Source: Alloalcanivorax gelatiniphagus
Lineage (GTDB): Bacteria; Pseudomonadota; Gammaproteobacteria; Pseudomonadales; Alcanivoracaceae
Assembly: GCF_005938655.1 (NCBI RefSeq)
Contig: NZ_VCQT01000001.1
Location: 124,001-188,000, forward strand
DNA: 64,000 nucleotides
Direction: 5' to 3'
Under the pieces are notes generated by a model. It did not search any database and was not told where the DNA came from. It saw only the letters and a program-made list of their open reading frames with translations. The position numbers and the translations under genes are program-made. Positions 1-64,000 of this stretch are shown here, piece after piece (the stretch's first letter is position 1; each line of letters starts with the position of its first letter).

Positions 1-196
1 ACAGAAACGCCTCGCCGTCCTTGAGCAGGATATAGGACTCCGTCAGGTTGCCTTTGCCGGCACGCAGGGATTTCACTTCCCAGCCTTCCAGCGCCAGACC
101 TGCTTCGAAGAACTCTTCCAGGTGATAGTCGAAACGCGCCTTGCGGTTCTGTGCGATGGCGCTGTTGGTCGACGTTTGTTTTTTCGCTTTGCCCAT
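1..196 (-). CDS. smpB: SmpB, tmRNA-binding protein (N-terminal part)
   Basis: Only the first 65 codons lie in the window; the gene runs off the left edge. The start is ATG at 196-194, encoding [11 protein letters not shown] and then the conserved N-terminal SmpB core ([34 protein letters not shown]). SmpB binds tmRNA (SsrA) and brings it to ribosomes stalled on broken mRNAs for trans-translation. The gene is divergent from the transporter gene on its right. In Pseudomonas smpB is divergent from ratA-rnfH; here no ratA is seen between smpB and rnfH. The 3' part cannot be assessed. Confidence 0.95.
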
Positions 197-359
197 GGGG
201 CGGCGATTATAGAGAGAGCCAGGCGTTAAGGCGAGCGTAGCGCCGGCGAAGTTGTTAAACCTGGTCAATGGCGCCAGCGCGGGTGAGTGTTCACCGACCT
301 CTCTTGAGGGGGCCGGGGAAAATCAAGACAATGGCGGCACTGCGTCGAGGGGTTATCCG

Positions 360-1760
360 ATGAACGAAACGAGCAAGCCGGTCCATGGCATGTGGACCAG
401 CCGGTGGGTCTTTATCCTGGCGGCCACCGGCTCCGCGGTGGGGCTGGGCAATATCTGGCGGTTCCCGTACATCACCGGGGAGTACGGCGGCGGTGCTTTC
501 GTGCTGCTGTATCTGGCGTGCATCGCCCTGATCGGCGTGCCGATCATGATCGCCGAGGTGACCCTGGGTCGCCGGGGCGGCCTGAGCCCGATCCATTCCA
601 TGGGGCGGCTGGCGGAACAGAGCAAGGTGAGCCGGCGCTGGAAGGGCATCGGCTATCTGGGGGCGCTGTCCGGCTTTCTGATCCTGTCGTTCTATTCGGT
701 GGTGGCCAGCTGGGCGCTGATCTATGTGTGGGAAGCGGTCCGTGGCCTGTTCCAGGGCATGACCGCCCTGCAGTCCCAGGGCAATTTCGAGGCCATGCAG
801 GCCAACCCCTGGCTGATGCTGGGCTCGCACAGCCTGTTCATGGTGCTGACCATGGGCGTGGTGGCGCTGGGCGTGAAGCGCGGCCTGGAGCGGGCGGTGG
901 AAGTGCTGATGCCGCTGCTGTTCGTGCTGCTGCTGGTGCTGATCGGCTACGCCGCCACCACCCCGGGCTTCGCCCAAGGGGTGGCTTTCCTGTTCGCCTT
1001 TGATTTCTCCAAGCTGTCCGGTGAGGCGGTGGTGATCGCCCTGGGGCAGGCGTTCTTTACCCTGAGCCTGGGCATGGGCGCGATCATGGCCTACGGCGCC
1101 TACATGCCCCGCGAGATCAAGAACAAGAAGACCGGCCGCTCCCGGCCGGTGTCCATCGCCTCCTCGGTGGCCATCATCGCCTTGCTGGACACCCTGGTGG
1201 CGCTGGGCGCGGGCCTGGCCATGTTCCCGCTGCTGTTCACCGGCAACCTGGAGCCGGCCCAGGGGCCGGGCATGATGTTCGTGACCCTGCCGCTGGCGTT
1301 CGGCCAGATGCCCGGTGGCGTGCTGTTCGGTTCCCTGTTTTTCGTGCTGGTGGTGTGCGCCGCCTGGACCTCCTCGATCTCCCTGGGCGAGCCCATGGTG
1401 GCCTGGCTGGTGGAGCGGGGCAAAAGCCGCTGGGCCGCGTCGCTGCTGGTGGGCGGCGCCGCCTGGGTGCTGGGCGTGGGGTCGGTGCTGTCGTTCAACC
1501 TGTGGAAGGAGCACACCTTCCTGATGGGCACCTTCTTCGACAATATCGAATTCCTCTCCACCAGCATCCTGCTGCCCTTGGGCGGCCTGTTGATCGCCCT
1601 GTTCGCCGGCTGGGTCATGAAAGAGACCCAGGTGCGCAAGGAGCTGGCCATGAAGAGCTTCGCGCTGTACATGGTGTGGCGAGCGCTGGTGCGGATCTTC
1701 TCGCCGCTGGCGATGATCGCGGTGATCGCCTATGCCCTGTGGTCCGCCACCCGTGGCTGA
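360..1760 (+). CDS. Sodium-dependent transporter, SNF/NSS (LeuT-like) family
   Basis: A 466-residue integral membrane protein. The first membrane helix carries the family signature GSAVGLGNIWRFPY (residues 24-37), with the unwound Gly/Asn region that binds Na+ and substrate in LeuT-type carriers. About eleven or twelve hydrophobic segments follow. The frame is open from 252, but ATG 360 is preferred because GAGGGG lies just upstream and the extra 36 residues are not family-like. It is expected to import an amino acid or similar solute with Na+; the substrate cannot be read from sequence. The 3' end overlaps the rnfH start by 8 bases, suggesting cotranscription. It occupies the place where ratA is usual. 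Confidence 0.9.
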   Translation: MNETSKPVHGMWTSRWVFILAATGSAVGLGNIWRFPYITGEYGGGAFVLLYLACIALIGVPIMIAEVTLGRRGGLSPIHSMGRLAEQSKVSRRWKGIGYLGALSGFLILSFYSVVASWALIYVWEAVRGLFQGMTALQSQGNFEAMQANPWLMLGSHSLFMVLTMGVVALGVKRGLERAVEVLMPLLFVLLLVLIGYAATTPGFAQGVAFLFAFDFSKLSGEAVVIALGQAFFTLSLGMGAIMAYGAYMPREIKNKKTGRSRPVSIASSVAIIALLDTLVALGAGLAMFPLLFTGNLEPAQGPGMMFVTLPLAFGQMPGGVLFGSLFFVLVVCAAWTSSISLGEPMVAWLVERGKSRWAASLLVGGAAWVLGVGSVLSFNLWKEHTFLMGTFFDNIEFLSTSILLPLGGLLIALFAGWVMKETQVRKELAMKSFALYMVWRALVRIFSPLAMIAVIAYALWSATRG

Positions 1761-2052
1761 CACCATCCGCGTGGAAGTGGTCCATGCGCTGCCGGACCGG
1801 CAGCGCCTGATCGCCCTGGACGTGGCGCCGGGCACCACCATGCTGGAGGCGGCCCGTCAGTCCGGTATCGCCGGGCAGGTCGAGGGGCTGGTGCTGGAGA
1901 CGGCGCCGATGGGCATTTTCGGCAAGGCCGAGCCGGAGCCGGCGCGGCGGGTGCTGGAGGACGGGGAGCGGGTGGAGATTTACCGGCCGCTTACCGTGGA
2001 CCCGAAAGCCGCGCGGCGGGCCCGCGCCGAACGGGCCCGCAAGGGCCGCTGA
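1753..2052 (+). CDS. rnfH: RnfH family protein (RatB, UPF0125)
   Basis: A 99-residue ubiquitin-like (beta-grasp) protein. The N-terminal IRVEVVHALPDRQ and the segment GERVEIYRPLTVDPKAARR near the C-terminus are characteristic of the RnfH/RatB family, whose biochemical role is not settled. GTG 1753 is chosen because it places the conserved VEV.ALP motif at the same distance from the N-terminus as in other members; an ATG at 1732 would add seven residues. The start lies inside the end of the transporter gene, so translation is probably coupled. Convergent with bamE. Confidence 0.85.
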   Translation: MADTIRVEVVHALPDRQRLIALDVAPGTTMLEAARQSGIAGQVEGLVLETAPMGIFGKAEPEPARRVLEDGERVEIYRPLTVDPKAARRARAERARKGR

Positions 2053-2068
2053 CGGCGGGGCCCGCTTC

Positions 2069-2158
2069 AGGAGCGGGGCGGTGTTTTCTGGCGGCGTTCC
2101 AGGAGCGAGGCAGCGGCTTTATGAGCGCGGCAGCGGCGTTCTAGGAGCGAGGCAGCGG
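2069..2158. repeat. Short imperfect repeats at the rnfH/bamE junction
   Basis: Four variants of a GC-rich motif related to AGGAGCGAGGCAGCGG begin near 2069, 2101, 2121 and 2143. The last one contains the bamE stop codon (CTA at 2141-2143 on the plus strand). The units begin with the same AGGAGCG as the REP elements elsewhere in the window but lack the rest of the palindrome. Confidence 0.5.
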
Positions 2159-2656
2159 CACCGTGGTCGCTTCCGGGGTGCTCTGCGGTGCCGCCGGGTC
2201 CGGCTCGGGGTCGCTGAGCGGCTCCTGATCGACGGTACCGCCGTCGCGGCGACGGTCCTCGGCGCGCAGTTCCAGCTCCCGGTCGCGGCGGCCGGAGGTG
2301 CGCTGGCGCACATCAGGCAGGGCCTCGCCCTCATAGCGGCTGTACTGGCCACCTTCGAAATACACCACCACCTGCTGTTCCACGGTTTCCGCCTTGCCGG
2401 GCTGATAGCGCAGCAGGTAGAACCAGGTGTCGGCGGTGAAGGGGTCGGTGAGAGTGGGCGGCCCCAACACGAAACGTACCTGTTCCGGGGTCATGCCGGG
2501 CTCCAGCTCGGCCAGCATATCCTGGGTGACCACGTTCCCCTGGGGGATATCGACGCGGTACACCCCGGGGAAGCGCAGGGAGCTGCAGCCGGCCAGAAGG
2601 GCGGCGAAAAGCAGGGAAACGAGAATGATCCTTGGCATGATGTTTCGACTTGGCAT
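2141..2656 (-). CDS. bamE: BamE (OmlA/SmpA) outer-membrane assembly lipoprotein
   Basis: A 171-residue lipoprotein precursor with a short hydrophobic signal and lipobox LLAGC, followed by the BamE signature FPGVYRVDIPQGNVVTQDM and LEPGMTPEQVRFVLGPP. BamE is the small lipoprotein of the Bam complex that inserts beta-barrel proteins into the outer membrane. A second ATG at 2638 gives an 18-residue signal; neither start has a strong Shine-Dalgarno sequence, so the start is uncertain. The tail after about residue 115 is a hydrophilic Arg/Asp/Pro-rich extension of low complexity, and the last codons and stop lie in local repeats. Divergent from fur, as in Pseudomonas. Confidence 0.92.
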   Translation of the reverse strand: MPSRNIMPRIILVSLLFAALLAGCSSLRFPGVYRVDIPQGNVVTQDMLAELEPGMTPEQVRFVLGPPTLTDPFTADTWFYLLRYQPGKAETVEQQVVVYFEGGQYSRYEGEALPDVRQRTSGRRDRELELRAEDRRRDGGTVDQEPLSDPEPDPAAPQSTPEATTVPLPRS

Positions 2657-2747
2657 AATGTCCGGGCGATAATACAGACTTGTCTAAGGGGAACAAGGTT
2701 CCTCGTGGAATCGAGAATCCCCGCTGGCGGCATACGGAGCAATTATT

Positions 2748-3158
2748 TTGGATAATCAGGATCTTAGGAAAGCGGGCTTGAAGGTGACCCTGCCGCGGAT
2801 GAAAATTCTGCAGCAGCTGGAATCCTCCAAGGAACGGCATCTCAGCGCCGAGGACATCTACAAGGCACTGATGGACGCCGGCGAGGACGTGGGTCTGGCC
2901 ACGGTGTACCGGGTGCTCACCCAGTTCGAACAGGCCGGCATCGTGCTGCGGCACAACTTCGAGGGCGGTTCGGCGGTGTTCGAGCTGGCCGACGAGGAGC
3001 ACCACGATCACATGGTGTGCATGGAGTCCGGCGAGGTGATCGAGTTCCTGGACGAGGAAATCGAGAAGCGCCAGCACCGCATCGCCGAGGAGCACGGTTA
3101 CGAGATCGTCGACCACTCCCTGGTGCTGTACGTGCGCCCCAAAGCCGGTAGCAAGTAA
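2748..3158 (+). CDS. fur: Ferric uptake regulator Fur
   Basis: A 136-residue Fur protein: N-terminal winged helix (KVTLPRMKILQQLE, LATVYRVLTQFEQAGI) and C-terminal metal-binding/dimer domain with the HHDHMVC cluster. It represses iron-uptake genes when bound to Fe2+. The start is TTG 2748, supported by GGAG eight bases upstream and by alignment of the N-terminus. The second cysteine of the enterobacterial CxxC is replaced (C-M-E-S), as known for the Pseudomonas protein. Divergent from bamE and convergent with recN. Confidence 0.97.
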   Translation: MDNQDLRKAGLKVTLPRMKILQQLESSKERHLSAEDIYKALMDAGEDVGLATVYRVLTQFEQAGIVLRHNFEGGSAVFELADEEHHDHMVCMESGEVIEFLDEEIEKRQHRIAEEHGYEIVDHSLVLYVRPKAGSK

Positions 3159-3198
3159 AGCCGGTAACAGTAACACCGCTTCACCCCAGCCAGCCTTT

Positions 3199-3218
3199 GC
3201 CACGGCCTCCGCCGTGGC
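3199..3218. terminator. Hairpin between fur and recN
   Basis: Perfect 8-bp inverted repeat (GCCACGGC / GCCGTGGC, loop CTCC) in the 138-bp convergent gap. There is no T-tract on either side, so it is at best a weak terminator. Confidence 0.35.
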
Positions 3219-3296
3219 ACGCCGCCAGCCAAGCCCTTGATCGTCAGCCCGGCCCGCCCTCGCGGTGCGCCGGGCGCTCGGCGTTGGCGCGCCGGT

Positions 3297-4967
3297 TCAG
3301 GCCACCTGCTGGCCCTTGTCCAGCATTTCCCGGGCGTGGGCGCGGGTGGAGGCGGTGATCTCCACGCCGCCCAGCATCCGCGCCACCTCTTCCACCCGGG
3401 CGCCCTGGTCCAGGGGCTGGATGCGGGTGTGGGTGGTGTCCTTGCCCTGCAGCTTGTGAACCTGCCAGTGCTGGTGCCCCTGGGCGGCCACCTGGGGCTG
3501 GTGGGTGATGCACAGCACCTGGGCGTGCTCGCCCAGTTCGCGCAGCAGGCGGCCAACGATTTCCGCCACGCCGCCGCCCACGCCCACGTCCACTTCATCG
3601 AACACCAGGCTGGGCACGGTCAGGTTGCGTGCGCAGATCACCTGGATCGCCAGGCTCACCCGGGACAGCTCGCCGCCGGAGGCCACCTTGGCCAGCGCTC
3701 TTGGCGGCTGCCCCGGGTTGGCGGAGAAGCGGAATTCCACTTCCTCCAGGCCGTCCGGTCCCGGCTTGCCTTCCTCGACCACGGTTTCCAGGCGGGCGGC
3801 CTTCATGCCCAGCGCCTTGAGCTGCTTCTGCACCTCCCGGGTCAGGGTGGTGGCGGCGTCCCTGCGCCGGCGGCCCAGGGTCTGGGCCTTTTCCATATAG
3901 GCATCGCGGGCGCTCTGCTCGGCGCTGGCCAGGGCTTCCAGGTGTTCGTCGAAATGCTCCAGGGTGTCGGCCTCGCCGGCCAGCTTTTGGTGGTGTTCCA
4001 CCAGCTCCTCCGGGCGCAGCCGGTGCTTGCGGGCCAGGCTGTAGGCCTGGCCCAGGCGCTCTTCCACCTGGCTCAGGCGCTGCGGGTCCAGGTCCAGCTT
4101 CTCCAGGTAGTGGCGCAGATCCTCGGCGGCGGCTTCCACCTGCAGGCGGGCGGATTCCACGGTATCCAGCACCCCGGCCAGGGCGTCGTCGCTGGCGCGG
4201 GCCTCTTCCACCCAGTGGCTGACCTGGCCCAGGTGATCGTTGACGGTGCCGTCGTCGCCGTCATAGAGGGCGGTGACCGCCTGCTGGCACAGCCGGATCA
4301 GGGCCTCGGCGTTACCCAGCCGCTGCTGTTCCTGCTCAAGTTCCGCCAGTTCCCCCTCGGCCAGGGCCAGGGCGTCCAGTTCCTCCAGCTGAAAACGCAG
4401 CAGTTCCTGGCGCTCGGTTTGTTCCCGGGCGCTGGCCAGGGCGTCGTCGTGGGCGCGCCGGGCGCGCTGCCAGTGGCGCCAGGTCTCGCGCACCTCGCCG
4501 GCCAGCTCGCCGGCCTCCGCCAGGCTGTCGAGCAGGGCGCGGTGGGTTTCCTTGCGCAGCAGGGCCTGGTGTTCGTGCTGACTGTGGATGCTGATCAGGT
4601 GGTCGCCCAGGTCGCGCACCTCGGTGAGCGGCGTGGGCGTGCCATTGATATAGGCCCGCGAGCGGCCATCGGCGCGCACCGTGCGGCGCAGCAGGCATTC
4701 GTCGCCGTCGTCCAGCTCCCGCTCGGCGAGCCAGGCGCGGGCGGCGGCGTTGTCGCCGAGATGGAAGGTGGCCAGCACCTCGGCGCGCTCGCAGCCCGGG
4801 CGCACCACGGCGCTGTCCGCCCGTTCGCCCAGGGTCAGCGACAGGGCGTCGATAATCACCGATTTGCCGGCGCCGGTTTCGCCGCTGATCACGGTCAGCC
4901 CGGATTCCGGTTCCAGCTCTAGCTGGTCCACGGTGGCGAAATGGCGAACACTGAGATGGGTCAGCAT
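3297..4967 (-). CDS. recN: DNA repair protein RecN
   Basis: A 556-residue SMC-like ATPase of recombinational double-strand-break repair. The N-terminal lobe has Walker A GETGAGKS near residue 30, a long charged coiled coil fills the middle, and the C-terminal lobe has the ABC signature ASGGELSRVSLA and Walker B LVFDEVDVGVGG. Length matches the family. A LexA-like sequence overlaps its ribosome-binding region, so SOS control is plausible. Divergent from hrcA. Confidence 0.97.
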   Translation of the reverse strand: MLTHLSVRHFATVDQLELEPESGLTVISGETGAGKSVIIDALSLTLGERADSAVVRPGCERAEVLATFHLGDNAAARAWLAERELDDGDECLLRRTVRADGRSRAYINGTPTPLTEVRDLGDHLISIHSQHEHQALLRKETHRALLDSLAEAGELAGEVRETWRHWQRARRAHDDALASAREQTERQELLRFQLEELDALALAEGELAELEQEQQRLGNAEALIRLCQQAVTALYDGDDGTVNDHLGQVSHWVEEARASDDALAGVLDTVESARLQVEAAAEDLRHYLEKLDLDPQRLSQVEERLGQAYSLARKHRLRPEELVEHHQKLAGEADTLEHFDEHLEALASAEQSARDAYMEKAQTLGRRRRDAATTLTREVQKQLKALGMKAARLETVVEEGKPGPDGLEEVEFRFSANPGQPPRALAKVASGGELSRVSLAIQVICARNLTVPSLVFDEVDVGVGGGVAEIVGRLLRELGEHAQVLCITHQPQVAAQGHQHWQVHKLQGKDTTHTRIQPLDQGARVEEVARMLGGVEITASTRAHAREMLDKGQQVA

Positions 4968-4968
4968 G

Positions 4969-4988
4969 GACTGTCCTTCTGGCCAGTA
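4969..4988 (-). promoter_or_regulatory. Possible LexA (SOS) box in front of recN
   Basis: ACTGT-N8-CCAGTA lies directly upstream of the recN ATG. It matches the gammaproteobacterial CTGT-N8-ACAG consensus except for one base in the core (CCAG). It overlaps the likely Shine-Dalgarno sequence. Confidence 0.35.
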
Positions 4989-5125
4989 TTGTCGGGATAG
5001 TAGGCGATTCCCGGCGCCAGTGTAAGCCCCCGGCGGCGGATCGACGCTGCCGGGTGCGTAATGCGCGGCGGGTGCGTAGACTGAACGCCGCGTTATACTG
5101 AAACGTCTTTCCTGGTATTTGAAGC

Positions 5126-6175
5126 ATGGCCCGGCTGGAACTGAACGAACGCAAACAACGATTGTTGATGGCTCTGGTGGAGCGCCACATCCGCCACGGC
5201 CAACCCGTGGGCTCGAAAAGCCTGGCGGGCGGGGGCGGCCTGCAGGTCAGCCCGGCGACCATCCGCAATATCATGGCGGAGCTGGAAGAGATGGGGCTGC
5301 TCACCAGCCCGCACACCTCCGCCGGACGCATTCCCACCGAGCGCGGCTACCGCCTGTACGTGGACACCCTGCTGGCTTCCACCGCCATGGAAAGCCCGGA
5401 CAATGCCCGCCTGCGTGACGAACTGCGCCAGCTGCTGGCGCCGGATCAGTCGCCCCAGGCGCTGGTCTCCCAGGCCTCCCGCACCCTGGCCGAGCTGACC
5501 CGCATGGCCGGGCTGGTGGCGGTGCCGCGCCGCGAGGTGACCACTCTGCGTCAGGTGGAATTTCTGCCCCTGTCCGGCCAACGGGTGCTGGTGGTGCTGG
5601 TGGTGAACCGCTCCGAAGTGCAGAACCGCATCATCCAGACCGGCCGCGAGTACGGCGAGATCGAGCTGCGCCAGGCCGCCAACTACATCAACCACACCTA
5701 TGCCGGCTGCGACCTGGACAGCATCTGCGAGGGGCTTTTGAGCACCATGGACGCGGACCGCGCCCAGCTTGATGAGCTGATGCAGACCACCGTGGACATC
5801 GCCGGCAAGGCCCTGCGGCCGGAGAACAAGGACTCGGACTACGTGGTGTCCGGGGAATCCAATCTGCTCGACAGCGCCGAAGCCGGCGGTATCGAGAAAT
5901 TGCGCGATCTGTTCGAGGCCTTCAACCGCAAGCGCGACATCCTTCATCTGCTGGAACGCAGCGTCAAAGCCGACGGCGTGCAGATTTTCATCGGCCGGGA
6001 GTCCGGCTATCAGCCGTTCGAGGAATACTCCCTGGTGTCCGCGCCCTACAAGGTCGATAACGGCCCCATGGGCGTGCTCGCCGTGGTCGGCCCCACCCGC
6101 ATGGACTACGAGCGGGTGATCCCCACCGTGGACATCACCGCCCGCATTCTGTCCGCCGCCCTGACCCAGCTGTAA
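5126..6175 (+). CDS. hrcA: Heat-inducible transcription repressor HrcA
   Basis: A 349-residue HrcA: an N-terminal winged-helix domain (residues ~1-75, with SPATIRNIMAELEEMGLL and SAGRIPTERGYRLYVD), then a GAF-like domain and C-terminal dimerisation segments (GPTRMDYERVIP, DITARILS). HrcA normally represses chaperone operons by binding the CIRCE inverted repeat. No CIRCE-like TTAGCACTC/GAGTGCTAA pair is visible upstream of hrcA, grpE or dnaK here, so its target is probably elsewhere (groESL is the usual one). Start at ATG 5126. Confidence 0.96.
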   Translation: MARLELNERKQRLLMALVERHIRHGQPVGSKSLAGGGGLQVSPATIRNIMAELEEMGLLTSPHTSAGRIPTERGYRLYVDTLLASTAMESPDNARLRDELRQLLAPDQSPQALVSQASRTLAELTRMAGLVAVPRREVTTLRQVEFLPLSGQRVLVVLVVNRSEVQNRIIQTGREYGEIELRQAANYINHTYAGCDLDSICEGLLSTMDADRAQLDELMQTTVDIAGKALRPENKDSDYVVSGESNLLDSAEAGGIEKLRDLFEAFNRKRDILHLLERSVKADGVQIFIGRESGYQPFEEYSLVSAPYKVDNGPMGVLAVVGPTRMDYERVIPTVDITARILSAALTQL

Positions 6176-6207
6176 CACCGGCGCCAGCGCCGGTTCCCGC
6201 CACGGCC

Positions 6208-6235
6208 CTTGAATCCCGCCGTGCCGTTCCCATAT
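6208..6235 (+). promoter_or_regulatory. Sigma-32-type heat-shock promoter before grpE
   Basis: CTTGAAT at 6208-6214, 13 bases, then TCCCATAT at 6228-6235. This matches the RpoH consensus CTTGAAA-N13-CCCCATnT at nearly every informative position and lies 40 bp before the grpE start. Confidence 0.7.
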
Positions 6236-6275
6236 CTTTGCTCGCTTTCCCGCAACCGGGGACTTTGGAGTGGAT

Positions 6276-6857
6276 ATGAGCGATCAGGACAAACAAAAGC
6301 AGGGCCACGATCAGCCCGAGGTGAACGAACAGGCTCCCCGCGAGGAGCCGGAGATCGTCGAGGAAGACGCCGAGGCGCCCACCGCCGAGCAGGAACTGGC
6401 CGAGGCCCGTGAGCGCGTGGCCCGCCTGGAGAAGGCGCTGGCCGAGGCGGATTTGCGCGCCCAGGCGGAAATGCAGAACGTGCGTCGCCGCGCCGAGCGG
6501 GACGTGGAGAGCGCCCACAAGTTCGCGCTGGAGAAGTTCGCCGGTGATCTGTTGCCGGTGGCCGACAGCCTGGAACGGGGCCTGTCCACCCTGGACGCGA
6601 ACGACCCGACCCTGCAGCCCGCCCGCGAGGGGCTGGAACTGACCCTCAAGGTGCTGCTCGATGTGTTCGCCAAGTACAACCTGGAGCAGATCGATCCCCA
6701 GGGCCAGCCGTTCAACCCGGAACACCATGAGGCCATGACCATGGTGCCGGCGCCGGACGCGGAGCCCAACAGCGTGATCGAAGTGCTCGAAAAGGGCTAT
6801 CAGCTCAACGGTCGTCTGATCCGCCCGGCACGGGTGGTGGTCAGCAAGGCCGGCTAG
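6276..6857 (+). CDS. grpE: GrpE nucleotide-exchange factor
   Basis: A 193-residue GrpE, the co-chaperone that releases ADP from DnaK. An acidic disordered N-terminus (~1-45) precedes the long dimeric coiled coil ([20 protein letters not shown]) and the C-terminal beta-wing ([31 protein letters not shown]). ATG 6276 is preferred over GTG 6270 because TTGGAG ends five bases before it. Preceded by a sigma-32-like promoter and followed 140 bp later by dnaK. Confidence 0.97.
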
Positions 6858-6893
6858 GTGTCGCGGGTCCGGCCCCGGCCGGTTCGCGGCACT

Positions 6894-6921
6894 CTTGAAA
6901 AGCGCAAGCCAGCCGCCATAT
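6894..6921 (+). promoter_or_regulatory. Sigma-32-type heat-shock promoter before dnaK
   Basis: A perfect CTTGAAA at 6894-6900, 13 bases, then CGCCATAT at 6914-6921 (one mismatch to CCCCATAT). It lies in the 140-bp grpE-dnaK gap and would give dnaK its own heat-shock transcript. Confidence 0.7.
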
Positions 6922-6997
6922 AGCTGGCAAGTCAATAAGGTTCAGCTGTCCGGGCGGCCTGAAGGGGTCCGGACCGTGTGAAGGAGAATGGAACATT

Positions 6998-8920
<1,923 letters not shown>

Positions 8921-9008
8921 TTGAGGCCCCACGCCGGGCGCGTGGCCCTGGACGCTGAAAGGCGACTCCGGGGCCGGCGCCGGGCGTGCGGCGTCAGAGC
9001 ATATGCAT

Positions 9009-9039
9009 CGCCGGCGGGACACCGCCGGCGTTTCTGCTT
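9009..9039 (+). terminator. Weak terminator/attenuator between dnaK and dnaJ
   Basis: A 9-bp perfect stem (CGCCGGCGG / CCGCCGGCG, loop GACA) followed by TTTCTGCTT, in the 132-bp gap. It could reduce dnaJ relative to dnaK, or stabilise the dnaK 3' end. Confidence 0.5.
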
Positions 9040-9052
9040 CACGGCAAGTTGA

Positions 9053-11046
<1,994 letters not shown>

Positions 11047-11052
11047 GGGTCT

Positions 11053-11106
11053 GATCGCGGCTGAAGCCGCTCCTGCACTCGCCGTAGGAGCGGCTTCAGC
11101 CGCGAT
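11053..11106. repeat. Inverted REP pair between dapB and carA
   Basis: GATCGCGGCTGAAGCCGCTCCT and, 12 bases later, its inverse (AGGAGCGGCTTCAGCCGC then GAT): two palindromic REP cores facing each other. Same family as the elements at 16288, 36101, 53345, 58191 and 60120. This is the only copy in the window between genes pointing the same way. Confidence 0.85.
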
Positions 11107-11130
11107 TACCCGCGAATCCGAGCGTGCGAC

Positions 11131-11159
11131 GTGACACCAGGGCGGTTACGTCCTAAAAT
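11131..11159 (+). promoter_or_regulatory. Sigma-70 promoter of carAB
   Basis: -35 GTGACA (11131-11136; 5/6 to TTGACA), 17-bp spacer, -10 TAAAAT (11154-11159; 5/6 to TATAAT). Predicted transcription start is near 11166, leaving a leader of about 165 nt before the carA TTG. Confidence 0.65.
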
Positions 11160-11166
11160 ACCGCCT

Positions 11167-11264
11167 GCCCAAGATGGGCGAGCGGGTGGTCGAGTGAAAC
11201 CGGGTGTTTTTCCCTCAGAACGCGTTTCCTGAAAGCGAGGTGGAGCAATCCATCTCGCTTTTTT
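11167..11264 (+). promoter_or_regulatory. carAB leader: possible leader peptide and intrinsic terminator
   Basis: In order: a hairpin GCCC-AAGAT-GGGC at 11167-11179; a 12-codon frame GTG 11194 to TGA 11232 ([12 protein letters not shown]) with a pyrimidine run GTTTTTCCCTC; and immediately after its stop a terminator at 11234-11264 (AGCGAG-G-TGG, loop AGCAAT, CCA-T-CTCGCT, then six T). The terminator is clear. The peptide has no strong Shine-Dalgarno sequence and is tentative. The layout resembles UTP-sensing coupled attenuation of pyrimidine genes. Confidence 0.5.
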
Positions 11265-11333
11265 GCGAACCTCGCAAGGGGTTCCGACCCCCGCCACCGA
11301 TCTCCACAAGTCCCTATCCGCCAGGAGGTTGCG

Positions 11334-12467
11334 TTGACGGTACCCGCCATACTTGCTCTGGAAGACGGTAGTCTCTTTCGGGGTGTCGCGATTGGCGCCA
11401 CGGGTGAAACCGTGGGTGAAGTGGTGTTCAACACCGCCATGACCGGCTATCAGGAAATTCTCACCGATCCGTCCTATGCCAAGCAGATCGTGACCCTGAC
11501 CTATCCGCATATCGGCAATACCGGGGTCAATCCGGAGGACGAGGAGTCCGCGCGTGTCTGGGCCGCCGGCCTGGTGATCCGTGATCTGACGCTGACGGTG
11601 AGCAGCTGGCGTGCCAGCCAGTCCCTGCCGGACTACCTCAAGGAGCGTGGCATCGTCGCCATCGCCGACATCGACACCCGCCGCCTGACCCGGATTCTGC
11701 GCGACAAAGGCGCGCAGAACGGCTGCATCCTGGCCGGCGAGGACGTGGATGAAGAGAAGGCCCTGGCCGCCGCCCGTGCCTTCCCCGGCCTCAAAGGCAT
11801 GGACCTGGCGCGGGAAGTGAGCGTGCAGGAACGCTACCAATGGTCCGAAGGGACCTGGGAGCGGGCCACCGGCCACCGCCCGGCGGCGCCGAGCCGCTTC
11901 AAGGTGGTGGCCTACGATTACGGCTGCAAGCGCAACATTCTGCGTATGCTCGCCGATCGCGGCTGCGACCTCACCGTGGTGCCGGCACAAACCCCGGCCT
12001 CGGAAGTGCTGGCGATGAACCCGGACGGCGTGTTCCTGGCTAATGGCCCCGGAGATCCGGAGCCCTGTGATTACGCCATCGACGCGATCCGCGAGATCGT
12101 CGCCACCGGCCTGCCCACCTTCGGCATCTGCCTGGGCCACCAATTGCTGGGGCTGGCCAGCGGCGCGCGCACCATGAAGATGAAGAACGGTCACCATGGC
12201 GCCAACCACCCGGTCAAGAACCTGGAAGACGGCACCGTGATGATCACCAGCCAGAACCATGGTTTCGCGGTGGACGCCGACACCCTGCCGGACAACGTCA
12301 AGGTGACCCACGTGTCCCTGTTCGACGGCACCCTGCAAGGCATCCACCGTACCGACGTGCCGGCCTTCGGCTTCCAGGGTCACCCGGAAGCCAGCCCGGG
12401 CCCGCACGATTGCGCGCCGCTGTTCGACCATTTCATCGAACTGATGGAGGCCCACGGGGCCCGCTGA
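11334..12467 (+). CDS. carA: Carbamoyl-phosphate synthase small (glutaminase) subunit
   Basis: A 377-residue CarA, which hydrolyses glutamine and passes ammonia to CarB to make carbamoyl phosphate for arginine and pyrimidines. The N-terminal CarA domain contains [16 protein letters not shown]; the C-terminal class I amidotransferase has FGICLGHQ with the nucleophile Cys near residue 266 and His/Glu in [11 protein letters not shown]. The start is TTG 11334, with AGGAGG ending five bases before it. A terminator-containing leader lies upstream; carB follows after 61 bp. Confidence 0.97.
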
Positions 12468-12528
12468 GAGCGTCCGGCGCCACGGCGCCGGACCCCTGGA
12501 CAGAATCAACGCCTGACGGTTAGCACCT

Positions 12529-15747
<3,219 letters not shown>

Positions 15748-15806
15748 CCGCGCGTCGCCCCGGGTCGCCCCCGGGGCGGCCCATGGACGATAAAGAGGTT
15801 ACTTTT

Positions 15807-16283
15807 ATGCAACGCGTTCCCATGACGGTCGCCGGCGCCGATGCCCTGCGCAAGGAACTCGATCAGCTCAAGAAAGTGGATCGGCCGCGTATTTCCGCCG
15901 CCATCGCCGAAGCCCGTGAGCACGGCGATCTGAAGGAAAACGCCGAATACCATGCCGCCCGTGAGCAGCAGGGGTTCTGCGAAGGCCGGATTCAGGAAAT
16001 CGAAGGCAAGCTTTCCAACGCCCAGATCATCGACATCACCGGCATCGAGAACACCGGCAAGGTGATTTTCGGGGTCACGGTGACCATTCTTGACGTGGAT
16101 ACCGACGAAGAGAAGGTCTACCAGATCGTCGGTGACGACGAAGCCAACATCAAGAACGGCAAGCTGAGCGTCAACTCACCCATCGCCCGGGGCCTGATCG
16201 GCCGCGAGGAAGGGGATGTGGTGCAGATCGAAACGCCGGGCGGGGTCAAGGAATACGAGGTGGATAAGGTCGAGCATCTCTGA
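15807..16283 (+). CDS. greA: Transcription elongation factor GreA
   Basis: A 158-residue GreA. The N-terminal coiled coil carries the acidic tip motif [16 protein letters not shown] that enters the RNA polymerase secondary channel and triggers cleavage of backtracked RNA; the C-terminal FKBP-like domain ends [14 protein letters not shown]. The frame opens at 15783, but ATG 15807 gives the canonical length and has AGAGG before it. Follows carB by 59 bp and is convergent with yhbY across a REP cluster. Confidence 0.97.
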
Positions 16284-16287
16284 CGGG

Positions 16288-16358
16288 GATCGCGGCTGAA
16301 GCCGCTCCTACCAGGTTGTGTAGGAGCGGCTTCAGCCGCGATTCGCTTCAGCCGCGAT
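16288..16358. repeat. Inverted REP pair plus a partial third copy, greA/yhbY junction
   Basis: A reverse REP (16289-16311), a 9-base loop, a forward REP (16320-16342) and a truncated forward copy CTTCAGCCGCGATCC (16346-16360). It begins five bases after the greA stop and lies between convergent genes. Confidence 0.85.
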
Positions 16359-16367
16359 CCGCCCGGA

Positions 16368-16682
16368 TCACTGATCCTGGGCGCGCAGAATGTTGGACAG
16401 CTTCGGATTGGGCTTGGCGGCGGCACGGTAGAGCAGGGCGATATTGCCGATCCGTTGCACCAGCTCGGCACCGCTGCGTTCGCACAGCTCGTCGATCATG
16501 CGAGCCCGCTCATCCCGGGTCGGCGCGCTGATCTTCACCTTGATCAGCTCATGATCCTCCAGCCGCGCCTGAAGCTCTTCCACGAAGGTGTCGCTGAGGC
16601 CCTTGTCGCCGGACAGCAGCACCGGCTTGAGGTGGTGGCCGATACGGCGCAGGCGTTTCTTGTCCAACGGGCTCAGGGGCAT
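16368..16682 (-). CDS. yhbY: YhbY, CRM-domain ribosome-assembly RNA-binding protein
   Basis: A 104-residue protein made almost entirely of one CRM domain: KKRLRRIGHHLKPVLLSGDKGLS, LEDHELIKVKI and the RNA-binding loop GAELVQRIGNIALLYR. The family binds pre-50S ribosomal particles. ATG 16682 is preceded by GGAG (minus strand), which fixes the start; the longer open frame upstream overlaps rlmE and is rejected. Divergent from rlmE with 67 bp between, as in many gammaproteobacteria. Confidence 0.95.
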   Translation of the reverse strand: MPLSPLDKKRLRRIGHHLKPVLLSGDKGLSDTFVEELQARLEDHELIKVKISAPTRDERARMIDELCERSGAELVQRIGNIALLYRAAAKPNPKLSNILRAQDQ

Positions 16683-16749
16683 GATCTTCTCCAAAAACGG
16701 GGGCGCTATTCTAGACGCCGAAACCCACCGATGCGAGGGGCGCTGATCC

Positions 16750-17367
16750 ATGGCCCGATCAAAAAGCAGCCAGCGCTGGCTCAGGGAGCACTTCGACGAC
16801 CACTGGGTGGCCAAGGCCCAGGCCGAAGGGTACCGCTCCCGGGCCAGTTTCAAGCTGCTGGAAATCCATGAAAAGGACAAGCTGTTCCGCCCCGGCATAC
16901 GGGTGCTGGACCTGGGCGCCGCCCCCGGTGGCTGGTCCCAGGTGGCGGCCCGGCTGGTGGGTTCACGGGGCACTGTCGTGGCCAGCGATATTCTGCCCAT
17001 GGACGCGATCCCGGATGTCACCTTCGTGGAAGGGGATTTCCGGGAAGAAGCGGTCTATGAGCAGATAATTTCATTACTGGGTGAGCAGAAGGTCGACCTT
17101 GTAATGTCGGACATGGCCCCCAATATGAGTGGTAACAAGGCCGTGGACCTGCCACGGGCGATGTATCTGGCCGAACTGGCGCTGGATATGGCGGTCAATG
17201 TGTTGCAGCCGCGCGGCCAGTTTCTGGTCAAGGTGTTTCAGGGCGAGGGGTTCGAAGAGTATCGACGTACCCTGCAGGGCGCCTTCAAGAAGGTGGTCAG
17301 CCGTAAACCGGCGGCCAGCCGGCCGCGCTCCACCGAGGTGTACCAATTGGGGTCACACCTGAAGTAG
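16750..17367 (+). CDS. rlmE: 23S rRNA 2'-O-methyltransferase RlmE (FtsJ/RrmJ)
   Basis: A 205-residue SAM-dependent enzyme that methylates U2552 in the A-loop of 23S rRNA. SAM motif [15 protein letters not shown] lies near residue 55; the catalytic K-D-K-E set is visible as [37 protein letters not shown] and RSTEVYQLG. Heat-induced in E. coli; no sigma-32 site was recognised here. ftsH follows at 57 bp. Confidence 0.97.
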
Positions 17368-17424
17368 TGTAGAGTTGCAAGTCTGTCAGTACGCGCTATT
17401 GCGCTCAGTAAGTCGAGGTCTCCC

Positions 17425-19359
17425 TTGAACGACATGACCAAGAATATCGTGCTGTGGCTGGTGATTGCCGGTGTGCTCTATGTAGTCGCCTCCAGCATCA
17501 ACCCGCAGCCTTCCCAGCAAATGCTGAACTACTCCTCGTTTATCCATAGCGTGGAGAGTGGCAACGTCGATCAGGTCACCATCGGCGACACCCGGATCTC
17601 CGGGCAAATGAAGGACGGCAGCCGCTTCGAAACGGTCAAGCCGCCGGCCATGGACACCAACCTGATCCCCACCCTGATCCAGAACAAGGTGCAGGTCACC
17701 GGCAAGGAGCCGGAGCGTCAGGGTTTCCTGACCCAGCTGTTCCTGTCCGTGCTGCCGATTCTGCTGATCCTGGCCATCTTCATCTTCTTCATGCGGCAGA
17801 TGCAGGGCGGCGGCAAGGGCGGCGGTGGCCCGATGACGTTCGGCAAGTCCAAGGCCCGGCTGATGGGCGAGGACCAGATCAAGACCACCTTCGCCGATGT
17901 GGCCGGCGTGGAAGAAGCCAAGGAAGAAGTGCAGGAGCTGGTGGAGTTTCTGCGCGACCCGGCCAAATTCCAGCGCCTGGGCGGCAAGATTCCCCGTGGC
18001 GTGCTGATGGTGGGCTCACCGGGTACCGGTAAAACCCTGCTCGCCAAGGCCATCGCCGGCGAAGCCAAGGTGCCGTTCTTCAGCATTTCCGGTTCCGACT
18101 TCGTGGAAATGTTCGTCGGCGTGGGCGCCTCCCGGGTGCGCGACATGTTCGACCAGGCCAAGAAACACGCCCCCTGCATCATCTTTATCGATGAGATCGA
18201 CGCGGTGGGCCGCTCCCGGGGCGCCGGTCTCGGCGGCGGTCACGACGAGCGCGAACAGACCCTGAACCAGCTGCTGGTGGAAATGGACGGCTTTGATGCC
18301 AACGACGGTATTATCGTGATCGCCGCCACCAACCGCCCGGACGTGCTCGACCCGGCGCTGCTGCGCCCGGGCCGTTTCGACCGCCAGGTGACCGTGCCGC
18401 TGCCGGATATCCGTGGCCGCGAGCAGGTGCTCAAGGTGCACATGCGCCCGGTGCCGGTGGCCGAGGACGTGGAGCCCGGTGTGATTGCCCGTGGTACCCC
18501 CGGTTTCTCCGGCGCCGATCTGGCCAACCTGGTCAACGAGGCCGCCCTGTTCGCCGCCCGCGCCAACAAGCGCATGGTGAGCATGGAGGATTTCGAGAAG
18601 GCCAAGGACAAGATCCTGATGGGCGCGGAACGCCGCTCCATGGTGATGAGCGAGAAAGAGAAGCTGAACACCGCCTATCACGAATCCGGCCACGCCATCG
18701 TCGGCCGCCTGGTGCCGGACCACGATCCGGTCTACAAGGTCAGCATCATTCCCCGTGGCCGTGCCCTGGGCGTGACCATGTACCTCCCGGAGGAGGACAA
18801 GTACTCCCAGTCCAAGCGCGCCATCGAATCGGCGATCTGTTCGCTGTACGGCGGCCGGCTGGCCGAGGAAATGACCCTGGGCTTCGACGGTGTCACCACC
18901 GGTGCCTCCAACGACATCGAGCGCGCCACCAAGATGGCCCGCGCCATGGTCACCAAGTGGGGCCTGAGCGAGAAGATGGGGCCGCTGGCCTATGAGGAAG
19001 ACGAGGGCGAGGTGTTCCTCGGCAAGCAGATGTCCCAGCGCAAGCACGTGTCCGAGCAGACCTCCGAGGAGATCGACCGGGAAGTGCGCGCCATCATCGA
19101 CAGCTGCTACTCCCGGGCCAAGACCATTCTCGAAGAGAACCGGGACAAGCTGGACCTGATGGCGGAAGCGCTGATGCAGTACGAAACCATCGACGCTGCG
19201 CAGATCGAGGACATCATGTCCGGTCACAAGCCGCGGCCGCCCCGTGACTGGCGCGACCAGGGCCCGGGCAACGGTACCTCCGCGTCCTCGGACAGCGAGG
19301 CCGCCGGTGATGCCAAGCCCGGTGACGATGCCATCGGCGGGCCGGCCAACACGCACTGA
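17425..19359 (+). CDS. ftsH: ATP-dependent zinc metalloprotease FtsH
   Basis: A 644-residue membrane-anchored AAA+ protease. Two N-terminal membrane helices (residues ~7-25 and ~105-125) flank a periplasmic domain. The AAA domain has Walker A GSPGTGKT near 197, Walker [13 protein letters not shown] and the second region of homology ([11 protein letters not shown]); the zinc site is HESGH near 419. It degrades unassembled membrane proteins and, in E. coli, sigma-32 and LpxC. TTG 17425 is preferred over ATG 17434 because GAGG sits six bases before it. The C-terminal ~45 residues are low complexity. Confidence 0.97.
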
Positions 19360-19369
19360 CCGGGTTCCG

Positions 19370-20218
19370 ATGAGCGAAACTGCCAGCCTGAACCGAGGGG
19401 CGCGGACACTGAACCTGTCCGCGCCCCTCGTTATGGGGGTCCTGAATGTGACCCCCGATTCCTTTTCCGACGGTGGCCGCTATACCACGCGGGACGCCGC
19501 CCTGCGCCAGGCACGACAGCTGCTGGACGAGGGCGCGGCGATCATCGACGTGGGCGGTGAATCCACCCGCCCCGGCGCCACGCCGGTTGCCGAGCAGGAA
19601 GAACTGGACCGGGTGGTGCCGGTGGTGGAAGCCCTGAGCCGCGAGCTGGGCGCGCTGGTGTCGGTGGATACCAGCACGCCGGCGGTGATCCGGGAAACCG
19701 CCGCCGTCGGCGCCGGCCTGATCAATGACGTGCGCTCCCTGCGCCGCCCCGGCGCCCTGGAGGCGGCGGCGGCCACCGGCCTGCCGGTGTGCGTCATGCA
19801 TATGGTCGGCGAGCCCGGCAACATGCAGGATAATCCCCGTTACGATGACGTGACCGCCGAGGTGGTGGCGTTTCTGCGTGAGCGGGTGGCGGCCTGCGTG
19901 GCCGCCGGCATTCCCCGTGAGCGGCTTCTGGTGGACCCGGGCTTCGGCTTCGCCAAGACCCTGGACCACAATCTGCGCCTGCTGGCGGAACTGGAGCAGC
20001 TGCGTGCCCTGGACCTGCCGATCCTGGTGGGCCTGTCGCGCAAGGGCATGATCGGCCAGATTCTCGGGCGCCCGGTGGAAGAACGTCTGCCCGGCTCCCT
20101 GGCGGCGGCGGTAATGTGCGTGGAGCGCGGCGCCAGCATCGTGCGCGCCCACGATGTGAAAGCGACCGTGGACGCCGTGCGCCTGACCCACGCGGTGATG
20201 AACGAAAAAAAACGCTGA
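19370..20218 (+). CDS. folP: Dihydropteroate synthase
   Basis: A 282-residue TIM-barrel enzyme joining p-aminobenzoate to 6-hydroxymethyl-dihydropterin pyrophosphate in folate synthesis; the sulfonamide target. Motifs are [26 protein letters not shown], the second signature LINDVRSL and [16 protein letters not shown] 19370 starts the family N-terminus 10 bp after ftsH; the open frame from 19244 is the ftsH end in another frame. The ftsH-folP-glmM order is conserved in gammaproteobacteria. Confidence 0.97.
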
Positions 20219-20261
20219 CCCCTGGGCCCCGGGCCCGTGCATTCAGCGCAGGAGACAATGG

Positions 20262-21596
20262 ATGAGTCGCAAGTATTTTGGCACCGATGGCATTCGCGGT
20301 ACCGTCGGGGAACCGCCGATCACACCGGATTTCGTGCTCAAGCTGGGCTGGGCCGCCGGCCGCGTGCTGGCCGCCCATGGCGGCAGCAAGATCCTGATCG
20401 GCAAGGACACCCGCATCTCCGGCTACATGTTCGAGTCAGCGCTGGAAGCCGGTATTTCCGCCGCCGGCGTGGATGTGCGCCTGCTGGGCCCGATGCCGAC
20501 GCCGGCCATCGCTTACCTGACGCGCACCCTGCACGCCCAGGCCGGCATCGTGATTTCCGCCTCCCACAACGCCTACACCGACAACGGCATCAAGTTCTTC
20601 GGCGGCGACGGGCGCAAGCTCAACGATCAGATCGAGCTGGAAATCGAACGCATGCTCGACGAGCCGATCTCGGTGGTGGCCACCGACCGGCTCGGCAAGG
20701 TACGGCGCATCGACGATGCCCGCGGCCGCTATATCGAATTCTGCAAAAGCACGGCGCCGGGGCTGACCCTGCACGGCCTCAAGATCGTGGTGGACACCGC
20801 CAACGGCGCCGCCTACCACATCACCCCGGACGTGCTTGAGGAACTGGGCGCCACGGTGGTGCCCATGGCCAACCAGCCCAACGGTTTCAATATCAACCGC
20901 GACTGCGGCTCCACCCGGCCGGAGGCGCTGTGCCAGCGGGTGCTGGACGAGCAGGCCGACCTGGGCCTGGCCCTGGACGGCGATGCGGACCGGCTGATCA
21001 TGGTGGACGACCGGGGCCAGCTGGTGGACGGTGACCAGCTGCTTTATATCATCGCCCGTGATCGCCGCCTCCACGGCGCCCTGAAGGGCGGGGTGGTGGG
21101 CACCCTGATGTCCAACCTGGGCCTGGAGCTGGCCCTGGGCGCCCTGGAGATTCCGTTTGTGCGCGCCAAGGTGGGCGACCGTTATGTAATGGAACAGCTG
21201 GACGAGCGCGGCTGGTTGCTGGGCGGTGAAAATTCCGGTCACCTGGTGTGTCTGGACCGGACTTCCACCGGTGACGGCACCGTGGCCGCCCTGCAGGTGC
21301 TCGACGCCCTGCGCCGCGAGCAGCGCACGCTCCGCGAAGTGGCCGCCGAAGCGCCGTTATTACCGCAGACGTTGATCAATGTGCGCGGCGCCCGGCGCGA
21401 CGGCTACCAGGACGACGCCCATCTGCGCGAGGAGCTGGCGGCGGTGGAGCGGGAACTGGGCAAGAACGGTCGGGTGTTGCTGCGCCCCTCCGGCACCGAG
21501 CCGCTGGTACGGGTGATGGTGGAAGGCAAGGACGAAGAGCAGGTCACGCGGCTGTGCCAGCGCCTGGCCGACGCCGTGGAAGCGGCGATCGCCTGA
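20262..21596 (+). CDS. glmM: Phosphoglucosamine mutase
   Basis: A 444-residue phosphohexomutase converting glucosamine-6-P to glucosamine-1-P for peptidoglycan and LPS precursors. It opens with [13 protein letters not shown]; the phosphoserine loop is [13 protein letters not shown] with Ser101 the acceptor; the metal loop is [12 protein letters not shown]; the C-terminal phosphate site is [14 protein letters not shown]. Length is standard. It sits between folP and tpiA. Confidence 0.98.
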
Positions 21597-21648
21597 GGCG
21601 GGCGCGGCCCGATGGCAAGCGCGGACCAATAAAAAGAGGAAGGGTTTG

Positions 21649-22398
21649 ATGACAAGAGCACCGCTGGTGGCGGGGAACTGGAAGATGAACGGGCGCCTGG
21701 CCATGGTTCAGGAGCTGGCCACGGCGCTGCGGCCGGCCGTGCCGGAGCGGGTGGAGGTGGCCCTGTGCCCGCCTTATCCCTATCTGCCGGCGCTGGGCGA
21801 GGCCCTGGCGGGCTCCGCCCTGGCGCTGGGCGCTCAGGACCTGTGTGACCATGAGGACGGTGCCTTCACCGGCGAGGTGTCGGCGGAAATGCTGCTGGAA
21901 TTCGGCTGCCGCTTCGTCATCGTCGGCCACTCCGAACGCCGTGAGCACTACGGCGAGGACGACGATCAGGTGGCCAGCAAGTTCCTGCGCGCCCGGCAGG
22001 CCGGCCTCACCCCGATCCTGTGCCTGGGCGAAAGCCTGCGCCAGCGGGAAGCGGAGGAGACCGACCAGGTGGTGGTGCGCCAGTTGATGGCGGTGGTCGA
22101 GGCGGCGGGCGTGGAGGCGCTGGGCCACGCGGTGCTGGCCTACGAGCCGGTCTGGGCCATCGGTACCGGCCTTACCGCCACCCCGGAACAGGCCCAGGCG
22201 GTGCACGCCGGGCTGCGCGCGGCGGTGGCGGATCACGACGCGGACATCGCCGCGCGGCTGCGTATCCTTTACGGCGGCAGTGTAAAGGCGGATAATGCCG
22301 CCCCTCTGTTTGCCCAGCCGGATATCGACGGTGGTCTGATCGGCGGGGCTTCCCTGAAAGCAGAAGAATTTATCGCCATTTGTCGGGCGGCAGGTTGA
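21649..22398 (+). CDS. tpiA: Triosephosphate isomerase
   Basis: A 249-residue TIM barrel of glycolysis. Active-site residues are visible: Lys in AGNWKMNG, His in IVGHSERRE and Glu in AYEPVWAIGTG, with the phosphate loop near the end (ILYGGSVKADNA, GLIGGASL). ATG 21649 follows AGAGGAAGG; a TTG three bases earlier is a less likely start. secG begins two bases after its stop. Confidence 0.98.
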   Translation: MTRAPLVAGNWKMNGRLAMVQELATALRPAVPERVEVALCPPYPYLPALGEALAGSALALGAQDLCDHEDGAFTGEVSAEMLLEFGCRFVIVGHSERREHYGEDDDQVASKFLRARQAGLTPILCLGESLRQREAEETDQVVVRQLMAVVEAAGVEALGHAVLAYEPVWAIGTGLTATPEQAQAVHAGLRAAVADHDADIAARLRILYGGSVKADNAAPLFAQPDIDGGLIGGASLKAEEFIAICRAAG

Positions 22399-22400
22399 TT

Positions 22401-22880
22401 ATGGATATTGTGCTTCATGTGGTGCACGTGCTGGCGGCGTTGGGTCTTATCGGCCTGATCCTGATTCAGCACGGCAAGGGTGCCGACGCCGGCGCCTCGT
22501 TTGGTGGTGGTGGTTCGCAGACCGTATTCGGCAGCGCCGGCTCCGCCAATTTCCTGACCCGGTCCACGGCCGTGCTCGCGGTGGTGTTCTTTATCACCAG
22601 CCTGGGGCTGGCCTGGATGGCTCGCCAGGAAGTATCCGGTGGTGGCAGCATTCTGCCGGCGCTGGAATCAGTGGATGAGCAGGACGTTCCGGCCATGGAT
22701 CAGCAGGGCGGCGACGTGCCCGGTGCCGGTGAGGCCCGGGGTGATGTGCCCGCCATGGACTCCGGTGATGCCGGGGACGTGCCCGGTGCGTCGGAATCCG
22801 AAAAAGGGTCTTTAGATGTGCCGGCGGCTGAGTTAGAATCCCCGGCCCCGGATGAGACGCCGTCTCAGTCGGAGCAGTAA
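22401..22880 (+). CDS. secG: SecG translocase subunit with extended repetitive tail
   Basis: A 159-residue SecG, the small auxiliary subunit of SecYEG. Residues 1-75 are ordinary SecG: helix 1 (VLHVVHVLAALGLIGLILIQ), the cytoplasmic GKGADAGASFGGGGSQTVFG loop, then helix 2. From about residue 90 comes an acidic tail with repeated DVPAMD / GDVPGA / DVPAA modules. E. coli SecG is about 110 residues, so the tail is longer than usual. ATG 22401; tRNA-Leu starts 11 bp downstream and is probably cotranscribed. Confidence 0.95.
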   Translation: MDIVLHVVHVLAALGLIGLILIQHGKGADAGASFGGGGSQTVFGSAGSANFLTRSTAVLAVVFFITSLGLAWMARQEVSGGGSILPALESVDEQDVPAMDQQGGDVPGAGEARGDVPAMDSGDAGDVPGASESEKGSLDVPAAELESPAPDETPSQSEQ

Positions 22881-22891
22881 GCGAGTTCTTT

Positions 22892-22978
22892 GCCGAAGTG
22901 GTGGAATTGGTAGACACGCTATCTTGAGGGGGTAGTGACCTTACGGTCGTGCCGGTTCAAGTCCGGCCTTCGGCACCA
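22892..22978 (+). tRNA. leuU: tRNA-Leu (anticodon GAG)
   Basis: An 87-nt class II tRNA. Acceptor GCCGAAG pairs with CTTCGGC, followed by A and an encoded CCA. The anticodon stem CTATC/GGTAG surrounds loop TTGAGGG, giving GAG. A long variable arm (TGACCTTACGGTCG) and a T arm with GGTTCAAGTCC are present. The secG-tRNA-Leu(GAG)-tRNA-fMet-rimP order matches E. coli (leuU, metY). Confidence 0.97.
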
Positions 22979-23260
22979 AAATGCGGATGGGTTCCTGGCG
23001 GAATCCTCTTATGTTTCTCGGCCGGCCTGCCAGCCAGCGCCGAGACGCGGCGGGCGGTATCCCGCCGCTGCGCTGGCGCGGAAAGCGGTGCTTTCCGCCC
23101 AGCCTTCGGCACCAAAATTTGGACGGATTCCTGTTAGAATCCGCTTGTGATTTCTGGTCGCGGCAGCGGCCAGCGCCGAGAAGCGGCGGGCCTGGTCCCG
23201 TCACTGCGTTGGCGCGGGAAGCGGGGCTTTCCGTGAGACGTTCGGCAACGGAACTGAAAG
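22966..23260 (+). repeat. 136-bp tandem repeats built on the tRNA-Leu 3' end
   Basis: Unit 1 is 22966-23101, unit 2 is 23102-23237, and a degenerate third start is 23238-~23260; the period is exactly 136. Each unit starts with the last bases of the tRNA gene plus four (GCCTTCGGCACCAAAAT, identical in units 1 and 2; 11 of 16 in the third). Hand count of units 1 and 2 gives about 101/136 identical without gaps. Each unit contains nested inverted repeats (unit 1: 23033-23040 with 23070-23077; 23048-23054 with 23061-23067; 23078-23086 with 23090-23098). In unit 2 several changes are G-U-compatible and keep the stems. No coding frame is convincing. This accounts for the gene-free stretch after the tRNA. 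Confidence 0.85.
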
Positions 23261-23313
23261 GGTTTTGTTTTCGTTAAGGTTCGGAAAAATAAATACTTTT
23301 TTCTCGAATCGCA

Positions 23314-23342
23314 TTGACAAGACCCGCGCGAATCCTTAGTAT
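23314..23342 (+). promoter_or_regulatory. Strong sigma-70 promoter of tRNA-fMet
   Basis: -35 TTGACA (23314-23319, perfect), 17-bp spacer, -10 TAGTAT (23337-23342), followed by a GC-rich discriminator (TTGCGCTCG), as usual for stringently controlled stable-RNA promoters. It starts just after the tandem repeats. Confidence 0.85.
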
Positions 23343-23359
23343 TTGCGCTCGATTTCAAG

Positions 23360-23436
<77 letters not shown>

Positions 23437-23466
23437 CTTGTCGGAACCGATCCGGTTCTGAACAAC

Positions 23467-23492
23467 AAAAAGCCCCTCTAGAGGGGCTTTTT
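23467..23492 (+). terminator. Terminator after tRNA-fMet
   Basis: A perfect palindrome centred at 23479/23480: an A-tract, GCCCCTCT, its complement AGAGGGGC, and a T-tract. Strong intrinsic terminator, potentially usable on both strands. Confidence 0.9.
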
Positions 23493-23517
23493 GCTATACA
23501 GCCGGGTCGATAGTGGG

Positions 23518-23541
23518 AAATGGGCGTTAGGCCCATTTTTT
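23518..23541 (+). terminator. Terminator/attenuator in the rimP leader
   Basis: AAATGGGC, loop GTTAG, GCCCATTT and a T run to 23541, 55 bp before rimP. A second terminator this close after the tRNA suggests either backup termination or an attenuator of the rimP-nusA operon, which is autoregulated in E. coli. Confidence 0.7.
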
Positions 23542-23595
23542 GTTTGTGATGCCGGTAAAGAACACCGGTTATGAAGACCGCGACGCAGAGGTTAG

Positions 23596-24051
23596 ATGTC
23601 GAAACGCACCGAGCAACTCAAGGAGCTGTTGGCTCCACTGGTGGAAGACCTGGGTTACACGCTTTGGGGTATCCAGTACCTCCAGGGGCGCGGTGCGGTA
23701 TTGCGTCTTTTTATTGATCACGAAGACGGCATCAGCGTTGATGATTGCGCGCGAGTGAGCAACGAAGTCAGCGGTCTTCTCGACGTGGAAGATCCGATCC
23801 CCGGCGAATACAACCTGGAAGTATCCTCTCCAGGTCTGGATCGCCCACTCTTCGAACTTTCCCAATTTGACCGTTATCAGGGCGAGGACGTGCAACTCAC
23901 GTTGCTGGCTCCGATCGCGGGCAAGCGTAAAATAACGGCGACCCTGGTTGCCGTGGATGGCGATACGCTGGAGGTGACGCTTGATGGCGAAACCCTGCGT
24001 GTTCCCTACAGTCAGGTGGACCGTGCCCGATTGAAGCCCCGCTTCGACTGA
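23596..24051 (+). CDS. rimP: Ribosome maturation factor RimP
   Basis: A 151-residue RimP, needed for 30S subunit maturation. N-terminal alpha/beta domain (LGYTLWGIQYLQ, LRLFIDHEDGISVDDC), the motif YNLEVSSPGLDRPLF and a C-terminal Sm-like beta barrel. ATG 23596 has GAGG upstream. First gene of the rimP-nusA-infB operon. Confidence 0.97.
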   Translation: MSKRTEQLKELLAPLVEDLGYTLWGIQYLQGRGAVLRLFIDHEDGISVDDCARVSNEVSGLLDVEDPIPGEYNLEVSSPGLDRPLFELSQFDRYQGEDVQLTLLAPIAGKRKITATLVAVDGDTLEVTLDGETLRVPYSQVDRARLKPRFD

Positions 24052-24084
24052 GCGCGCCCCGGAGACATAGGTAAAGGCCTGGCC

Positions 24085-25590
24085 ATGAACAAAGAGATCC
24101 TGCTGGTAGCGGAAACCGTTTCCAACGAGAAGGGCGTCAGCCGCGATGTGATTTTCGAGGCCATCGAATCGGCCCTGGCGGCGGCGACCAAGAAACGCTT
24201 CAAGGAAGAAGACGTGGAAATCCGCGTGGAGATCGACCGCATCAGCGGCGATTACCGCACGTTCCGCGTCTGGCATGTGGTGCCCGACGAAGAGCTGTTC
24301 GAATTCGGCCGCCAGCTTACGCTGGACGAAGCCCATGAAGAGAACGAAAGCCTTCAGATCGGCGATATCCACGAACAGGAAATCGAGTCCGAGGCGTTCG
24401 GCCGCATCGCCGCCCAGACCGCCAAGCAGGTGATCGTGCAGAAGGTGCGCGAAGCCGAGCGCCGGCAGATCATCGAGGAATACCGGGACCGCATCGGCGA
24501 GCTGATCAGCGGCGTGGTGAAAAAATCCAGCCGCGACGCCATCGTGCTCGACCTGGGCGGCAATGCCGAGGCATTGATCACCCGGGAGCATATGATCACC
24601 CGCGAGAGCGTGCGCCAGAATGATCGGGTGCGCGCCTATCTGCTGGGCGTCAACGAAGAGAACCGGGGCCCGCAGCTGTTCGCCAGCCGCGCCTGCCCGG
24701 AAATGCTCATCGAACTGTTCAAGATCGAGGTGCCGGAGATCGGCGAAGAGCTGATCGAGATCAAGGGCGCCGCCCGTGATCCGGGCTCCCGCGCCAAGAT
24801 CGCCGTCAAGACCAACGACCAGCGCATCGACCCGGTGGGCGCCTGTGTCGGCATGCGCGGCGCGCGCGTGCAGGCGGTGTCCAACGAGCTGGCCGGTGAG
24901 CGTATCGACATCGTTCTGTGGGACGACAACCCGGCGCAGCTGGTGATCAACGCCATGCAGCCGGCGGAAGTGGCGTCCATCGTGGTGGACGAGGAAAGCC
25001 ACACCATGGACATCGCGGTGGAAGATGAATCGGCGCTGGCCCAGGCCATCGGCCGCAGCGGCCAGAACATCCGTCTCGCCTCCGAGCTGACCGGCTGGGA
25101 GCTGAACGTGATGACCATCGATGAAGCGGAGAACAAGCAGCAGCAGGAAGCCGAGCAGGCACTGCAGAGCTTCATCGAGTACCTGGATGTGGACGAAGAC
25201 ATGGCCGCGGTCCTGGTGGAGGAAGGTTTCTCCACCCTGGAGGAAGTGGCCTACGTTCCCACCGAGGAAATGCTCGCCATCGAGGGCTTCGACGAGGATA
25301 TCGTCGAGGCGCTGCGCCAGCGCGCCAAGGATGCGCTGCTGACTCGGGCCCTGGTGTCCGAGGAGAAATTCGGACAGGCCGAACCCGCTGATGATCTGCT
25401 CAATATGGAAGGCATGGATCGTGACCTGGCGGTGGAACTGGCCTCAAAAGGCATCGTCACCATGGAAGACCTTGCCGAACAAGCGGTGGACGACCTGCTC
25501 GACATCGAGGGGATGAGTGAAGAGCGCGCGGCTGAATTGATCATGGCCGCCCGCGCCCCCTGGTTTGCAGGCGAGGAAGCCGGCGAGTAA
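24085..25590 (+). CDS. nusA: Transcription termination/antitermination factor NusA
   Basis: A 501-residue NusA: an N-terminal RNA-polymerase-binding domain (1-~130), S1 domain (~135-200), two KH domains with [15 protein letters not shown] and [20 protein letters not shown], and two C-terminal acidic repeats ([34 protein letters not shown]), which the E. coli type also has. It modulates pausing, termination and rRNA antitermination. ATG 24085; infB follows at 56 bp. Confidence 0.98.
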
Positions 25591-25646
25591 TTCTCGCCGG
25601 GATTAGCAGGGCGCCACCCAGACGCGGACAGGAGAGTGTTGCTGAC

Positions 25647-28343
25647 ATGGCAGAAACGACCGTAAAGAAACTGGCCGATGTGGTAGGTATTCCGGTGGAC
25701 ACGCTGCTCACGCAGATGAAGGAAGCCGGCCTGCCCCACACCGATGCCGGTGAAGGGGTCTCCGATGAACAGAAGCAGCAGCTGCTGGCGCATCTGCGCA
25801 AGTCCCATGGTGCCCAGTCTTCGGAACCCAGCAAGATCACCCTGAAACGCCGCTCCACGAGCACCATCAAGACCACCGGCGCGGCGGGCAAGGCCAAGAC
25901 CGTGAACGTGGAAGTGCGCAAGAAGCGCACCTATGTGAAGCGCGCCGCCGTCGAGGAAGAAGAGCGCCTTGAAGCCGAGCGCAAGGCGGCCGAGGAAGAA
26001 GCGGCGCGTCTGGCGGAGGAAGAGGCCAAGCGCAAGGCCGAGGAAGAAGAAGCCAAGCGCAAGGCGGAGGAAGAAGACGCCCTGCGCCGCGAGCAGGAGG
26101 CCAAGGCCCGCGCCGAGAAAGAGCGCGCCGCCGAAGAGGAAAAGGCCTCCCAGGAGAAATCCAAGCGCGCCAGTGTGCCCAAGGCCGCCAAGAAAGCGCA
26201 GAAGGAAGAAACCGAGGAAGAGCGCAAACAGCGCGAAGCCGAGGAGCGCAAGCAACGCGAAGCCGAGGAAGTACGCCGCAAGCAGGAAGCCGAGCAGCGC
26301 AAGAAGGCCGAGGAAGAGGCCGCCCGGCGTACCGCCGAGGAAGCCAAGCGCATTGCCGAAGAGCTGGAAAAGCGCGGTGGCGAAGCCCAGGAACAGCCAC
26401 GGGAAGAGGAAGAAGACAAGAGTTCCTCCATCGTCCGTGATGCTGTCGAGGCCGGCTACCGCACCGAGGAGCGCCAATCCCGTCGTCGTCGCCGCAAGCC
26501 GAAAAGTGCCGGCGTGGCCCACGGCCAGATGAAGAGCTCCATGAACAAACAGCACGGGTTCAAGAGCCCCACGGAGAAAATGGTATACGACGTCGAGATT
26601 CCCGAGACCATCACCGTGGCCGAGCTGGCCCAGCGCATGAACATCAAAGCCAAGGAACTGATCAAGGCGATGATGAAGATGGGCGAGATGGCGACTGTGA
26701 ACCAGTACATCGACCAGGAAACGGCGGTACTGCTCACCGAGGAAATGGGGCATACGCCCAAACTGGTGAAGGGCGAGGAAGAGGCCCTGGAAGACGATCT
26801 GGCCACCCTGGCGGACTACAGCGGTATCGACAGCGAGAACCGCGCGCCGGTAGTGACCATCATGGGCCACGTCGACCACGGCAAGACCTCGCTGCTCGAC
26901 TACATTCGTAAGGCCAAGGTGGCCGCCGGCGAAGCCGGGGGCATTACCCAGCACATCGGCGCGTACCACGTGCCGCATGAGAAGGGCATGATCACCTTCC
27001 TGGATACCCCGGGCCACGCGGCGTTCACCGCCATGCGCGCCCGTGGCGCCAAGGCCACCGACATCGTCATCATCGTGGTGGCGGCGGACGACGGCGTGAT
27101 GCCGCAGACCGAGGAAGCGATCAACCACGCCAAGGCGGCTGGTGTTCCGCTGATTATCGCGATCAACAAGGTCGACAAGGAAGGCGCCGATCCGGACCGG
27201 GTCAAGAACGAGCTGGCCACCAAGGACGTGATCCCCGAAGCCTGGGGTGGCGAATACCAGTTCATCAATGTGTCCGCCCATTCCGGCGAAGGCATCGACG
27301 ACCTGCTCGACGCGATCCTGCTGCAGTCTGAACTGCTGGAACTGAAAGCCCCGGCCACCGGCCCCGCCAGCGGCGTGGTGATCGAGTCCCGGGTCGAGAA
27401 GGGCCGCGGTACCGTGGCATCGATCCTGGTGCAGTCCGGCGAACTGAACGTGGGCGACATGCTGCTGGCCGGCGCCCATTACGGCCGGGTACGCGCCCTG
27501 GTGGACGAGACCGGCCAACAGGTCAAGAAAGCCGGCCCCTCCATTCCGGTGGAAGTGCTGGGCCTGGACGGCGCGCCGGAAGCCGGTGAGCAGGTTCAGG
27601 TGCTGCCCGACGAGAAGAAAGCCCGGGAAGTGGCGGAATTCCGTCAGGAGCGCGACCGCGACGTCAAGCTCAAGCGGCAGCAGGCCTCCAAGCTGGAGAA
27701 CCTGTTCGAGAACATGGGCAGTGCCGAGGCCAGCCAGGTCAACATCGTGCTCAAGACCGACGTGCGCGGGTCCCTGGAAGCGCTGATCGGTGCGCTCAAC
27801 GACCTGTCCACCGACGAAGTGAAGGTGAGCCTGGTGTCCGCCGGCGTGGGCGCGATCAACGAGTCCGACGTCAACCTGGCGATGACCAGCGAGGCGGTAC
27901 TGCTGGGCTTCAACGTGCGCGCCGACTCCAAGGCCAAGCGTCTGTGCGAGCAGGAAGGCATTGACCTGCGCTACTACAGCGTGATCTACGAGCTGATCGA
28001 CGACGTCAAACAGGCCATGAGCGGTCTGCTGGCACCGGAGAAACGCGAGGAAATCCTGGGCACCGCGGAAGTGCGCGATGTGTTCCGGTCCTCCAAGTTC
28101 GGCGCCGTGGCCGGCTGTATGGTGGTGGAGGGGACCCTCTACCGGAACCGGCCGATCCGCGTGCTGCGCGACGACGTGGTGGTGTTCGAAGGCGAGCTGG
28201 AATCCCTGCGCCGCTTCAAGGACGACGTTCAGGAAGTTCGCAACGGCATGGAATGTGGTATCGCCGTGAAGAGCTACAACGACGTGAAGGAAGGCGACAA
28301 GATCGAGGTGTTCGAAGTGAAGGAGGTGGCGCGCAGCCTGTAG
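25647..28343 (+). CDS. infB: Translation initiation factor IF-2
   Basis: An 898-residue IF-2, the GTPase that brings fMet-tRNA to the 30S subunit and promotes subunit joining. A small N-terminal IF2N fold (1-~50) is followed by a ~250-residue charged Glu/Lys/Ala-rich segment, a second IF2N domain ([21 protein letters not shown]) and the G domain with GHVDHGKT near 407, DTPGHAAF and NKVDK. Domains II-IV follow, including the fMet-binding C-terminal barrel. Internal starts giving shorter isoforms, as in E. coli, are possible but not evident. Confidence 0.98.
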
Positions 28344-28355
28344 GCGCGCCCAATC

Positions 28356-28763
28356 ATGAGCCGTCACCGTCGCCCCAGCGGTTTCCAGCGTACCGACCGC
28401 ATCGCCGACCAGATCCAGCGCGAGCTGTCGCGGGTGCTTCAGTTTGAACTGAAGGACCCGCGCATCGGGCTGGTGACGGTGCAGGACGTGACCGTCGCCC
28501 GGGACCTGGCCTACGCCGATGTCTACTTCACCCTGCTGGGTGAGGGCGAGGACGCCGGCCGGGAAGCGGAGCAGGTGCTGACCGGCGCCGCCGGTTTCCT
28601 GCGCTCTTCGCTGGCCCAGTCGCTGAACACCCGCACCACGCCGCGTCTGCGGTTTCACTACGATAAAACCCCGGAGCGGGCGTCGGAGCTGTCCAAGCTG
28701 ATCGACGAAGCCCGCGCCGAGGACCGGGAACTGCGCCCGGAAGACGACACCGATAACGATTGA
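28356..28763 (+). CDS. rbfA: Ribosome-binding factor A
   Basis: A 135-residue KH-fold protein of 30S maturation: FQRTDRIADQIQRELSRVLQFELKDPRIG and the conserved AYADVYFTLLG. The C-terminus is an acidic tail. It starts 12 bp after infB, in the conserved infB-rbfA-truB order. Confidence 0.96.
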   Translation: MSRHRRPSGFQRTDRIADQIQRELSRVLQFELKDPRIGLVTVQDVTVARDLAYADVYFTLLGEGEDAGREAEQVLTGAAGFLRSSLAQSLNTRTTPRLRFHYDKTPERASELSKLIDEARAEDRELRPEDDTDND

Positions 28764-28779
28764 TCACGGAGCAAAGACA

Positions 28780-29697
28780 GTGGGAAAACGGCGCCGTGGA
28801 GGTCGTAATCTCAATGGCATTCTGTTGCTCGACAAGAGCCAGGGCGTAACCAGCAACGGTGCCCTGCAGATGGCCAAGAAAATGTTCGCCGCCGCCAAGG
28901 CCGGCCATACCGGCAGCCTTGATCCGCTGGCCACCGGCATGCTGCCGATCTGTTTTGGCGAGGCGACCAAGTTCAGCCAGTTTCTGCTGGATGCGGACAA
29001 GCGCTACCAGGTTACCGCCCAACTGGGGGTGACCACCGAGACCGGCGACGCCGATGGCGAGGTGCGTGACACCCGCCCGGTGGACGTCAGCGAGGCGCGG
29101 GCACTGGAAGCCCTGGACCGGTTCCTGGGCCACATCGAACAGGTGCCCAGCATGTACTCGGCGATCAAGCACAACGGCACGCCGCTCTACAAGCTGGCCC
29201 GGGAAGGCATCACCGTGGAGCGCAAGCCACGGGCGGTGACCATCCACGAAATCCTCGGCGCCCGTCTGCTGGACGGCGACCGGCTGGAGTTCGAAGTGGC
29301 CTGCTCCAAGGGCACCTACGTGCGCTCCCTGGTGGAGGACGTGGGTGAGGTGCTGGGCTGCGGCGCCCACGTGATCGGCCTGCGGCGGCTTTCCGCCGGG
29401 CCCTATCCGGCGGAGCGCATGATGACCCTGGAGCAGCTGGGGAATATCAAGGCGGAGGGCGGCTTCGAGGCGCTCGATGAATACCTCTTGCCTTTATCCA
29501 CCAGCGTGGCAGACTGGCCGCGCGTCGCCCTGGGCGACAATGCGGCCTATTACCTGCGCCAGGGGCAGCCGGTAATGGCCGGTGACCGGCCGCTGGACGG
29601 CTGGGTCAGTATTTATGAAGCTTCCACCGACACCTTCATGGGGGTTGGTGAAGTGCTGGAGGACGGGCGCATCGCGCCGCGTCGTCTGGTTTCCTGA
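28780..29697 (+). CDS. truB: tRNA pseudouridine-55 synthase TruB
   Basis: A 305-residue pseudouridine synthase making psi-55 in the T loop of tRNAs. The N-terminal LNGILLLDKSQGVTSN and AGHTGSLDPLATGMLP contain the catalytic Asp (in SLDPLA); VACSKGTYVRSLVEDVGEVLG is the second motif; a PUA domain lies at the C-terminus. GTG 28780 is the family start. rpsO follows after 62 bp. Confidence 0.97.
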   Translation: MGKRRRGGRNLNGILLLDKSQGVTSNGALQMAKKMFAAAKAGHTGSLDPLATGMLPICFGEATKFSQFLLDADKRYQVTAQLGVTTETGDADGEVRDTRPVDVSEARALEALDRFLGHIEQVPSMYSAIKHNGTPLYKLAREGITVERKPRAVTIHEILGARLLDGDRLEFEVACSKGTYVRSLVEDVGEVLGCGAHVIGLRRLSAGPYPAERMMTLEQLGNIKAEGGFEALDEYLLPLSTSVADWPRVALGDNAAYYLRQGQPVMAGDRPLDGWVSIYEASTDTFMGVGEVLEDGRIAPRRLVS

Positions 29698-29759
29698 GGA
29701 CGGCGGCTGTAAATATGCACGGCCGGTCGTGACATCCATTGCATATTGGAGCAATAAAG

Positions 29760-30029
29760 ATGGCTTTGAGCACTGAACAGAAAGCACAGATCCTGAAGGA
29801 TTTCGGCGTTAAGGAAGGCGACACCGGGTCCCCGGAAGTACAGGTTGCCCTGCTGACCGAGAACATCAACCAGCTGCAGGGTCACTTCAAGGATCACAGC
29901 AAGGATCACCATAGCCGCCGCGGCCTGATCCGCATGGTTAACCAGCGCCGCAAGCTGCTGGACTACCTGGCCGGCAAGAACCGCGACCGCTATCTGAAGC
30001 TGATCGAACGTCTGGGTCTGCGCCGCTAA
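29760..30029 (+). CDS. rpsO: 30S ribosomal protein S15
   Basis: An 89-residue S15, the exact family length: [58 protein letters not shown]. It binds helix 22 of 16S rRNA in the central domain. ATG 29760 has TTGGAGCAAT upstream; the open frame from 29739 adds seven non-family residues. In E. coli S15 represses its own translation through a leader pseudoknot; this was not tested here. Confidence 0.98.
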
Positions 30030-30055
30030 GCGAGCCCCCCGACCGCGATACGATG

Positions 30056-30090
30056 GAAGCTCGGCCCCGGCGCCGGGCTTCTGTTGTTTT
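30056..30090 (+). terminator. rpsO terminator
   Basis: Ten-base-pair stem (GAAGCTCGGC / GCCGGGCTTC with one G-U), loop CCCGGC, followed by TGTTGTTTT. Located 26 bp after rpsO, comparable to t1 between rpsO and pnp in E. coli; partial read-through into pnp is likely. Confidence 0.75.
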
Positions 30091-30167
30091 GGGCCACCGG
30101 AATTTGCCCGCTCCAGGCGTGATGCGGGTCGTGCGGACCGGCCCTAAAAGGCTTCGGTGCCAGCCGG

Positions 30168-30190
30168 TGCCGGGTTATCATGCCCCGGCA
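30168..30190 (+). promoter_or_regulatory. Hairpin in the pnp leader
   Basis: TGCCGGG, nine-base loop, CCCGGCA, ending 49 bp before the pnp ATG. In E. coli a leader hairpin cut by RNase III mediates PNPase autoregulation; position and shape fit that role, but this is by analogy. Confidence 0.4.
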
Positions 30191-30239
30191 GAAAGGATAG
30201 AGACGCAGAGCAAGCGACGAACGAGAGAAGAGACGCGAT

Positions 30240-32333
30240 ATGTTCAATACAGTACGCAAGGAAATTCAATACGGCGACCACACCGTGGTGCTGGAGACGG
30301 GCCGCATTGCCCGCCAGGCCACCGCCGCCGTGATGGTGACCATCGGTAACACCCAGGTGCTGGTGACCGTGGTTGGCAAGAAAGAAGCGGACCCCGGCAA
30401 ACCGTTTTTCCCCCTGACCGTGAACTACCAGGAAAAAACCTACTCCACCGGCCGTATCCCGGGTGGCTTCCTCAAGCGTGAGGGCCGGCCCAGCGAGAAG
30501 GAAACCCTGACCTGCCGCCTGATCGACCGGCCCATCCGTCCGCTGTTCCCCAACGGCTTCATGAACGAAGTGCAGGTGGTGGCCACGGTGATGTCCTCGG
30601 ACAAGAACCAGGACCCGGATATCGCCGCCATGATCGGCACCTCCGCCGCCCTGGCGATCTCCGGCATCCCCTTCAGCGGCCCCATCGGCGCCGCCCGGGT
30701 GGGCTTCAAGGACGGCTTCTACCTGCTCAACCCGAGCTACACCGAACTGGAATCCTCCAACCTGAACCTGGTAGTGGCCGGCACCGACGCCGCCGTGCTG
30801 ATGGTGGAATCCGAAGCCGAGGAACTCAGCGAAGACCAGATGCTGGGCGCGGTGCTGTTCGGTCACCAGGAAATGCAGGCGGTGATCAGCGGCATCAAGG
30901 AATTCGCCGCCGAAGCCGGCAAGCCGGCCTGGGACTGGCAGGCTCCCCAGGACAACGATGCCCTGAAGAGCGCCATCAAGGCCAAATACGAAGGCTCCCT
31001 GGCGGAGGCTTACACCATCACCGAGAAGATGGCCCGCTACCAGAAGGTCGGCGAGCTGCGTGACGCCTGCGTGGCCGAGTTCGCCACCGGCGAGGAAGGC
31101 GCGCCGGAAGCCGGTGAGGTGAAGGACCTGTTCGGCAAGATCGAGAAGAGCGTGGTGCGCGAAGCCGTGGTTTCCGGCAAGCCGCGTATCGACGGCCGTG
31201 CCCTGAACGCGGTGCGCGCCATCGACTGCCAGGTGGGCGTGCTCAAGAAAACCCACGGTTCCGCCCTGTTCACCCGTGGCGAAACCCAGGCCATCGTCAC
31301 CGCCACCCTGGGCGGTATGCGCGACGCGCAGCTGATCGATGCCCTGGAAGGTTCCCGCCAGGACCACTTCATGCTGCAGTACAACTTCCCCCCGTACTGC
31401 GTGGGCGAAACCGGCATGATCGGCTCTCCCAAGCGGCGTGAGATCGGCCACGGCCGTCTGGCCCGCCGCGGCGTGGAAGCGGTGGTGCCCAACGAGAAGG
31501 ACTTCCCCTACACCATCCGCGTGGTGTCCGAGATCACCGAGTCCAACGGTTCCTCCTCCATGGCGTCCGTGTGCGGCACCTCCATGGCGCTGATGGACGC
31601 TGGTGTGCCGCTGAGCGCGCCGGTGGCCGGTATCGCCATGGGCCTGGTCAAGGAAGAAGACGGCCGCTACGCGGTGCTGTCCGACATCCTCGGTGACGAA
31701 GACCACCTGGGCGACATGGACTTCAAGGTGGCCGGCACCGAGCGCGGCGTCACCGCCCTGCAGATGGACATCAAGATCGAGGGCATCACCGAGGAAATCA
31801 TGGAGAAGGCCCTGGGCCAGGCCCGCGAAGGCCGCCTCCACATCCTCGGCGAAATGAGCAAGGCGATCAGCGAATCGCGCAGCCAGGTGTCCGAGAACGC
31901 GCCCACCCTGATCACCCTGAAGATCAACCCGGAGAAAATCCGCGACGTGATCGGCAAGGGCGGCGCCACCATCCGTGCGCTCACCGAAGAAACCAAGTGC
32001 ACCATCGACATCGAAGACGATGGCAGCGTCAAGATCTACGGTGAAACCCGTGAAGCCGCTGGCGAAGCTCAGCGCCGGGTGGAGGAGATCACCGCCGAGG
32101 CCGAGATCGACAAGATCTACGAAGGCAAGGTCATGCGCGTGGTGGACTTCGGTGCTTTCGTGCAGATCATGCCGGGCACCGAAGGCCTGCTGCACATCTC
32201 CCAGATCGCCGAGGAGCGGGTGGAGAAGGTCACCGACTACGTCAACGAGGGCGACATCATCAAGGTGAAAGTCCTGGACGTGGATCAACGCGGCCGCATC
32301 AAGCTGTCCATGAAGGAAGCCAAGGAAGTTTAA
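30240..32333 (+). CDS. pnp: Polyribonucleotide nucleotidyltransferase (PNPase)
   Basis: A 697-residue phosphorolytic 3'-5' exoribonuclease of the RNA degradosome. Two RNase PH-like cores flank a helical linker; the second has [10 protein letters not shown] and [11 protein letters not shown], with the catalytic region [22 protein letters not shown] domain ([19 protein letters not shown]) and an S1 domain ([18 protein letters not shown]) close the protein. Last gene of the translation cluster; a strong terminator follows. Confidence 0.98.
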
Positions 32334-32367
32334 GGGGTATTACATTCCTTTTACATTTGGCTAAAAT

Positions 32368-32400
32368 AAAAAGCCCGCCCGTATCGGCGGGCTTTTTTTT
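32368..32400 (+). terminator. pnp terminator
   Basis: A-tract, GCCCGCC, loop CGTATC, GGCGGGC and eight T, 35 bp after pnp. A very strong intrinsic terminator closing the rimP-pnp operon. Confidence 0.95.
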
Positions 32401-32422
32401 GCCTAATGGAAGGGAATATAAA

Positions 32423-32968
32423 ATGAAAGTAATAACCAGCGCGGTCGCCCTGGCCGTCGCCATTCAAATATCGGGTTGCGCGTCCATCGTTTCTGATTCC
32501 TCCTACGCCGTGAGCCTGCAGAGTTCGCCGGAGCGGGCCGAGTACGTGGTAACCAATCAGCGTTCCGGCAAGCGCATCGCCGCCGGCGTCACGCCCTCCA
32601 TGGTCAGCCTGCCGGCCAAAAACGGGTTTTTCTCCGCGGCGAAATATCAGGTCACCTTTGAACATAATGGGTATAACAGCACCACGGTGCCGCTTAATGC
32701 CTCCATGGACGGTTGGTACTGGGGCAATCTGATTTTCGGTGGTCTTCTGGGGGTACTGATTGTGGACCCGGCCACCGGCGCCATGTGGAAACTGGACGAC
32801 CAGCTGCTGGTCGGGCTGGAGGAAGCGCCGGTTGTCGAGCCGCCGCTGGCTCCGGCGGCGCCGGAGCCGGCCGTGGAAGCGCCGGCCGAGGAAGGGGAGC
32901 AGGCCGCCACCCCGGCGGCTGACCAGGTTTCCGTGAACACCGTGACGGCGCCCGCCGCCACCCGCTGA
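32423..32968 (+). CDS. Putative lipoprotein, unknown function
   Basis: A 181-residue predicted lipoprotein. A short signal (MKVITSAVALAVAIQISGC) ends in a lipobox with Cys19. The next ~115 residues contain a small beta-rich domain (SLQSSPERAEYVVTNQ, YQVTFEHNGYNSTTVPL) and a hydrophobic stretch WYWGNLIFGGLLGVLIVDPATGAMWKL that recurs in uncharacterised gammaproteobacterial lipoproteins. The C-terminal ~50 residues are Pro/Ala/Glu-rich. ATG 32423 has GGAAGGGA upstream. It stands alone between two terminator-like hairpins. I do not recognise a function. Confidence 0.75.
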   Translation: MKVITSAVALAVAIQISGCASIVSDSSYAVSLQSSPERAEYVVTNQRSGKRIAAGVTPSMVSLPAKNGFFSAAKYQVTFEHNGYNSTTVPLNASMDGWYWGNLIFGGLLGVLIVDPATGAMWKLDDQLLVGLEEAPVVEPPLAPAAPEPAVEAPAEEGEQAATPAADQVSVNTVTAPAATR

Positions 32969-32982
32969 TCCTTGCCTGCCCC

Positions 32983-33006
32983 GGCTTCCACCTTGGGGTG
33001 GAAGCC
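32983..33006 (+). terminator. Hairpin after the lipoprotein gene
   Basis: A perfect 10-bp stem (GGCTTCCACC / GGTGGAAGCC, loop TTGG) 14 bp after the stop, with no T run. Probably an mRNA 3'-end structure or weak terminator. Confidence 0.5.
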
Positions 33007-33037
33007 ATTGCCCTTGAGATCCTCTCCGCCATAAACA

Positions 33038-33096
33038 TAAGGCAACTTGCCTTACTCTTTATCTCATTATAAGCTTCCTTACCATAAGTTGGCTTA
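33038..33096 (+). promoter_or_regulatory. MarR-type operator cluster before the efflux operon
   Basis: Three related palindromes: a perfect TAAGGCAACTTGCCTTA at 33038-33054, TAAGCTTCCTTA at 33070-33081 and TAAGTTGGCTTA at 33085-33096, all of the form TAAG...CTTA. A TATAAG -10-like box at 33068-33073 overlaps the second site. This is the expected layout for autorepression by the adjacent MarR regulator. Confidence 0.65.
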
Positions 33097-33110
33097 CGAA
33101 TGAGGCCGTG

Positions 33111-33560
33111 ATGAACAAGGACACCACAGTGGGGCTGGGGCTGCATGACGTGGCGCGCATGCTGCGCCGCGACTTCGACCGCCGGGCCCGCGAGCAGGGG
33201 CTTACCCGGGCCCGCTGGCAGGTGCTGTGGAACCTGACCCGGCGGGAGGGCATTCACCAGGCCGCCCTGGCCGAAATCCTGGACGTGGCCCCCATTTCCC
33301 TGAGCCGCCAGCTGGAAAGGCTGGAAGAGGAAGGGCTGGTGGAGCGGCGGGCCGACCCCACCGACCGGCGCCGCCGCCGGGTCTACCTCACCGACCGGGC
33401 CGCTCCGGCCCTGGCCGGTTTGCGCGAGCTGGCCATGGCCACCCGGCGTCAGGCGCTGGCCGGCATCGGCGCCGACGACATCGAAACCTTCACCCGGGTG
33501 CTGGAGCGCATGCGCGCCAATCTGTGCCAGCGCGCCGACCACACCGAGCAGGGGGAATAA
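33111..33560 (+). CDS. MarR-family transcriptional regulator
   Basis: A 149-residue winged-helix protein: GLTRARWQVLWNLTRREGIHQ, recognition helix region AEILDVAPISLSRQLERLEEEGLVER and wing DPTDRRRRRVYLTD, all standard MarR. ATG 33111 has GAGG five bases upstream; an adjacent GTG 33108 is less well placed. It is the first gene of an operon with an EmrAB-type pump, so it most likely represses this operon until a toxic ligand binds. Palindromes lie directly upstream. Confidence 0.92.
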   Translation: MNKDTTVGLGLHDVARMLRRDFDRRAREQGLTRARWQVLWNLTRREGIHQAALAEILDVAPISLSRQLERLEEEGLVERRADPTDRRRRRVYLTDRAAPALAGLRELAMATRRQALAGIGADDIETFTRVLERMRANLCQRADHTEQGE

Positions 33561-33564
33561 CCAC

Positions 33565-34617
33565 GTGACCACCACGCAACGCAATCGTCGCCTCGCCATG
33601 GGCCTGGGGCTGATCATCGCCCTGGCGGTGGGGCTCTGGCTGGCCCTGGGCGGCGGCCGCTATATCAGCACCGAAAACGCCTATGTGAAGGTGGATATGA
33701 TTTCGCTCACCGCCGACGTGAGCGGGCCGCTGACGCGGGTGGAGGTGGAGCGCAACCAGGCGGTCAAACAGGGGCAGGTGCTCGCCGAAGTGGACCCGGA
33801 GCCGTATCGCATGGCGCTGCAGGAGGCCCGCGCCGACCAGCAAGCGGTGCGCAACCGCATTCTTTCCGAGCGCGCCGACTACGCCCGGCTGCAGGCCCAG
33901 CTGGACCAGTCGGAGCGCGATCTGGCCTACCACCAGCGTGAGCTGCAACGCTTCCAGGGTCTGGACCGGGTGGCGGTGTCCCGGTCGCAACTGGACGGCG
34001 TGCGCCAGAAGCGTGATCAGGCGCGCTCCGGCAAGGCGGTGATCGAGCAGGAACTGGCCAGCCTCAAGGCGAAGCTGGCCGGTGGCCCCGACGTGGCGGT
34101 GGAGGAGCATCCGGACTACCAGGCGGCCACCGCCAAGCTGGACCGGGCCCGCTATGACCTGGCCCACACCCGCATCGTGGCGCCGGCGGACGGCGTTATC
34201 GGTGGCGCCACGCCGATGGTCGGCGAGCGGGTCAACGCCGGCGTGCCGGTGTTCACCCTGGCGCGCAGCCATTCCGCCTGGGTGGAAGCCAACCTCAAGG
34301 AGACCCAGCTGACCGACGTCCGCGAAGGCCAGAGCGTGGAGGTGGAAGTGGACAGCTATCCGGGGGTGGTGTGGAAGGCCCGGGTGCAGAGCCTGAGCCC
34401 GGCCACCGGCTCTGAATACGCCCTGATCCCGCCGCAGAACGCCAGCGGTAACTGGGTCAAGGTGGTGCAGCGGGTACCGGTGAAACTGAGCCTGGAAGAC
34501 CCGGACGGCAAGCCGCCCCTGCGCGCCGGGATGAGCGCGGAAATCACCATCGACACCGGCGCCTCCCTGTTCGACCGCGCCGGCCAGCCGGACCGCACCG
34601 TCGATGCCGCGCATTAA
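33565..34617 (+). CDS. emrA: EmrA-like HlyD-family membrane fusion protein
   Basis: A 350-residue periplasmic adaptor. One N-terminal membrane anchor (LAMGLGLIIALAVGLWLAL) is followed by the lipoyl half-motif STENAYVKVDMISLTADVSGPLTRVEV, a coiled-coil hairpin (~80-180), the second half-motif TRIVAPADGVIGG and beta barrel. It links the inner-membrane pump EmrB to an outer-membrane channel. GTG 33565 has AGGGGGAA upstream, four bases after the marR stop. It overlaps emrB by 14 bases. Confidence 0.93.
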   Translation: MTTTQRNRRLAMGLGLIIALAVGLWLALGGGRYISTENAYVKVDMISLTADVSGPLTRVEVERNQAVKQGQVLAEVDPEPYRMALQEARADQQAVRNRILSERADYARLQAQLDQSERDLAYHQRELQRFQGLDRVAVSRSQLDGVRQKRDQARSGKAVIEQELASLKAKLAGGPDVAVEEHPDYQAATAKLDRARYDLAHTRIVAPADGVIGGATPMVGERVNAGVPVFTLARSHSAWVEANLKETQLTDVREGQSVEVEVDSYPGVVWKARVQSLSPATGSEYALIPPQNASGNWVKVVQRVPVKLSLEDPDGKPPLRAGMSAEITIDTGASLFDRAGQPDRTVDAAH

Positions 34618-36103
34618 CGACCAGCGCCTGGTCACCGCCAGCATCATGCTGGCCACGGTGATGCAGGTGCTCGACACCACCATCGCCAATGTGGCGTTGC
34701 CGCATATGCAGGGCAGCCTGTCGGCGAGCACCGACCAGATCACCTGGGTGCTCACGTCCTATATCGTTTCGGCGGCGATCATGACCCCGGCGGTGGGCTT
34801 TTTCGCCGGGCGCCTGGGCCGGCGCCGCCTGTTTCTGTGGTCGGTGGCCGGGTTCACGGTGGCCTCCGGGCTGTGCGGGCTGTCCGCCAACCTGGATCAG
34901 ATGGTGATGTTCCGCATTCTGCAGGGCATCTTCGGCGCCGCCCTGGTGCCGCTGTCCCAGTCGGTCCTGTTGGACACCTACCCGGTGGAGAAACACGGCC
35001 AGGCCATGGCGATCTGGGGCATGGGCGTGATGGTGGGGCCGATTCTCGGGCCCACCCTGGGGGGCTGGCTCACCGAGTGGTACAGCTGGCGCTGGGTGTT
35101 CTATATCAATCTGCCGTTCGGCCTGCTGGCCTTCGCCGGCATCTGGATCAGCGTGGCGGAAAGCGAAACCCGCAAGGTACGCTTCGACACCCTGGGCTTC
35201 GCCTTTCTCGGCCTGGCCATCGGCGCGTTCCAGCTGATGCTGGACCGGGGCGAGCAGGAGAAGTGGTTCGAGAGCTTCGAAATCCAGATCGAGGCGCTGC
35301 TGGCGGTGCTCGGCTTCTACCTGTTCGTGGTGCACTCGCTGACCCGGAAAGATCCGTTTATCAATCTGAGCCTGTTCAAGGACCGCAACTTCGTCACCGG
35401 CGTGGTGTTTATCTTCGTGGTCGGCATCATTCTGCTCGCCACCATGGCCCTGCTGCCGCCGTTCCTGCAGCAATGGAAGGACTACCCGGCGGTGACCACC
35501 GGCCTGGTGCTGGCGCCAAGGGGGCTGGGCTCCATGTTCTCGATGATGCTGGTGGGCCGGCTGATGCGCACCCGGCTGGACCCGCGGGTGCTGGTGGTCA
35601 CCGGCCTGGTGCTGATCTCCGTGTCGCTGCACCAGATGGCCGGCTTCACCCTGGAAGTCAGCCGTCAGACCCTGGTGTGGACCGGGGTGCTGCAGGGGCT
35701 GGGGCTGGGCCTGGTGTTCGTGCCCGCCAGCACGCTTACCTACGCCACCCTGAAACCGGCGCTGCGCACCGAAGGCGCCTCCCTGTTTTCGCTGTCGCGC
35801 AACCTGGGCTCCAGCGTGGGCATCTCGATCATGACCGCCATGCTGTCGCGCAATATGTGGATCAACCAGCAGCAGCTCGGTGAGCATATGCACCTGCGGG
35901 CCTGGATCGCCCAGGGGCTGCCGATGAAGGATATGGTGGGCGGGGTGCCGGCGGCGGTCTACCAGACATTGATGGCGCAGGCGGCGGAGATCAGTTACAT
36001 GAACGATTTCCGGCTGCTTATGTGGATCAATATGGCGGCCATCCCGTTGGTGCTGCTGTTGCGTCACCAACAACGCCGTCCCGCGTCGGAGGCGGGCGCG
36101 TAG
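34604..36103 (+). CDS. emrB: EmrB-like MFS multidrug transporter (DHA2, 14 TMS)
   Basis: A 499-residue major facilitator protein with about fourteen hydrophobic segments. The DHA2 motif VLDTTIANVALPHMQGSL lies in the first helix, with ITWVLTSYIVSAAIMTP, GRLGRRRLF (motif A) and GPILGPTLGGWLTE (motif C of antiporters). It should expel hydrophobic toxicants by proton antiport with EmrA. The stop codon TAG (36101-36103) is the first three bases of the REP array, so the C-terminus was fixed by the repeat. Confidence 0.94.
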   Translation: MPRINDQRLVTASIMLATVMQVLDTTIANVALPHMQGSLSASTDQITWVLTSYIVSAAIMTPAVGFFAGRLGRRRLFLWSVAGFTVASGLCGLSANLDQMVMFRILQGIFGAALVPLSQSVLLDTYPVEKHGQAMAIWGMGVMVGPILGPTLGGWLTEWYSWRWVFYINLPFGLLAFAGIWISVAESETRKVRFDTLGFAFLGLAIGAFQLMLDRGEQEKWFESFEIQIEALLAVLGFYLFVVHSLTRKDPFINLSLFKDRNFVTGVVFIFVVGIILLATMALLPPFLQQWKDYPAVTTGLVLAPRGLGSMFSMMLVGRLMRTRLDPRVLVVTGLVLISVSLHQMAGFTLEVSRQTLVWTGVLQGLGLGLVFVPASTLTYATLKPALRTEGASLFSLSRNLGSSVGISIMTAMLSRNMWINQQQLGEHMHLRAWIAQGLPMKDMVGGVPAAVYQTLMAQAAEISYMNDFRLLMWINMAAIPLVLLLRHQQRRPASEAGA

Positions 36104-36660
36104 GAGCGGCTTCAGCCGCGATCAACCGGCGGTGCCATCAGCATCGCGACTGAAGTCGCTCCTACACCCGATCCGAATCCCGGTGGCCAGGGACGTATGT
36201 AGGAGCGGCTTCAGCCGCGATCAAACGGCGGTGCCATCGGCATCGCGACTGAAGTCGCTCCTACACTCCGATCCGAATCCCGGTGCCCGGGGGCGTATGT
36301 AGGAGCGGCTTCAGCCGCGATCAAACGGCGGTGCCACTGGCATCGCGACTGAAGTCGCTCCTACATCCGATCCGGGGCCCGGTGGCCGGGGACGTGTGTA
36401 GGAGCGGCTTCAGCCGCGATCAACGGCGGTGCCATCGGCATCGCGACTGAAGTCGCTCCTACACTCCGATCCGGGGCCCGGTGGCCGGGGGGGTATGTAG
36501 GAGCGGCTTTAGCCGCGATCAACGGCGGTGCCATCGGCATCGCGACTGAAGCCGCTCCTACACTCCGATCCGGGGCCCGGTGGCTGGGGGCGTGTGTAGG
36601 AGCGGCTTCAGCCGCGATCAGCGGCGGTGCCATCGGCATCGCGACTGAAGTCGCTCCTAC
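36101..36660. repeat. Tandem array of six inverted REP units
   Basis: Forward REP cores (AGGAGCGGCTTCAGCCGC) start at 36101, 36200, 36300, 36399, 36498 and 36597, a period of 99-100 bp. Each is followed after about 20 bp by a reverse core (GCGACTGAAGTCGCTCCTAC, in one unit GAAGCCGC), so each unit is one inverted pair, with a ~35-bp spacer rich in GGGCCCGGTGGCC between units. It fills the whole 577-bp gap between convergent emrB and acs. The 99-bp period keeps one frame open across units, but no real gene is seen. Confidence 0.92.
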
Positions 36661-36680
36661 ATTTCCGATCCCGGTTCGGG

Positions 36681-38627
36681 TCAGTCGTTGCCGTTCTTGC
36701 GGGTTTTGATCAGCTCATCCACCACCGCCGGGTCGGCCAGGGTGGAGGTGTCGCCCAGGGAGTCCAGTTCATCGGCGGCGATCTTGCGCAGGATACGGCG
36801 CATGATCTTGCCGGAGCGGGTCTTGGGCAGGCCCGGGGCGAAGTGGATCAGGTCGGGCTTGGCGATGGGGCCGATTTCCTGGGTGACCAGTTCGCGCAGC
36901 TCGGTGATCAGTTCGTCGCTGCCCTCGGAGCCGCTCATCAGCGACACATAGGCATAGATCCCCTGACCCTTGACCTCGTGCTGGTAGCCCACCACGGCGG
37001 CCTCGGAGATGCTCTTGTGCAGCACCAGCGCGGACTCGATCTCGGCGGTGCCCAGCCGGTGGCCGGACACATTGAGCACGTCGTCCACCCGGCCGGTGAT
37101 CCAGTAGTAGCCGTCCTCGTCCCGGCGGGCGCCGTCGCCGGTGAAGTAGTAGCCCGGGTAGGCGCTGAAGTAGGTGTCGATCATGCGCTGGTGGTCGCCG
37201 TAGACGGTGCGGATCTGGCTTGGCCAGCTGGCCTTGATCACCAGGTTACCGGAGGTAGCGCCCTCCAGTTCCTTGCCGTCCGGGTCCATCAGCCCCGGCT
37301 GCACGCCGAACATGGGCAGGGTGGCGGAGCCGGGCTTGAGGTCCACGGCGCCGGGCAGCGGGGCGATCATGATGGCGCCGGTTTCGGTCTGCCACCAGGT
37401 GTCCACGATCGGGCAGCGCTCCTCGCCCACCACCCGGTAATACCACTCCCAGGCCTCCGGATTGATCGGTTCCCCCACCGTGCCCAGCAGCCGCAGGCTC
37501 TTGCGTGAGGTTTGTTTGACCGGGCCGTCGCCCTGGCCCATCAGGGCGCGGATGGCGGTGGGGGCGGTGTAGTAGATGTTCACCTTGTGCTTGTCCACCA
37601 CCTGCCAGTGGCGGGAGGCGTCCGGGTAGGTGGGCACGCCCTCGAACATCAGGGTGGTGGCGCCGTTGGCCAGGGGGCCGTAGACGATGTAGCTGTGGCC
37701 GGTGATCCAGCCCACGTCGGCGGTACACCAGTAGATGTCACCGTCGTGATAGTCGAACACGTATTTGTGGGTCAGCGCCGCCTGCAGCATGTAGCCGGCG
37801 GTGCTGTGCAGCACGCCCTTGGGCTTGCCGGTGGAGCCGGAGGTGTAGAGGGTGAACAGCGGGTCCTCGGCCTCCATCCATTCCGGTTCGCACTGGTCGG
37901 AGACCTGCTCCATGGCTTCGTGGTACCAGACATCGCGGCCGTCATCCCAGTCCACCTTGTTGCCGGTGCGGCGCACCACCACGCAGGTATGCACGTCATG
38001 GCCGCCGTCGTTCATGGCCTTGTCGGTGTTGGCCTTGAGAGGAATCAGTTTGCCGCCGCGCACGCCCTCATCGGCGGTGATCACCGCGCTGGCGCCGGCG
38101 TCCTGGATACGGTCCTTGAGCGCTTCCGGCGAGAAGCCGCCGAACACCACCGAGTGGATGGCGCCGATGCGCGCGCAGGCGAGCATGGCATAGGCCGCTT
38201 CCGGGATCATCGGCATGTAGATCACCACCCGGTCGCCCTTTTTCACGCCCCGGTCCTTGAGCACGTTGCCCAGCCGGGAGACCTGCTCGAACAGTTCCTG
38301 ATAGCTGATGCGCTTGTCCTGGCCCGGGTCGTCGCCTTCCCAGATGATGGCGGTCTGGTTGGCGCGCGCCGGCAGGTGCCGGTCCACGCAGTTGTAGCAG
38401 GCGTTGAGGGTGGCGCCCTGGAACCAGGCGGCGCGGCCCTCCTTGAAATCCCAGTCGCTGACCGTGTCCCAGCGGGTTTTCCAATCAAGCAGCTCATCGG
38501 CGCGGTCGGCCCAGAAGGTGTCCGGGTCACTGACCGATTGCTGATACCAGCGATCGTAGGTTTCCCGATCCATCAGAGTCTGGCGTTTGAACGCCTCCGG
38601 TACCGGGTGAATCTTTTGTTCTGACAT
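36681..38627 (-). CDS. acs: Acetyl-CoA synthetase
   Basis: A 648-residue AMP-forming acetate:CoA ligase. Motifs are [14 protein letters not shown], the adenylation loop [55 protein letters not shown] and C-terminal [11 protein letters not shown], whose Lys is the acetylation-control site in the family. ATG 38627 has AAGGAG upstream; the longer open frame is not family-like. It converts acetate to acetyl-CoA; in Pseudomonas an acs gene also lies beside panBCD. Confidence 0.97.
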
Positions 38628-38990
38628 GGCTGTCTCCTTGATACTGCCCGCTGGTCTGTTGTTATTCCCGTGCGAGACGGGAGCCCGTGGCGCCACGGCA
38701 GGGCCGGGCCTTACCGGAAGGCGCATGGCCACGCATTATCCCGCCGTGGCCGCGTCGGCTGAATTCCACCATGGTCTATGACCGTGATGCTTTCCGGCCG
38801 GCGCGCGGGCTGATGAAACCTTATTGTCCGGTCCTACTGTAGAGCGGAACAGGGGGCGGTGCACCCTTAAGACCAAAGGCGAATGGCGGGGCGGCGGAGC
38901 CGCTGTCAGGCTGGAGCACGGTATAGGGCGAGGCATAAAAAACGCCGGCGCGGGGCCGGCGTTTCATGAGGGCGAAAACGGGGTGGCGGG
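38628..38990. other. acs-panD intergenic region
   Basis: A 363-bp gap. It contains the panD terminator at 38937-38964 and, nearer acs, a palindrome CCGTGGCGCCACGG around 38687-38700 in the likely acs leader. No coding frame with family features and no clear sigma-54 or sigma-70 promoter could be assigned. Confidence 0.5.
38937..38964 (-). terminator. panD terminator
   Basis: Read on the minus strand: AAACGCCGGC, loop CCCGC, GCCGGCGTTT with six T in the tail, 27 bp after panD. A strong intrinsic terminator separating the pan genes from acs. Confidence 0.9.
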
Positions 38991-39371
38991 TCAGGCCACC
39001 TGGACCGGAATGGCGTTGCTGGTGCCTTTCACGGCGTTGCCTTCGCCCATGTAAATCAGACGCGGCTTGTAATTGATCAGCTCGGAGCTGGAGTAGTTGG
39101 CGTAGGCGCAAATGATCACCCGGTGGCCGGGCTGCGCTTTGTGCGCGGCGGCGCCATTGACGGAGATAATCTTGGAACCCTCTTCGCCACGAATGGCGTA
39201 GGTTTCAAAGCGCTCGCCGTTGTCCAGGTTGTAAATCTGGATTTGCTCGTACTCAAGAATGCCGGCCATGTCCATCAACTCGCCGTCGATGGCGCAGGAG
39301 CCTTCATACTCGAGTTCCGCGTGGGTCACGCGGGCCTGGTGCAACTTGGCTTTCAGCATGGTGCACTGCAT
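38991..39371 (-). CDS. panD: Aspartate 1-decarboxylase
   Basis: A 126-residue PanD proenzyme making beta-alanine from aspartate. The self-cleavage site is the Gly-Ser of [11 protein letters not shown], where Ser becomes the pyruvoyl cofactor; the rest of the fold is conserved ([35 protein letters not shown]). ATG 39371 has GAGAGGT before it; the upstream extension to 39464 is not family-like. Downstream of panC by 153 bp. Confidence 0.97.
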
Positions 39372-39524
39372 GTCGGGTACCTCTCTGAACAACCCCTGGA
39401 ACGGCCCCTGGGGCCGGCCTCTGCGAGGGGCCGGCAGTATGCATGAACCCCCGGTCACATACAAGAAAGGGGATACAGCCTGTATGGGGGCCTTTTTGGT
39501 AAGCCTTTTCGGTAAAACAGCCTA

Positions 39525-40379
39525 TCAGGACGCCGGCAGCGTCAGCGCCAGATTGTCGATCAATCTGGGCTTGCCAAGCCGGGCGGCGGCGGCGATCACC
39601 AGGTCCCGGTCGCCGGCGTCGGCCGGGGCCAGGGTGCGAGCGTTGGCCACGGTCACGTAATCCACCTCGAAGCCCTCCGCGGAGAGGGCGGCGGCGGTGC
39701 GCGCCTCCAGCTCCCGGAAGTCCCGTTCACCGGTTTCCAGGGCCCGGCGGGCCTGGTCCAGGTGATGCTGGAGGCGGGGCGCGCGGGCGCGCTCCTGGTC
39801 GCTCAGGTAGCCGTTGCGGGAGCTCATCGCCAGGCCGTCCGCGTCACGGGCGATGGGGGCGCCGACGATGCGGATCGGAAACAGCAATTCCTCGGTCATG
39901 CGGCGCAGAATCGCCAACTGCTGGAAATCCTTCTCGCCAAACACCGCCACGTCCGGCTGGACGATATGGAACAGCTTGCTCACCACCGTGGCCACGCCTC
40001 GGAAATGGCCGGGCCGGTCGGCGCCGCACAGGTAGTCGCCCAGGCCGTCCACGTCCACCCAGGTGTGGTTGGCGCCGAGCGGGTACATCTCGTCCACCGA
40101 CGGCGCGAACAGCACCTCCACCCCGGCGTCCCGCAGCCGGTCGGCGTCCGCGTCCAGGGTGCGCGGGTAGGCGTCAAAATCCTCGCCGGGGCCGAATTGG
40201 GTGGGGTTGACGAACACCGACACCACCACCGCGTCGCAGTGGTCCCGGGCGGTGTGCACCAGGCTCAGGTGGCCGTCGTGGAGATTGCCCATGGTGGGCA
40301 CCAGGCCGACGCTGAGGCCGTCGCGGCGCCATTGCGCCACCCGCGCCCGCACGTCGGCGACGCTATGCAGGATGTCCAT
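39525..40379 (-). CDS. panC: Pantothenate synthetase
   Basis: A 284-residue ATP-dependent ligase of pantoate and beta-alanine. Conserved VPTMGNLHDGHLSLV (ATP HxGH), FVNPTQFGPGEDFDAYPRTL, the GEKDFQQLAILRRM loop and DGLAMSSRNGYL. It starts two bases after the panB stop, so translation is probably coupled. Confidence 0.98.
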   Translation of the reverse strand: MDILHSVADVRARVAQWRRDGLSVGLVPTMGNLHDGHLSLVHTARDHCDAVVVSVFVNPTQFGPGEDFDAYPRTLDADADRLRDAGVEVLFAPSVDEMYPLGANHTWVDVDGLGDYLCGADRPGHFRGVATVVSKLFHIVQPDVAVFGEKDFQQLAILRRMTEELLFPIRIVGAPIARDADGLAMSSRNGYLSDQERARAPRLQHHLDQARRALETGERDFRELEARTAAALSAEGFEVDYVTVANARTLAPADAGDRDLVIAAAARLGKPRLIDNLALTLPAS

Positions 40380-40381
40380 GG

Positions 40382-41170
40382 TCAGAAACAGTGTTCGTCG
40401 GTGGGGAAGCGGCCGCTTTTGACCGCTTCATGGTAGGCGCGGAAGGCACCCGCCACGCCGCCGTCGGATTCCGCCATGAAATCCTTCACGAAGCGCGCCG
40501 GGCGCGGGTTCAGGCCCAGCATGTCGTGCAGCACCAGCACCTGGCCGTCGCATTCCGGGGCGGCGCCGATGCCGATCACCGGGGCCTCCACGGCGGCGGT
40601 GATTTCCGCGCTCAGGGTGCGCGGCACGCATTCCAGCACGAACAGGGCGGCGCCGGCCCGGTCCAGGGTAAAGGCGGCGTCCAGCAACTCCCGGGCGCCG
40701 GCCTCGTCCTTGCCCTGTACCCGGTAGCCGCCGAAGGCGTTCACCGCCTGCGGGGTCAGCCCCAGGTGCGCGCACACCGGCACGCCGTTGCGCTTGAGCA
40801 CGGTGACCGCCTCGGCCAGCCAGGCGCCGCCTTCCAGCTTGATCACGTTGGCGCCGGCTTGCATCAGGGCGGTGGCCGCGTCCAGGGTGCTCTCCAGGGT
40901 GGCGGCGCCCATGAACGGCACATCGGCGATGATCAGGCTGCCCTGATTGCCGCGCGCCACGCATTCGGTGTGGTAGACCATCTGTTCCAGGGTCACCGGC
41001 ACGGTGCTTTCCTGGCCCTGGATCACATTGCCGAGGGAATCGCCGATCAGCATGGCGTCCACGCCGGCTTCACTGATCAGGCGTGAGAAAGTGGCGTCGT
41101 AGGCGGTCAGGACGGAGAATTTTTCGCCGTCGTCCTTGCGTTTCTTGAGGGTGCGGATGGTAACGGGCAT
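40382..41170 (-). CDS. panB: 3-methyl-2-oxobutanoate hydroxymethyltransferase
   Basis: A 262-residue PanB that makes ketopantoate. Conserved ISEAGVDAMLIGDSLGNVIQG (metal-binding Asp/Ser), VKLEGG-type IKLEGGAWLAE, CAHLGLTPQAVNAFGGY and the Glu in FVLECVPRTL. ATG 41170 has GGGAG upstream. First of the panB-panC pair, following the deoxynucleoside kinase gene. Confidence 0.97.
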   Translation of the reverse strand: MPVTIRTLKKRKDDGEKFSVLTAYDATFSRLISEAGVDAMLIGDSLGNVIQGQESTVPVTLEQMVYHTECVARGNQGSLIIADVPFMGAATLESTLDAATALMQAGANVIKLEGGAWLAEAVTVLKRNGVPVCAHLGLTPQAVNAFGGYRVQGKDEAGARELLDAAFTLDRAGAALFVLECVPRTLSAEITAAVEAPVIGIGAAPECDGQVLVLHDMLGLNPRPARFVKDFMAESDGGVAGAFRAYHEAVKSGRFPTDEHCF

Positions 41171-41209
41171 GGGTAGCTCCCTGGGGCCGGTTCACGCCGC
41201 TGTCGGGTG

Positions 41210-41887
41210 TTACACCAGCGGGCGGGGATTAAAATAGTGGCGGCCCGTGCGGATGTCCAGCAACTCGCCCACCAGTTGCTGATAGTCCGCTTCGCCGCTG
41301 ACCAGATCGATTTCGGCGGCGTTGACGATCAGCAGCGGTGCCGCGTCATAGAAGTGGAAGAAGCGGGTGTAGGCGTCGTTGAGGCGGCCCAGGTAGTCCG
41401 GGTCGATGCGCTGCTCGATGTCGTGGCCCCGTTTCTGGACCCGCTGGCGCAGCACCCCGGTGGGGGCCTGCAGATAGATCACCAGGTCCGGCGCCGGGGC
41501 GTCCAGCAGCATGTGCCGGAACACATTGTCGTAGAGGGCGAATTCGTCCTCGTCCAGGTTCACTTCGGCGAACAGCCGGTTCTTGTCGACCAGAAAGTCC
41601 GCCACCTTGGGGCCGGTGAACAGATCCTGCTGCTGCAACTGGCGCAGCTGGTCGGCACGCTGGAACAGGAAGAACAGTTCGGTCTGCAGGGCATAGCGTG
41701 CCGGGTCCTGGTAGAAGCGGCCCAGGAACGGGTTGTCCTCGGCCTGCTCCAGCAGGGTGTCGAAGCCGAAGGTGTCCGCCAGCCGGCGGGTCAGGGTGGT
41801 CTTGCCGACACCAATGGGGCCTTCCACGGCGATAAAGCGGGGCAGTTCGCCGGTGGCGCGCAGTTTGTTGATGCGTTCAGTCAGCAA
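41210..41887 (-). CDS. Deoxynucleoside kinase family protein
   Basis: A 225-residue P-loop kinase of the dCK/dGK-like family: Walker A IAVEGPIGVGKTTL, the lid/acceptor region FFLFQRADQLRQLQ, DRLF-like DKNRLFAEV and DLVIYLQAPTGVLRQRVQKRGHDIE (LID motif). It should phosphorylate deoxynucleosides; specificity is not readable. The start is taken as TTG 41887, with GGAGGAGG about eight bases upstream, overlapping the folK end by 11 bases; the frame stays open to 41968 inside folK, but that extension lacks family features. It is inserted between folK and panB. Confidence 0.85.
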   Translation of the reverse strand: MLTERINKLRATGELPRFIAVEGPIGVGKTTLTRRLADTFGFDTLLEQAEDNPFLGRFYQDPARYALQTELFFLFQRADQLRQLQQQDLFTGPKVADFLVDKNRLFAEVNLDEDEFALYDNVFRHMLLDAPAPDLVIYLQAPTGVLRQRVQKRGHDIEQRIDPDYLGRLNDAYTRFFHFYDAAPLLIVNAAEIDLVSGEADYQQLVGELLDIRTGRHYFNPRPLV

Positions 41888-42377
41888 ACCGGTCCTCCTC
41901 CAGACGGTGCAGGCGATGCAGGGGCTGATCGGCCACCGCCGACCAATGGTCCGCCAGGGCGGTGCCATCCGGCAAGCGGCAATCCGGCAGGCGGTCGAGC
42001 AGCGGGCGCAGCACGAAGGCGCGGCGGGTCATTTCCGGGTGCGGGATACGCAGGCGCGGCAGGCGCACGCTGGCCTGATCCCACAGCAGAATATCCAGGT
42101 CCAGGGTGCGCTCCCCCCAGTGGCGGCGGCGCTGGCGGCCGGCGGCCTGTTCCAGCCCCTGCAGGGCATCGAGCAGCGCCAGCGGGTCCAGATCGGTGTC
42201 CAGCAGCGCCACCGCGTTAACGTAGTCGGGCTGGTCCTGGGGGCCCACCGGGGCGGTGCTGTACAGGTCCGAATGGCCCAGCAGGCGGGTCTCCGGCAGC
42301 GTCGCCAGGGCGCCCAGGGCGCGGGTCACCTGTTGCTCCGGGTCGTTCAGGTTGCTGCCCAGGCCGATTACCACCAC
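41877..42377 (-). CDS. folK: 6-hydroxymethyl-7,8-dihydropterin pyrophosphokinase
   Basis: A 166-residue HPPK of folate synthesis, supplying the substrate for FolP. N-terminal VVVIGLGSNLNDP, the signature RHWGERTLDLDILLWD with the two metal Asp, and PHPEMTRRAFVLRPL. GTG 42377 is preferred: it has AGGGGT upstream, gives family length and lies four bases after the pcnB stop. The open frame to 42467 is the pcnB Gly/Arg tail in another frame. Confidence 0.93.
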   Translation of the reverse strand: MVVIGLGSNLNDPEQQVTRALGALATLPETRLLGHSDLYSTAPVGPQDQPDYVNAVALLDTDLDPLALLDALQGLEQAAGRQRRRHWGERTLDLDILLWDQASVRLPRLRIPHPEMTRRAFVLRPLLDRLPDCRLPDGTALADHWSAVADQPLHRLHRLEEDRFAD

Positions 42378-42381
42378 GGGC

Positions 42382-43851
42382 TTACCCCTGATTGGAGGAG
42401 GAGGAACGTCCGCCGCGGCGCCGCCGGCGACGGCGACCGCCCCCGTTGTTGCCGCCGCCGCCATCACCGCCGGCGCCCTGGTTGGGCCCCAGGGCCTGGG
42501 TCATGGCGTAGCGTTCCTGCTCGTCGACCTGCTGATAGCGGGTCCACCAGGCGCCCAGGCCGGCACGGATCTCGCCGGCCTGCTCGCGGAGCAGCAGAAA
42601 ATCGTAGGCGGCGCGGAAGCGCGGGTGCTGCAGCAGGGTGTCCGCCCGTTTGCCGCCCCGGCGGGGCAGCCGTTGCTGCAGGTCCCACATTTCCCGCATC
42701 ACCGTGGAGAAGCGGCGCGGCACGGCGGTGTGCTGGATCTGCTGATCCAGCGCCCAGCTGGCGGCCTTGTGCAGGGCCGGCGCCGGCGGCACGCCATCGG
42801 CCCGGTACTTGTCCAGGCGCGCGGTCACCACCGGCCACAGCAGCACCGCCAGGATAAAGGCGGGGGTCACCGGCTTGTCTTCCGCCAGGCGCGCGTCGGT
42901 ATTGTCCATGGCCGCCAGAATCATCGCTTCCCAGGTCTCGCCCTGATCGCCTTGCAGGCAGAGGTCGGTCTCCGGGAACAGGAAGGGAAACAGCCCCAGC
43001 TCGCGCAGTTCCTGGTAGGAGGCGCGGGCATGGCCGCTGAGGAACAGCTTGAGGACCTCGTCGAACAGCCGTGCCGGCGGCACCTGCAGCAGCAGCTCGG
43101 CGAGGCGCGGGATCGGCTCGGCGGTGGCCCGGTCCGGCTCGAAGCCCAGCTTGGCGGCGAAGCGCGCCGCCCGCAGCATGCGCACCGGATCTTCCCGGTA
43201 GCGCTGTTCCGGGTCGCCGATCAACCGCAGCACGCCGCGCTCGATGTCCCGGCGGCTCTGCACGAAGTCGTACAGGGCGAAATCGGCGATGTTGTAGTAG
43301 AGCGCATTGACGGTGAAATCCCGGCGCAGCGCGTCTTCCTCGATGCTGCCCCAGGCATTGTCACGCAGTACCAGGCCGGTTTCCTCATGGGCCAGGTGCT
43401 GGTCGTCGTTCATGTCGTCGCGCTGGAAGGCGCGGAAGGTGGAGACTTCGATGATCTCGCGGCCGAAGCGCACATGCACGATCTGGAAGCGCCGGCCGAT
43501 GATGCGGCTGCGCTTGAACAGACGATGCACCTCATCCGGCGTGGCGTCGGTGACCACGTCGAAGTCCTTGGGCTGGCGCCCGCACAGCAGGTCTCGCAGG
43601 CAGCCGCCCACCAGATAGGCCTCGAAGCCGCCTTTGTGCAACCCGTACAGTACGTTCAGCGCGGCACGGGAAATGTCCTTGCGCGAGATCGTGTGCTGAT
43701 CGCGGGGAATCACCCGCGCTTCGGGAAGTCGGGGCGAGTCAAAGGAACCTTTGCGCAGGAGTCGGGTCCAGAGGAATAGGAATGGTCTTGAAATGAGAGT
43801 CCAAAGGTGCGGAAAAAATGCCGCTGAACGCTCTACGAATCTGGATGCCAT
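42382..43851 (-). CDS. pcnB: Poly(A) polymerase I
   Basis: About 489 residues. The nucleotidyltransferase core has EAYLVGGCLRDLLCGRQPKDFDVVTDA (catalytic Asp pair), RRFQIVHVRFGREIIEV and RRDFTVNALYYNIADF, then the RNA-binding neck RYREDPVRMLRAARFAAKLGF. The C-terminus is an Arg/Gly/Ser tail (GGGRRRRRRRGGRSSSS) suited to RNA contact. It adds 3' poly(A) tails that target RNAs, including small RNAs, for decay. ATG 43851 is chosen tentatively; the frame stays open to 43995 and the Shine-Dalgarno is weak. Adjacent to cbrAB as in Pseudomonas. Confidence 0.93.
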   Translation of the reverse strand: MASRFVERSAAFFPHLWTLISRPFLFLWTRLLRKGSFDSPRLPEARVIPRDQHTISRKDISRAALNVLYGLHKGGFEAYLVGGCLRDLLCGRQPKDFDVVTDATPDEVHRLFKRSRIIGRRFQIVHVRFGREIIEVSTFRAFQRDDMNDDQHLAHEETGLVLRDNAWGSIEEDALRRDFTVNALYYNIADFALYDFVQSRRDIERGVLRLIGDPEQRYREDPVRMLRAARFAAKLGFEPDRATAEPIPRLAELLLQVPPARLFDEVLKLFLSGHARASYQELRELGLFPFLFPETDLCLQGDQGETWEAMILAAMDNTDARLAEDKPVTPAFILAVLLWPVVTARLDKYRADGVPPAPALHKAASWALDQQIQHTAVPRRFSTVMREMWDLQQRLPRRGGKRADTLLQHPRFRAAYDFLLLREQAGEIRAGLGAWWTRYQQVDEQERYAMTQALGPNQGAGGDGGGGNNGGGRRRRRRRGGRSSSSNQG

Positions 43852-43982
43852 TGAGCAAAAAACGTCCTGACGAGATGAAAGGCGGCATGGTAGCACTTTT
43901 TCGCCGCCACCGGTCATCCGATATGGAGAAAGGTCTGGAGAGTGAGTTACACTTCCGCTCTGGTGCGCCGGGGCCGAAAAGT

Positions 43983-44013
43983 AAAAAGGGACCACAACCT
44001 TGGTCGTGGTCCC
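43983..44013 (-). terminator. Terminator of the CrcZ-like RNA
   Basis: On the minus strand GGGACCAC, ten-base loop, GTGGTCCC, then TTTTT. It lies between the A-rich unit and pcnB, pointing toward pcnB, and ends the small transcript. Confidence 0.85.
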
Positions 44014-44250
44014 CTATGCGCTGATTCTGTTGTTGTTATTTTTTATTTTGTTTTCTGCCTTGCGCCGTAATCAATTTTCGCTACGGCATGTTATTTCGGC
44101 TCAAGCTTTTTTCTTCTTCTTTTCTTGTTCTTATTCTGAGCCTCGTCGCCGTTGTTGTTTTCCTTATGTGGCGTGGGATTCATAGTGCATGGATGGATTT
44201 TTCATTGCAACAGCTTGTTAAATCCTTAAAAAACAATGACTTATGGAAAT
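43983..44250 (-). ncRNA. crcZ: CrcZ-like Hfq/Crc-sequestering small RNA (candidate)
   Basis: An AT-rich minus-strand unit in a GC-rich chromosome, bounded by the cbrB terminator (44439-44465) and its own terminator (43983-44013), directly between cbrB and pcnB: the crcZ position in Pseudomonas. The RNA would carry three A-rich blocks of the AAnAAn kind bound by Hfq with Crc: AAAACAACAAC (44151-44161), a 30-base AAG/AAC/AAA run (44106-44135) and a run ending AATAACAACAACAG (44027-44054). A hairpin (GCCGTA/TACGGC, 44064-44087) separates the last two. The 5' end is not determined; 44250 is approximate. Position and motifs are seen; the function is inferred from the Pseudomonas system. Confidence 0.65.
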
Positions 44251-44282
44251 TTTGAAAAATCAGGGTGTAAAGGTGACCGACA

Positions 44283-44323
44283 CCGGTAACGCACTTGTTA
44301 CCGTGCTGTGTAGTAAGGTAACA
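44283..44323 (-). promoter_or_regulatory. Putative CbrB binding sites upstream of the small RNA
   Basis: Three GTTACC/GGTAAC half-sites. On the plus strand: GGTAAC 44285-44290, TGTTACC 44296-44302, GGTAACA 44317-44323; on the minus strand TGTTACC-N14-GGTAACA followed by GTTACC. They lie upstream of the small RNA and resemble the inverted TGTTAC/GTAACA activator sites I recall for CbrB in Pseudomonas. Neither a canonical GG-N10-GC sigma-54 promoter nor a good sigma-70 promoter is visible below them. Confidence 0.45.
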
Positions 44324-44438
44324 CTTCTGAGGGGCGGCACGACGCCCCGCCCCTGACCCGCCAGAAGCAAGCACGGAAACCGGAAAAAAAATCCACATCG
44401 ATGCGAATCATCCGATGGTCAAGCGGCGGGAGGAATGT

Positions 44439-44465
44439 AAAACCGGCCGGGTTGAAGCCGGCCGG
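44439..44465 (-). terminator. cbrB terminator
   Basis: On the minus strand CCGGCCGG, loop CTTCAAC, CCGGCCGG, TTTTA, 23 bp after the cbrB stop. It insulates the downstream small-RNA unit from cbrAB transcription. Confidence 0.8.
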
Positions 44466-44488
44466 AGGCGGGTGGTCAGCCGGGCAGG

Positions 44489-45817
44489 CTAGCGGCGGGA
44501 GCCCCGTTTCGGGCGCTGGATGCTGAGGCGCTGGCGGCGCTCCCAGAGGCTCTTGCGGCTGATGCCGAGCTTCTGGGCCAGCTCGGTTTCCGTCATGTTG
44601 TCCTGGTTCTCCAGCACGAAACGGGTGAAATAGTCTTCCAGGGACAGGTCCTCGGAGGGGTCCAGGCTGGCGCGGCTCTGCCGCTGCGGGGTGCGGTTCG
44701 GGTTGAGGCCCAGCTGGGCCGGGCCGATACCGTCTTCCTCGGAGAGGATCACCGCCCGCTCGATCACGTTTTCCAGCTCCCTGACGTTGCCCGGCCAGGC
44801 ATAGCGCCGCATGGCGGCGAGCGCCTCCTCGGTGAAGAACAGCTCGCCCCGGCGCATTTTCTCGCGGCTGCGGGCCAGCAGGGCCCGGGCCAGCTCCTCC
44901 ACATCCTCATCGCGCTCGCGCAACGGCGGCAATTCCAGCTCCATTACATTGAGCCGGTAGTAGAGATCGTCGCGGAAACGGCCGTCGCTGACCCGGGCCG
45001 GCAATTCGGTCTGGCTGCTGGCGATCACGCGCACGTCCACCCGCCGCGCCGCCAGCGATTCCTGGCGATGGATCTCGCCCTGCTCCAGCAGCGTGAGCAG
45101 CCGGCTTTGCGCCTCCGGGGTCAATTCCCCCACCTCATCCAGAAACAGGGTGCCGCCGTCCGCCTCCTCGATGCGGCCGGCCCGTTCCTCGTCGCCGAAC
45201 AGTTCCTGCAGTTGCAGTGCCTTGGGCAGGGCGGCGCAGTGCACGGTGACCAGCGGCGCGCCGGCACGCTCACTGTGCTCGTGCAGGGCGCGGGCGGTGA
45301 GTTCCTTGCCGGTGCCGGCCTCGCCGAGAATCAGCACCGGGGTATGGGTGGGCCCAACCCGGCTGATACGGTGCTTGAGCTCCCGCATCGCCTCGCATTC
45401 GCCGATCATGGCGTGCACCGGGTAGCTGCGCTCCAGGTCCCGGCGCAGCACCCGGTTGCCCCGGTTGATACGGCCTTCCTTGAGCACCCGCTCCACCGCC
45501 AGCAGCATTTCATCGTGGTCGAACGGTTTGGGGATGTAGTCCACCGCGCCCTGGCGCATGGCGTCCACCGCCGAGCGCAGGCTGGCATAGCTGGTCATGA
45601 TCAGTACCGGCACCGAACCGGCCATTTCGATCAGCGCGGTGCCCGGCTCACCGGGCAGGCGCAGGTCGCTGATGATCAGGTCGCACTGGCCGAGGCCCTG
45701 TTCGCGGGCCTGTTCCACGGACTCCGCTTCCGTCACTGAATGATCGTGGCGCTCCAGCAGTTTACGCAGCGCGCCCCGGATAACGGGTTCATCCTCGACG
45801 ATCAGGATATGGCTCAT
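44489..45817 (-). CDS. cbrB: CbrB-type NtrC-family response regulator lacking GAFTGA
   Basis: A 442-residue regulator: receiver domain (phospho-acceptor Asp in DLIISDLRLPGEPGT, Lys in YIPKPFDH), AAA+ domain (Walker A GEAGTGKE, Walker B GGTLFLDEVGEL, arginine-finger region FRDDLYYRLNVMELELPPLRER, WPGNVRELENVIERAVIL) and a Fis-type helix-turn-helix (MTETELAQKLGISRKSLWER). Between Walker A and B the normal ELFGHEKGAFTGA...RAG region is shortened to ELFGDEERAGRIEEADGG: the GAFTGA sigma-54 contact loop is gone, in frame, with the rest intact. The C-terminus EDLSLEDYFTRFVLENQDNMTE is CbrB-like and the locus (cbrA, pcnB) agrees. In Pseudomonas CbrB controls carbon/nitrogen use through crcZ. Loss of GAFTGA suggests action without sigma-54. 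Confidence 0.9.
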   Translation of the reverse strand: MSHILIVEDEPVIRGALRKLLERHDHSVTEAESVEQAREQGLGQCDLIISDLRLPGEPGTALIEMAGSVPVLIMTSYASLRSAVDAMRQGAVDYIPKPFDHDEMLLAVERVLKEGRINRGNRVLRRDLERSYPVHAMIGECEAMRELKHRISRVGPTHTPVLILGEAGTGKELTARALHEHSERAGAPLVTVHCAALPKALQLQELFGDEERAGRIEEADGGTLFLDEVGELTPEAQSRLLTLLEQGEIHRQESLAARRVDVRVIASSQTELPARVSDGRFRDDLYYRLNVMELELPPLRERDEDVEELARALLARSREKMRRGELFFTEEALAAMRRYAWPGNVRELENVIERAVILSEEDGIGPAQLGLNPNRTPQRQSRASLDPSEDLSLEDYFTRFVLENQDNMTETELAQKLGISRKSLWERRQRLSIQRPKRGSRR

Positions 45818-45835
45818 GGTGCCGTTCCTTCTTCT

Positions 45836-48775
45836 TTATGTCGCTGGCGACCGGTCATCGGCGAACGCCGGCAACTCGATCACGAAGCGGGTACCCCGGC
45901 CGTTGTCGATGGGGCTTTCCACCCGCACCGTGCCGCGATGGTCCTCGATAATACTGTAAACCAGCGCCAGACCCAGCCCCGTGCCGCGGCCGGGCGGTTT
46001 GCTGGTCACGAAAGGTTCGAACAGGGCATCGCGCAGTTCTTCCGGCACCCCGTGGCCCCGATCTTCCACGGTAATGCGCAGATGCTGGTGCTGGCGCTCG
46101 CTGCGCACCACGATGGGCTGATCGTCCGGGCTGGCATCGGCGGCGTTGCCGAGCAGGTTGACGAACACCTGCAGCAAACGTTGCGGATCGCCCACCACTT
46201 CCTGATCGCCCGGGCACAGATTATCAAATTGCTGGCGCCGATGGTCCGGGTCCAGCAGCAGCAGGGCGATGGCTTCCGCCACGGTGGCGGCCAGATTGAC
46301 CGGGCCCTGGATGGTGTCGCGCACGCCGCCGGAATGGCTGAAAGTCACCAGCGACTCGACGATGCGGGTGATGCGCCGGGTCTGCTCCACGATCTGCCGG
46401 GCGCTGAGGCGCTGCTCGTCCTCGTCGCAATGGCCGTCCAGATTCTGGGCCAGGCAGGCAATGGCGGTCACCGGGTTGCCGATTTCGTGGGCCACGCCGG
46501 CGGCCAGCCGGCCGATGGAGGCGAGCCGTTCGTTGTGGGCCAGGTGCGATTCCATCTGGCGCAGCTCGGTGATGTCTTCCAGCACCAGCACCTGGCCGCC
46601 GGCCTGCTCGGTGGCGCCGGGGCTGTGAATCCTTGAGCGGTGCAGGCTCAGCCAGCGTGGCTGGCCGTCCACCTCCAGGTGGCGCTGGGGTTCGTGCTCA
46701 CTGTCGCCCCGGCTGAATTCGGCCAGCAGCTCGCCCCAGGGGGTGGGCAGGTGGCCGAGCCGGGAGCCGATGGTGTCCTCGGCGTCGATGCCGGTGAGGG
46801 TTTCCGCCGCCCGGTTCCAGCCGATGATTTCCCCGTCGCCGCCCAGGGAGATCACGCCCATGGGCAGCTCCAGCAGGGTCTGCCGGTGAAAGCGGCGCAG
46901 GCTGTCCAGTTCCGCCGCCAGACCGGACAGCTTGTCGCGGTACTGCTCCAGGCGGGTTTCGATAAAGCGGATGTCCTCGGACTCGCCTTCCTGGGGCTGG
47001 TAGGGCAGGTTGTCGTCCATCAGCTGGTGCGACACCGAAGGGCCCAGCAGCCCGGACAGATTGGTCTCCAACTGGTCGCGCAGACGGCGCAGCGCGTAGG
47101 GTCGGGTTTCCTCCCGGCCCAGGCGCAGGTCGCGCAGTGCCATGTCCACCTCGCGGCCGGCGGTGACCGGGCCCAGCGGGCCGCTCAGCGCGTGCACGAA
47201 GTCGTCCACGTCCTTCGCCCCCAGGTCCCAGCGATAGGGCCGGCGCAGGCTGTCCACCGCGCAGGCCTCGGCGGCGGTGCGTTCGGCCCGGGAAGTGGGG
47301 GTGATGATCGAGACGATGGCATAGATCAGCCCGTTCAGGCTGAGCGAGGCCACCGCTACCTGATTCCAGTGGGCCATGCCCTGGCGCGGGTGCAGGCCGA
47401 TCCACTCCAGCGCGGTGCCGGCCTGCCACTGCGGAAAGGTGATCGGGATCAGCAGCGCCAGCAACCACACCGCGAAACCGGCGACGATGCCGGCGAACAG
47501 GCCATTGCGGTTGCCGGACGGCCAGAACAGGGTGCCGATCAGGCCGGGCACGAACTGCAGGGCGGCCACGAACGACAGCACGCCCAGCTCCACCGAACTG
47601 TGCCCGGGGCCGGCCAGTCGGTAGAAGCCGTAGGCCAGCGCCAGGATGGCGGCGATCAACACGCGCCGGGTCCACAGCAGGTTGCGGTACAGATCGTGGG
47701 CGGAGCTGAGCGGGCTGGCCGGCAGCACCAGATGGTTCAGGCTCATGCCGGAGAGCGCCAGGGTGGCGACGATCAGCATGCCACTGGCGCCGGCCAGACC
47801 GGCCAGATAGCCGAGCACCGCGCCACCGCCATTGGCGAGCCCCACGCCCAGGGTGAAATAGTCCGGCGAGGTGGGCGCGTTGCTGGCCAGCGCCGCCCAC
47901 AGGATCACCGGCACGCACAGGGCCATGATCAGGAACAGCAGCGGCAACCCCCAGCTGGCCGACACCAGGGCGCGGGGATTGAGGTTCTCGGTGAACGCCA
48001 TATGGAACATGTGCGGCATCACCACCGCGGACACGAAGAACGCCATGATCAGGCTGTGCCAGCTGCCGTTTTGCAGCGGCCCGTAAAGCCGCGACAGCAT
48101 TTCCGGGTGGGCGTCCAGCCACTGGCCCAGCCCGCCTGGGCCGTCGAACACGCCAAACAGCCCCACCAGTGCCACCGCCACGAACGCCAACAGCTTGATC
48201 AGGGACTCCATGGCGATCGCCACCACCAGGCCCTCGTGGCGTTCCCGGGCGGTGGCATGGCGGGCGCCGAACAGAATGGCGAACAGGGTAATCAGCAGGC
48301 AGAACCACAACGCCACCCAGGCCGGGTCCGGCTCGCCGGTGAGAATCTGGATCGACTCCGCCACCGCTTTGATCTGCATGGACAGCAGTGGCAGCATGCC
48401 GACCACCATCATCAGGGTGGTCAGGGCGCCGGCCAGGCGGCTGCGATAACGGAACGCGAACAGGTCCGCCAGGGAGCTGAGCTGATAGGTGGTGGTGAGC
48501 CGCAGGATCGGCGCCAGCAGAATCGGCGCCAGCAGGAACACCCCGGAAATACCCAGGAAATAGGCCAGGAAGTTGTAGCCGTAGTCGTGGGCATAGCCCA
48601 CCGAGCCGTAGATCGCCCAGGCGCTGGCGTACACCCCCAGGGAAAACACGAACACCGCCGGATGGCGCACCAGCCGGGCGGGGATGTAGCCCTTTTCGGT
48701 GATCCAGGCGACCAGGAACAGGAACAGCAGGTAGCCGCCGGCGATCAGGATCAGCTCGCTAACGCTATAGGCCAT
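45836..48775 (-). CDS. cbrA: CbrA sensor histidine kinase with solute-symporter domain
   Basis: A 979-residue membrane kinase. Residues ~1-500 form a sodium:solute-symporter-like domain of about thirteen hydrophobic segments. A linker region (~505-610) follows, then a PAS domain ([22 protein letters not shown]), HisKA with the phospho-His in [20 protein letters not shown] and an ATPase domain ([34 protein letters not shown]). This SSS-kinase fusion is diagnostic of CbrA, which in Pseudomonas signals carbon/nitrogen status and transports histidine. Its start overlaps cbrX by 11 bases and it ends 18 bp before cbrB. Confidence 0.95.
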
Positions 48776-48941
48776 CGACGTCCCGGCTCCGGGTGATCCA
48801 GTAACTGAGCGCGATCAGGCCCAGCCATACCAGATAAGGGCGGTACCAGGCGCGCCCGCCTTCGCTCCACCAGTCGATCAACGCCGGGGAGAGCAGGTAG
48901 GTACCCAGAATAAAAATGATCAGCAGGCGGTCGGTGTACAT
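48765..48941 (-). CDS. cbrX: Small membrane protein upstream of cbrA (CbrX-like)
   Basis: A 58-residue frame, ATG 48941 to TAG 48765, preceded by GGAG on the minus strand. It has two hydrophobic segments (LLIIFILGTYLLSPALI and PYLVWLGLIALSYWI) separated by DWWSEGGRAWYR and ends RSRDVDGL. It overlaps the cbrA start by 11 bases. A small ORF translationally coupled to cbrA (cbrX) is known in Pseudomonas; position, size and overlap agree here. Function is unknown; it may only couple translation or may help insert the CbrA membrane domain. Confidence 0.75.
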   Translation of the reverse strand: MYTDRLLIIFILGTYLLSPALIDWWSEGGRAWYRPYLVWLGLIALSYWITRSRDVDGL

Positions 48942-48965
48942 GGCGTCTCCCAGGCGGCCAGCATA

Positions 48966-49862
48966 TCAATCCTGTGCCGTGCGTAAACACGCCGGCGGTG
49001 GCTGGCGGCGGCCGCTGGGCAGCAGCGCCGGTTGCCAATGGTGCCGGGCCCAGGCCAGCTGCTCGTCCACCCCGGCGCCGGCCAAGCCCGCCGGCGGCGT
49101 CAGCCCGACGCAGCCCAGCGCCGCGAACAGGGCGGCGCCCGGGTGTTGCGCATCCAGCGCCGCGGCGCCGGCGGACTTGCTCATCTTGCCGCCGGCCGGG
49201 TCCATGATCACCGGCAGGTGGGCATAGCGCGGCGCCGGCGCTTCCAGGCATTCCAGCACCCGCAGTTGGCGCAGGGTGGAGGCCAGCAGATCGCTGCCAC
49301 GCACCACATCGGTGATGCCCTGGTCGGCGTCGTCCAGGGCGCAGGCCAGCTGATAGGCGAACAGGCCGTCCCGGCGGCGGATCACGAAGGGCCCGCCCTC
49401 CCGGGCCAGATCGGCGCACACCCGCCCCTGCACCCGGTCCTGGAAACAGCGCTCTCCTTCCGCCACTGTCAGACGCACCGCCCGGTCCGGGCCCGGCGGC
49501 TGTGCCAGACCCGGGCCCGGGTGAATGTTGTCCAGAGCGCGCAGCTGTTTGCGTGACAGGGTGCAGTGGAAGGCATGGCCGCTGGCCAGCAGGCGCGCCA
49601 CCGCTTGCGCGTAGGCGTCACCGCGCCGGCTTTGGTAAAGCGGCGCGGCGTCCCAGTGAAGGCCGAAACGGTCGAGCTGATCGAGAATGGCGTCCACGGC
49701 GCCGGGCTGCTGCCGTGGCGGGTCCAGGTCGTCCACCCGCACCAGCCAGCGCCCGCCGTGGTGGCGGGCGTCCAGCCAACTGGCCAGGGCGGTTACCAGG
49801 GAGCCGAAATGCAGTGGCCCCGACGGCGTGGGCGCGAACCGCCCGACGTAATCGCGGCTCAC
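48966..49862 (-). CDS. gluQ: Glutamyl-queuosine tRNA(Asp) synthetase GluQRS
   Basis: A 298-residue truncated glutamyl-tRNA synthetase that attaches Glu to queuosine-34 of tRNA(Asp). Class I features: [16 protein letters not shown] (HIGH equivalent), [10 protein letters not shown] and KMSKSAG. The anticodon-binding domain is absent, as in the family. The zinc-binding cysteines of the E. coli protein are not evident (a single Cys in [10 protein letters not shown]). GTG 49862 overlaps the dksA stop as GTGA, so the two genes are translationally coupled, as in other gammaproteobacteria. Confidence 0.93.
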
Positions 49863-51142
49863 CCCGCCAGTTGTTTTTCCTTGATTTCCGCCAGCTCCTT
49901 GCAGTCGATGCAAAGCTCGGCGGTGGGGCGGGCCTCCAGACGGCGGATACCGATTTCCACGCCACAGGCTTCGCAGAAGCCGTAATCGTCCTTGTCGATC
50001 TTATCCAGGGCCTTCTCGATCTTCTTGAGCAGCTTGCGCTCCCGGTCGCGGGTGCGCAGCTCCAGGGCGAATTCCTCTTCCTGGGTGGCCCGGTCGGCGG
50101 GGTCGGGCAGGTTGGCCACCTCGTCCTGGAGGTGGTGCATGGTACGGTCGGCTTCCTCCATCAATTCCTGGCGCCAGGCCAGAAGAATCTGACGGAAGTG
50201 CGCGCGCTGGGCTTCGTTCATGTACTCCTCGCCGTCCTTGGGAACGTACGGCATAAAACCATGAATGAGCGTTTCCGCCTTGCTGGCGGTGGATGGGGAT
50301 TTGTTCACCTTGGATGTCACCTGATTGGAAGATGGAGAACGGGTTGAAGCCCGGGTCGGGCTTCCTGACGCCGTCCTGGCGGCCCGGGTGGGACGCTGGG
50401 GTTCGGTGGTCCGGGCCGCCTTGGCGGCGGGTCGGGTCGCGGCTTTTTTGGGGGCCGCGGCCGAGGTCGGTTTCGCCGGCGAGGTGCTCGCCGGTTTGCG
50501 AGTACTGGTGGCGGCCTTGGCGGGCGCCGGGGCTTTCTTGGGCGCGGCCTTCTTCACCGGCGCCTTGGTGGCGGCGGCTTTTTTCGGCGCGGCCTTGGCC
50601 GCCGGGGCTTTTTTGCCGGCAGTGGTTTTCGCGGTGGCCTTGGTGGCCGTGGCTTTCTTCACCGCCGGCTTGGCGGCAGGCTTCTTCACGGCGGCTTTCT
50701 TGGCGGTAGCTTTCTTCACAGCCGCCTTCTTGGTCACGGCCTTCTTGGCCGTGGATTGATTGGCCGGGGCCTTTTTCACCGTCGCTTTCTTCGCGGTGGT
50801 CTTTTTGGCGGCGGCCTTTTTAGCTGCGGCTTTCTTGGCCGGTGCTTTCGCGGCGGCGGCCTTGCTCTTGGCGGCGGTTTTCTTCGCCGGGGTCTTCACG
50901 GCGGCTTTGCCGCCGGCGGCGGTGCGGGAGGAAGCGGTGTTGCGAGCGGGAGCGGCTTTTTTGGCGGCGGTCTTGGTCGCGGCCTTCTTCACGGTGGCCT
51001 TTTTCGCCGTGGCTTTTTTCGCCGTGGCCTTTTTCGCAGTGCTTTTACCGGAGGACGCGGCCTTGGTGGTTCGGGTTTGCGCCGGCTTGGCCTTGCCTTT
51101 CTTGCTGGCCGTGCTTTTTTTGCTTTTGCTTCCGGTGGCCAT
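49859..51142 (-). CDS. dksA: DksA with long histone-H1-like N-terminal extension
   Basis: 427 residues. The last 131 (about 297-427) are a complete Dks[20 protein letters not shown], coiled coil with tip acidic motif [31 protein letters not shown] and the zinc finger CEAC...CIDC. DksA binds the RNA polymerase secondary channel and, with ppGpp, controls rRNA and amino-acid promoters. Residues 1-~295 are a low-complexity Lys/Ala/Thr/Pro-rich segment (modules like [20 protein letters not shown]), resembling H1-type or AlgP-type tails; other DksA proteins are about 150 residues. ATG 51142 has AAGGGAG upstream. No frameshift or stop separates the parts. Confidence 0.95.
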
Positions 51143-51434
51143 TTTGATCAACTCCCTTAACATAGTCGCAACTCGCTTCCTGGGCTTCCCCGAACGAGGG
51201 CCGGCCTGGCGGGGACGCCCGGCGAGTGCCGCCTCGGGACGGACGATAGTGTAAGCTTCGACCTTACCGTTTTAGTGCGACCTTTGTCACCATTCCGCCA
51301 GCGTGCTCACGGAGGGCAGCCGGCGGCGCGGGGCGCGGCGATTATAGCCCACACGGGCAGAACCACCAGCCCTGAAAAAGGCCGAAGCGACGAAGGTATA
51401 GCAAAGCTTTTCCCGTGGAAAAAGAGGTTTTTTT
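51143..51434. promoter_or_regulatory. Divergent dksA/aminotransferase intergenic region
   Basis: 292 bp. The aminotransferase side has AGAGG and a run of nine T that ends in the TTG start. A convincing -35/-10 pair for dksA was not found; TACACT on the minus strand near 51252-51257 is the best -10-like hexamer. Confidence 0.35.
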
Positions 51435-52628
51435 TTGACCACTACGAAAACCACCGATTCCGGCGCGCCACTTTCCCTTCTGGCGACCCGGACACCGCCC
51501 TTTCATGTGATGGCTCTGCTGGAGCGGGCCCAGGCCCTGCAGGCGGCGGGACGTGACATTCTGCACCTGGAAGTGGGCGAGCCGGACTTCCCGTGCCCGG
51601 CCCCGATCATGGCCGCCGCCGGCGACGCCCTGGCGCGGGGCGACACCCGCTACACCCCCGCCGCCGGGCTGCCCGCCCTGCGCGAAGCCATCGCCCTGGA
51701 TTACCGGCGCCGGCTGGGGGCGCCGGTGACCGCCGACCAGGTGGTGGTGACGCCGGGGGCGTCCGGCGCCCTGCAGCTGGTGATGACGGCGCTGCTCAAT
51801 CCCGGCGATGAAGCGCTGCTGTGCGATCCGGGCTATCCCTGCAATCGCCAGTTCGTGACCCTGGCCGGTGGCGTGCCGCGCCCGCTGACCCTGGACCCGG
51901 CGGAGCAGTTCCGCCTCAGCCACCAGCGGCTGGCCGCCAGTTGGGGCGAGCGCACCCGGCTGGCGATGGTGGCAAGCCCGGACAATCCCACCGGCAACCG
52001 GCTGGACACCGCCGAGCTGGCGGCCATGGCACGCTGGTGCGCGGAGCGGCGCGGCACCCTGGTGGTGGACGAAATCTACCAGGGGCTGTGTTACGACGCC
52101 CCGGCGGACACGGTGTTGCGCCACGGCGACCAGGCGGTGGTGATCAACAGTTTCAGCAAGTATTTCGGCATGACCGGGTGGCGGCTGGGCTGGCTGGTGG
52201 CGCCCCGGGCGCTGGTGCCGGCCATCGAACGGCTGGCGCAGAACTGGTTTCTGGCGCCGGCCACGGTGGCGCAGCACGCGGCGCTGGCGGCGTTCGATGA
52301 GGAAACCCTGCTGATCGCGGAACAGCGCCGCCAGCTGCTGGATCGCCGCCGCACCCTGTTGAAGGAAGCGCTGCCGGCGCTGGGGCTGCCGGTGGTGGGC
52401 GGCGCCGAGGGCGCCTTCTATCTATATGTGGATGTCAGCGCCCACACCGACGACAGCTTCGCCTTTTGTCAGGACCTGCTGGAGGAGGCCGGGGTGGCGT
52501 TGACCCCGGGGCTGGATTTCGGCGCCGACCATCACCCGGAGCGCTACCTGCGGCTGGCCTATACCTGCGATGAAGACCGCCTGCGCGAGGCGCTGCGCCG
52601 CCTCGCCGACTACCTGGGGCGCCCGTGA
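51435..52628 (+). CDS. Pyridoxal-phosphate aminotransferase, class I/II
   Basis: A 397-residue fold-type I aminotransferase. The N-terminal substrate region reads ILHLEVGEPDF; PLP contacts appear in GASGALQLVM, ASPDNPTGNRLD and VDEIYQGLCYD; the Schiff-base Lys is near residue 242 in NSFSKYFGMTGWRLGW; the C-terminal Arg is in YLRLAY. Substrate is unclear (aspartate/alanine-type are possible). TTG 51435 lies at the end of a T9 run after AGAGG. It overlaps sfsA by four bases (GTGA). A similar aminotransferase sits beside dksA in Pseudomonas. Confidence 0.9.
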   Translation: MTTTKTTDSGAPLSLLATRTPPFHVMALLERAQALQAAGRDILHLEVGEPDFPCPAPIMAAAGDALARGDTRYTPAAGLPALREAIALDYRRRLGAPVTADQVVVTPGASGALQLVMTALLNPGDEALLCDPGYPCNRQFVTLAGGVPRPLTLDPAEQFRLSHQRLAASWGERTRLAMVASPDNPTGNRLDTAELAAMARWCAERRGTLVVDEIYQGLCYDAPADTVLRHGDQAVVINSFSKYFGMTGWRLGWLVAPRALVPAIERLAQNWFLAPATVAQHAALAAFDEETLLIAEQRRQLLDRRRTLLKEALPALGLPVVGGAEGAFYLYVDVSAHTDDSFAFCQDLLEEAGVALTPGLDFGADHHPERYLRLAYTCDEDRLREALRRLADYLGRP

Positions 52629-53356
52629 AGTTCGAGCCGCCGCTGCGGGCGGTCACGCTGCTGCGCCGCTACAAGCGCTTTCTCGCCGACGTGCGCTTGC
52701 CGGATGGTGAGGAAATCACGGTGCACTGTCCCAACACCGGCTCGATGAAATACTGCGTGCTGCCCGGCGTGGAGCAGGCGGCGCTGATCTCCGACAGCGG
52801 CAACGACAAGCGCAAGTATCGTCACACCCTGGAAGCGGTGCGGGTGGCCCACGGCCACTGGGCCGGGGTCAACACCGGGCGCACCAACGCGCTGGTGGCG
52901 GAGGCGATCTTGGCCGGGCGGGTGCCGGAGCTGGACCCGGGCGATGGCGTGGAGCGGGAAGTGGTGTTCGGCGACAGCCGCTTCGACCTGGCCCTGGGGG
53001 AGCGGGCCGCGCCGCACACCTATATCGAGGTCAAGAACGTGACCCTGGGGCCCGGGCCGGACGATCCGGACCACGGCGACATCCGTTTTCCGGATTCGGT
53101 GACCGAGCGGGGGCAGAAACATCTGCGCTCATTGATGGAGGTGGTGCGCGGCGGCGGCCGGGCGGTGCTGTTCTTCTGCGTGCAGCACAGCGGCGCCCGC
53201 CGGGCCGGCCCGGCGGACCATATCGATGCCCGTTACGGGGAGCTGCTGCGCGAGGCGGTGGCCGCCGGCGTGGAGGTGCTGGCCTGGCGCACGCGCATGG
53301 CGCAGGATTGCTTTGAATTGGACGCCCCGGTGCCGGTGACGCTGGATCGCGGCTGA
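52625..53356 (+). CDS. sfsA: SfsA, sugar fermentation stimulation protein homologue
   Basis: A 243-residue SfsA: RYKRFLADVRLPDG, the OB-fold HCPNTGSMKYCVLPG, nuclease-like YIEVKNVTLGPG and DSVTERGQKHLRSLMEV. Its molecular function is unsettled (DNA-binding/nuclease-like fold). The family normally ends at PVTL; here DRG and the TGA stop that follow are read from the REP element, so the insertion extended the protein by three residues. GTG 52625 is coupled to the aminotransferase stop. Confidence 0.95.
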   Translation: MKFEPPLRAVTLLRRYKRFLADVRLPDGEEITVHCPNTGSMKYCVLPGVEQAALISDSGNDKRKYRHTLEAVRVAHGHWAGVNTGRTNALVAEAILAGRVPELDPGDGVEREVVFGDSRFDLALGERAAPHTYIEVKNVTLGPGPDDPDHGDIRFPDSVTERGQKHLRSLMEVVRGGGRAVLFFCVQHSGARRAGPADHIDARYGELLREAVAAGVEVLAWRTRMAQDCFELDAPVPVTLDRG

Positions 53357-53400
53357 AGCCGCTCCTACATCACCTCTGTAGGAGCGGCTTCAGCCGCGAC
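53345..53400. repeat. Inverted REP pair at the sfsA/srkA junction
   Basis: Reverse core (GATCGCGGCTGAAGCCGC...) 53345-53368 and forward core (AGGAGCGGCTTCAGCCGC...) 53379-53400. It overlaps the last codons and stop of sfsA and lies between convergent genes. Confidence 0.88.
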
Positions 53401-53406
53401 CCACCG

Positions 53407-54393
53407 TCAGCCGATATCTCCCCGGCTCAGCGCATCCAGCTGCTGCTCCAGATCGTTGAGATGGTCCTGCCAATAGCGCGGTGACTCGAACCAGGGGAAG
53501 GCGGGCGGGAACGCCGGGTCGTCCCAGCGCTCCGCCAGCCAGGCGCTGTGCCGCAGGATGCGCCGGGTGCGCAGGGGCTCGATCAGGCGGCGCTGCGCCC
53601 AGGGAAACGGCAAAAAGGTCTCGTAGCCTTCCGCCAGCACCCGCAGCTGTTGCTGGTTTTCCAGCTCATCCCCGGAGAGCAGCATCCACAGGTCCTGCAT
53701 GGCCGGGCCGCGCAGGCTGTCGTCCAGGTCCACGAAGTGGGGCATGTCGTCGCGCCAGAGAATATTGCCGGTGTGGCAGTCGCCGTGCACGTTGATGGCG
53801 GTCCAGCTTTGGTCGCGCAGGCGTTCCGCCATGGCGTCCAGCAGCGCGGCGGTCACGTCCCGGTAGCGCCCGGCGAAGTTGGGGTCCACCACGTCGCCGT
53901 TCACATAGTCCACCGCCTGGCGGCTGTCGGCCAGCACATCGAGCACCGGGCGGGCCTGGAACGGCCGGTCGTTGCCGGCGGCGTGCCAGCGCGCCAGGGT
54001 GCGCCCGAGCAGTCGCAGATGGTTGTCGTTGTCCAGTTCCGGGGCGTGGCCGCCCTGGCGGGGAAACACCGCGAAGCGGAAGCCGGCATGGACGAACAGG
54101 GTGTCGCCGTCGGCGTTGGCCAGCGGTGCCACCACCGGCAGCTCCTGGTCACGGAGAAAGCCGCTGAAGGAATGTTCCTCGACGATCTGCGCGTCACTCC
54201 AGCGGCCCGGCCGGTAGAACTTGGTGACCACCGGATCGGTGTCCTCCAGCCCCACCTGATAGACCCGGTTCTCGAAACTGTTCAGTGCCAGCAAGCGGCC
54301 GTCGGTGACGAAGCCGGCGCTGTCCACGGCGTCCAGGATCACGTCCGGGGTCAGATCGTCGAACGGATGATGCCCGGCGCCCTGGTGGTTCAT
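53407..54393 (-). CDS. srkA: Stress response serine/threonine kinase SrkA (YihE/RdoA)
   Basis: A 328-residue APH/choline-kinase-like protein, the same length as E. coli SrkA. Features: LNSFENRVYQVGLED, ATP-binding VVTKFYRPGRWS, the catalytic loop INVHGDCHTGNILW and metal motif HFVDLDDSLRGPA. It phosphorylates proteins and counters stress-induced death in E. coli. ATG 54393 overlaps the Rieske gene stop as ATGA. Last gene of a three-gene coupled operon. Confidence 0.94.
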   Translation of the reverse strand: MNHQGAGHHPFDDLTPDVILDAVDSAGFVTDGRLLALNSFENRVYQVGLEDTDPVVTKFYRPGRWSDAQIVEEHSFSGFLRDQELPVVAPLANADGDTLFVHAGFRFAVFPRQGGHAPELDNDNHLRLLGRTLARWHAAGNDRPFQARPVLDVLADSRQAVDYVNGDVVDPNFAGRYRDVTAALLDAMAERLRDQSWTAINVHGDCHTGNILWRDDMPHFVDLDDSLRGPAMQDLWMLLSGDELENQQQLRVLAEGYETFLPFPWAQRRLIEPLRTRRILRHSAWLAERWDDPAFPPAFPWFESPRYWQDHLNDLEQQLDALSRGDIG

Positions 54394-54731
54394 GCGGGGG
54401 CTCCCACCGGGCCCACCCAGACGGTGTCGTCGCGCACTTCCACCGGTACCGCGGTGAGCGACTCACCGCTGCACGGCCCGGACAGGCAGTGCCCGTTTTC
54501 CGGCTCGAACAGGGCGCCATGGTTGGCGCACACCAGAAAGCGGCCGTCGTCGTCCATGAACTGGTCGGGCATGAAGTTCAGCTCGATGCCCAGGTGCGGG
54601 CACCAGTTCAGATAGGCATGGAACTGGCCGTCGAAGCGCACCACCACCACCGACTGGTCGCCCACCTGAAACTCCCGGGCGCTCTCGTGGGGGATTTCCT
54701 CCACCCCGCAAACCGGCTGCTGGCCGCTCAT
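54390..54731 (-). CDS. Small Rieske [2Fe-2S] ferredoxin-like protein
   Basis: A 113-residue soluble Rieske protein: ligands C44-x-H46 in NWCPHLGIEL and C68-x2-H71 in VCANHGALFEPENG. The surrounding beta fold (FQVGDQSVVVVRFDG, SLTAVPVEVRDDTVWV) resembles NirD/ferredoxin components of oxygenases, but no oxygenase is nearby. It overlaps the PfkB gene upstream and srkA downstream by four bases each (ATGA). Its electron partner is unknown. Confidence 0.9.
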   Translation of the reverse strand: MSGQQPVCGVEEIPHESAREFQVGDQSVVVVRFDGQFHAYLNWCPHLGIELNFMPDQFMDDDGRFLVCANHGALFEPENGHCLSGPCSGESLTAVPVEVRDDTVWVGPVGAPA

Positions 54732-55732
54732 TGGCCCAGCACCCGGCGCCGGATCTCCAGATGCGCCTCCGCCGACAGGCGCGGTCCGAATTCGCGGATC
54801 AGCCGGGCGCAGGCGGCGCTGGCCAGGCGGCCGGCGGTGGGGAAGTCTTGGCCCTGGGTGAGAGCATAGAGAAAGGCCCCCGCGAACATGTCGCCGGCGC
54901 CGTTGGTGTCCAGCGGCTGCACCGGTTCCGCTTCCACCTGATGGGTGTTCTCGCCGTCCCACAGCAGGGCGCCACGGGCACCCAGGGTCATGGCCAGACC
55001 GTTGCAAAGCGGCTTGAGCGCTTCCAGGGCAGCTTCCGGGGAATCGGTGCCGGTGAAGCCCAGCGCTTCCGCCTCGTTGCAGAACAGCAGGTCCACGCCG
55101 GTGCCGAGCATTTCCACCAGCCCGTCACGGAACAATTGCACCATGGCCGGGTCGGAGAACGTCAGCGAGGTGCGCACGCCGTGTTTCTCCGCCAGTTCGC
55201 GCAGGCGCACGGCGGCGGCCCGGCCGCTGTCGGAGCTGACCAGATAGCCTTCCAGGTAAACGTAGCGGGAGGCGGCGATGGCCGCTTCGTCCAGCTCCGA
55301 CTCGCTGACGGTCTGCGAGATGCCCAGGAAGCTGTTCATGGTGCGTTCCGCGTCCGGGGTGATCATCACCAGGCATTTGCCGGAGGTGCCGGCCTCGCGC
55401 TGGTCGCCCATGTTGCTGTCCACGCCGGCGGCGCGCAGGGCGTCCACGAAGAAGGTGCCGGTGTCGTCATCGGCCACCTTGCAGGCATAGTAACCACGGC
55501 CGCCGAAGTAGCGGGTGGCCACCACGGTGTTGCAGGCGGAGCCGCCGCAGGTATGGTTGTGCGGTTCGGCTTCCCCGGCCAGGGCGTCCAGCAGTTCGCG
55601 CTGGCGTGCCTCGTCGACCAGGGTCATCAGTCCCTTACCCAGGTTCATGCGATTGATGAAGTCGTCGCTGACCTCGATTTCGGTATCCACCAGGGCGTTG
55701 CCGATGGCGTACACGTCGTATTTTTTCTCCAT
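54728..55732 (-). CDS. PfkB-family carbohydrate/adenosine kinase
   Basis: A 334-residue ribokinase-fold kinase. N-terminal VYAIGNALVDTEIEV, the substrate-lid GGSACNTVVATRYFGG, and the C-terminal signature DTNGAGDMFAGAFLYAL with the catalytic Asp. It is closest in style to the adenosine-kinase-like branch; substrate not assigned. ATG 55732 has GGAG five bases upstream. First gene of the kinase-Rieske-srkA operon, divergent from mrcB. Confidence 0.92.
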   Translation of the reverse strand: MEKKYDVYAIGNALVDTEIEVSDDFINRMNLGKGLMTLVDEARQRELLDALAGEAEPHNHTCGGSACNTVVATRYFGGRGYYACKVADDDTGTFFVDALRAAGVDSNMGDQREAGTSGKCLVMITPDAERTMNSFLGISQTVSESELDEAAIAASRYVYLEGYLVSSDSGRAAAVRLRELAEKHGVRTSLTFSDPAMVQLFRDGLVEMLGTGVDLLFCNEAEALGFTGTDSPEAALEALKPLCNGLAMTLGARGALLWDGENTHQVEAEPVQPLDTNGAGDMFAGAFLYALTQGQDFPTAGRLASAACARLIREFGPRLSAEAHLEIRRRVLGQ

Positions 55733-55843
55733 GGAGGCTCCGAACGGGTTGGCGAAGGCGCCTATTATGGTGACGCCATCTAACAGTGTAAAACCGGAAC
55801 GCCGTCCATAGGCGGTTCCCACAGGTCTCTCTATACTCCCGCC

Positions 55844-58177
55844 ATGGCGAAGAAAGCGAAAACATCGAAATCATCCAAAAAGCGTAAGGTCTCCCGGCAG
55901 CGACGCCGCTGGTGGAGCTGGCGTTTCATCGGCAAGCTGGCGCTGGTGCTGCTGTTATTGGCGGCCGCCGGGCTTGCCTATCTGGACGCCTATGTCCGTG
56001 ACCGCTTCGACAGCCACGTCTGGCAGCTGCCGGCGCGGGTCTACGCGCGGCCGGTGGAGCTGTACCCCGGACGGGTGCTGTCACGCAACGACATGCTCAA
56101 GCTGCTGGAACTGATGCGCTACCGGCGCGCCGCCGGCGCGCCGACACCGGGCAGCTACAGCACCGACGGCAATACCCTGGTGATCCACACCCGCGGCTTC
56201 CGCGACAGTGATGGCGGCGAGCAGGCGGAGCGCATCCGGGTGACCCTGGGCGGTGACCGTATCCGTGCTCTCAGTGGCGGCGGTGGCAATGATTCCGTGG
56301 CGCGCCTGGAGCCGTTGCAGATCGGCAGCATCCATCCCGGCCACACCGAGGACCGGGTGTTCGTGCCCCTGGACCGGGTGCCGCCGCTGCTGGTGCAGAT
56401 GCTGATCGCCACCGAGGACCGGGACTTCTACGACCACCACGGTATTTCCCCCCGTGGCCTGGCCCGGGCCATGCTCGCCAATCTCAAGGCCGGCGGGCTG
56501 GTGCAGGGCGGCAGTACCCTCACCCAGCAACTGGTGAAGAATTTCTGGCTCACCCAGGATCGCACCCTGGCGCGCAAGCTGGTGGAAATGCCCATGGCGG
56601 TGCTGCTGGAGCTGCACTACAGCAAGGAGCAGATCCTCGAGGCCTACCTGAACGAGGTTTATCTCGGCCAGGACGGCAACCGCGCCATCCATGGCATGGG
56701 CCTGGGCGCGCAGTTCTACTTCGGCCGTCCCCTGGAAGAGTTGGAGCCGCACCAGCTGGCCACCCTGGTGGCGTTGCTGAAGGGCCCCAGCTACTACGAT
56801 CCGCGCCGCAACGAGGCCCGCGCCAAGGCACGCCGCAATACGGTGCTGCGGGTGGCCCATGACGAAGGCGCCCTGAGTGACCGGGATTTCCAGCGCTACA
56901 AGGAGCGTGGCCTGGAAGTGGTGCCACGGGGCGCCTCGCCGCTGTATGCCTTCCCCGCCTTTATTGATCTGGTGCGCCGGCAACTGGCCCGGGATTACCC
57001 GCCGGAGGTGCTCGGCGCCGACGGCCTGCGCATCCATTCCACCCTGGACGTGCTCGCCCAGCTGGCCTCGGAAAGCGCCCTGCGCGAGCACCTCAAGCGC
57101 ATCGACGGCAGCGGCGACCGGCTCAACGGCTCGGTGGTGGTGGTGGCGCCTTCCCAGGGGGACGTGCTGGCCCTGGTCAGCAGCCGCAAGCCCCGGGACC
57201 ATGGCTACAACCGGGCCCTGGACGCCAGCCGCCAGATCGGTTCCCTGATCAAGCCGGCGGTGGTGCTCACCGCGCTCAAGCAGCCCAAGCGCTACAGCCT
57301 GGCGACCCTGGTTCCGGACCAGCCGATCACCGTGCCCCTGGCCAACGGCAAGACCTGGACACCGCAGAACTTCAGCGGCGAATCCCACGGGCCGGTGCCG
57401 CTGCTGGATGTGCTGGTGCATTCCTACAACCAGGGCACCGTCAACCTGGGCATGGACCTGGGCCCCGGCGAGGTGGTGAAAACCCTGGAGCAGCTGGGCG
57501 TGCGCCGCAAGATTCCGGCCTATCCGAGTATTTTGCTGGGCAGTATCAATATGACGCCGTTCGAGGTGGCCATGTGGTACCAGCCCCTGGCCACCGGCGG
57601 CTTCGCCACGCCGCTGCGCTCGATCACCGATGTGCTGGACAAGAACGGCGACCCGCTGGCGCGCTACCCGGTGGAAACCTCCGAGGTGCTGGACTCCGGC
57701 CCCGCCTACCTGACCCAGTGGGCCATGCAGCAGGTGATCAACTCCGGCACCGGCCGGGGCGCCCGCCGGGTGCTGCCCCAGGACCTGCGGGTGGCGGGCA
57801 AGACCGGCACCAGCGACCAGTATCGTGACGCCTGGTTCGCCGGTTTCTCCGGCAACCATCTGGCGGTGGTGTGGGTCGGCCGCGACAACAACCAGAGTGC
57901 CCAGGTCACCGGTGCCACCGGCGCTTTGCCGGTCTGGAGCCAGGTGATGGCCTCGCTGCCGCAGACCAGCCTGTCGGATACCCCGCCGCCGGGAGTGGAA
58001 AACGTGTGGATGGCGCCGTCCGGCGACGAGACCAGCGGCGAGAACTGCAACGACGCCCGTCAGTACCCGATGATGGAAGTCTCGATTCCCACCGCCAGCG
58101 ACGGTTGCGGGGACAGCGGCCCGGTGCGCAAGGCCGGCAAGGGAGTGGTGGACTGGTTCAAGGGCCTGTTCAACTGA
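55844..58177 (+). CDS. mrcB: Penicillin-binding protein 1B
   Basis: A 777-residue bifunctional peptidoglycan synthase. A basic cytoplasmic N-terminus and one membrane helix (~28-48) are followed by a UB2H-type region, the GT51 glycosyltransferase (ATEDRDFYDHHGI with catalytic Glu, GGSTLTQQLVKN) and the transpeptidase: SLIK with Ser near 467, SYNQG and AGKTGTSDQYRDAW. The C-terminal ~60 residues are extra and hold paired Cys. Convergent with the EcsC-family gene. Confidence 0.97.
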   Translation: MAKKAKTSKSSKKRKVSRQRRRWWSWRFIGKLALVLLLLAAAGLAYLDAYVRDRFDSHVWQLPARVYARPVELYPGRVLSRNDMLKLLELMRYRRAAGAPTPGSYSTDGNTLVIHTRGFRDSDGGEQAERIRVTLGGDRIRALSGGGGNDSVARLEPLQIGSIHPGHTEDRVFVPLDRVPPLLVQMLIATEDRDFYDHHGISPRGLARAMLANLKAGGLVQGGSTLTQQLVKNFWLTQDRTLARKLVEMPMAVLLELHYSKEQILEAYLNEVYLGQDGNRAIHGMGLGAQFYFGRPLEELEPHQLATLVALLKGPSYYDPRRNEARAKARRNTVLRVAHDEGALSDRDFQRYKERGLEVVPRGASPLYAFPAFIDLVRRQLARDYPPEVLGADGLRIHSTLDVLAQLASESALREHLKRIDGSGDRLNGSVVVVAPSQGDVLALVSSRKPRDHGYNRALDASRQIGSLIKPAVVLTALKQPKRYSLATLVPDQPITVPLANGKTWTPQNFSGESHGPVPLLDVLVHSYNQGTVNLGMDLGPGEVVKTLEQLGVRRKIPAYPSILLGSINMTPFEVAMWYQPLATGGFATPLRSITDVLDKNGDPLARYPVETSEVLDSGPAYLTQWAMQQVINSGTGRGARRVLPQDLRVAGKTGTSDQYRDAWFAGFSGNHLAVVWVGRDNNQSAQVTGATGALPVWSQVMASLPQTSLSDTPPPGVENVWMAPSGDETSGENCNDARQYPMMEVSIPTASDGCGDSGPVRKAGKGVVDWFKGLFN

Positions 58178-58190
58178 CCACCCGCGATGG

Positions 58191-58212
58191 TAGGAGCGGC
58201 TTCAGCCGCGAT
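58191..58212. repeat. Single REP at the mrcB/EcsC junction
   Basis: One forward core (AGGAGCGGCTTCAGCCGC plus GAT). It supplies the last three codons and the TGA stop of the minus-strand EcsC-family gene. Confidence 0.85.
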
Positions 58213-59038
58213 GCCATTGGCGGGCCGCCTGTTTTTCGAACTCGGCGCGGATCACCTCCGCGCCGTAGCGGTTTTCCAGCCGTTTGACGGTGAAATGGCC
58301 CAGCGCCATGTCCTGATAGAAATCGGTGAACAGGGTGTTCAGGGTGGCGCCGGTGGCGGCGCCGATAATGGGCACCGCCTGGGCGGCGATCTTGTTGGTG
58401 ATCACCACGCCGAAGCGCTCCGCCACCTTTTCGATCAGGCGCCCCAGCCATTTGCCCGCCTGGGTGGAGGTCATCAGTCCGGCGGTGTGGCCGGCGCCCT
58501 GGCGGGCGGCGATGTCGGCCAGTTCCCGGGATAGTTGCCCCATGGCCTGGGTGGCGAAGCCACGGGCCATGTAATAGCCGGTTTCGGCGCCGTCGTCCTT
58601 GTCGGACGGTCCGCCCATGGCGAACACTTCCACGCAGGCCGCCTGGGTATCCGGGTCATCCAGGTCGAACCCCTCACCCCGGGCCACGTCGGCCACCGCG
58701 CGCATCATGATGGTGGTGGAGACCGGCAGTTCCACCAGCAGCGAGGTCAGACCGAAGGCGCCGCCCACCGCGCCGGACGCCGCCGCGTACAGTTTGTGGC
58801 GCCGGGTGGAGGCCGGCCGGGGCGTCTTGTCCAGGCTCCACAGGGCGGCGTCCACCGCCCTGCGCAGGGCCACTTCCACCGCTGCGTTAATGCGCGCGGA
58901 CGCGCCGGCGGGCAGCTTTTTCACCGCGCTCTCCAGCGGTGATCCGATCTGGTGGGAAAGGCGGGCGACCAGGCTGGGCGAGGTCAGCAGCCGGACCGCC
59001 CGTTCCAGGTCGGCAAGGTCGTTCGCGCTGAGTGTCAT
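58202..59038 (-). CDS. EcsC-family protein
   Basis: A 278-residue protein of the EcsC family (named after a protein of the Bacillus Ecs locus): amphipathic segments SGAVGGAFGLTSLLVELPVSTTIMMRAVADVA and VITNKIAAQAVPIIGAATGATLNTLFTDFYQDMALGHF are typical. It probably associates with membranes; function unknown. The C-terminus ...QWHRG and stop are encoded by a REP. ATG 59038. Divergent from the TPR lipoprotein gene. Confidence 0.85.
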   Translation of the reverse strand: MTLSANDLADLERAVRLLTSPSLVARLSHQIGSPLESAVKKLPAGASARINAAVEVALRRAVDAALWSLDKTPRPASTRRHKLYAAASGAVGGAFGLTSLLVELPVSTTIMMRAVADVARGEGFDLDDPDTQAACVEVFAMGGPSDKDDGAETGYYMARGFATQAMGQLSRELADIAARQGAGHTAGLMTSTQAGKWLGRLIEKVAERFGVVITNKIAAQAVPIIGAATGATLNTLFTDFYQDMALGHFTVKRLENRYGAEVIRAEFEKQAARQWHRG

Positions 59039-59154
59039 GGCATTCCCGGGGTGCTGAGCGGTTCACAACTGTAGCCGTGGCCACCCGGGAAGAAAAGCGG
59101 GAGAATGCCGGCTGTTCACCCTGGAACGAAACACCACGAAAAGGAACGCGATCC

Positions 59155-59655
59155 ATGTCGTCCGTGCTATCGCAAACGATCCCCTTGCCCGCCCTGACCG
59201 TGCCGGCGCCGCTGCGCTGGCTGGTGCTGGTGGCCCTGTTGATGTCCGGCTGTACCGCCATGCCCACCGCGGAAACGCCGCGCACGCAAGGGGCGCCGGT
59301 GACCGCCGATACCGAACTGTCCGGCTCGCCGGCGCTGGCATTGCTGGAGCGCGCCGGCCAGGCCCGGGAGCAGGGCCGCGATGCCGCCGCCGGGCGCTAT
59401 CTGGAGCGGGCCCTGACCATGGCCCCCAATTCGTCCTGGCTGTACCGGGAGCTGGCGCTGCTGCGGTTGGAAGAGGGCGATCCCGCCGCCGCCGAAGGGC
59501 TGGCCCGCCGCGCCCTGCGGCTGGCGCCGGACAATGACGCCTACCGGGCGGATCTTTGGGAGCTGGTGGCCGCCGCCCGCGCCGAGCTGAACGATCCGGA
59601 AGGCGCCGACGCGGCCCGCGCCCGGGCCGAGAAACTGCGCCGGGGCCAGGCATGA
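59155..59655 (+). CDS. TPR-containing lipoprotein
   Basis: A 166-residue predicted lipoprotein: signal helix LRWLVLVALLMSGC with lipobox MSGC, then about two tetratricopeptide repeats (ALALLERAGQAREQGRDAAAGRYLERAL; LYRELALLRLEEGDPAAAEGLARRAL) and a third partial one. Such proteins usually scaffold envelope complexes; none is named here. ATG 59155 has AAGGAA upstream. It overlaps ybaK by four bases (ATGA). Confidence 0.82.
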   Translation: MSSVLSQTIPLPALTVPAPLRWLVLVALLMSGCTAMPTAETPRTQGAPVTADTELSGSPALALLERAGQAREQGRDAAAGRYLERALTMAPNSSWLYRELALLRLEEGDPAAAEGLARRALRLAPDNDAYRADLWELVAAARAELNDPEGADAARARAEKLRRGQA

Positions 59656-60116
59656 CACCGGCGGTGAAAGCCGCCGAGAAAGGCGGTGTACGGTTCCGGC
59701 TGCACGAGTATCAACACGACCCGCAGGCACAGAGCTACGGCCTGGAAGCCGCCGAACGGCTTGGCCTGCCGGCGGGGCAGGTGTTCAAGACGTTGCTGGC
59801 GGACGTGGACGGCCGCACCCAGGTGGCCATGGTGCCGGTGGGCCGCAGCCTGGACCTGAAGGCGCTGGCGCGGGCCGCCGGTGGCAAGAAGGCGGCCATG
59901 GCGGACGGCGCCCTGGCGGAGCGGCTCACCGGTTATGTGCTGGGGGGCATCAGCCCGCTGGGGCAGAAGAAGCGGCTGCCGCTGTGGGTGGACGACAGCG
60001 CCGGCGGCTACGACACCCTGTATATGAGTGCCGGCCGGCGTGGCCTTGAGATCGAGATGGCGCCGGCGGATCTGCTGGCGCTGACCGGTGGCAGGATGGT
60101 GCCGCTGGCCCGTTAG
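59652..60116 (+). CDS. ybaK: Cys-tRNA(Pro)/Cys-tRNA(Cys) deacylase YbaK
   Basis: A 154-residue YbaK/EbsC-type editing domain: AAERLGLPAGQVFKTLLADVDG, AMVPVGRSLDLKALARAAGGKKAAM with the conserved Lys, and GYVLGGISPLGQKKRLP. It removes Cys wrongly attached to tRNA(Pro). ATG 59652 is coupled to the TPR gene stop; the longer open frame is in the upstream gene. Confidence 0.94.
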   Translation: MTPAVKAAEKGGVRFRLHEYQHDPQAQSYGLEAAERLGLPAGQVFKTLLADVDGRTQVAMVPVGRSLDLKALARAAGGKKAAMADGALAERLTGYVLGGISPLGQKKRLPLWVDDSAGGYDTLYMSAGRRGLEIEMAPADLLALTGGRMVPLAR

Positions 60117-60119
60117 GGG

Positions 60120-60173
60120 GCGCGGCTGAAGCCGCTCCTACAAGCGATGCGTAGGAGCGGCTTCAGCCGCGAA
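60120..60173. repeat. Inverted REP pair at the ybaK/hemL junction
   Basis: Reverse core from 60120 (GCGCGGCTGAAGCCGCTCCT) and forward core (AGGAGCGGCTTCAGCCGC) ending near 60171, separated by about 11 bases. It starts four bases after ybaK and ends four bases before the hemL stop. Confidence 0.88.
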
Positions 60174-60176
60174 TCC

Positions 60177-61463
60177 TCAAAGGGCGGCAAAGGCCGCCCG
60201 GGCGGCGTCCAGGGTGGCGTCGATGTCGGCGTCGTCGTGGGCGATGGACACGAAGCCCGCTTCAAAGGCGCTGGGCGCCAGATACACACCACGGTCCAGC
60301 ATGGCGTTGAAGAAGGTGCCGAAGCGCGCCGCGTCGCAGGCCATCACCTCGTCGAAACGGGTGATGCGGGTCTGCTCGGTGAAGTACAGCCCGAACATGC
60401 CGCCGGCCCGGGTGGTGTGCAAGCCGACCCCCACTTCCCGGGCGATGGTGGACAGCCCCTCGGTGAGTTTCTCGGTCTTCGCTTCCAGTTCCTCGTAGAA
60501 GCCTTCCCGTTGCAGCTGCCGCAGGGTGGCCAGGCCGGCGGCCATGGCCACCGGATTGCCGGACAGGGTGCCGGCCTGGTACACCGGGCCCAGCGGTGAC
60601 AGGTGTTCCATCACCGCTTTCTTGCCGCCCAGCGCGCCCACCGGCATGCCGCCGCCGATGATCTTGCCCAGGGTGGTCAGGTCCGGGGTCACGCCGTAGA
60701 GCGCCTGGGCGCCGCCCCGGGCCACCCGGAAACCGGTCATCACCTCGTCGAAGATCAGCACCGCACCGTACTGGTCGCAGTAGCTACGCAGGGCTTCCAG
60801 GAACCCCTGGGTGGGCGGCACGCAGTTCATGTTGCCGGCCACCGGCTCGACGATCACCGCCGCGATTTCCTCGCCACGGGCCTTGAACACTTCCTCCAGG
60901 CCGCCGGCGTCGTTGTAGTTCAGCGTCAGGGTGTCGTCGGTGACCGCCTTGGGCACGCCGGGGGAACTGGGGGTGCCCAGGGTCAGCGCGCCGGAGCCCG
61001 CCTTCACCAGCAGGCTGTCCACGTGGCCGTGGTAGCAGCCTTCGAATTTGATGATCTTGTCGCGGCCGGTGTAACCGCGCGCCAGGCGGATGGCGGTCAT
61101 GGTGGCCTCGGTGCCGGAGTTGACCATGCGCACCATGTCCATGGAGGGCACCATTTCGCAGACCAGGTCGGCCATGTCCACTTCGGCGGCGGTGGGGGCG
61201 CCGAAGCTGAGGCCGTCGGCCACCGCCCGCAGCACCGCTTCGCGCACCGCTTCATTGTTATGGCCGAGGATCATCGGACCCCAGGAGCCCACGTAGTCCA
61301 CGTAGCGGTTGTCGTCCTCGTCGTAGAGATAGGGGCCTTCGGCGCGGTGGAAGAACACCGGCGTGCCGCCCACGCCCTTGAACGCGCGCACCGGCGAATT
61401 GACGCCCCCGGGGATGTGCTTCTGGGCGCGGCGGAACAATTGTTCGGAATGCGTGCGACTCAT
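60177..61463 (-). CDS. hemL: Glutamate-1-semialdehyde 2,1-aminomutase
   Basis: A 428-residue PLP enzyme making 5-aminolevulinate for haem. Conserved [67 protein letters not shown] and [16 protein letters not shown] with the PLP Lys. ATG 61463 has AAGGAG upstream. With hemJ nearby the locus has a tetrapyrrole flavour, but it is split by thiDE. Confidence 0.98.
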
Positions 61464-61483
61464 GGGGGACTCCTTGACGGGCG

Positions 61484-62146
61484 TTAGCGGTTGAACAGGC
61501 CGGCCAACTGGCGGGCGGCGGCTTCCACGCCGGCGTGGGTGGCGTCGTCGGGATCGGCGAGGCCGAACAGGGCGTGGATCACGGCCACGGCATCGGCGCC
61601 GGCCTCGATCAGCAGGCCGGCATTATGCGCATTCACCCCACCGATCGCTACCAGGGGTTGATGAAAGCGGCGCCGGGCCTGGCGCAGGGTATCCAGGTCC
61701 GCCGGCGGCGCCTCGGGTTTGGTTTGGGAATCGAAAAAACGGCCCAGGGCCAGATAATCGGCGCCCTCGTCGGCGGCCTTGGCGGCCAGATCCAGGCGGC
61801 CATGGCAGGACACCCCGATCAGTTTGTCGCCGCCAAGCAGGCGCCGGGCTTTGTCCACGGCGCCGTCGCTCTGGCCCAGATGCACGCCGTCGGCTTCCAC
61901 CTCGGCGGCCAGCGCCGGGTCGTCGTTGACGATGAACAGGGCACCGTGATCCTGGCACAGCAGCGCCAGGCGGGCCGCCCGGTGGCGGCGGGTGGCGGTG
62001 TCCGCGAGCTTGTCGCGGTACTGCAACATGCTGACGCCGCCGCGCAGGGCCGCCTCGGCGGCGCTGAGCATACTGTCACCGGGGGTCAGTCGCGGGTCGG
62101 TGATGGCGTACAGGCCGCGCACGCGGTGGGTGTCGGGATGGCTCAT
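61484..62146 (-). CDS. thiE: Thiamine-phosphate synthase
   Basis: A 220-residue TIM barrel joining HMP-PP and thiazole phosphate. Motifs: [60 protein letters not shown] and [27 protein letters not shown] 62146 overlaps the thiD stop as ATGA. In many bacteria thiE, thiD and hemL are neighbours, as here. Confidence 0.97.
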
Positions 62147-62907
62147 AGCGGCCTCCGGTCGGGAACGTACTGGCCGCCGCCCGGGCGCCAGGCGTGACGC
62201 AGGGCCTGGTGCAGCCAGCGTTGTGCTTGCTCGGCGGCCTGCTCCAGGTGGTCGCCCCGTGCCAGCCGGCAGGCCATGGCCGAGGCCAGGGTGCAGCCGG
62301 AGCCGTGGTAGACCTCCGGCAGGCGCGGCCAGTCCCAGTGGTGGCGGCGCTCGCCGTCGAACAGATGATTGCTGACCTGGTCGGTGTCGTCGTGGGTGCC
62401 GGTGACCAGCACCGCGCGCCCGCAGCGCTCGGCGATCCGCGCCCCGGCCGCCTGCACGCCGGGGACACCGGCCAGCAGCTCGGCCTCGGGCAGGTTGGGC
62501 GTGAGCACCGTGGTCAGCGGAGCCAGGCGGGTCAGCATGGCCTCGCCCAGGTCGCCCCGGGCCAGGCTGCCGCCGGCCTCCGCCGCCAACACCGGGTCCA
62601 GCACCACCGGCACGCCGGGCAGCCGCGCCAGCAGGTCGGCGATCCATTCCACCATCTCCACCGAGCCGGTCATGCCGATCTTCACCGCCTGGAACTGGTA
62701 GTCGGCCAGCAGCGCCTCGGCCTGTTGCTCCAGCAGATCGATGGGGGTCAGCTGGAAGCCGCTCACGTTGCGGCTGTTCTGCACTGTAAGCGCGGTGATC
62801 AGGGTGCTGGCGAAGCCGCCCAGGCTGTGCACCGCCTCGATGTCGGCATGGATGCCGGCGCCCCCGGAGGGGTCATGGCCGGCGATCACCAGAATATTGG
62901 GTTTCAT
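62143..62907 (-). CDS. thiD: Hydroxymethylpyrimidine (phosphate) kinase
   Basis: A 254-residue ribokinase-fold enzyme phosphorylating HMP and HMP-P. Motifs: VIAGHDPSGGAGIHADIEAV, VKIGMTGSVEMVEWIADLL, VVLDPVLAAEAGGSL, TPNLPEAELLAG and GSGCTLASAMACRLA with the catalytic region. ATG 62907 is preferred over an in-frame GTG 62919 because GGCGGT lies just upstream. Coupled to thiE. Confidence 0.96.
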   Translation of the reverse strand: MKPNILVIAGHDPSGGAGIHADIEAVHSLGGFASTLITALTVQNSRNVSGFQLTPIDLLEQQAEALLADYQFQAVKIGMTGSVEMVEWIADLLARLPGVPVVLDPVLAAEAGGSLARGDLGEAMLTRLAPLTTVLTPNLPEAELLAGVPGVQAAGARIAERCGRAVLVTGTHDDTDQVSNHLFDGERRHHWDWPRLPEVYHGSGCTLASAMACRLARGDHLEQAAEQAQRWLHQALRHAWRPGGGQYVPDRRPL

Positions 62908-62958
62908 TGCTACCGCCACTGTCGATGACCGTCACTTTCGATGACCGCCACGGTTGAT

Positions 62959-62999
62959 GAAGAAAGCGCGGCCCCAGCGTCCGGCGCCGGGCGGGCCGC
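62959..62999 (-). terminator. hemJ terminator
   Basis: On the minus strand GCGGCCC ... GGGCCGC (arms 62993-62999 and 62968-62974, with a further CCGGCGCCGG palindrome inside), then GCTTTCTTC. It starts eight bases after the hemJ stop. Confidence 0.6.
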
Positions 63000-63006
63000 G
63001 TCAAGG

Positions 63007-63429
63007 TCAGAACGGGCGCACCACCACCAGGATCACAATGGCGACCAGCAGCAGTACCGGTATCTCGTTGAACACCCGGTAGAAGCGGTCGCTTTTGGTG
63101 TTGGCGTCGGCGGCGAATTTCTTCAGGTAGGCCAGGCACACATGGTGGTAACCGACCAGCAGCACCACCAGCGCCAGCTTGGCGTGCATCCAGCCCTGGG
63201 TTTTGTAGTAGTCCCAGTTCAGCGCCAGCATCCAGATGCCCAGCACCAGGGTGGCGATCATCGACGGGTTCATGATGCCCCGGTAGAGCTTGCGCTCCAT
63301 GATCTTGAAGCGCTCGCGGCTGGGTTGGTCCTCGGCCATGGCGTGGTATACGAACAGCCGGGGCAGATAGAAGATGCCGGCGAACCAGCAGATCACGGCG
63401 ATGATATGAAAGGCCTTCAGCCACAGCAT
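63007..63429 (-). CDS. hemJ: Protoporphyrinogen oxidase HemJ (UPF0093)
   Basis: A 140-residue membrane protein with four hydrophobic helices: LWLKAFHIIAVICWFAGIFYLPRLFVYH with the conserved His and Arg, MNPSMIATLVLGIWML, MHAKLALVVLLVGYHHVCL and IPVLLLVAIVILVVVRPF. HemJ oxidises protoporphyrinogen IX in bacteria lacking HemG/HemY. ATG 63429 has GGAGAG upstream. Divergent from the ClC gene. Confidence 0.93.
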   Translation of the reverse strand: MLWLKAFHIIAVICWFAGIFYLPRLFVYHAMAEDQPSRERFKIMERKLYRGIMNPSMIATLVLGIWMLALNWDYYKTQGWMHAKLALVVLLVGYHHVCLAYLKKFAADANTKSDRFYRVFNEIPVLLLVAIVILVVVRPF

Positions 63430-63590
63430 GGCGCTCTCTCCGGACGGTGGCGCGTCTGTCGCGCCTGTTTACAAGTGAACGGGTCAACGTCATTGGAGTG
63501 TTGACCGCTGGACGGGCTATACTACCGGGCCTTTCCCCGCCACCAAAGCGCGGTCGCCCCGGACCGCCCCGACCGGACAAGAGGAGTGCC

Positions 63591-64000
63591 GTGAGCAAGC
63601 CGATGCGTGCCAGCCGTGTGATGCGATACTACCTGTTTCGCACGCGACGTCTGACCCGTAGGCAGCTGGGCACCATGCAAGACTGGAAGATGCGGGTGGT
63701 GTTCTGGATCGGCGCTCTGCTGGTCGGTCTGGTCACGGTGAGCTTCGCCTGGGTGGCGGAATACTGCGCCGACCTGTTCTTCCAGATGCAGCGGCAATCG
63801 TCCCTGTGGCCCATTCTGATCACGCCCCTGGGCATGTTGCTGGTCACCGCGATCATGCGGCGCACCGGCCCGGAATCCCAGGGCAGTGGTATTCCCCAGG
63901 TGCTGGTGGTGCTCAAGCAGCGCTACCACTGGCTGCGTCCCACTTTCCTGTCCCTGCGGGTGATCGTCACCAAGTTCGGGCTCACCTGCCTGGGCCTGTT
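63591..64000 (+). CDS. ClC-family chloride channel/antiporter (N-terminal part)
   Basis: A partial gene, open to the right edge (136 codons visible). GTG 63591 has GAGGAG upstream. The translation has a basic N-terminus, a first membrane helix (VVFWIGALLVGLVTVSFAWVA), a second segment (SLWPILITPLGMLLVTAIM) and the ClC selectivity motif GSGIPQ. It transports Cl- or exchanges Cl-/H+ across the inner membrane; channel versus antiporter cannot be decided from this part. Confidence 0.9.
   Translation, partial: MSKPMRASRVMRYYLFRTRRLTRRQLGTMQDWKMRVVFWIGALLVGLVTVSFAWVAEYCADLFFQMQRQSSLWPILITPLGMLLVTAIMRRTGPESQGSGIPQVLVVLKQRYHWLRPTFLSLRVIVTKFGLTCLGL

Follow-up and report, generated by a model that had tools for sequence, protein, structure and literature searches.

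A conserved RNA gene between cbrB and pcnB in Alcanivoracaceae: a candidate Hfq decoy in a CbrAB circuit where neither Crc nor a sigma-54 promoter was found

Does the DNA between cbrB and pcnB of Alloalcanivorax gelatiniphagus encode an RNA of the CrcZ type, and could such an RNA serve the carbon control known from Pseudomonas? The question arises in the Alcanivoracaceae (hereafter the family), well known marine oil degraders. The window analysed here is a 64-kb stretch of this genome. Its GC minimum, 0.37 against a mean of 0.66 (sd 0.05), is the 200-bp stretch from 44071, and all 12 of its lowest-GC 200-bp stretches start at 44011-44121. This bears out a preliminary description, which had reported a strongly AT-rich minus-strand island fenced by two terminators, with three A-rich blocks and no convincing gene. 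The element extends beyond the A-rich part, to CbrB-type sites and a promoter at 44323-44182. The features of the locus, all on the minus strand, are as follows.

45836-48775, minus strand: sensor histidine kinase gene directly upstream of cbrB (PAS, HisKA, HATPase_c), which we take to be cbrA from its neighbourhood
44489-45817, minus strand: cbrB, NtrC-type response regulator (Pfam Response_reg and Sigma54_activat)
44443-44465, minus strand: predicted terminator after cbrB
44317-44323, minus strand: CbrB-type forward subsite TGTTACC
44296-44301, minus strand: CbrB-type reverse subsite GTAACA, 22 nt after the forward subsite
44232-44243, minus strand: IHF-like site (YAANNNNTTGATW type, one mismatch), between the CbrB sites and the promoter
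44205-44210, minus strand: -35-like hexamer TTGCAA, 113 nt from the forward CbrB subsite
44182-44187, minus strand: -10-like hexamer CACTAT (CAnnAT), 17 bp after the -35
43976-44175, minus strand: RNA gene, about 190-200 nt, its start placed from the -10
44147-44173, minus strand: hairpin 1, whose loop contains A-rich block 1 (AACAACAAC at 44159-44151); 97.4% of cells paired
44098-44142, minus strand: hairpin 2 (GGCTCAG...CTTGAGCC), whose loop contains A-rich block 2 (AATAAGAACAAGAAA / AAGAAGAAAAAA at 44135-44107); 97.7% of cells paired
44064-44087, minus strand: hairpin 3, variable in sequence between genera
44029-44047, minus strand: A-rich block 3, single-stranded in the fold
44017-44028, minus strand: AGAATCAGCGCA, candidate pairing or protein site directly before the terminator
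43986-44015, minus strand: intrinsic terminator with compensatory changes
42382-43851, minus strand: open reading frame, presumably pcnB (start codon taken as the ATG at 43851), the conserved downstream neighbour

A conserved RNA gene in the crcZ position

As read from its sequence, the element is a conserved RNA gene on the minus strand between cbrB and pcnB, the position that CrcZ, CrcY and CrcX (RF01675) of Pseudomonas and Azotobacter also occupy, after cbrB and before pcnB. Its predicted fold has a z-score of -4.97, and 98.5% of pair cells are formed across 26 aligned family sequences. Changes on both sides were seen in eight of 20 pairs, seven of these in the 3' terminator, where they affect seven of 12 pairs; hairpin 2 has none. 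Hairpins 1 and 2 are near-invariant and thus give almost no covariation, which counts against the reading that we prefer. As to the two terminators that were said to fence the island, sites are predicted at 44015-43986 and at 44465-44443; for the latter, inspection by eye shows a counterpart in no relatives but L003 and L004, both close, and 43000-45500 contains no more terminator-like sites than chance would give (3, with 2.8 expected). The open reading frames in the island are short, and indels in the family alignment would disrupt any reading frame.

The A-rich blocks of the AAnAAn type are present on the minus strand as described, including the second copy of AACAACAAC at 44037-44029. Runs of at least three AAN triplets cover 54 of the 200 nt of the RNA, far above the 12.4 nt (sd 9.0) of dinucleotide shuffles, none of which reached this coverage in 1000 trials. 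In the 3' part of block 3, the family alignment keeps the A's of successive AAN triplets invariant and lets the N vary. Absence of the blocks from close relatives would have told against the preliminary description; they are conserved across the family.

It is very improbable that the element is a leader or regulatory element of pcnB rather than an independent RNA. In 23 of the 24 family loci pcnB does follow the element in the same orientation (the sequence of the remaining one, L013, ends before pcnB), but the element is closed by a strong covarying terminator some 130 nt short of pcnB, and the stretch from there to pcnB seems, by eye, less conserved.

Is this RNA a member of the Rfam CrcZ family? 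Within the whole genome, the only match to RF01675 at E <= 10 lies on the island (44122-44167, minus strand), with 12.7 bits (E 0.62) against a gathering cut-off of 95. Matches at E <= 10 also appear in nine of 14 control genomes and, since these are equally strong, we do not use the one on the island as proof and regard it as weak evidence. Across 293 genomes of the order, 59 match RF01675 at E <= 0.001, none of them from the family. The expectation that a CrcZ-like RNA here could have diverged enough to escape similarity search is therefore borne out, the RNA being too diverged for the Rfam model. Rfam as a whole, at gathering and at relaxed thresholds, gave no relevant match within the window. 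Elsewhere in the window lies a ribosomal S15 leader (RF00114, 29699-29816, plus strand, 46.3 bits).

A DNA search with 43983-44480 in 38 genomes (25 of the family and 13 from outside it) matched 24, the query's own included, all of them among the 25 of the family. Each of these 24 has its match at the cbrB locus, and there were five extra places elsewhere. A covariance model found one copy in each of the 25 family genomes; it was built from 26 sequences, from 23 of these genomes and three others, which leaves G020, missed by the DNA search, and a cut copy in G009 as the only independent cases. Of the 13 genomes from outside the family, one had a weak match to the model (E 0.0056), coinciding with the Rfam CrcZ match there. 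In G031, a CrcZ-type RNA (L265, C154:54748-54996) lies on a different contig from the best cbrB match and is matched both by RF01675 and by the covariance model made here. For all counts L001, a repeat of L002, was dropped beforehand, and L013, whose contig ends inside the RNA, was excluded from the alignment (A1) and from the tree described below.

L026-L030 were considered as second, crcY-like gene copies and rejected: they lack a promoter of the family pattern and, except for a GTAACA within the A-rich match in four, a nearby CbrB-type site; they lie opposite an rpoH or phasin gene; and the covariance model gives one copy per family genome.

A 19-base pattern from the 3' part of the RNA was also searched in a collection of 84,980 species and returned 78 stretches. 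Of these, 34 adjoin cbrB or pcnB and carry titles of Alcanivorax, Alloalcanivorax or Alcanivoracaceae, except two contigs of one 'Pseudomonadales bacterium' bin. The other 44 are scattered and adjoin neither gene; L211, one of them, neighbours an unrelated activator-like gene. The pattern is exact, so family species with any change in it escape, and among the 78 matches we noticed no title of Alcanivorax borkumensis.

CbrB-type sites, promoter and activator

Sigma-54 promoters are activated in Pseudomonas putida by CbrB, which recognises a TGTTAC and a GTAACA subsite separated by 20-25 bp (PMC6296734, in excerpt). In the family, TGTTACC is found in all 27 regions examined, followed after 21-23 nt by GTAACA in 23 of them, the exceptions being L021-L024. 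As in front of CrcZ, subsites of the predicted CbrB type thus precede the RNA gene.

The promoter that they precede appears to be of another class. The pattern TTGC[AC][AT]-N17-CA..AT occurs in 27 of 27 family regions and in none of 40 regions from other families, shuffles leading one to expect it in 0.11 of 27. It was written after 24 of the 27 had been seen, and its fair test consists of L070-L072 and 10 later sequences, G020 included, all of which fit (the later set held 11, of which L225 repeats L009); L174 and L199, whose sequences stop short of the promoter, do not show the pattern. In 22 diverse family sequences, themselves selected by the pattern, TTGC and CA..AT are present in all, and the commonest base of the spacer averages 54%. 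The distance from TGTTACC to TTGC was not demanded by the pattern: among 38 sequences (37 without L225, which is among the first group) it is 113 nt in 29, 112 or 114 in four and 101-102 in five. The last class is shorter by about one helical turn, and it includes L021-L024, the four regions without GTAACA at 21-23 nt, and L264, in which GTAACA is absent within 60 nt. The IHF-like site, recognised by its consensus, is missing in similar form from some family regions. A scan with the sigma-70 consensus reported no promoter at its thresholds; the -10 here begins with C, not T. Both points count against the preferred reading, as does the fact that the pattern was derived from most of the sequences that show it.

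None of the 27 family regions reaches 11 of the 12 defined positions of a sigma-54 promoter. Among the cbrB-downstream regions of other families, 34 of 40 (28 of 32 families) have one with 11-12 of 12 positions, 28-58 nt before the next A-rich block. The six without a recognisable sigma-54 promoter count against a switch of sigma factor, though in four of them the RNA region after cbrB is incomplete in the sequence read, or scores are poor.

CbrB itself has changed as well. The copy of the window keeps Walker A (GEAGTGKE), Walker B and the helix-turn-helix, and its GAFTGA loop is deleted (LFGDEERAGRIEEADGGT). GAFTGA was found in none of the 27 family CbrB proteins searched and is also missing in G020: the loop is deleted in Alloalcanivorax, and elsewhere in the family it reads GAFEGA, GAVAGR, DALPGA, GAFAAA or GAFAGA. 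Receiver, both Walker motifs and helix-turn-helix are kept in the family, except that L025 has altered Walker motifs. In 40 of 40 CbrB proteins from 32 other families, GAFTGA or GSFTGA is intact; these loci were hand-picked, one to five per family, and not at random, among CbrB matches at E <= 1e-80, which 245 of 293 genomes have. In a tree of 65 CbrB proteins, the family forms one side of one branch (support 100/97); L128, for which downstream sequence is missing, was left out of the tree and kept in the promoter and GAFTGA counts. The CbrB of L025 (G018) sits on a very long branch, with a Walker A of GEASTGKQ and an altered Walker B, a further point against the preferred reading. Loss of GAFTGA is not general in this genome, because rpoN is present and three other strong activators keep GAFTGA or GSFTGA; a fourth has GAFTHA, the comparison covering the five strong of 10 PF00158 matches.

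Changes in GAFTGA go together with loss of sigma-54 contact, for which the motif is essential, and TyrR, DhaR and HupR are GAFTGA-less activators that depend on sigma-70 (PMC3162934, in excerpt). The simplest reading is that CbrB now acts on a sigma-70-type promoter at the same gene. This predicted use of sigma-70 at a CbrB-controlled promoter is the new part of our proposal. Like TyrR, DhaR and HupR, CbrB here has kept its AAA+ and DNA-binding parts and has a changed or deleted loop (PMC3162934, in excerpt); it differs from them in being a response regulator whose sites lie some 113 bp ahead of the -35 at a small-RNA gene, its sigma-70 use being predicted.

Could the promoter nonetheless still be served by sigma-54, with TTGCAA as the -12 element beside an unusual -24, opened by the GAFTGA-less CbrB or by another activator? 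TTGCA does resemble a -12 element, rpoN is at hand, and an IHF-like tract with remote activator sites is typical of sigma-54 promoters. However, 21 of 22 sequences have T as the first base at the place, counted from TTGC, where a -24 would have its GG; GG-N10-GC sites in the 27 regions score at most 10 of 12, the one with that score lying far downstream in L021; GAFTGA is described as essential for sigma-54 contact (PMC3162934, in excerpt); and a CAnnAT at exactly 17 bp would be left unexplained. We consider this alternative improbable.

It is scarcely credible, moreover, that the RNA is a transcribed relic whose circuit decayed with Crc and the CbrB loop. Both of these are indeed lost, and in G018 the ATPase motifs are altered as well, but CbrB sites, spacing, promoter, AAN phase and the 12-mer AGAATCAGCGCA are all kept although the identity of CbrB to the copy of the window, 95-96% in an Alcanivorax bin (L214) and in Alloalcanivorax marinus NMRL4 (L243), falls to 47-62% in more distant family genera.

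Crc, Hfq and the proposed circuit

The preliminary description expected Crc/Hfq-type carbon control, and here the two partners fare differently. Hfq is present in all 25 family genomes. With Crc of P. aeruginosa as query, no match among the 25 goes below E 5.2e-10, and at a threshold of 0.001 the genome of the window yields none, so that its three proteins of the superfamily include no Crc match. Weak matches in 15 of the 25 (mostly 26-30% identity, 24% in G018) were taken for other superfamily members. Outside the family, 12 of 13 genomes match at E 5.4e-60 or better (the match of G029, L139, has an in-frame stop), and the exception, G026, is a 75% complete genome in which a match to hfq is missing too. 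Each of the 12 has a copy at E <= 8e-60 whose active site departs from the exonuclease type, as that of Crc itself does; three also have a higher-scoring relative of the active type (QETK/QETR, SDHAP). In G025 (L136), one of the genomes outside the family, crc (1420-2274) lies between pyrE (775-1443) and rph (2353-3102); at the corresponding place in the genome studied here (L296), rph, named by reading, ends at 1451 and the pyrE frame starts at 1468, the two being adjacent with no crc between them.

The earlier interpretation is supported as far as it concerns an RNA gene at the site of crcZ, which CbrB-type sites precede and which carries Hfq-type blocks. Control of the Crc/Hfq type is not supported, since Hfq is present but no Crc was found; the control also differs from that of CrcZ, a sigma-54 promoter not having been found and CbrB lacking its sigma-54 contact loop. 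The RNA shares with CrcZ, CrcY and CrcX the TGTTAC/GTAACA subsites in front and several A-rich AAN blocks. It differs in its length (about 190-200 nt against about 400, the Rfam model having 398 positions), in an additional AGAATCAGCGCA and in the promoter, activator, Crc and model score described above. By all features that can be read it would work like CrcZ, and we do not class it as a member of RF01675, because neither the sigma-54 promoter nor Crc was found and the model score falls short.

We consider it probable that the RNA is a CbrB-activated Hfq decoy that moved from sigma-54 to sigma-70 control and works without Crc. From published work on CbrAB, CbrA would sense a poor carbon supply and activate CbrB, which would bind the conserved TGTTACC/GTAACA sites about 113 bp upstream of the -35; a bend at the IHF-like tract could help it touch RNA polymerase. 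CbrB would then activate the weak sigma-70-type promoter TTGCAA-17-CAnnAT in the manner of TyrR, DhaR and HupR, a step that we propose because CbrB lost its GAFTGA loop and the promoter its -24/-12 elements, two independent losses in sequence. The RNA made would act as a decoy for Hfq and so affect carbon use; transcription, the use of CbrB and sigma-70, Hfq binding and the effect on carbon are what we infer from sequence. As no Crc was found to lock Hfq on mRNAs, Hfq would have to carry this circuit in the family by itself.

The CrcZ of P. aeruginosa attaches to the distal face of Hfq and draws the protein away from A-rich leaders (PMC4063720, in excerpt), and Crc stabilises the complex of Hfq and mRNA (PMC8266614, in excerpt). 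An RNA that titrates Hfq can accordingly make sense in a cell without Crc. Repression in P. aeruginosa without Crc falls by about half (PMC8266614, in excerpt), and by analogy a Crc-less circuit might be weak. Titrating RNAs of the CsrB/RsmZ type likewise carry several protein-binding motifs in a decoy RNA (PMC4063720, in excerpt); here, in contrast, the titrated protein would be Hfq and the motifs AAN repeats.

One observation on Hfq counts against the preferred reading. Position 25, a tyrosine of the A-binding face, carries phenylalanine in each of the 23 family rows read, as it does in two of six outgroup rows (L292, L295), both from genomes with a Crc match.

The conserved 12-mer and the wider occurrence of the circuit

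AGAATCAGCGCA is the part of the RNA that titration leaves unexplained. All 26 aligned family sequences share it unchanged, a conservation beyond what titration would need, and it stands just before the terminator. The RNA could accordingly be a base-pairing small RNA, one whose single-stranded AGAATCAGCGCA serves as the seed and anneals to mRNAs aided by Hfq, which the A-rich blocks would do no more than recruit. Also in favour of such a role, ATCAGCGC occurs in two of the 40 cbrB-downstream regions of other families, 8 and 1287 nt after cbrB and away from the RNA, and there is complementarity to a phasin leader in one genome (G014) and to the 3' end of rpoH in four. In G014, the leader of a phasin gene (PF05597) contains an imperfect antisense copy, about 50 nt long, of the 3' block of the RNA (L028, 1499-1552), beginning 93 nt before the ATG; the duplex is predicted at -96 kcal/mol, against -47 for shuffles (lowest -66). 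In G005-G008, an A-rich stretch ending in AATCAGCGCA (about 1500-1551 of L026, L027, L029 and L030) lies opposite a sigma-factor gene, taken for rpoH, just past its stop, so that the 3' end of that mRNA is complementary to the RNA; duplex values are -68 to -76, against -49 to -52 for shuffles (lowest -64 to -71).

Because they were found in five of 38 genomes only, the phasin and rpoH places are leads, not conserved targets. The duplex shuffles preserved base composition only, G020, outside the alignment, carries GCATCAGCGCA in place of AGAATCAGCGCA, and AAN periodicity in three blocks exceeds what a recruitment site needs. Base pairing as the main function is thus doubtful, though worth bearing in mind. 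A combined scheme would have the family rewire the whole cascade: Crc discarded, CbrB moved from sigma-54 to sigma-70, the Hfq decoy shortened, and base pairing through AGAATCAGCGCA added on carbon-storage and stress mRNAs (the phasin leader and the rpoH 3' end). This we regard as unlikely.

If the preferred reading, an Hfq decoy under CbrB and sigma-70, is right, the Alcanivoracaceae would be a natural experiment in which a decoy RNA was retained though Crc and sigma-54 control are gone. Two questions follow: which role is left to an Hfq decoy once Crc is missing, and by which route an activator can pass from sigma-54 to sigma-70 with its DNA sites retained. In the open-licence literature we found no report of the family's RNA, of its loss of Crc or of its change in CbrB, and no paper pairing CrcZ with Alcanivorax or Marinobacter; CbrB together with Alcanivorax gave one paper, unrelated as far as its excerpt goes, and the excerpted text of the GAFTGA survey (PMC3162934) does not mention Alcanivorax.

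CbrAB has been called unique to Pseudomonas and Azotobacter (PMC8871633 and PMC6296734, in excerpt). Among the 32 other families read from the order, one of which (f21) is probably Pseudomonadaceae itself, 28 have a CbrB with GAFTGA followed by CbrB subsites, a sigma-54 promoter and A-rich blocks (L096-L135). As its features are visible in so many families, a circuit of the CbrAB type looks, judged by these predicted elements, older and wider than these two genera. Some of these loci hold more than one unit: L132 has two tandem units of CbrB site, sigma-54 promoter and A-rich blocks, at about 85-355 and 586-961 after cbrB, and in L126, L122, L123 and L127 there seems to be either a second unit or a single one lying some hundreds of bases farther away from cbrB.
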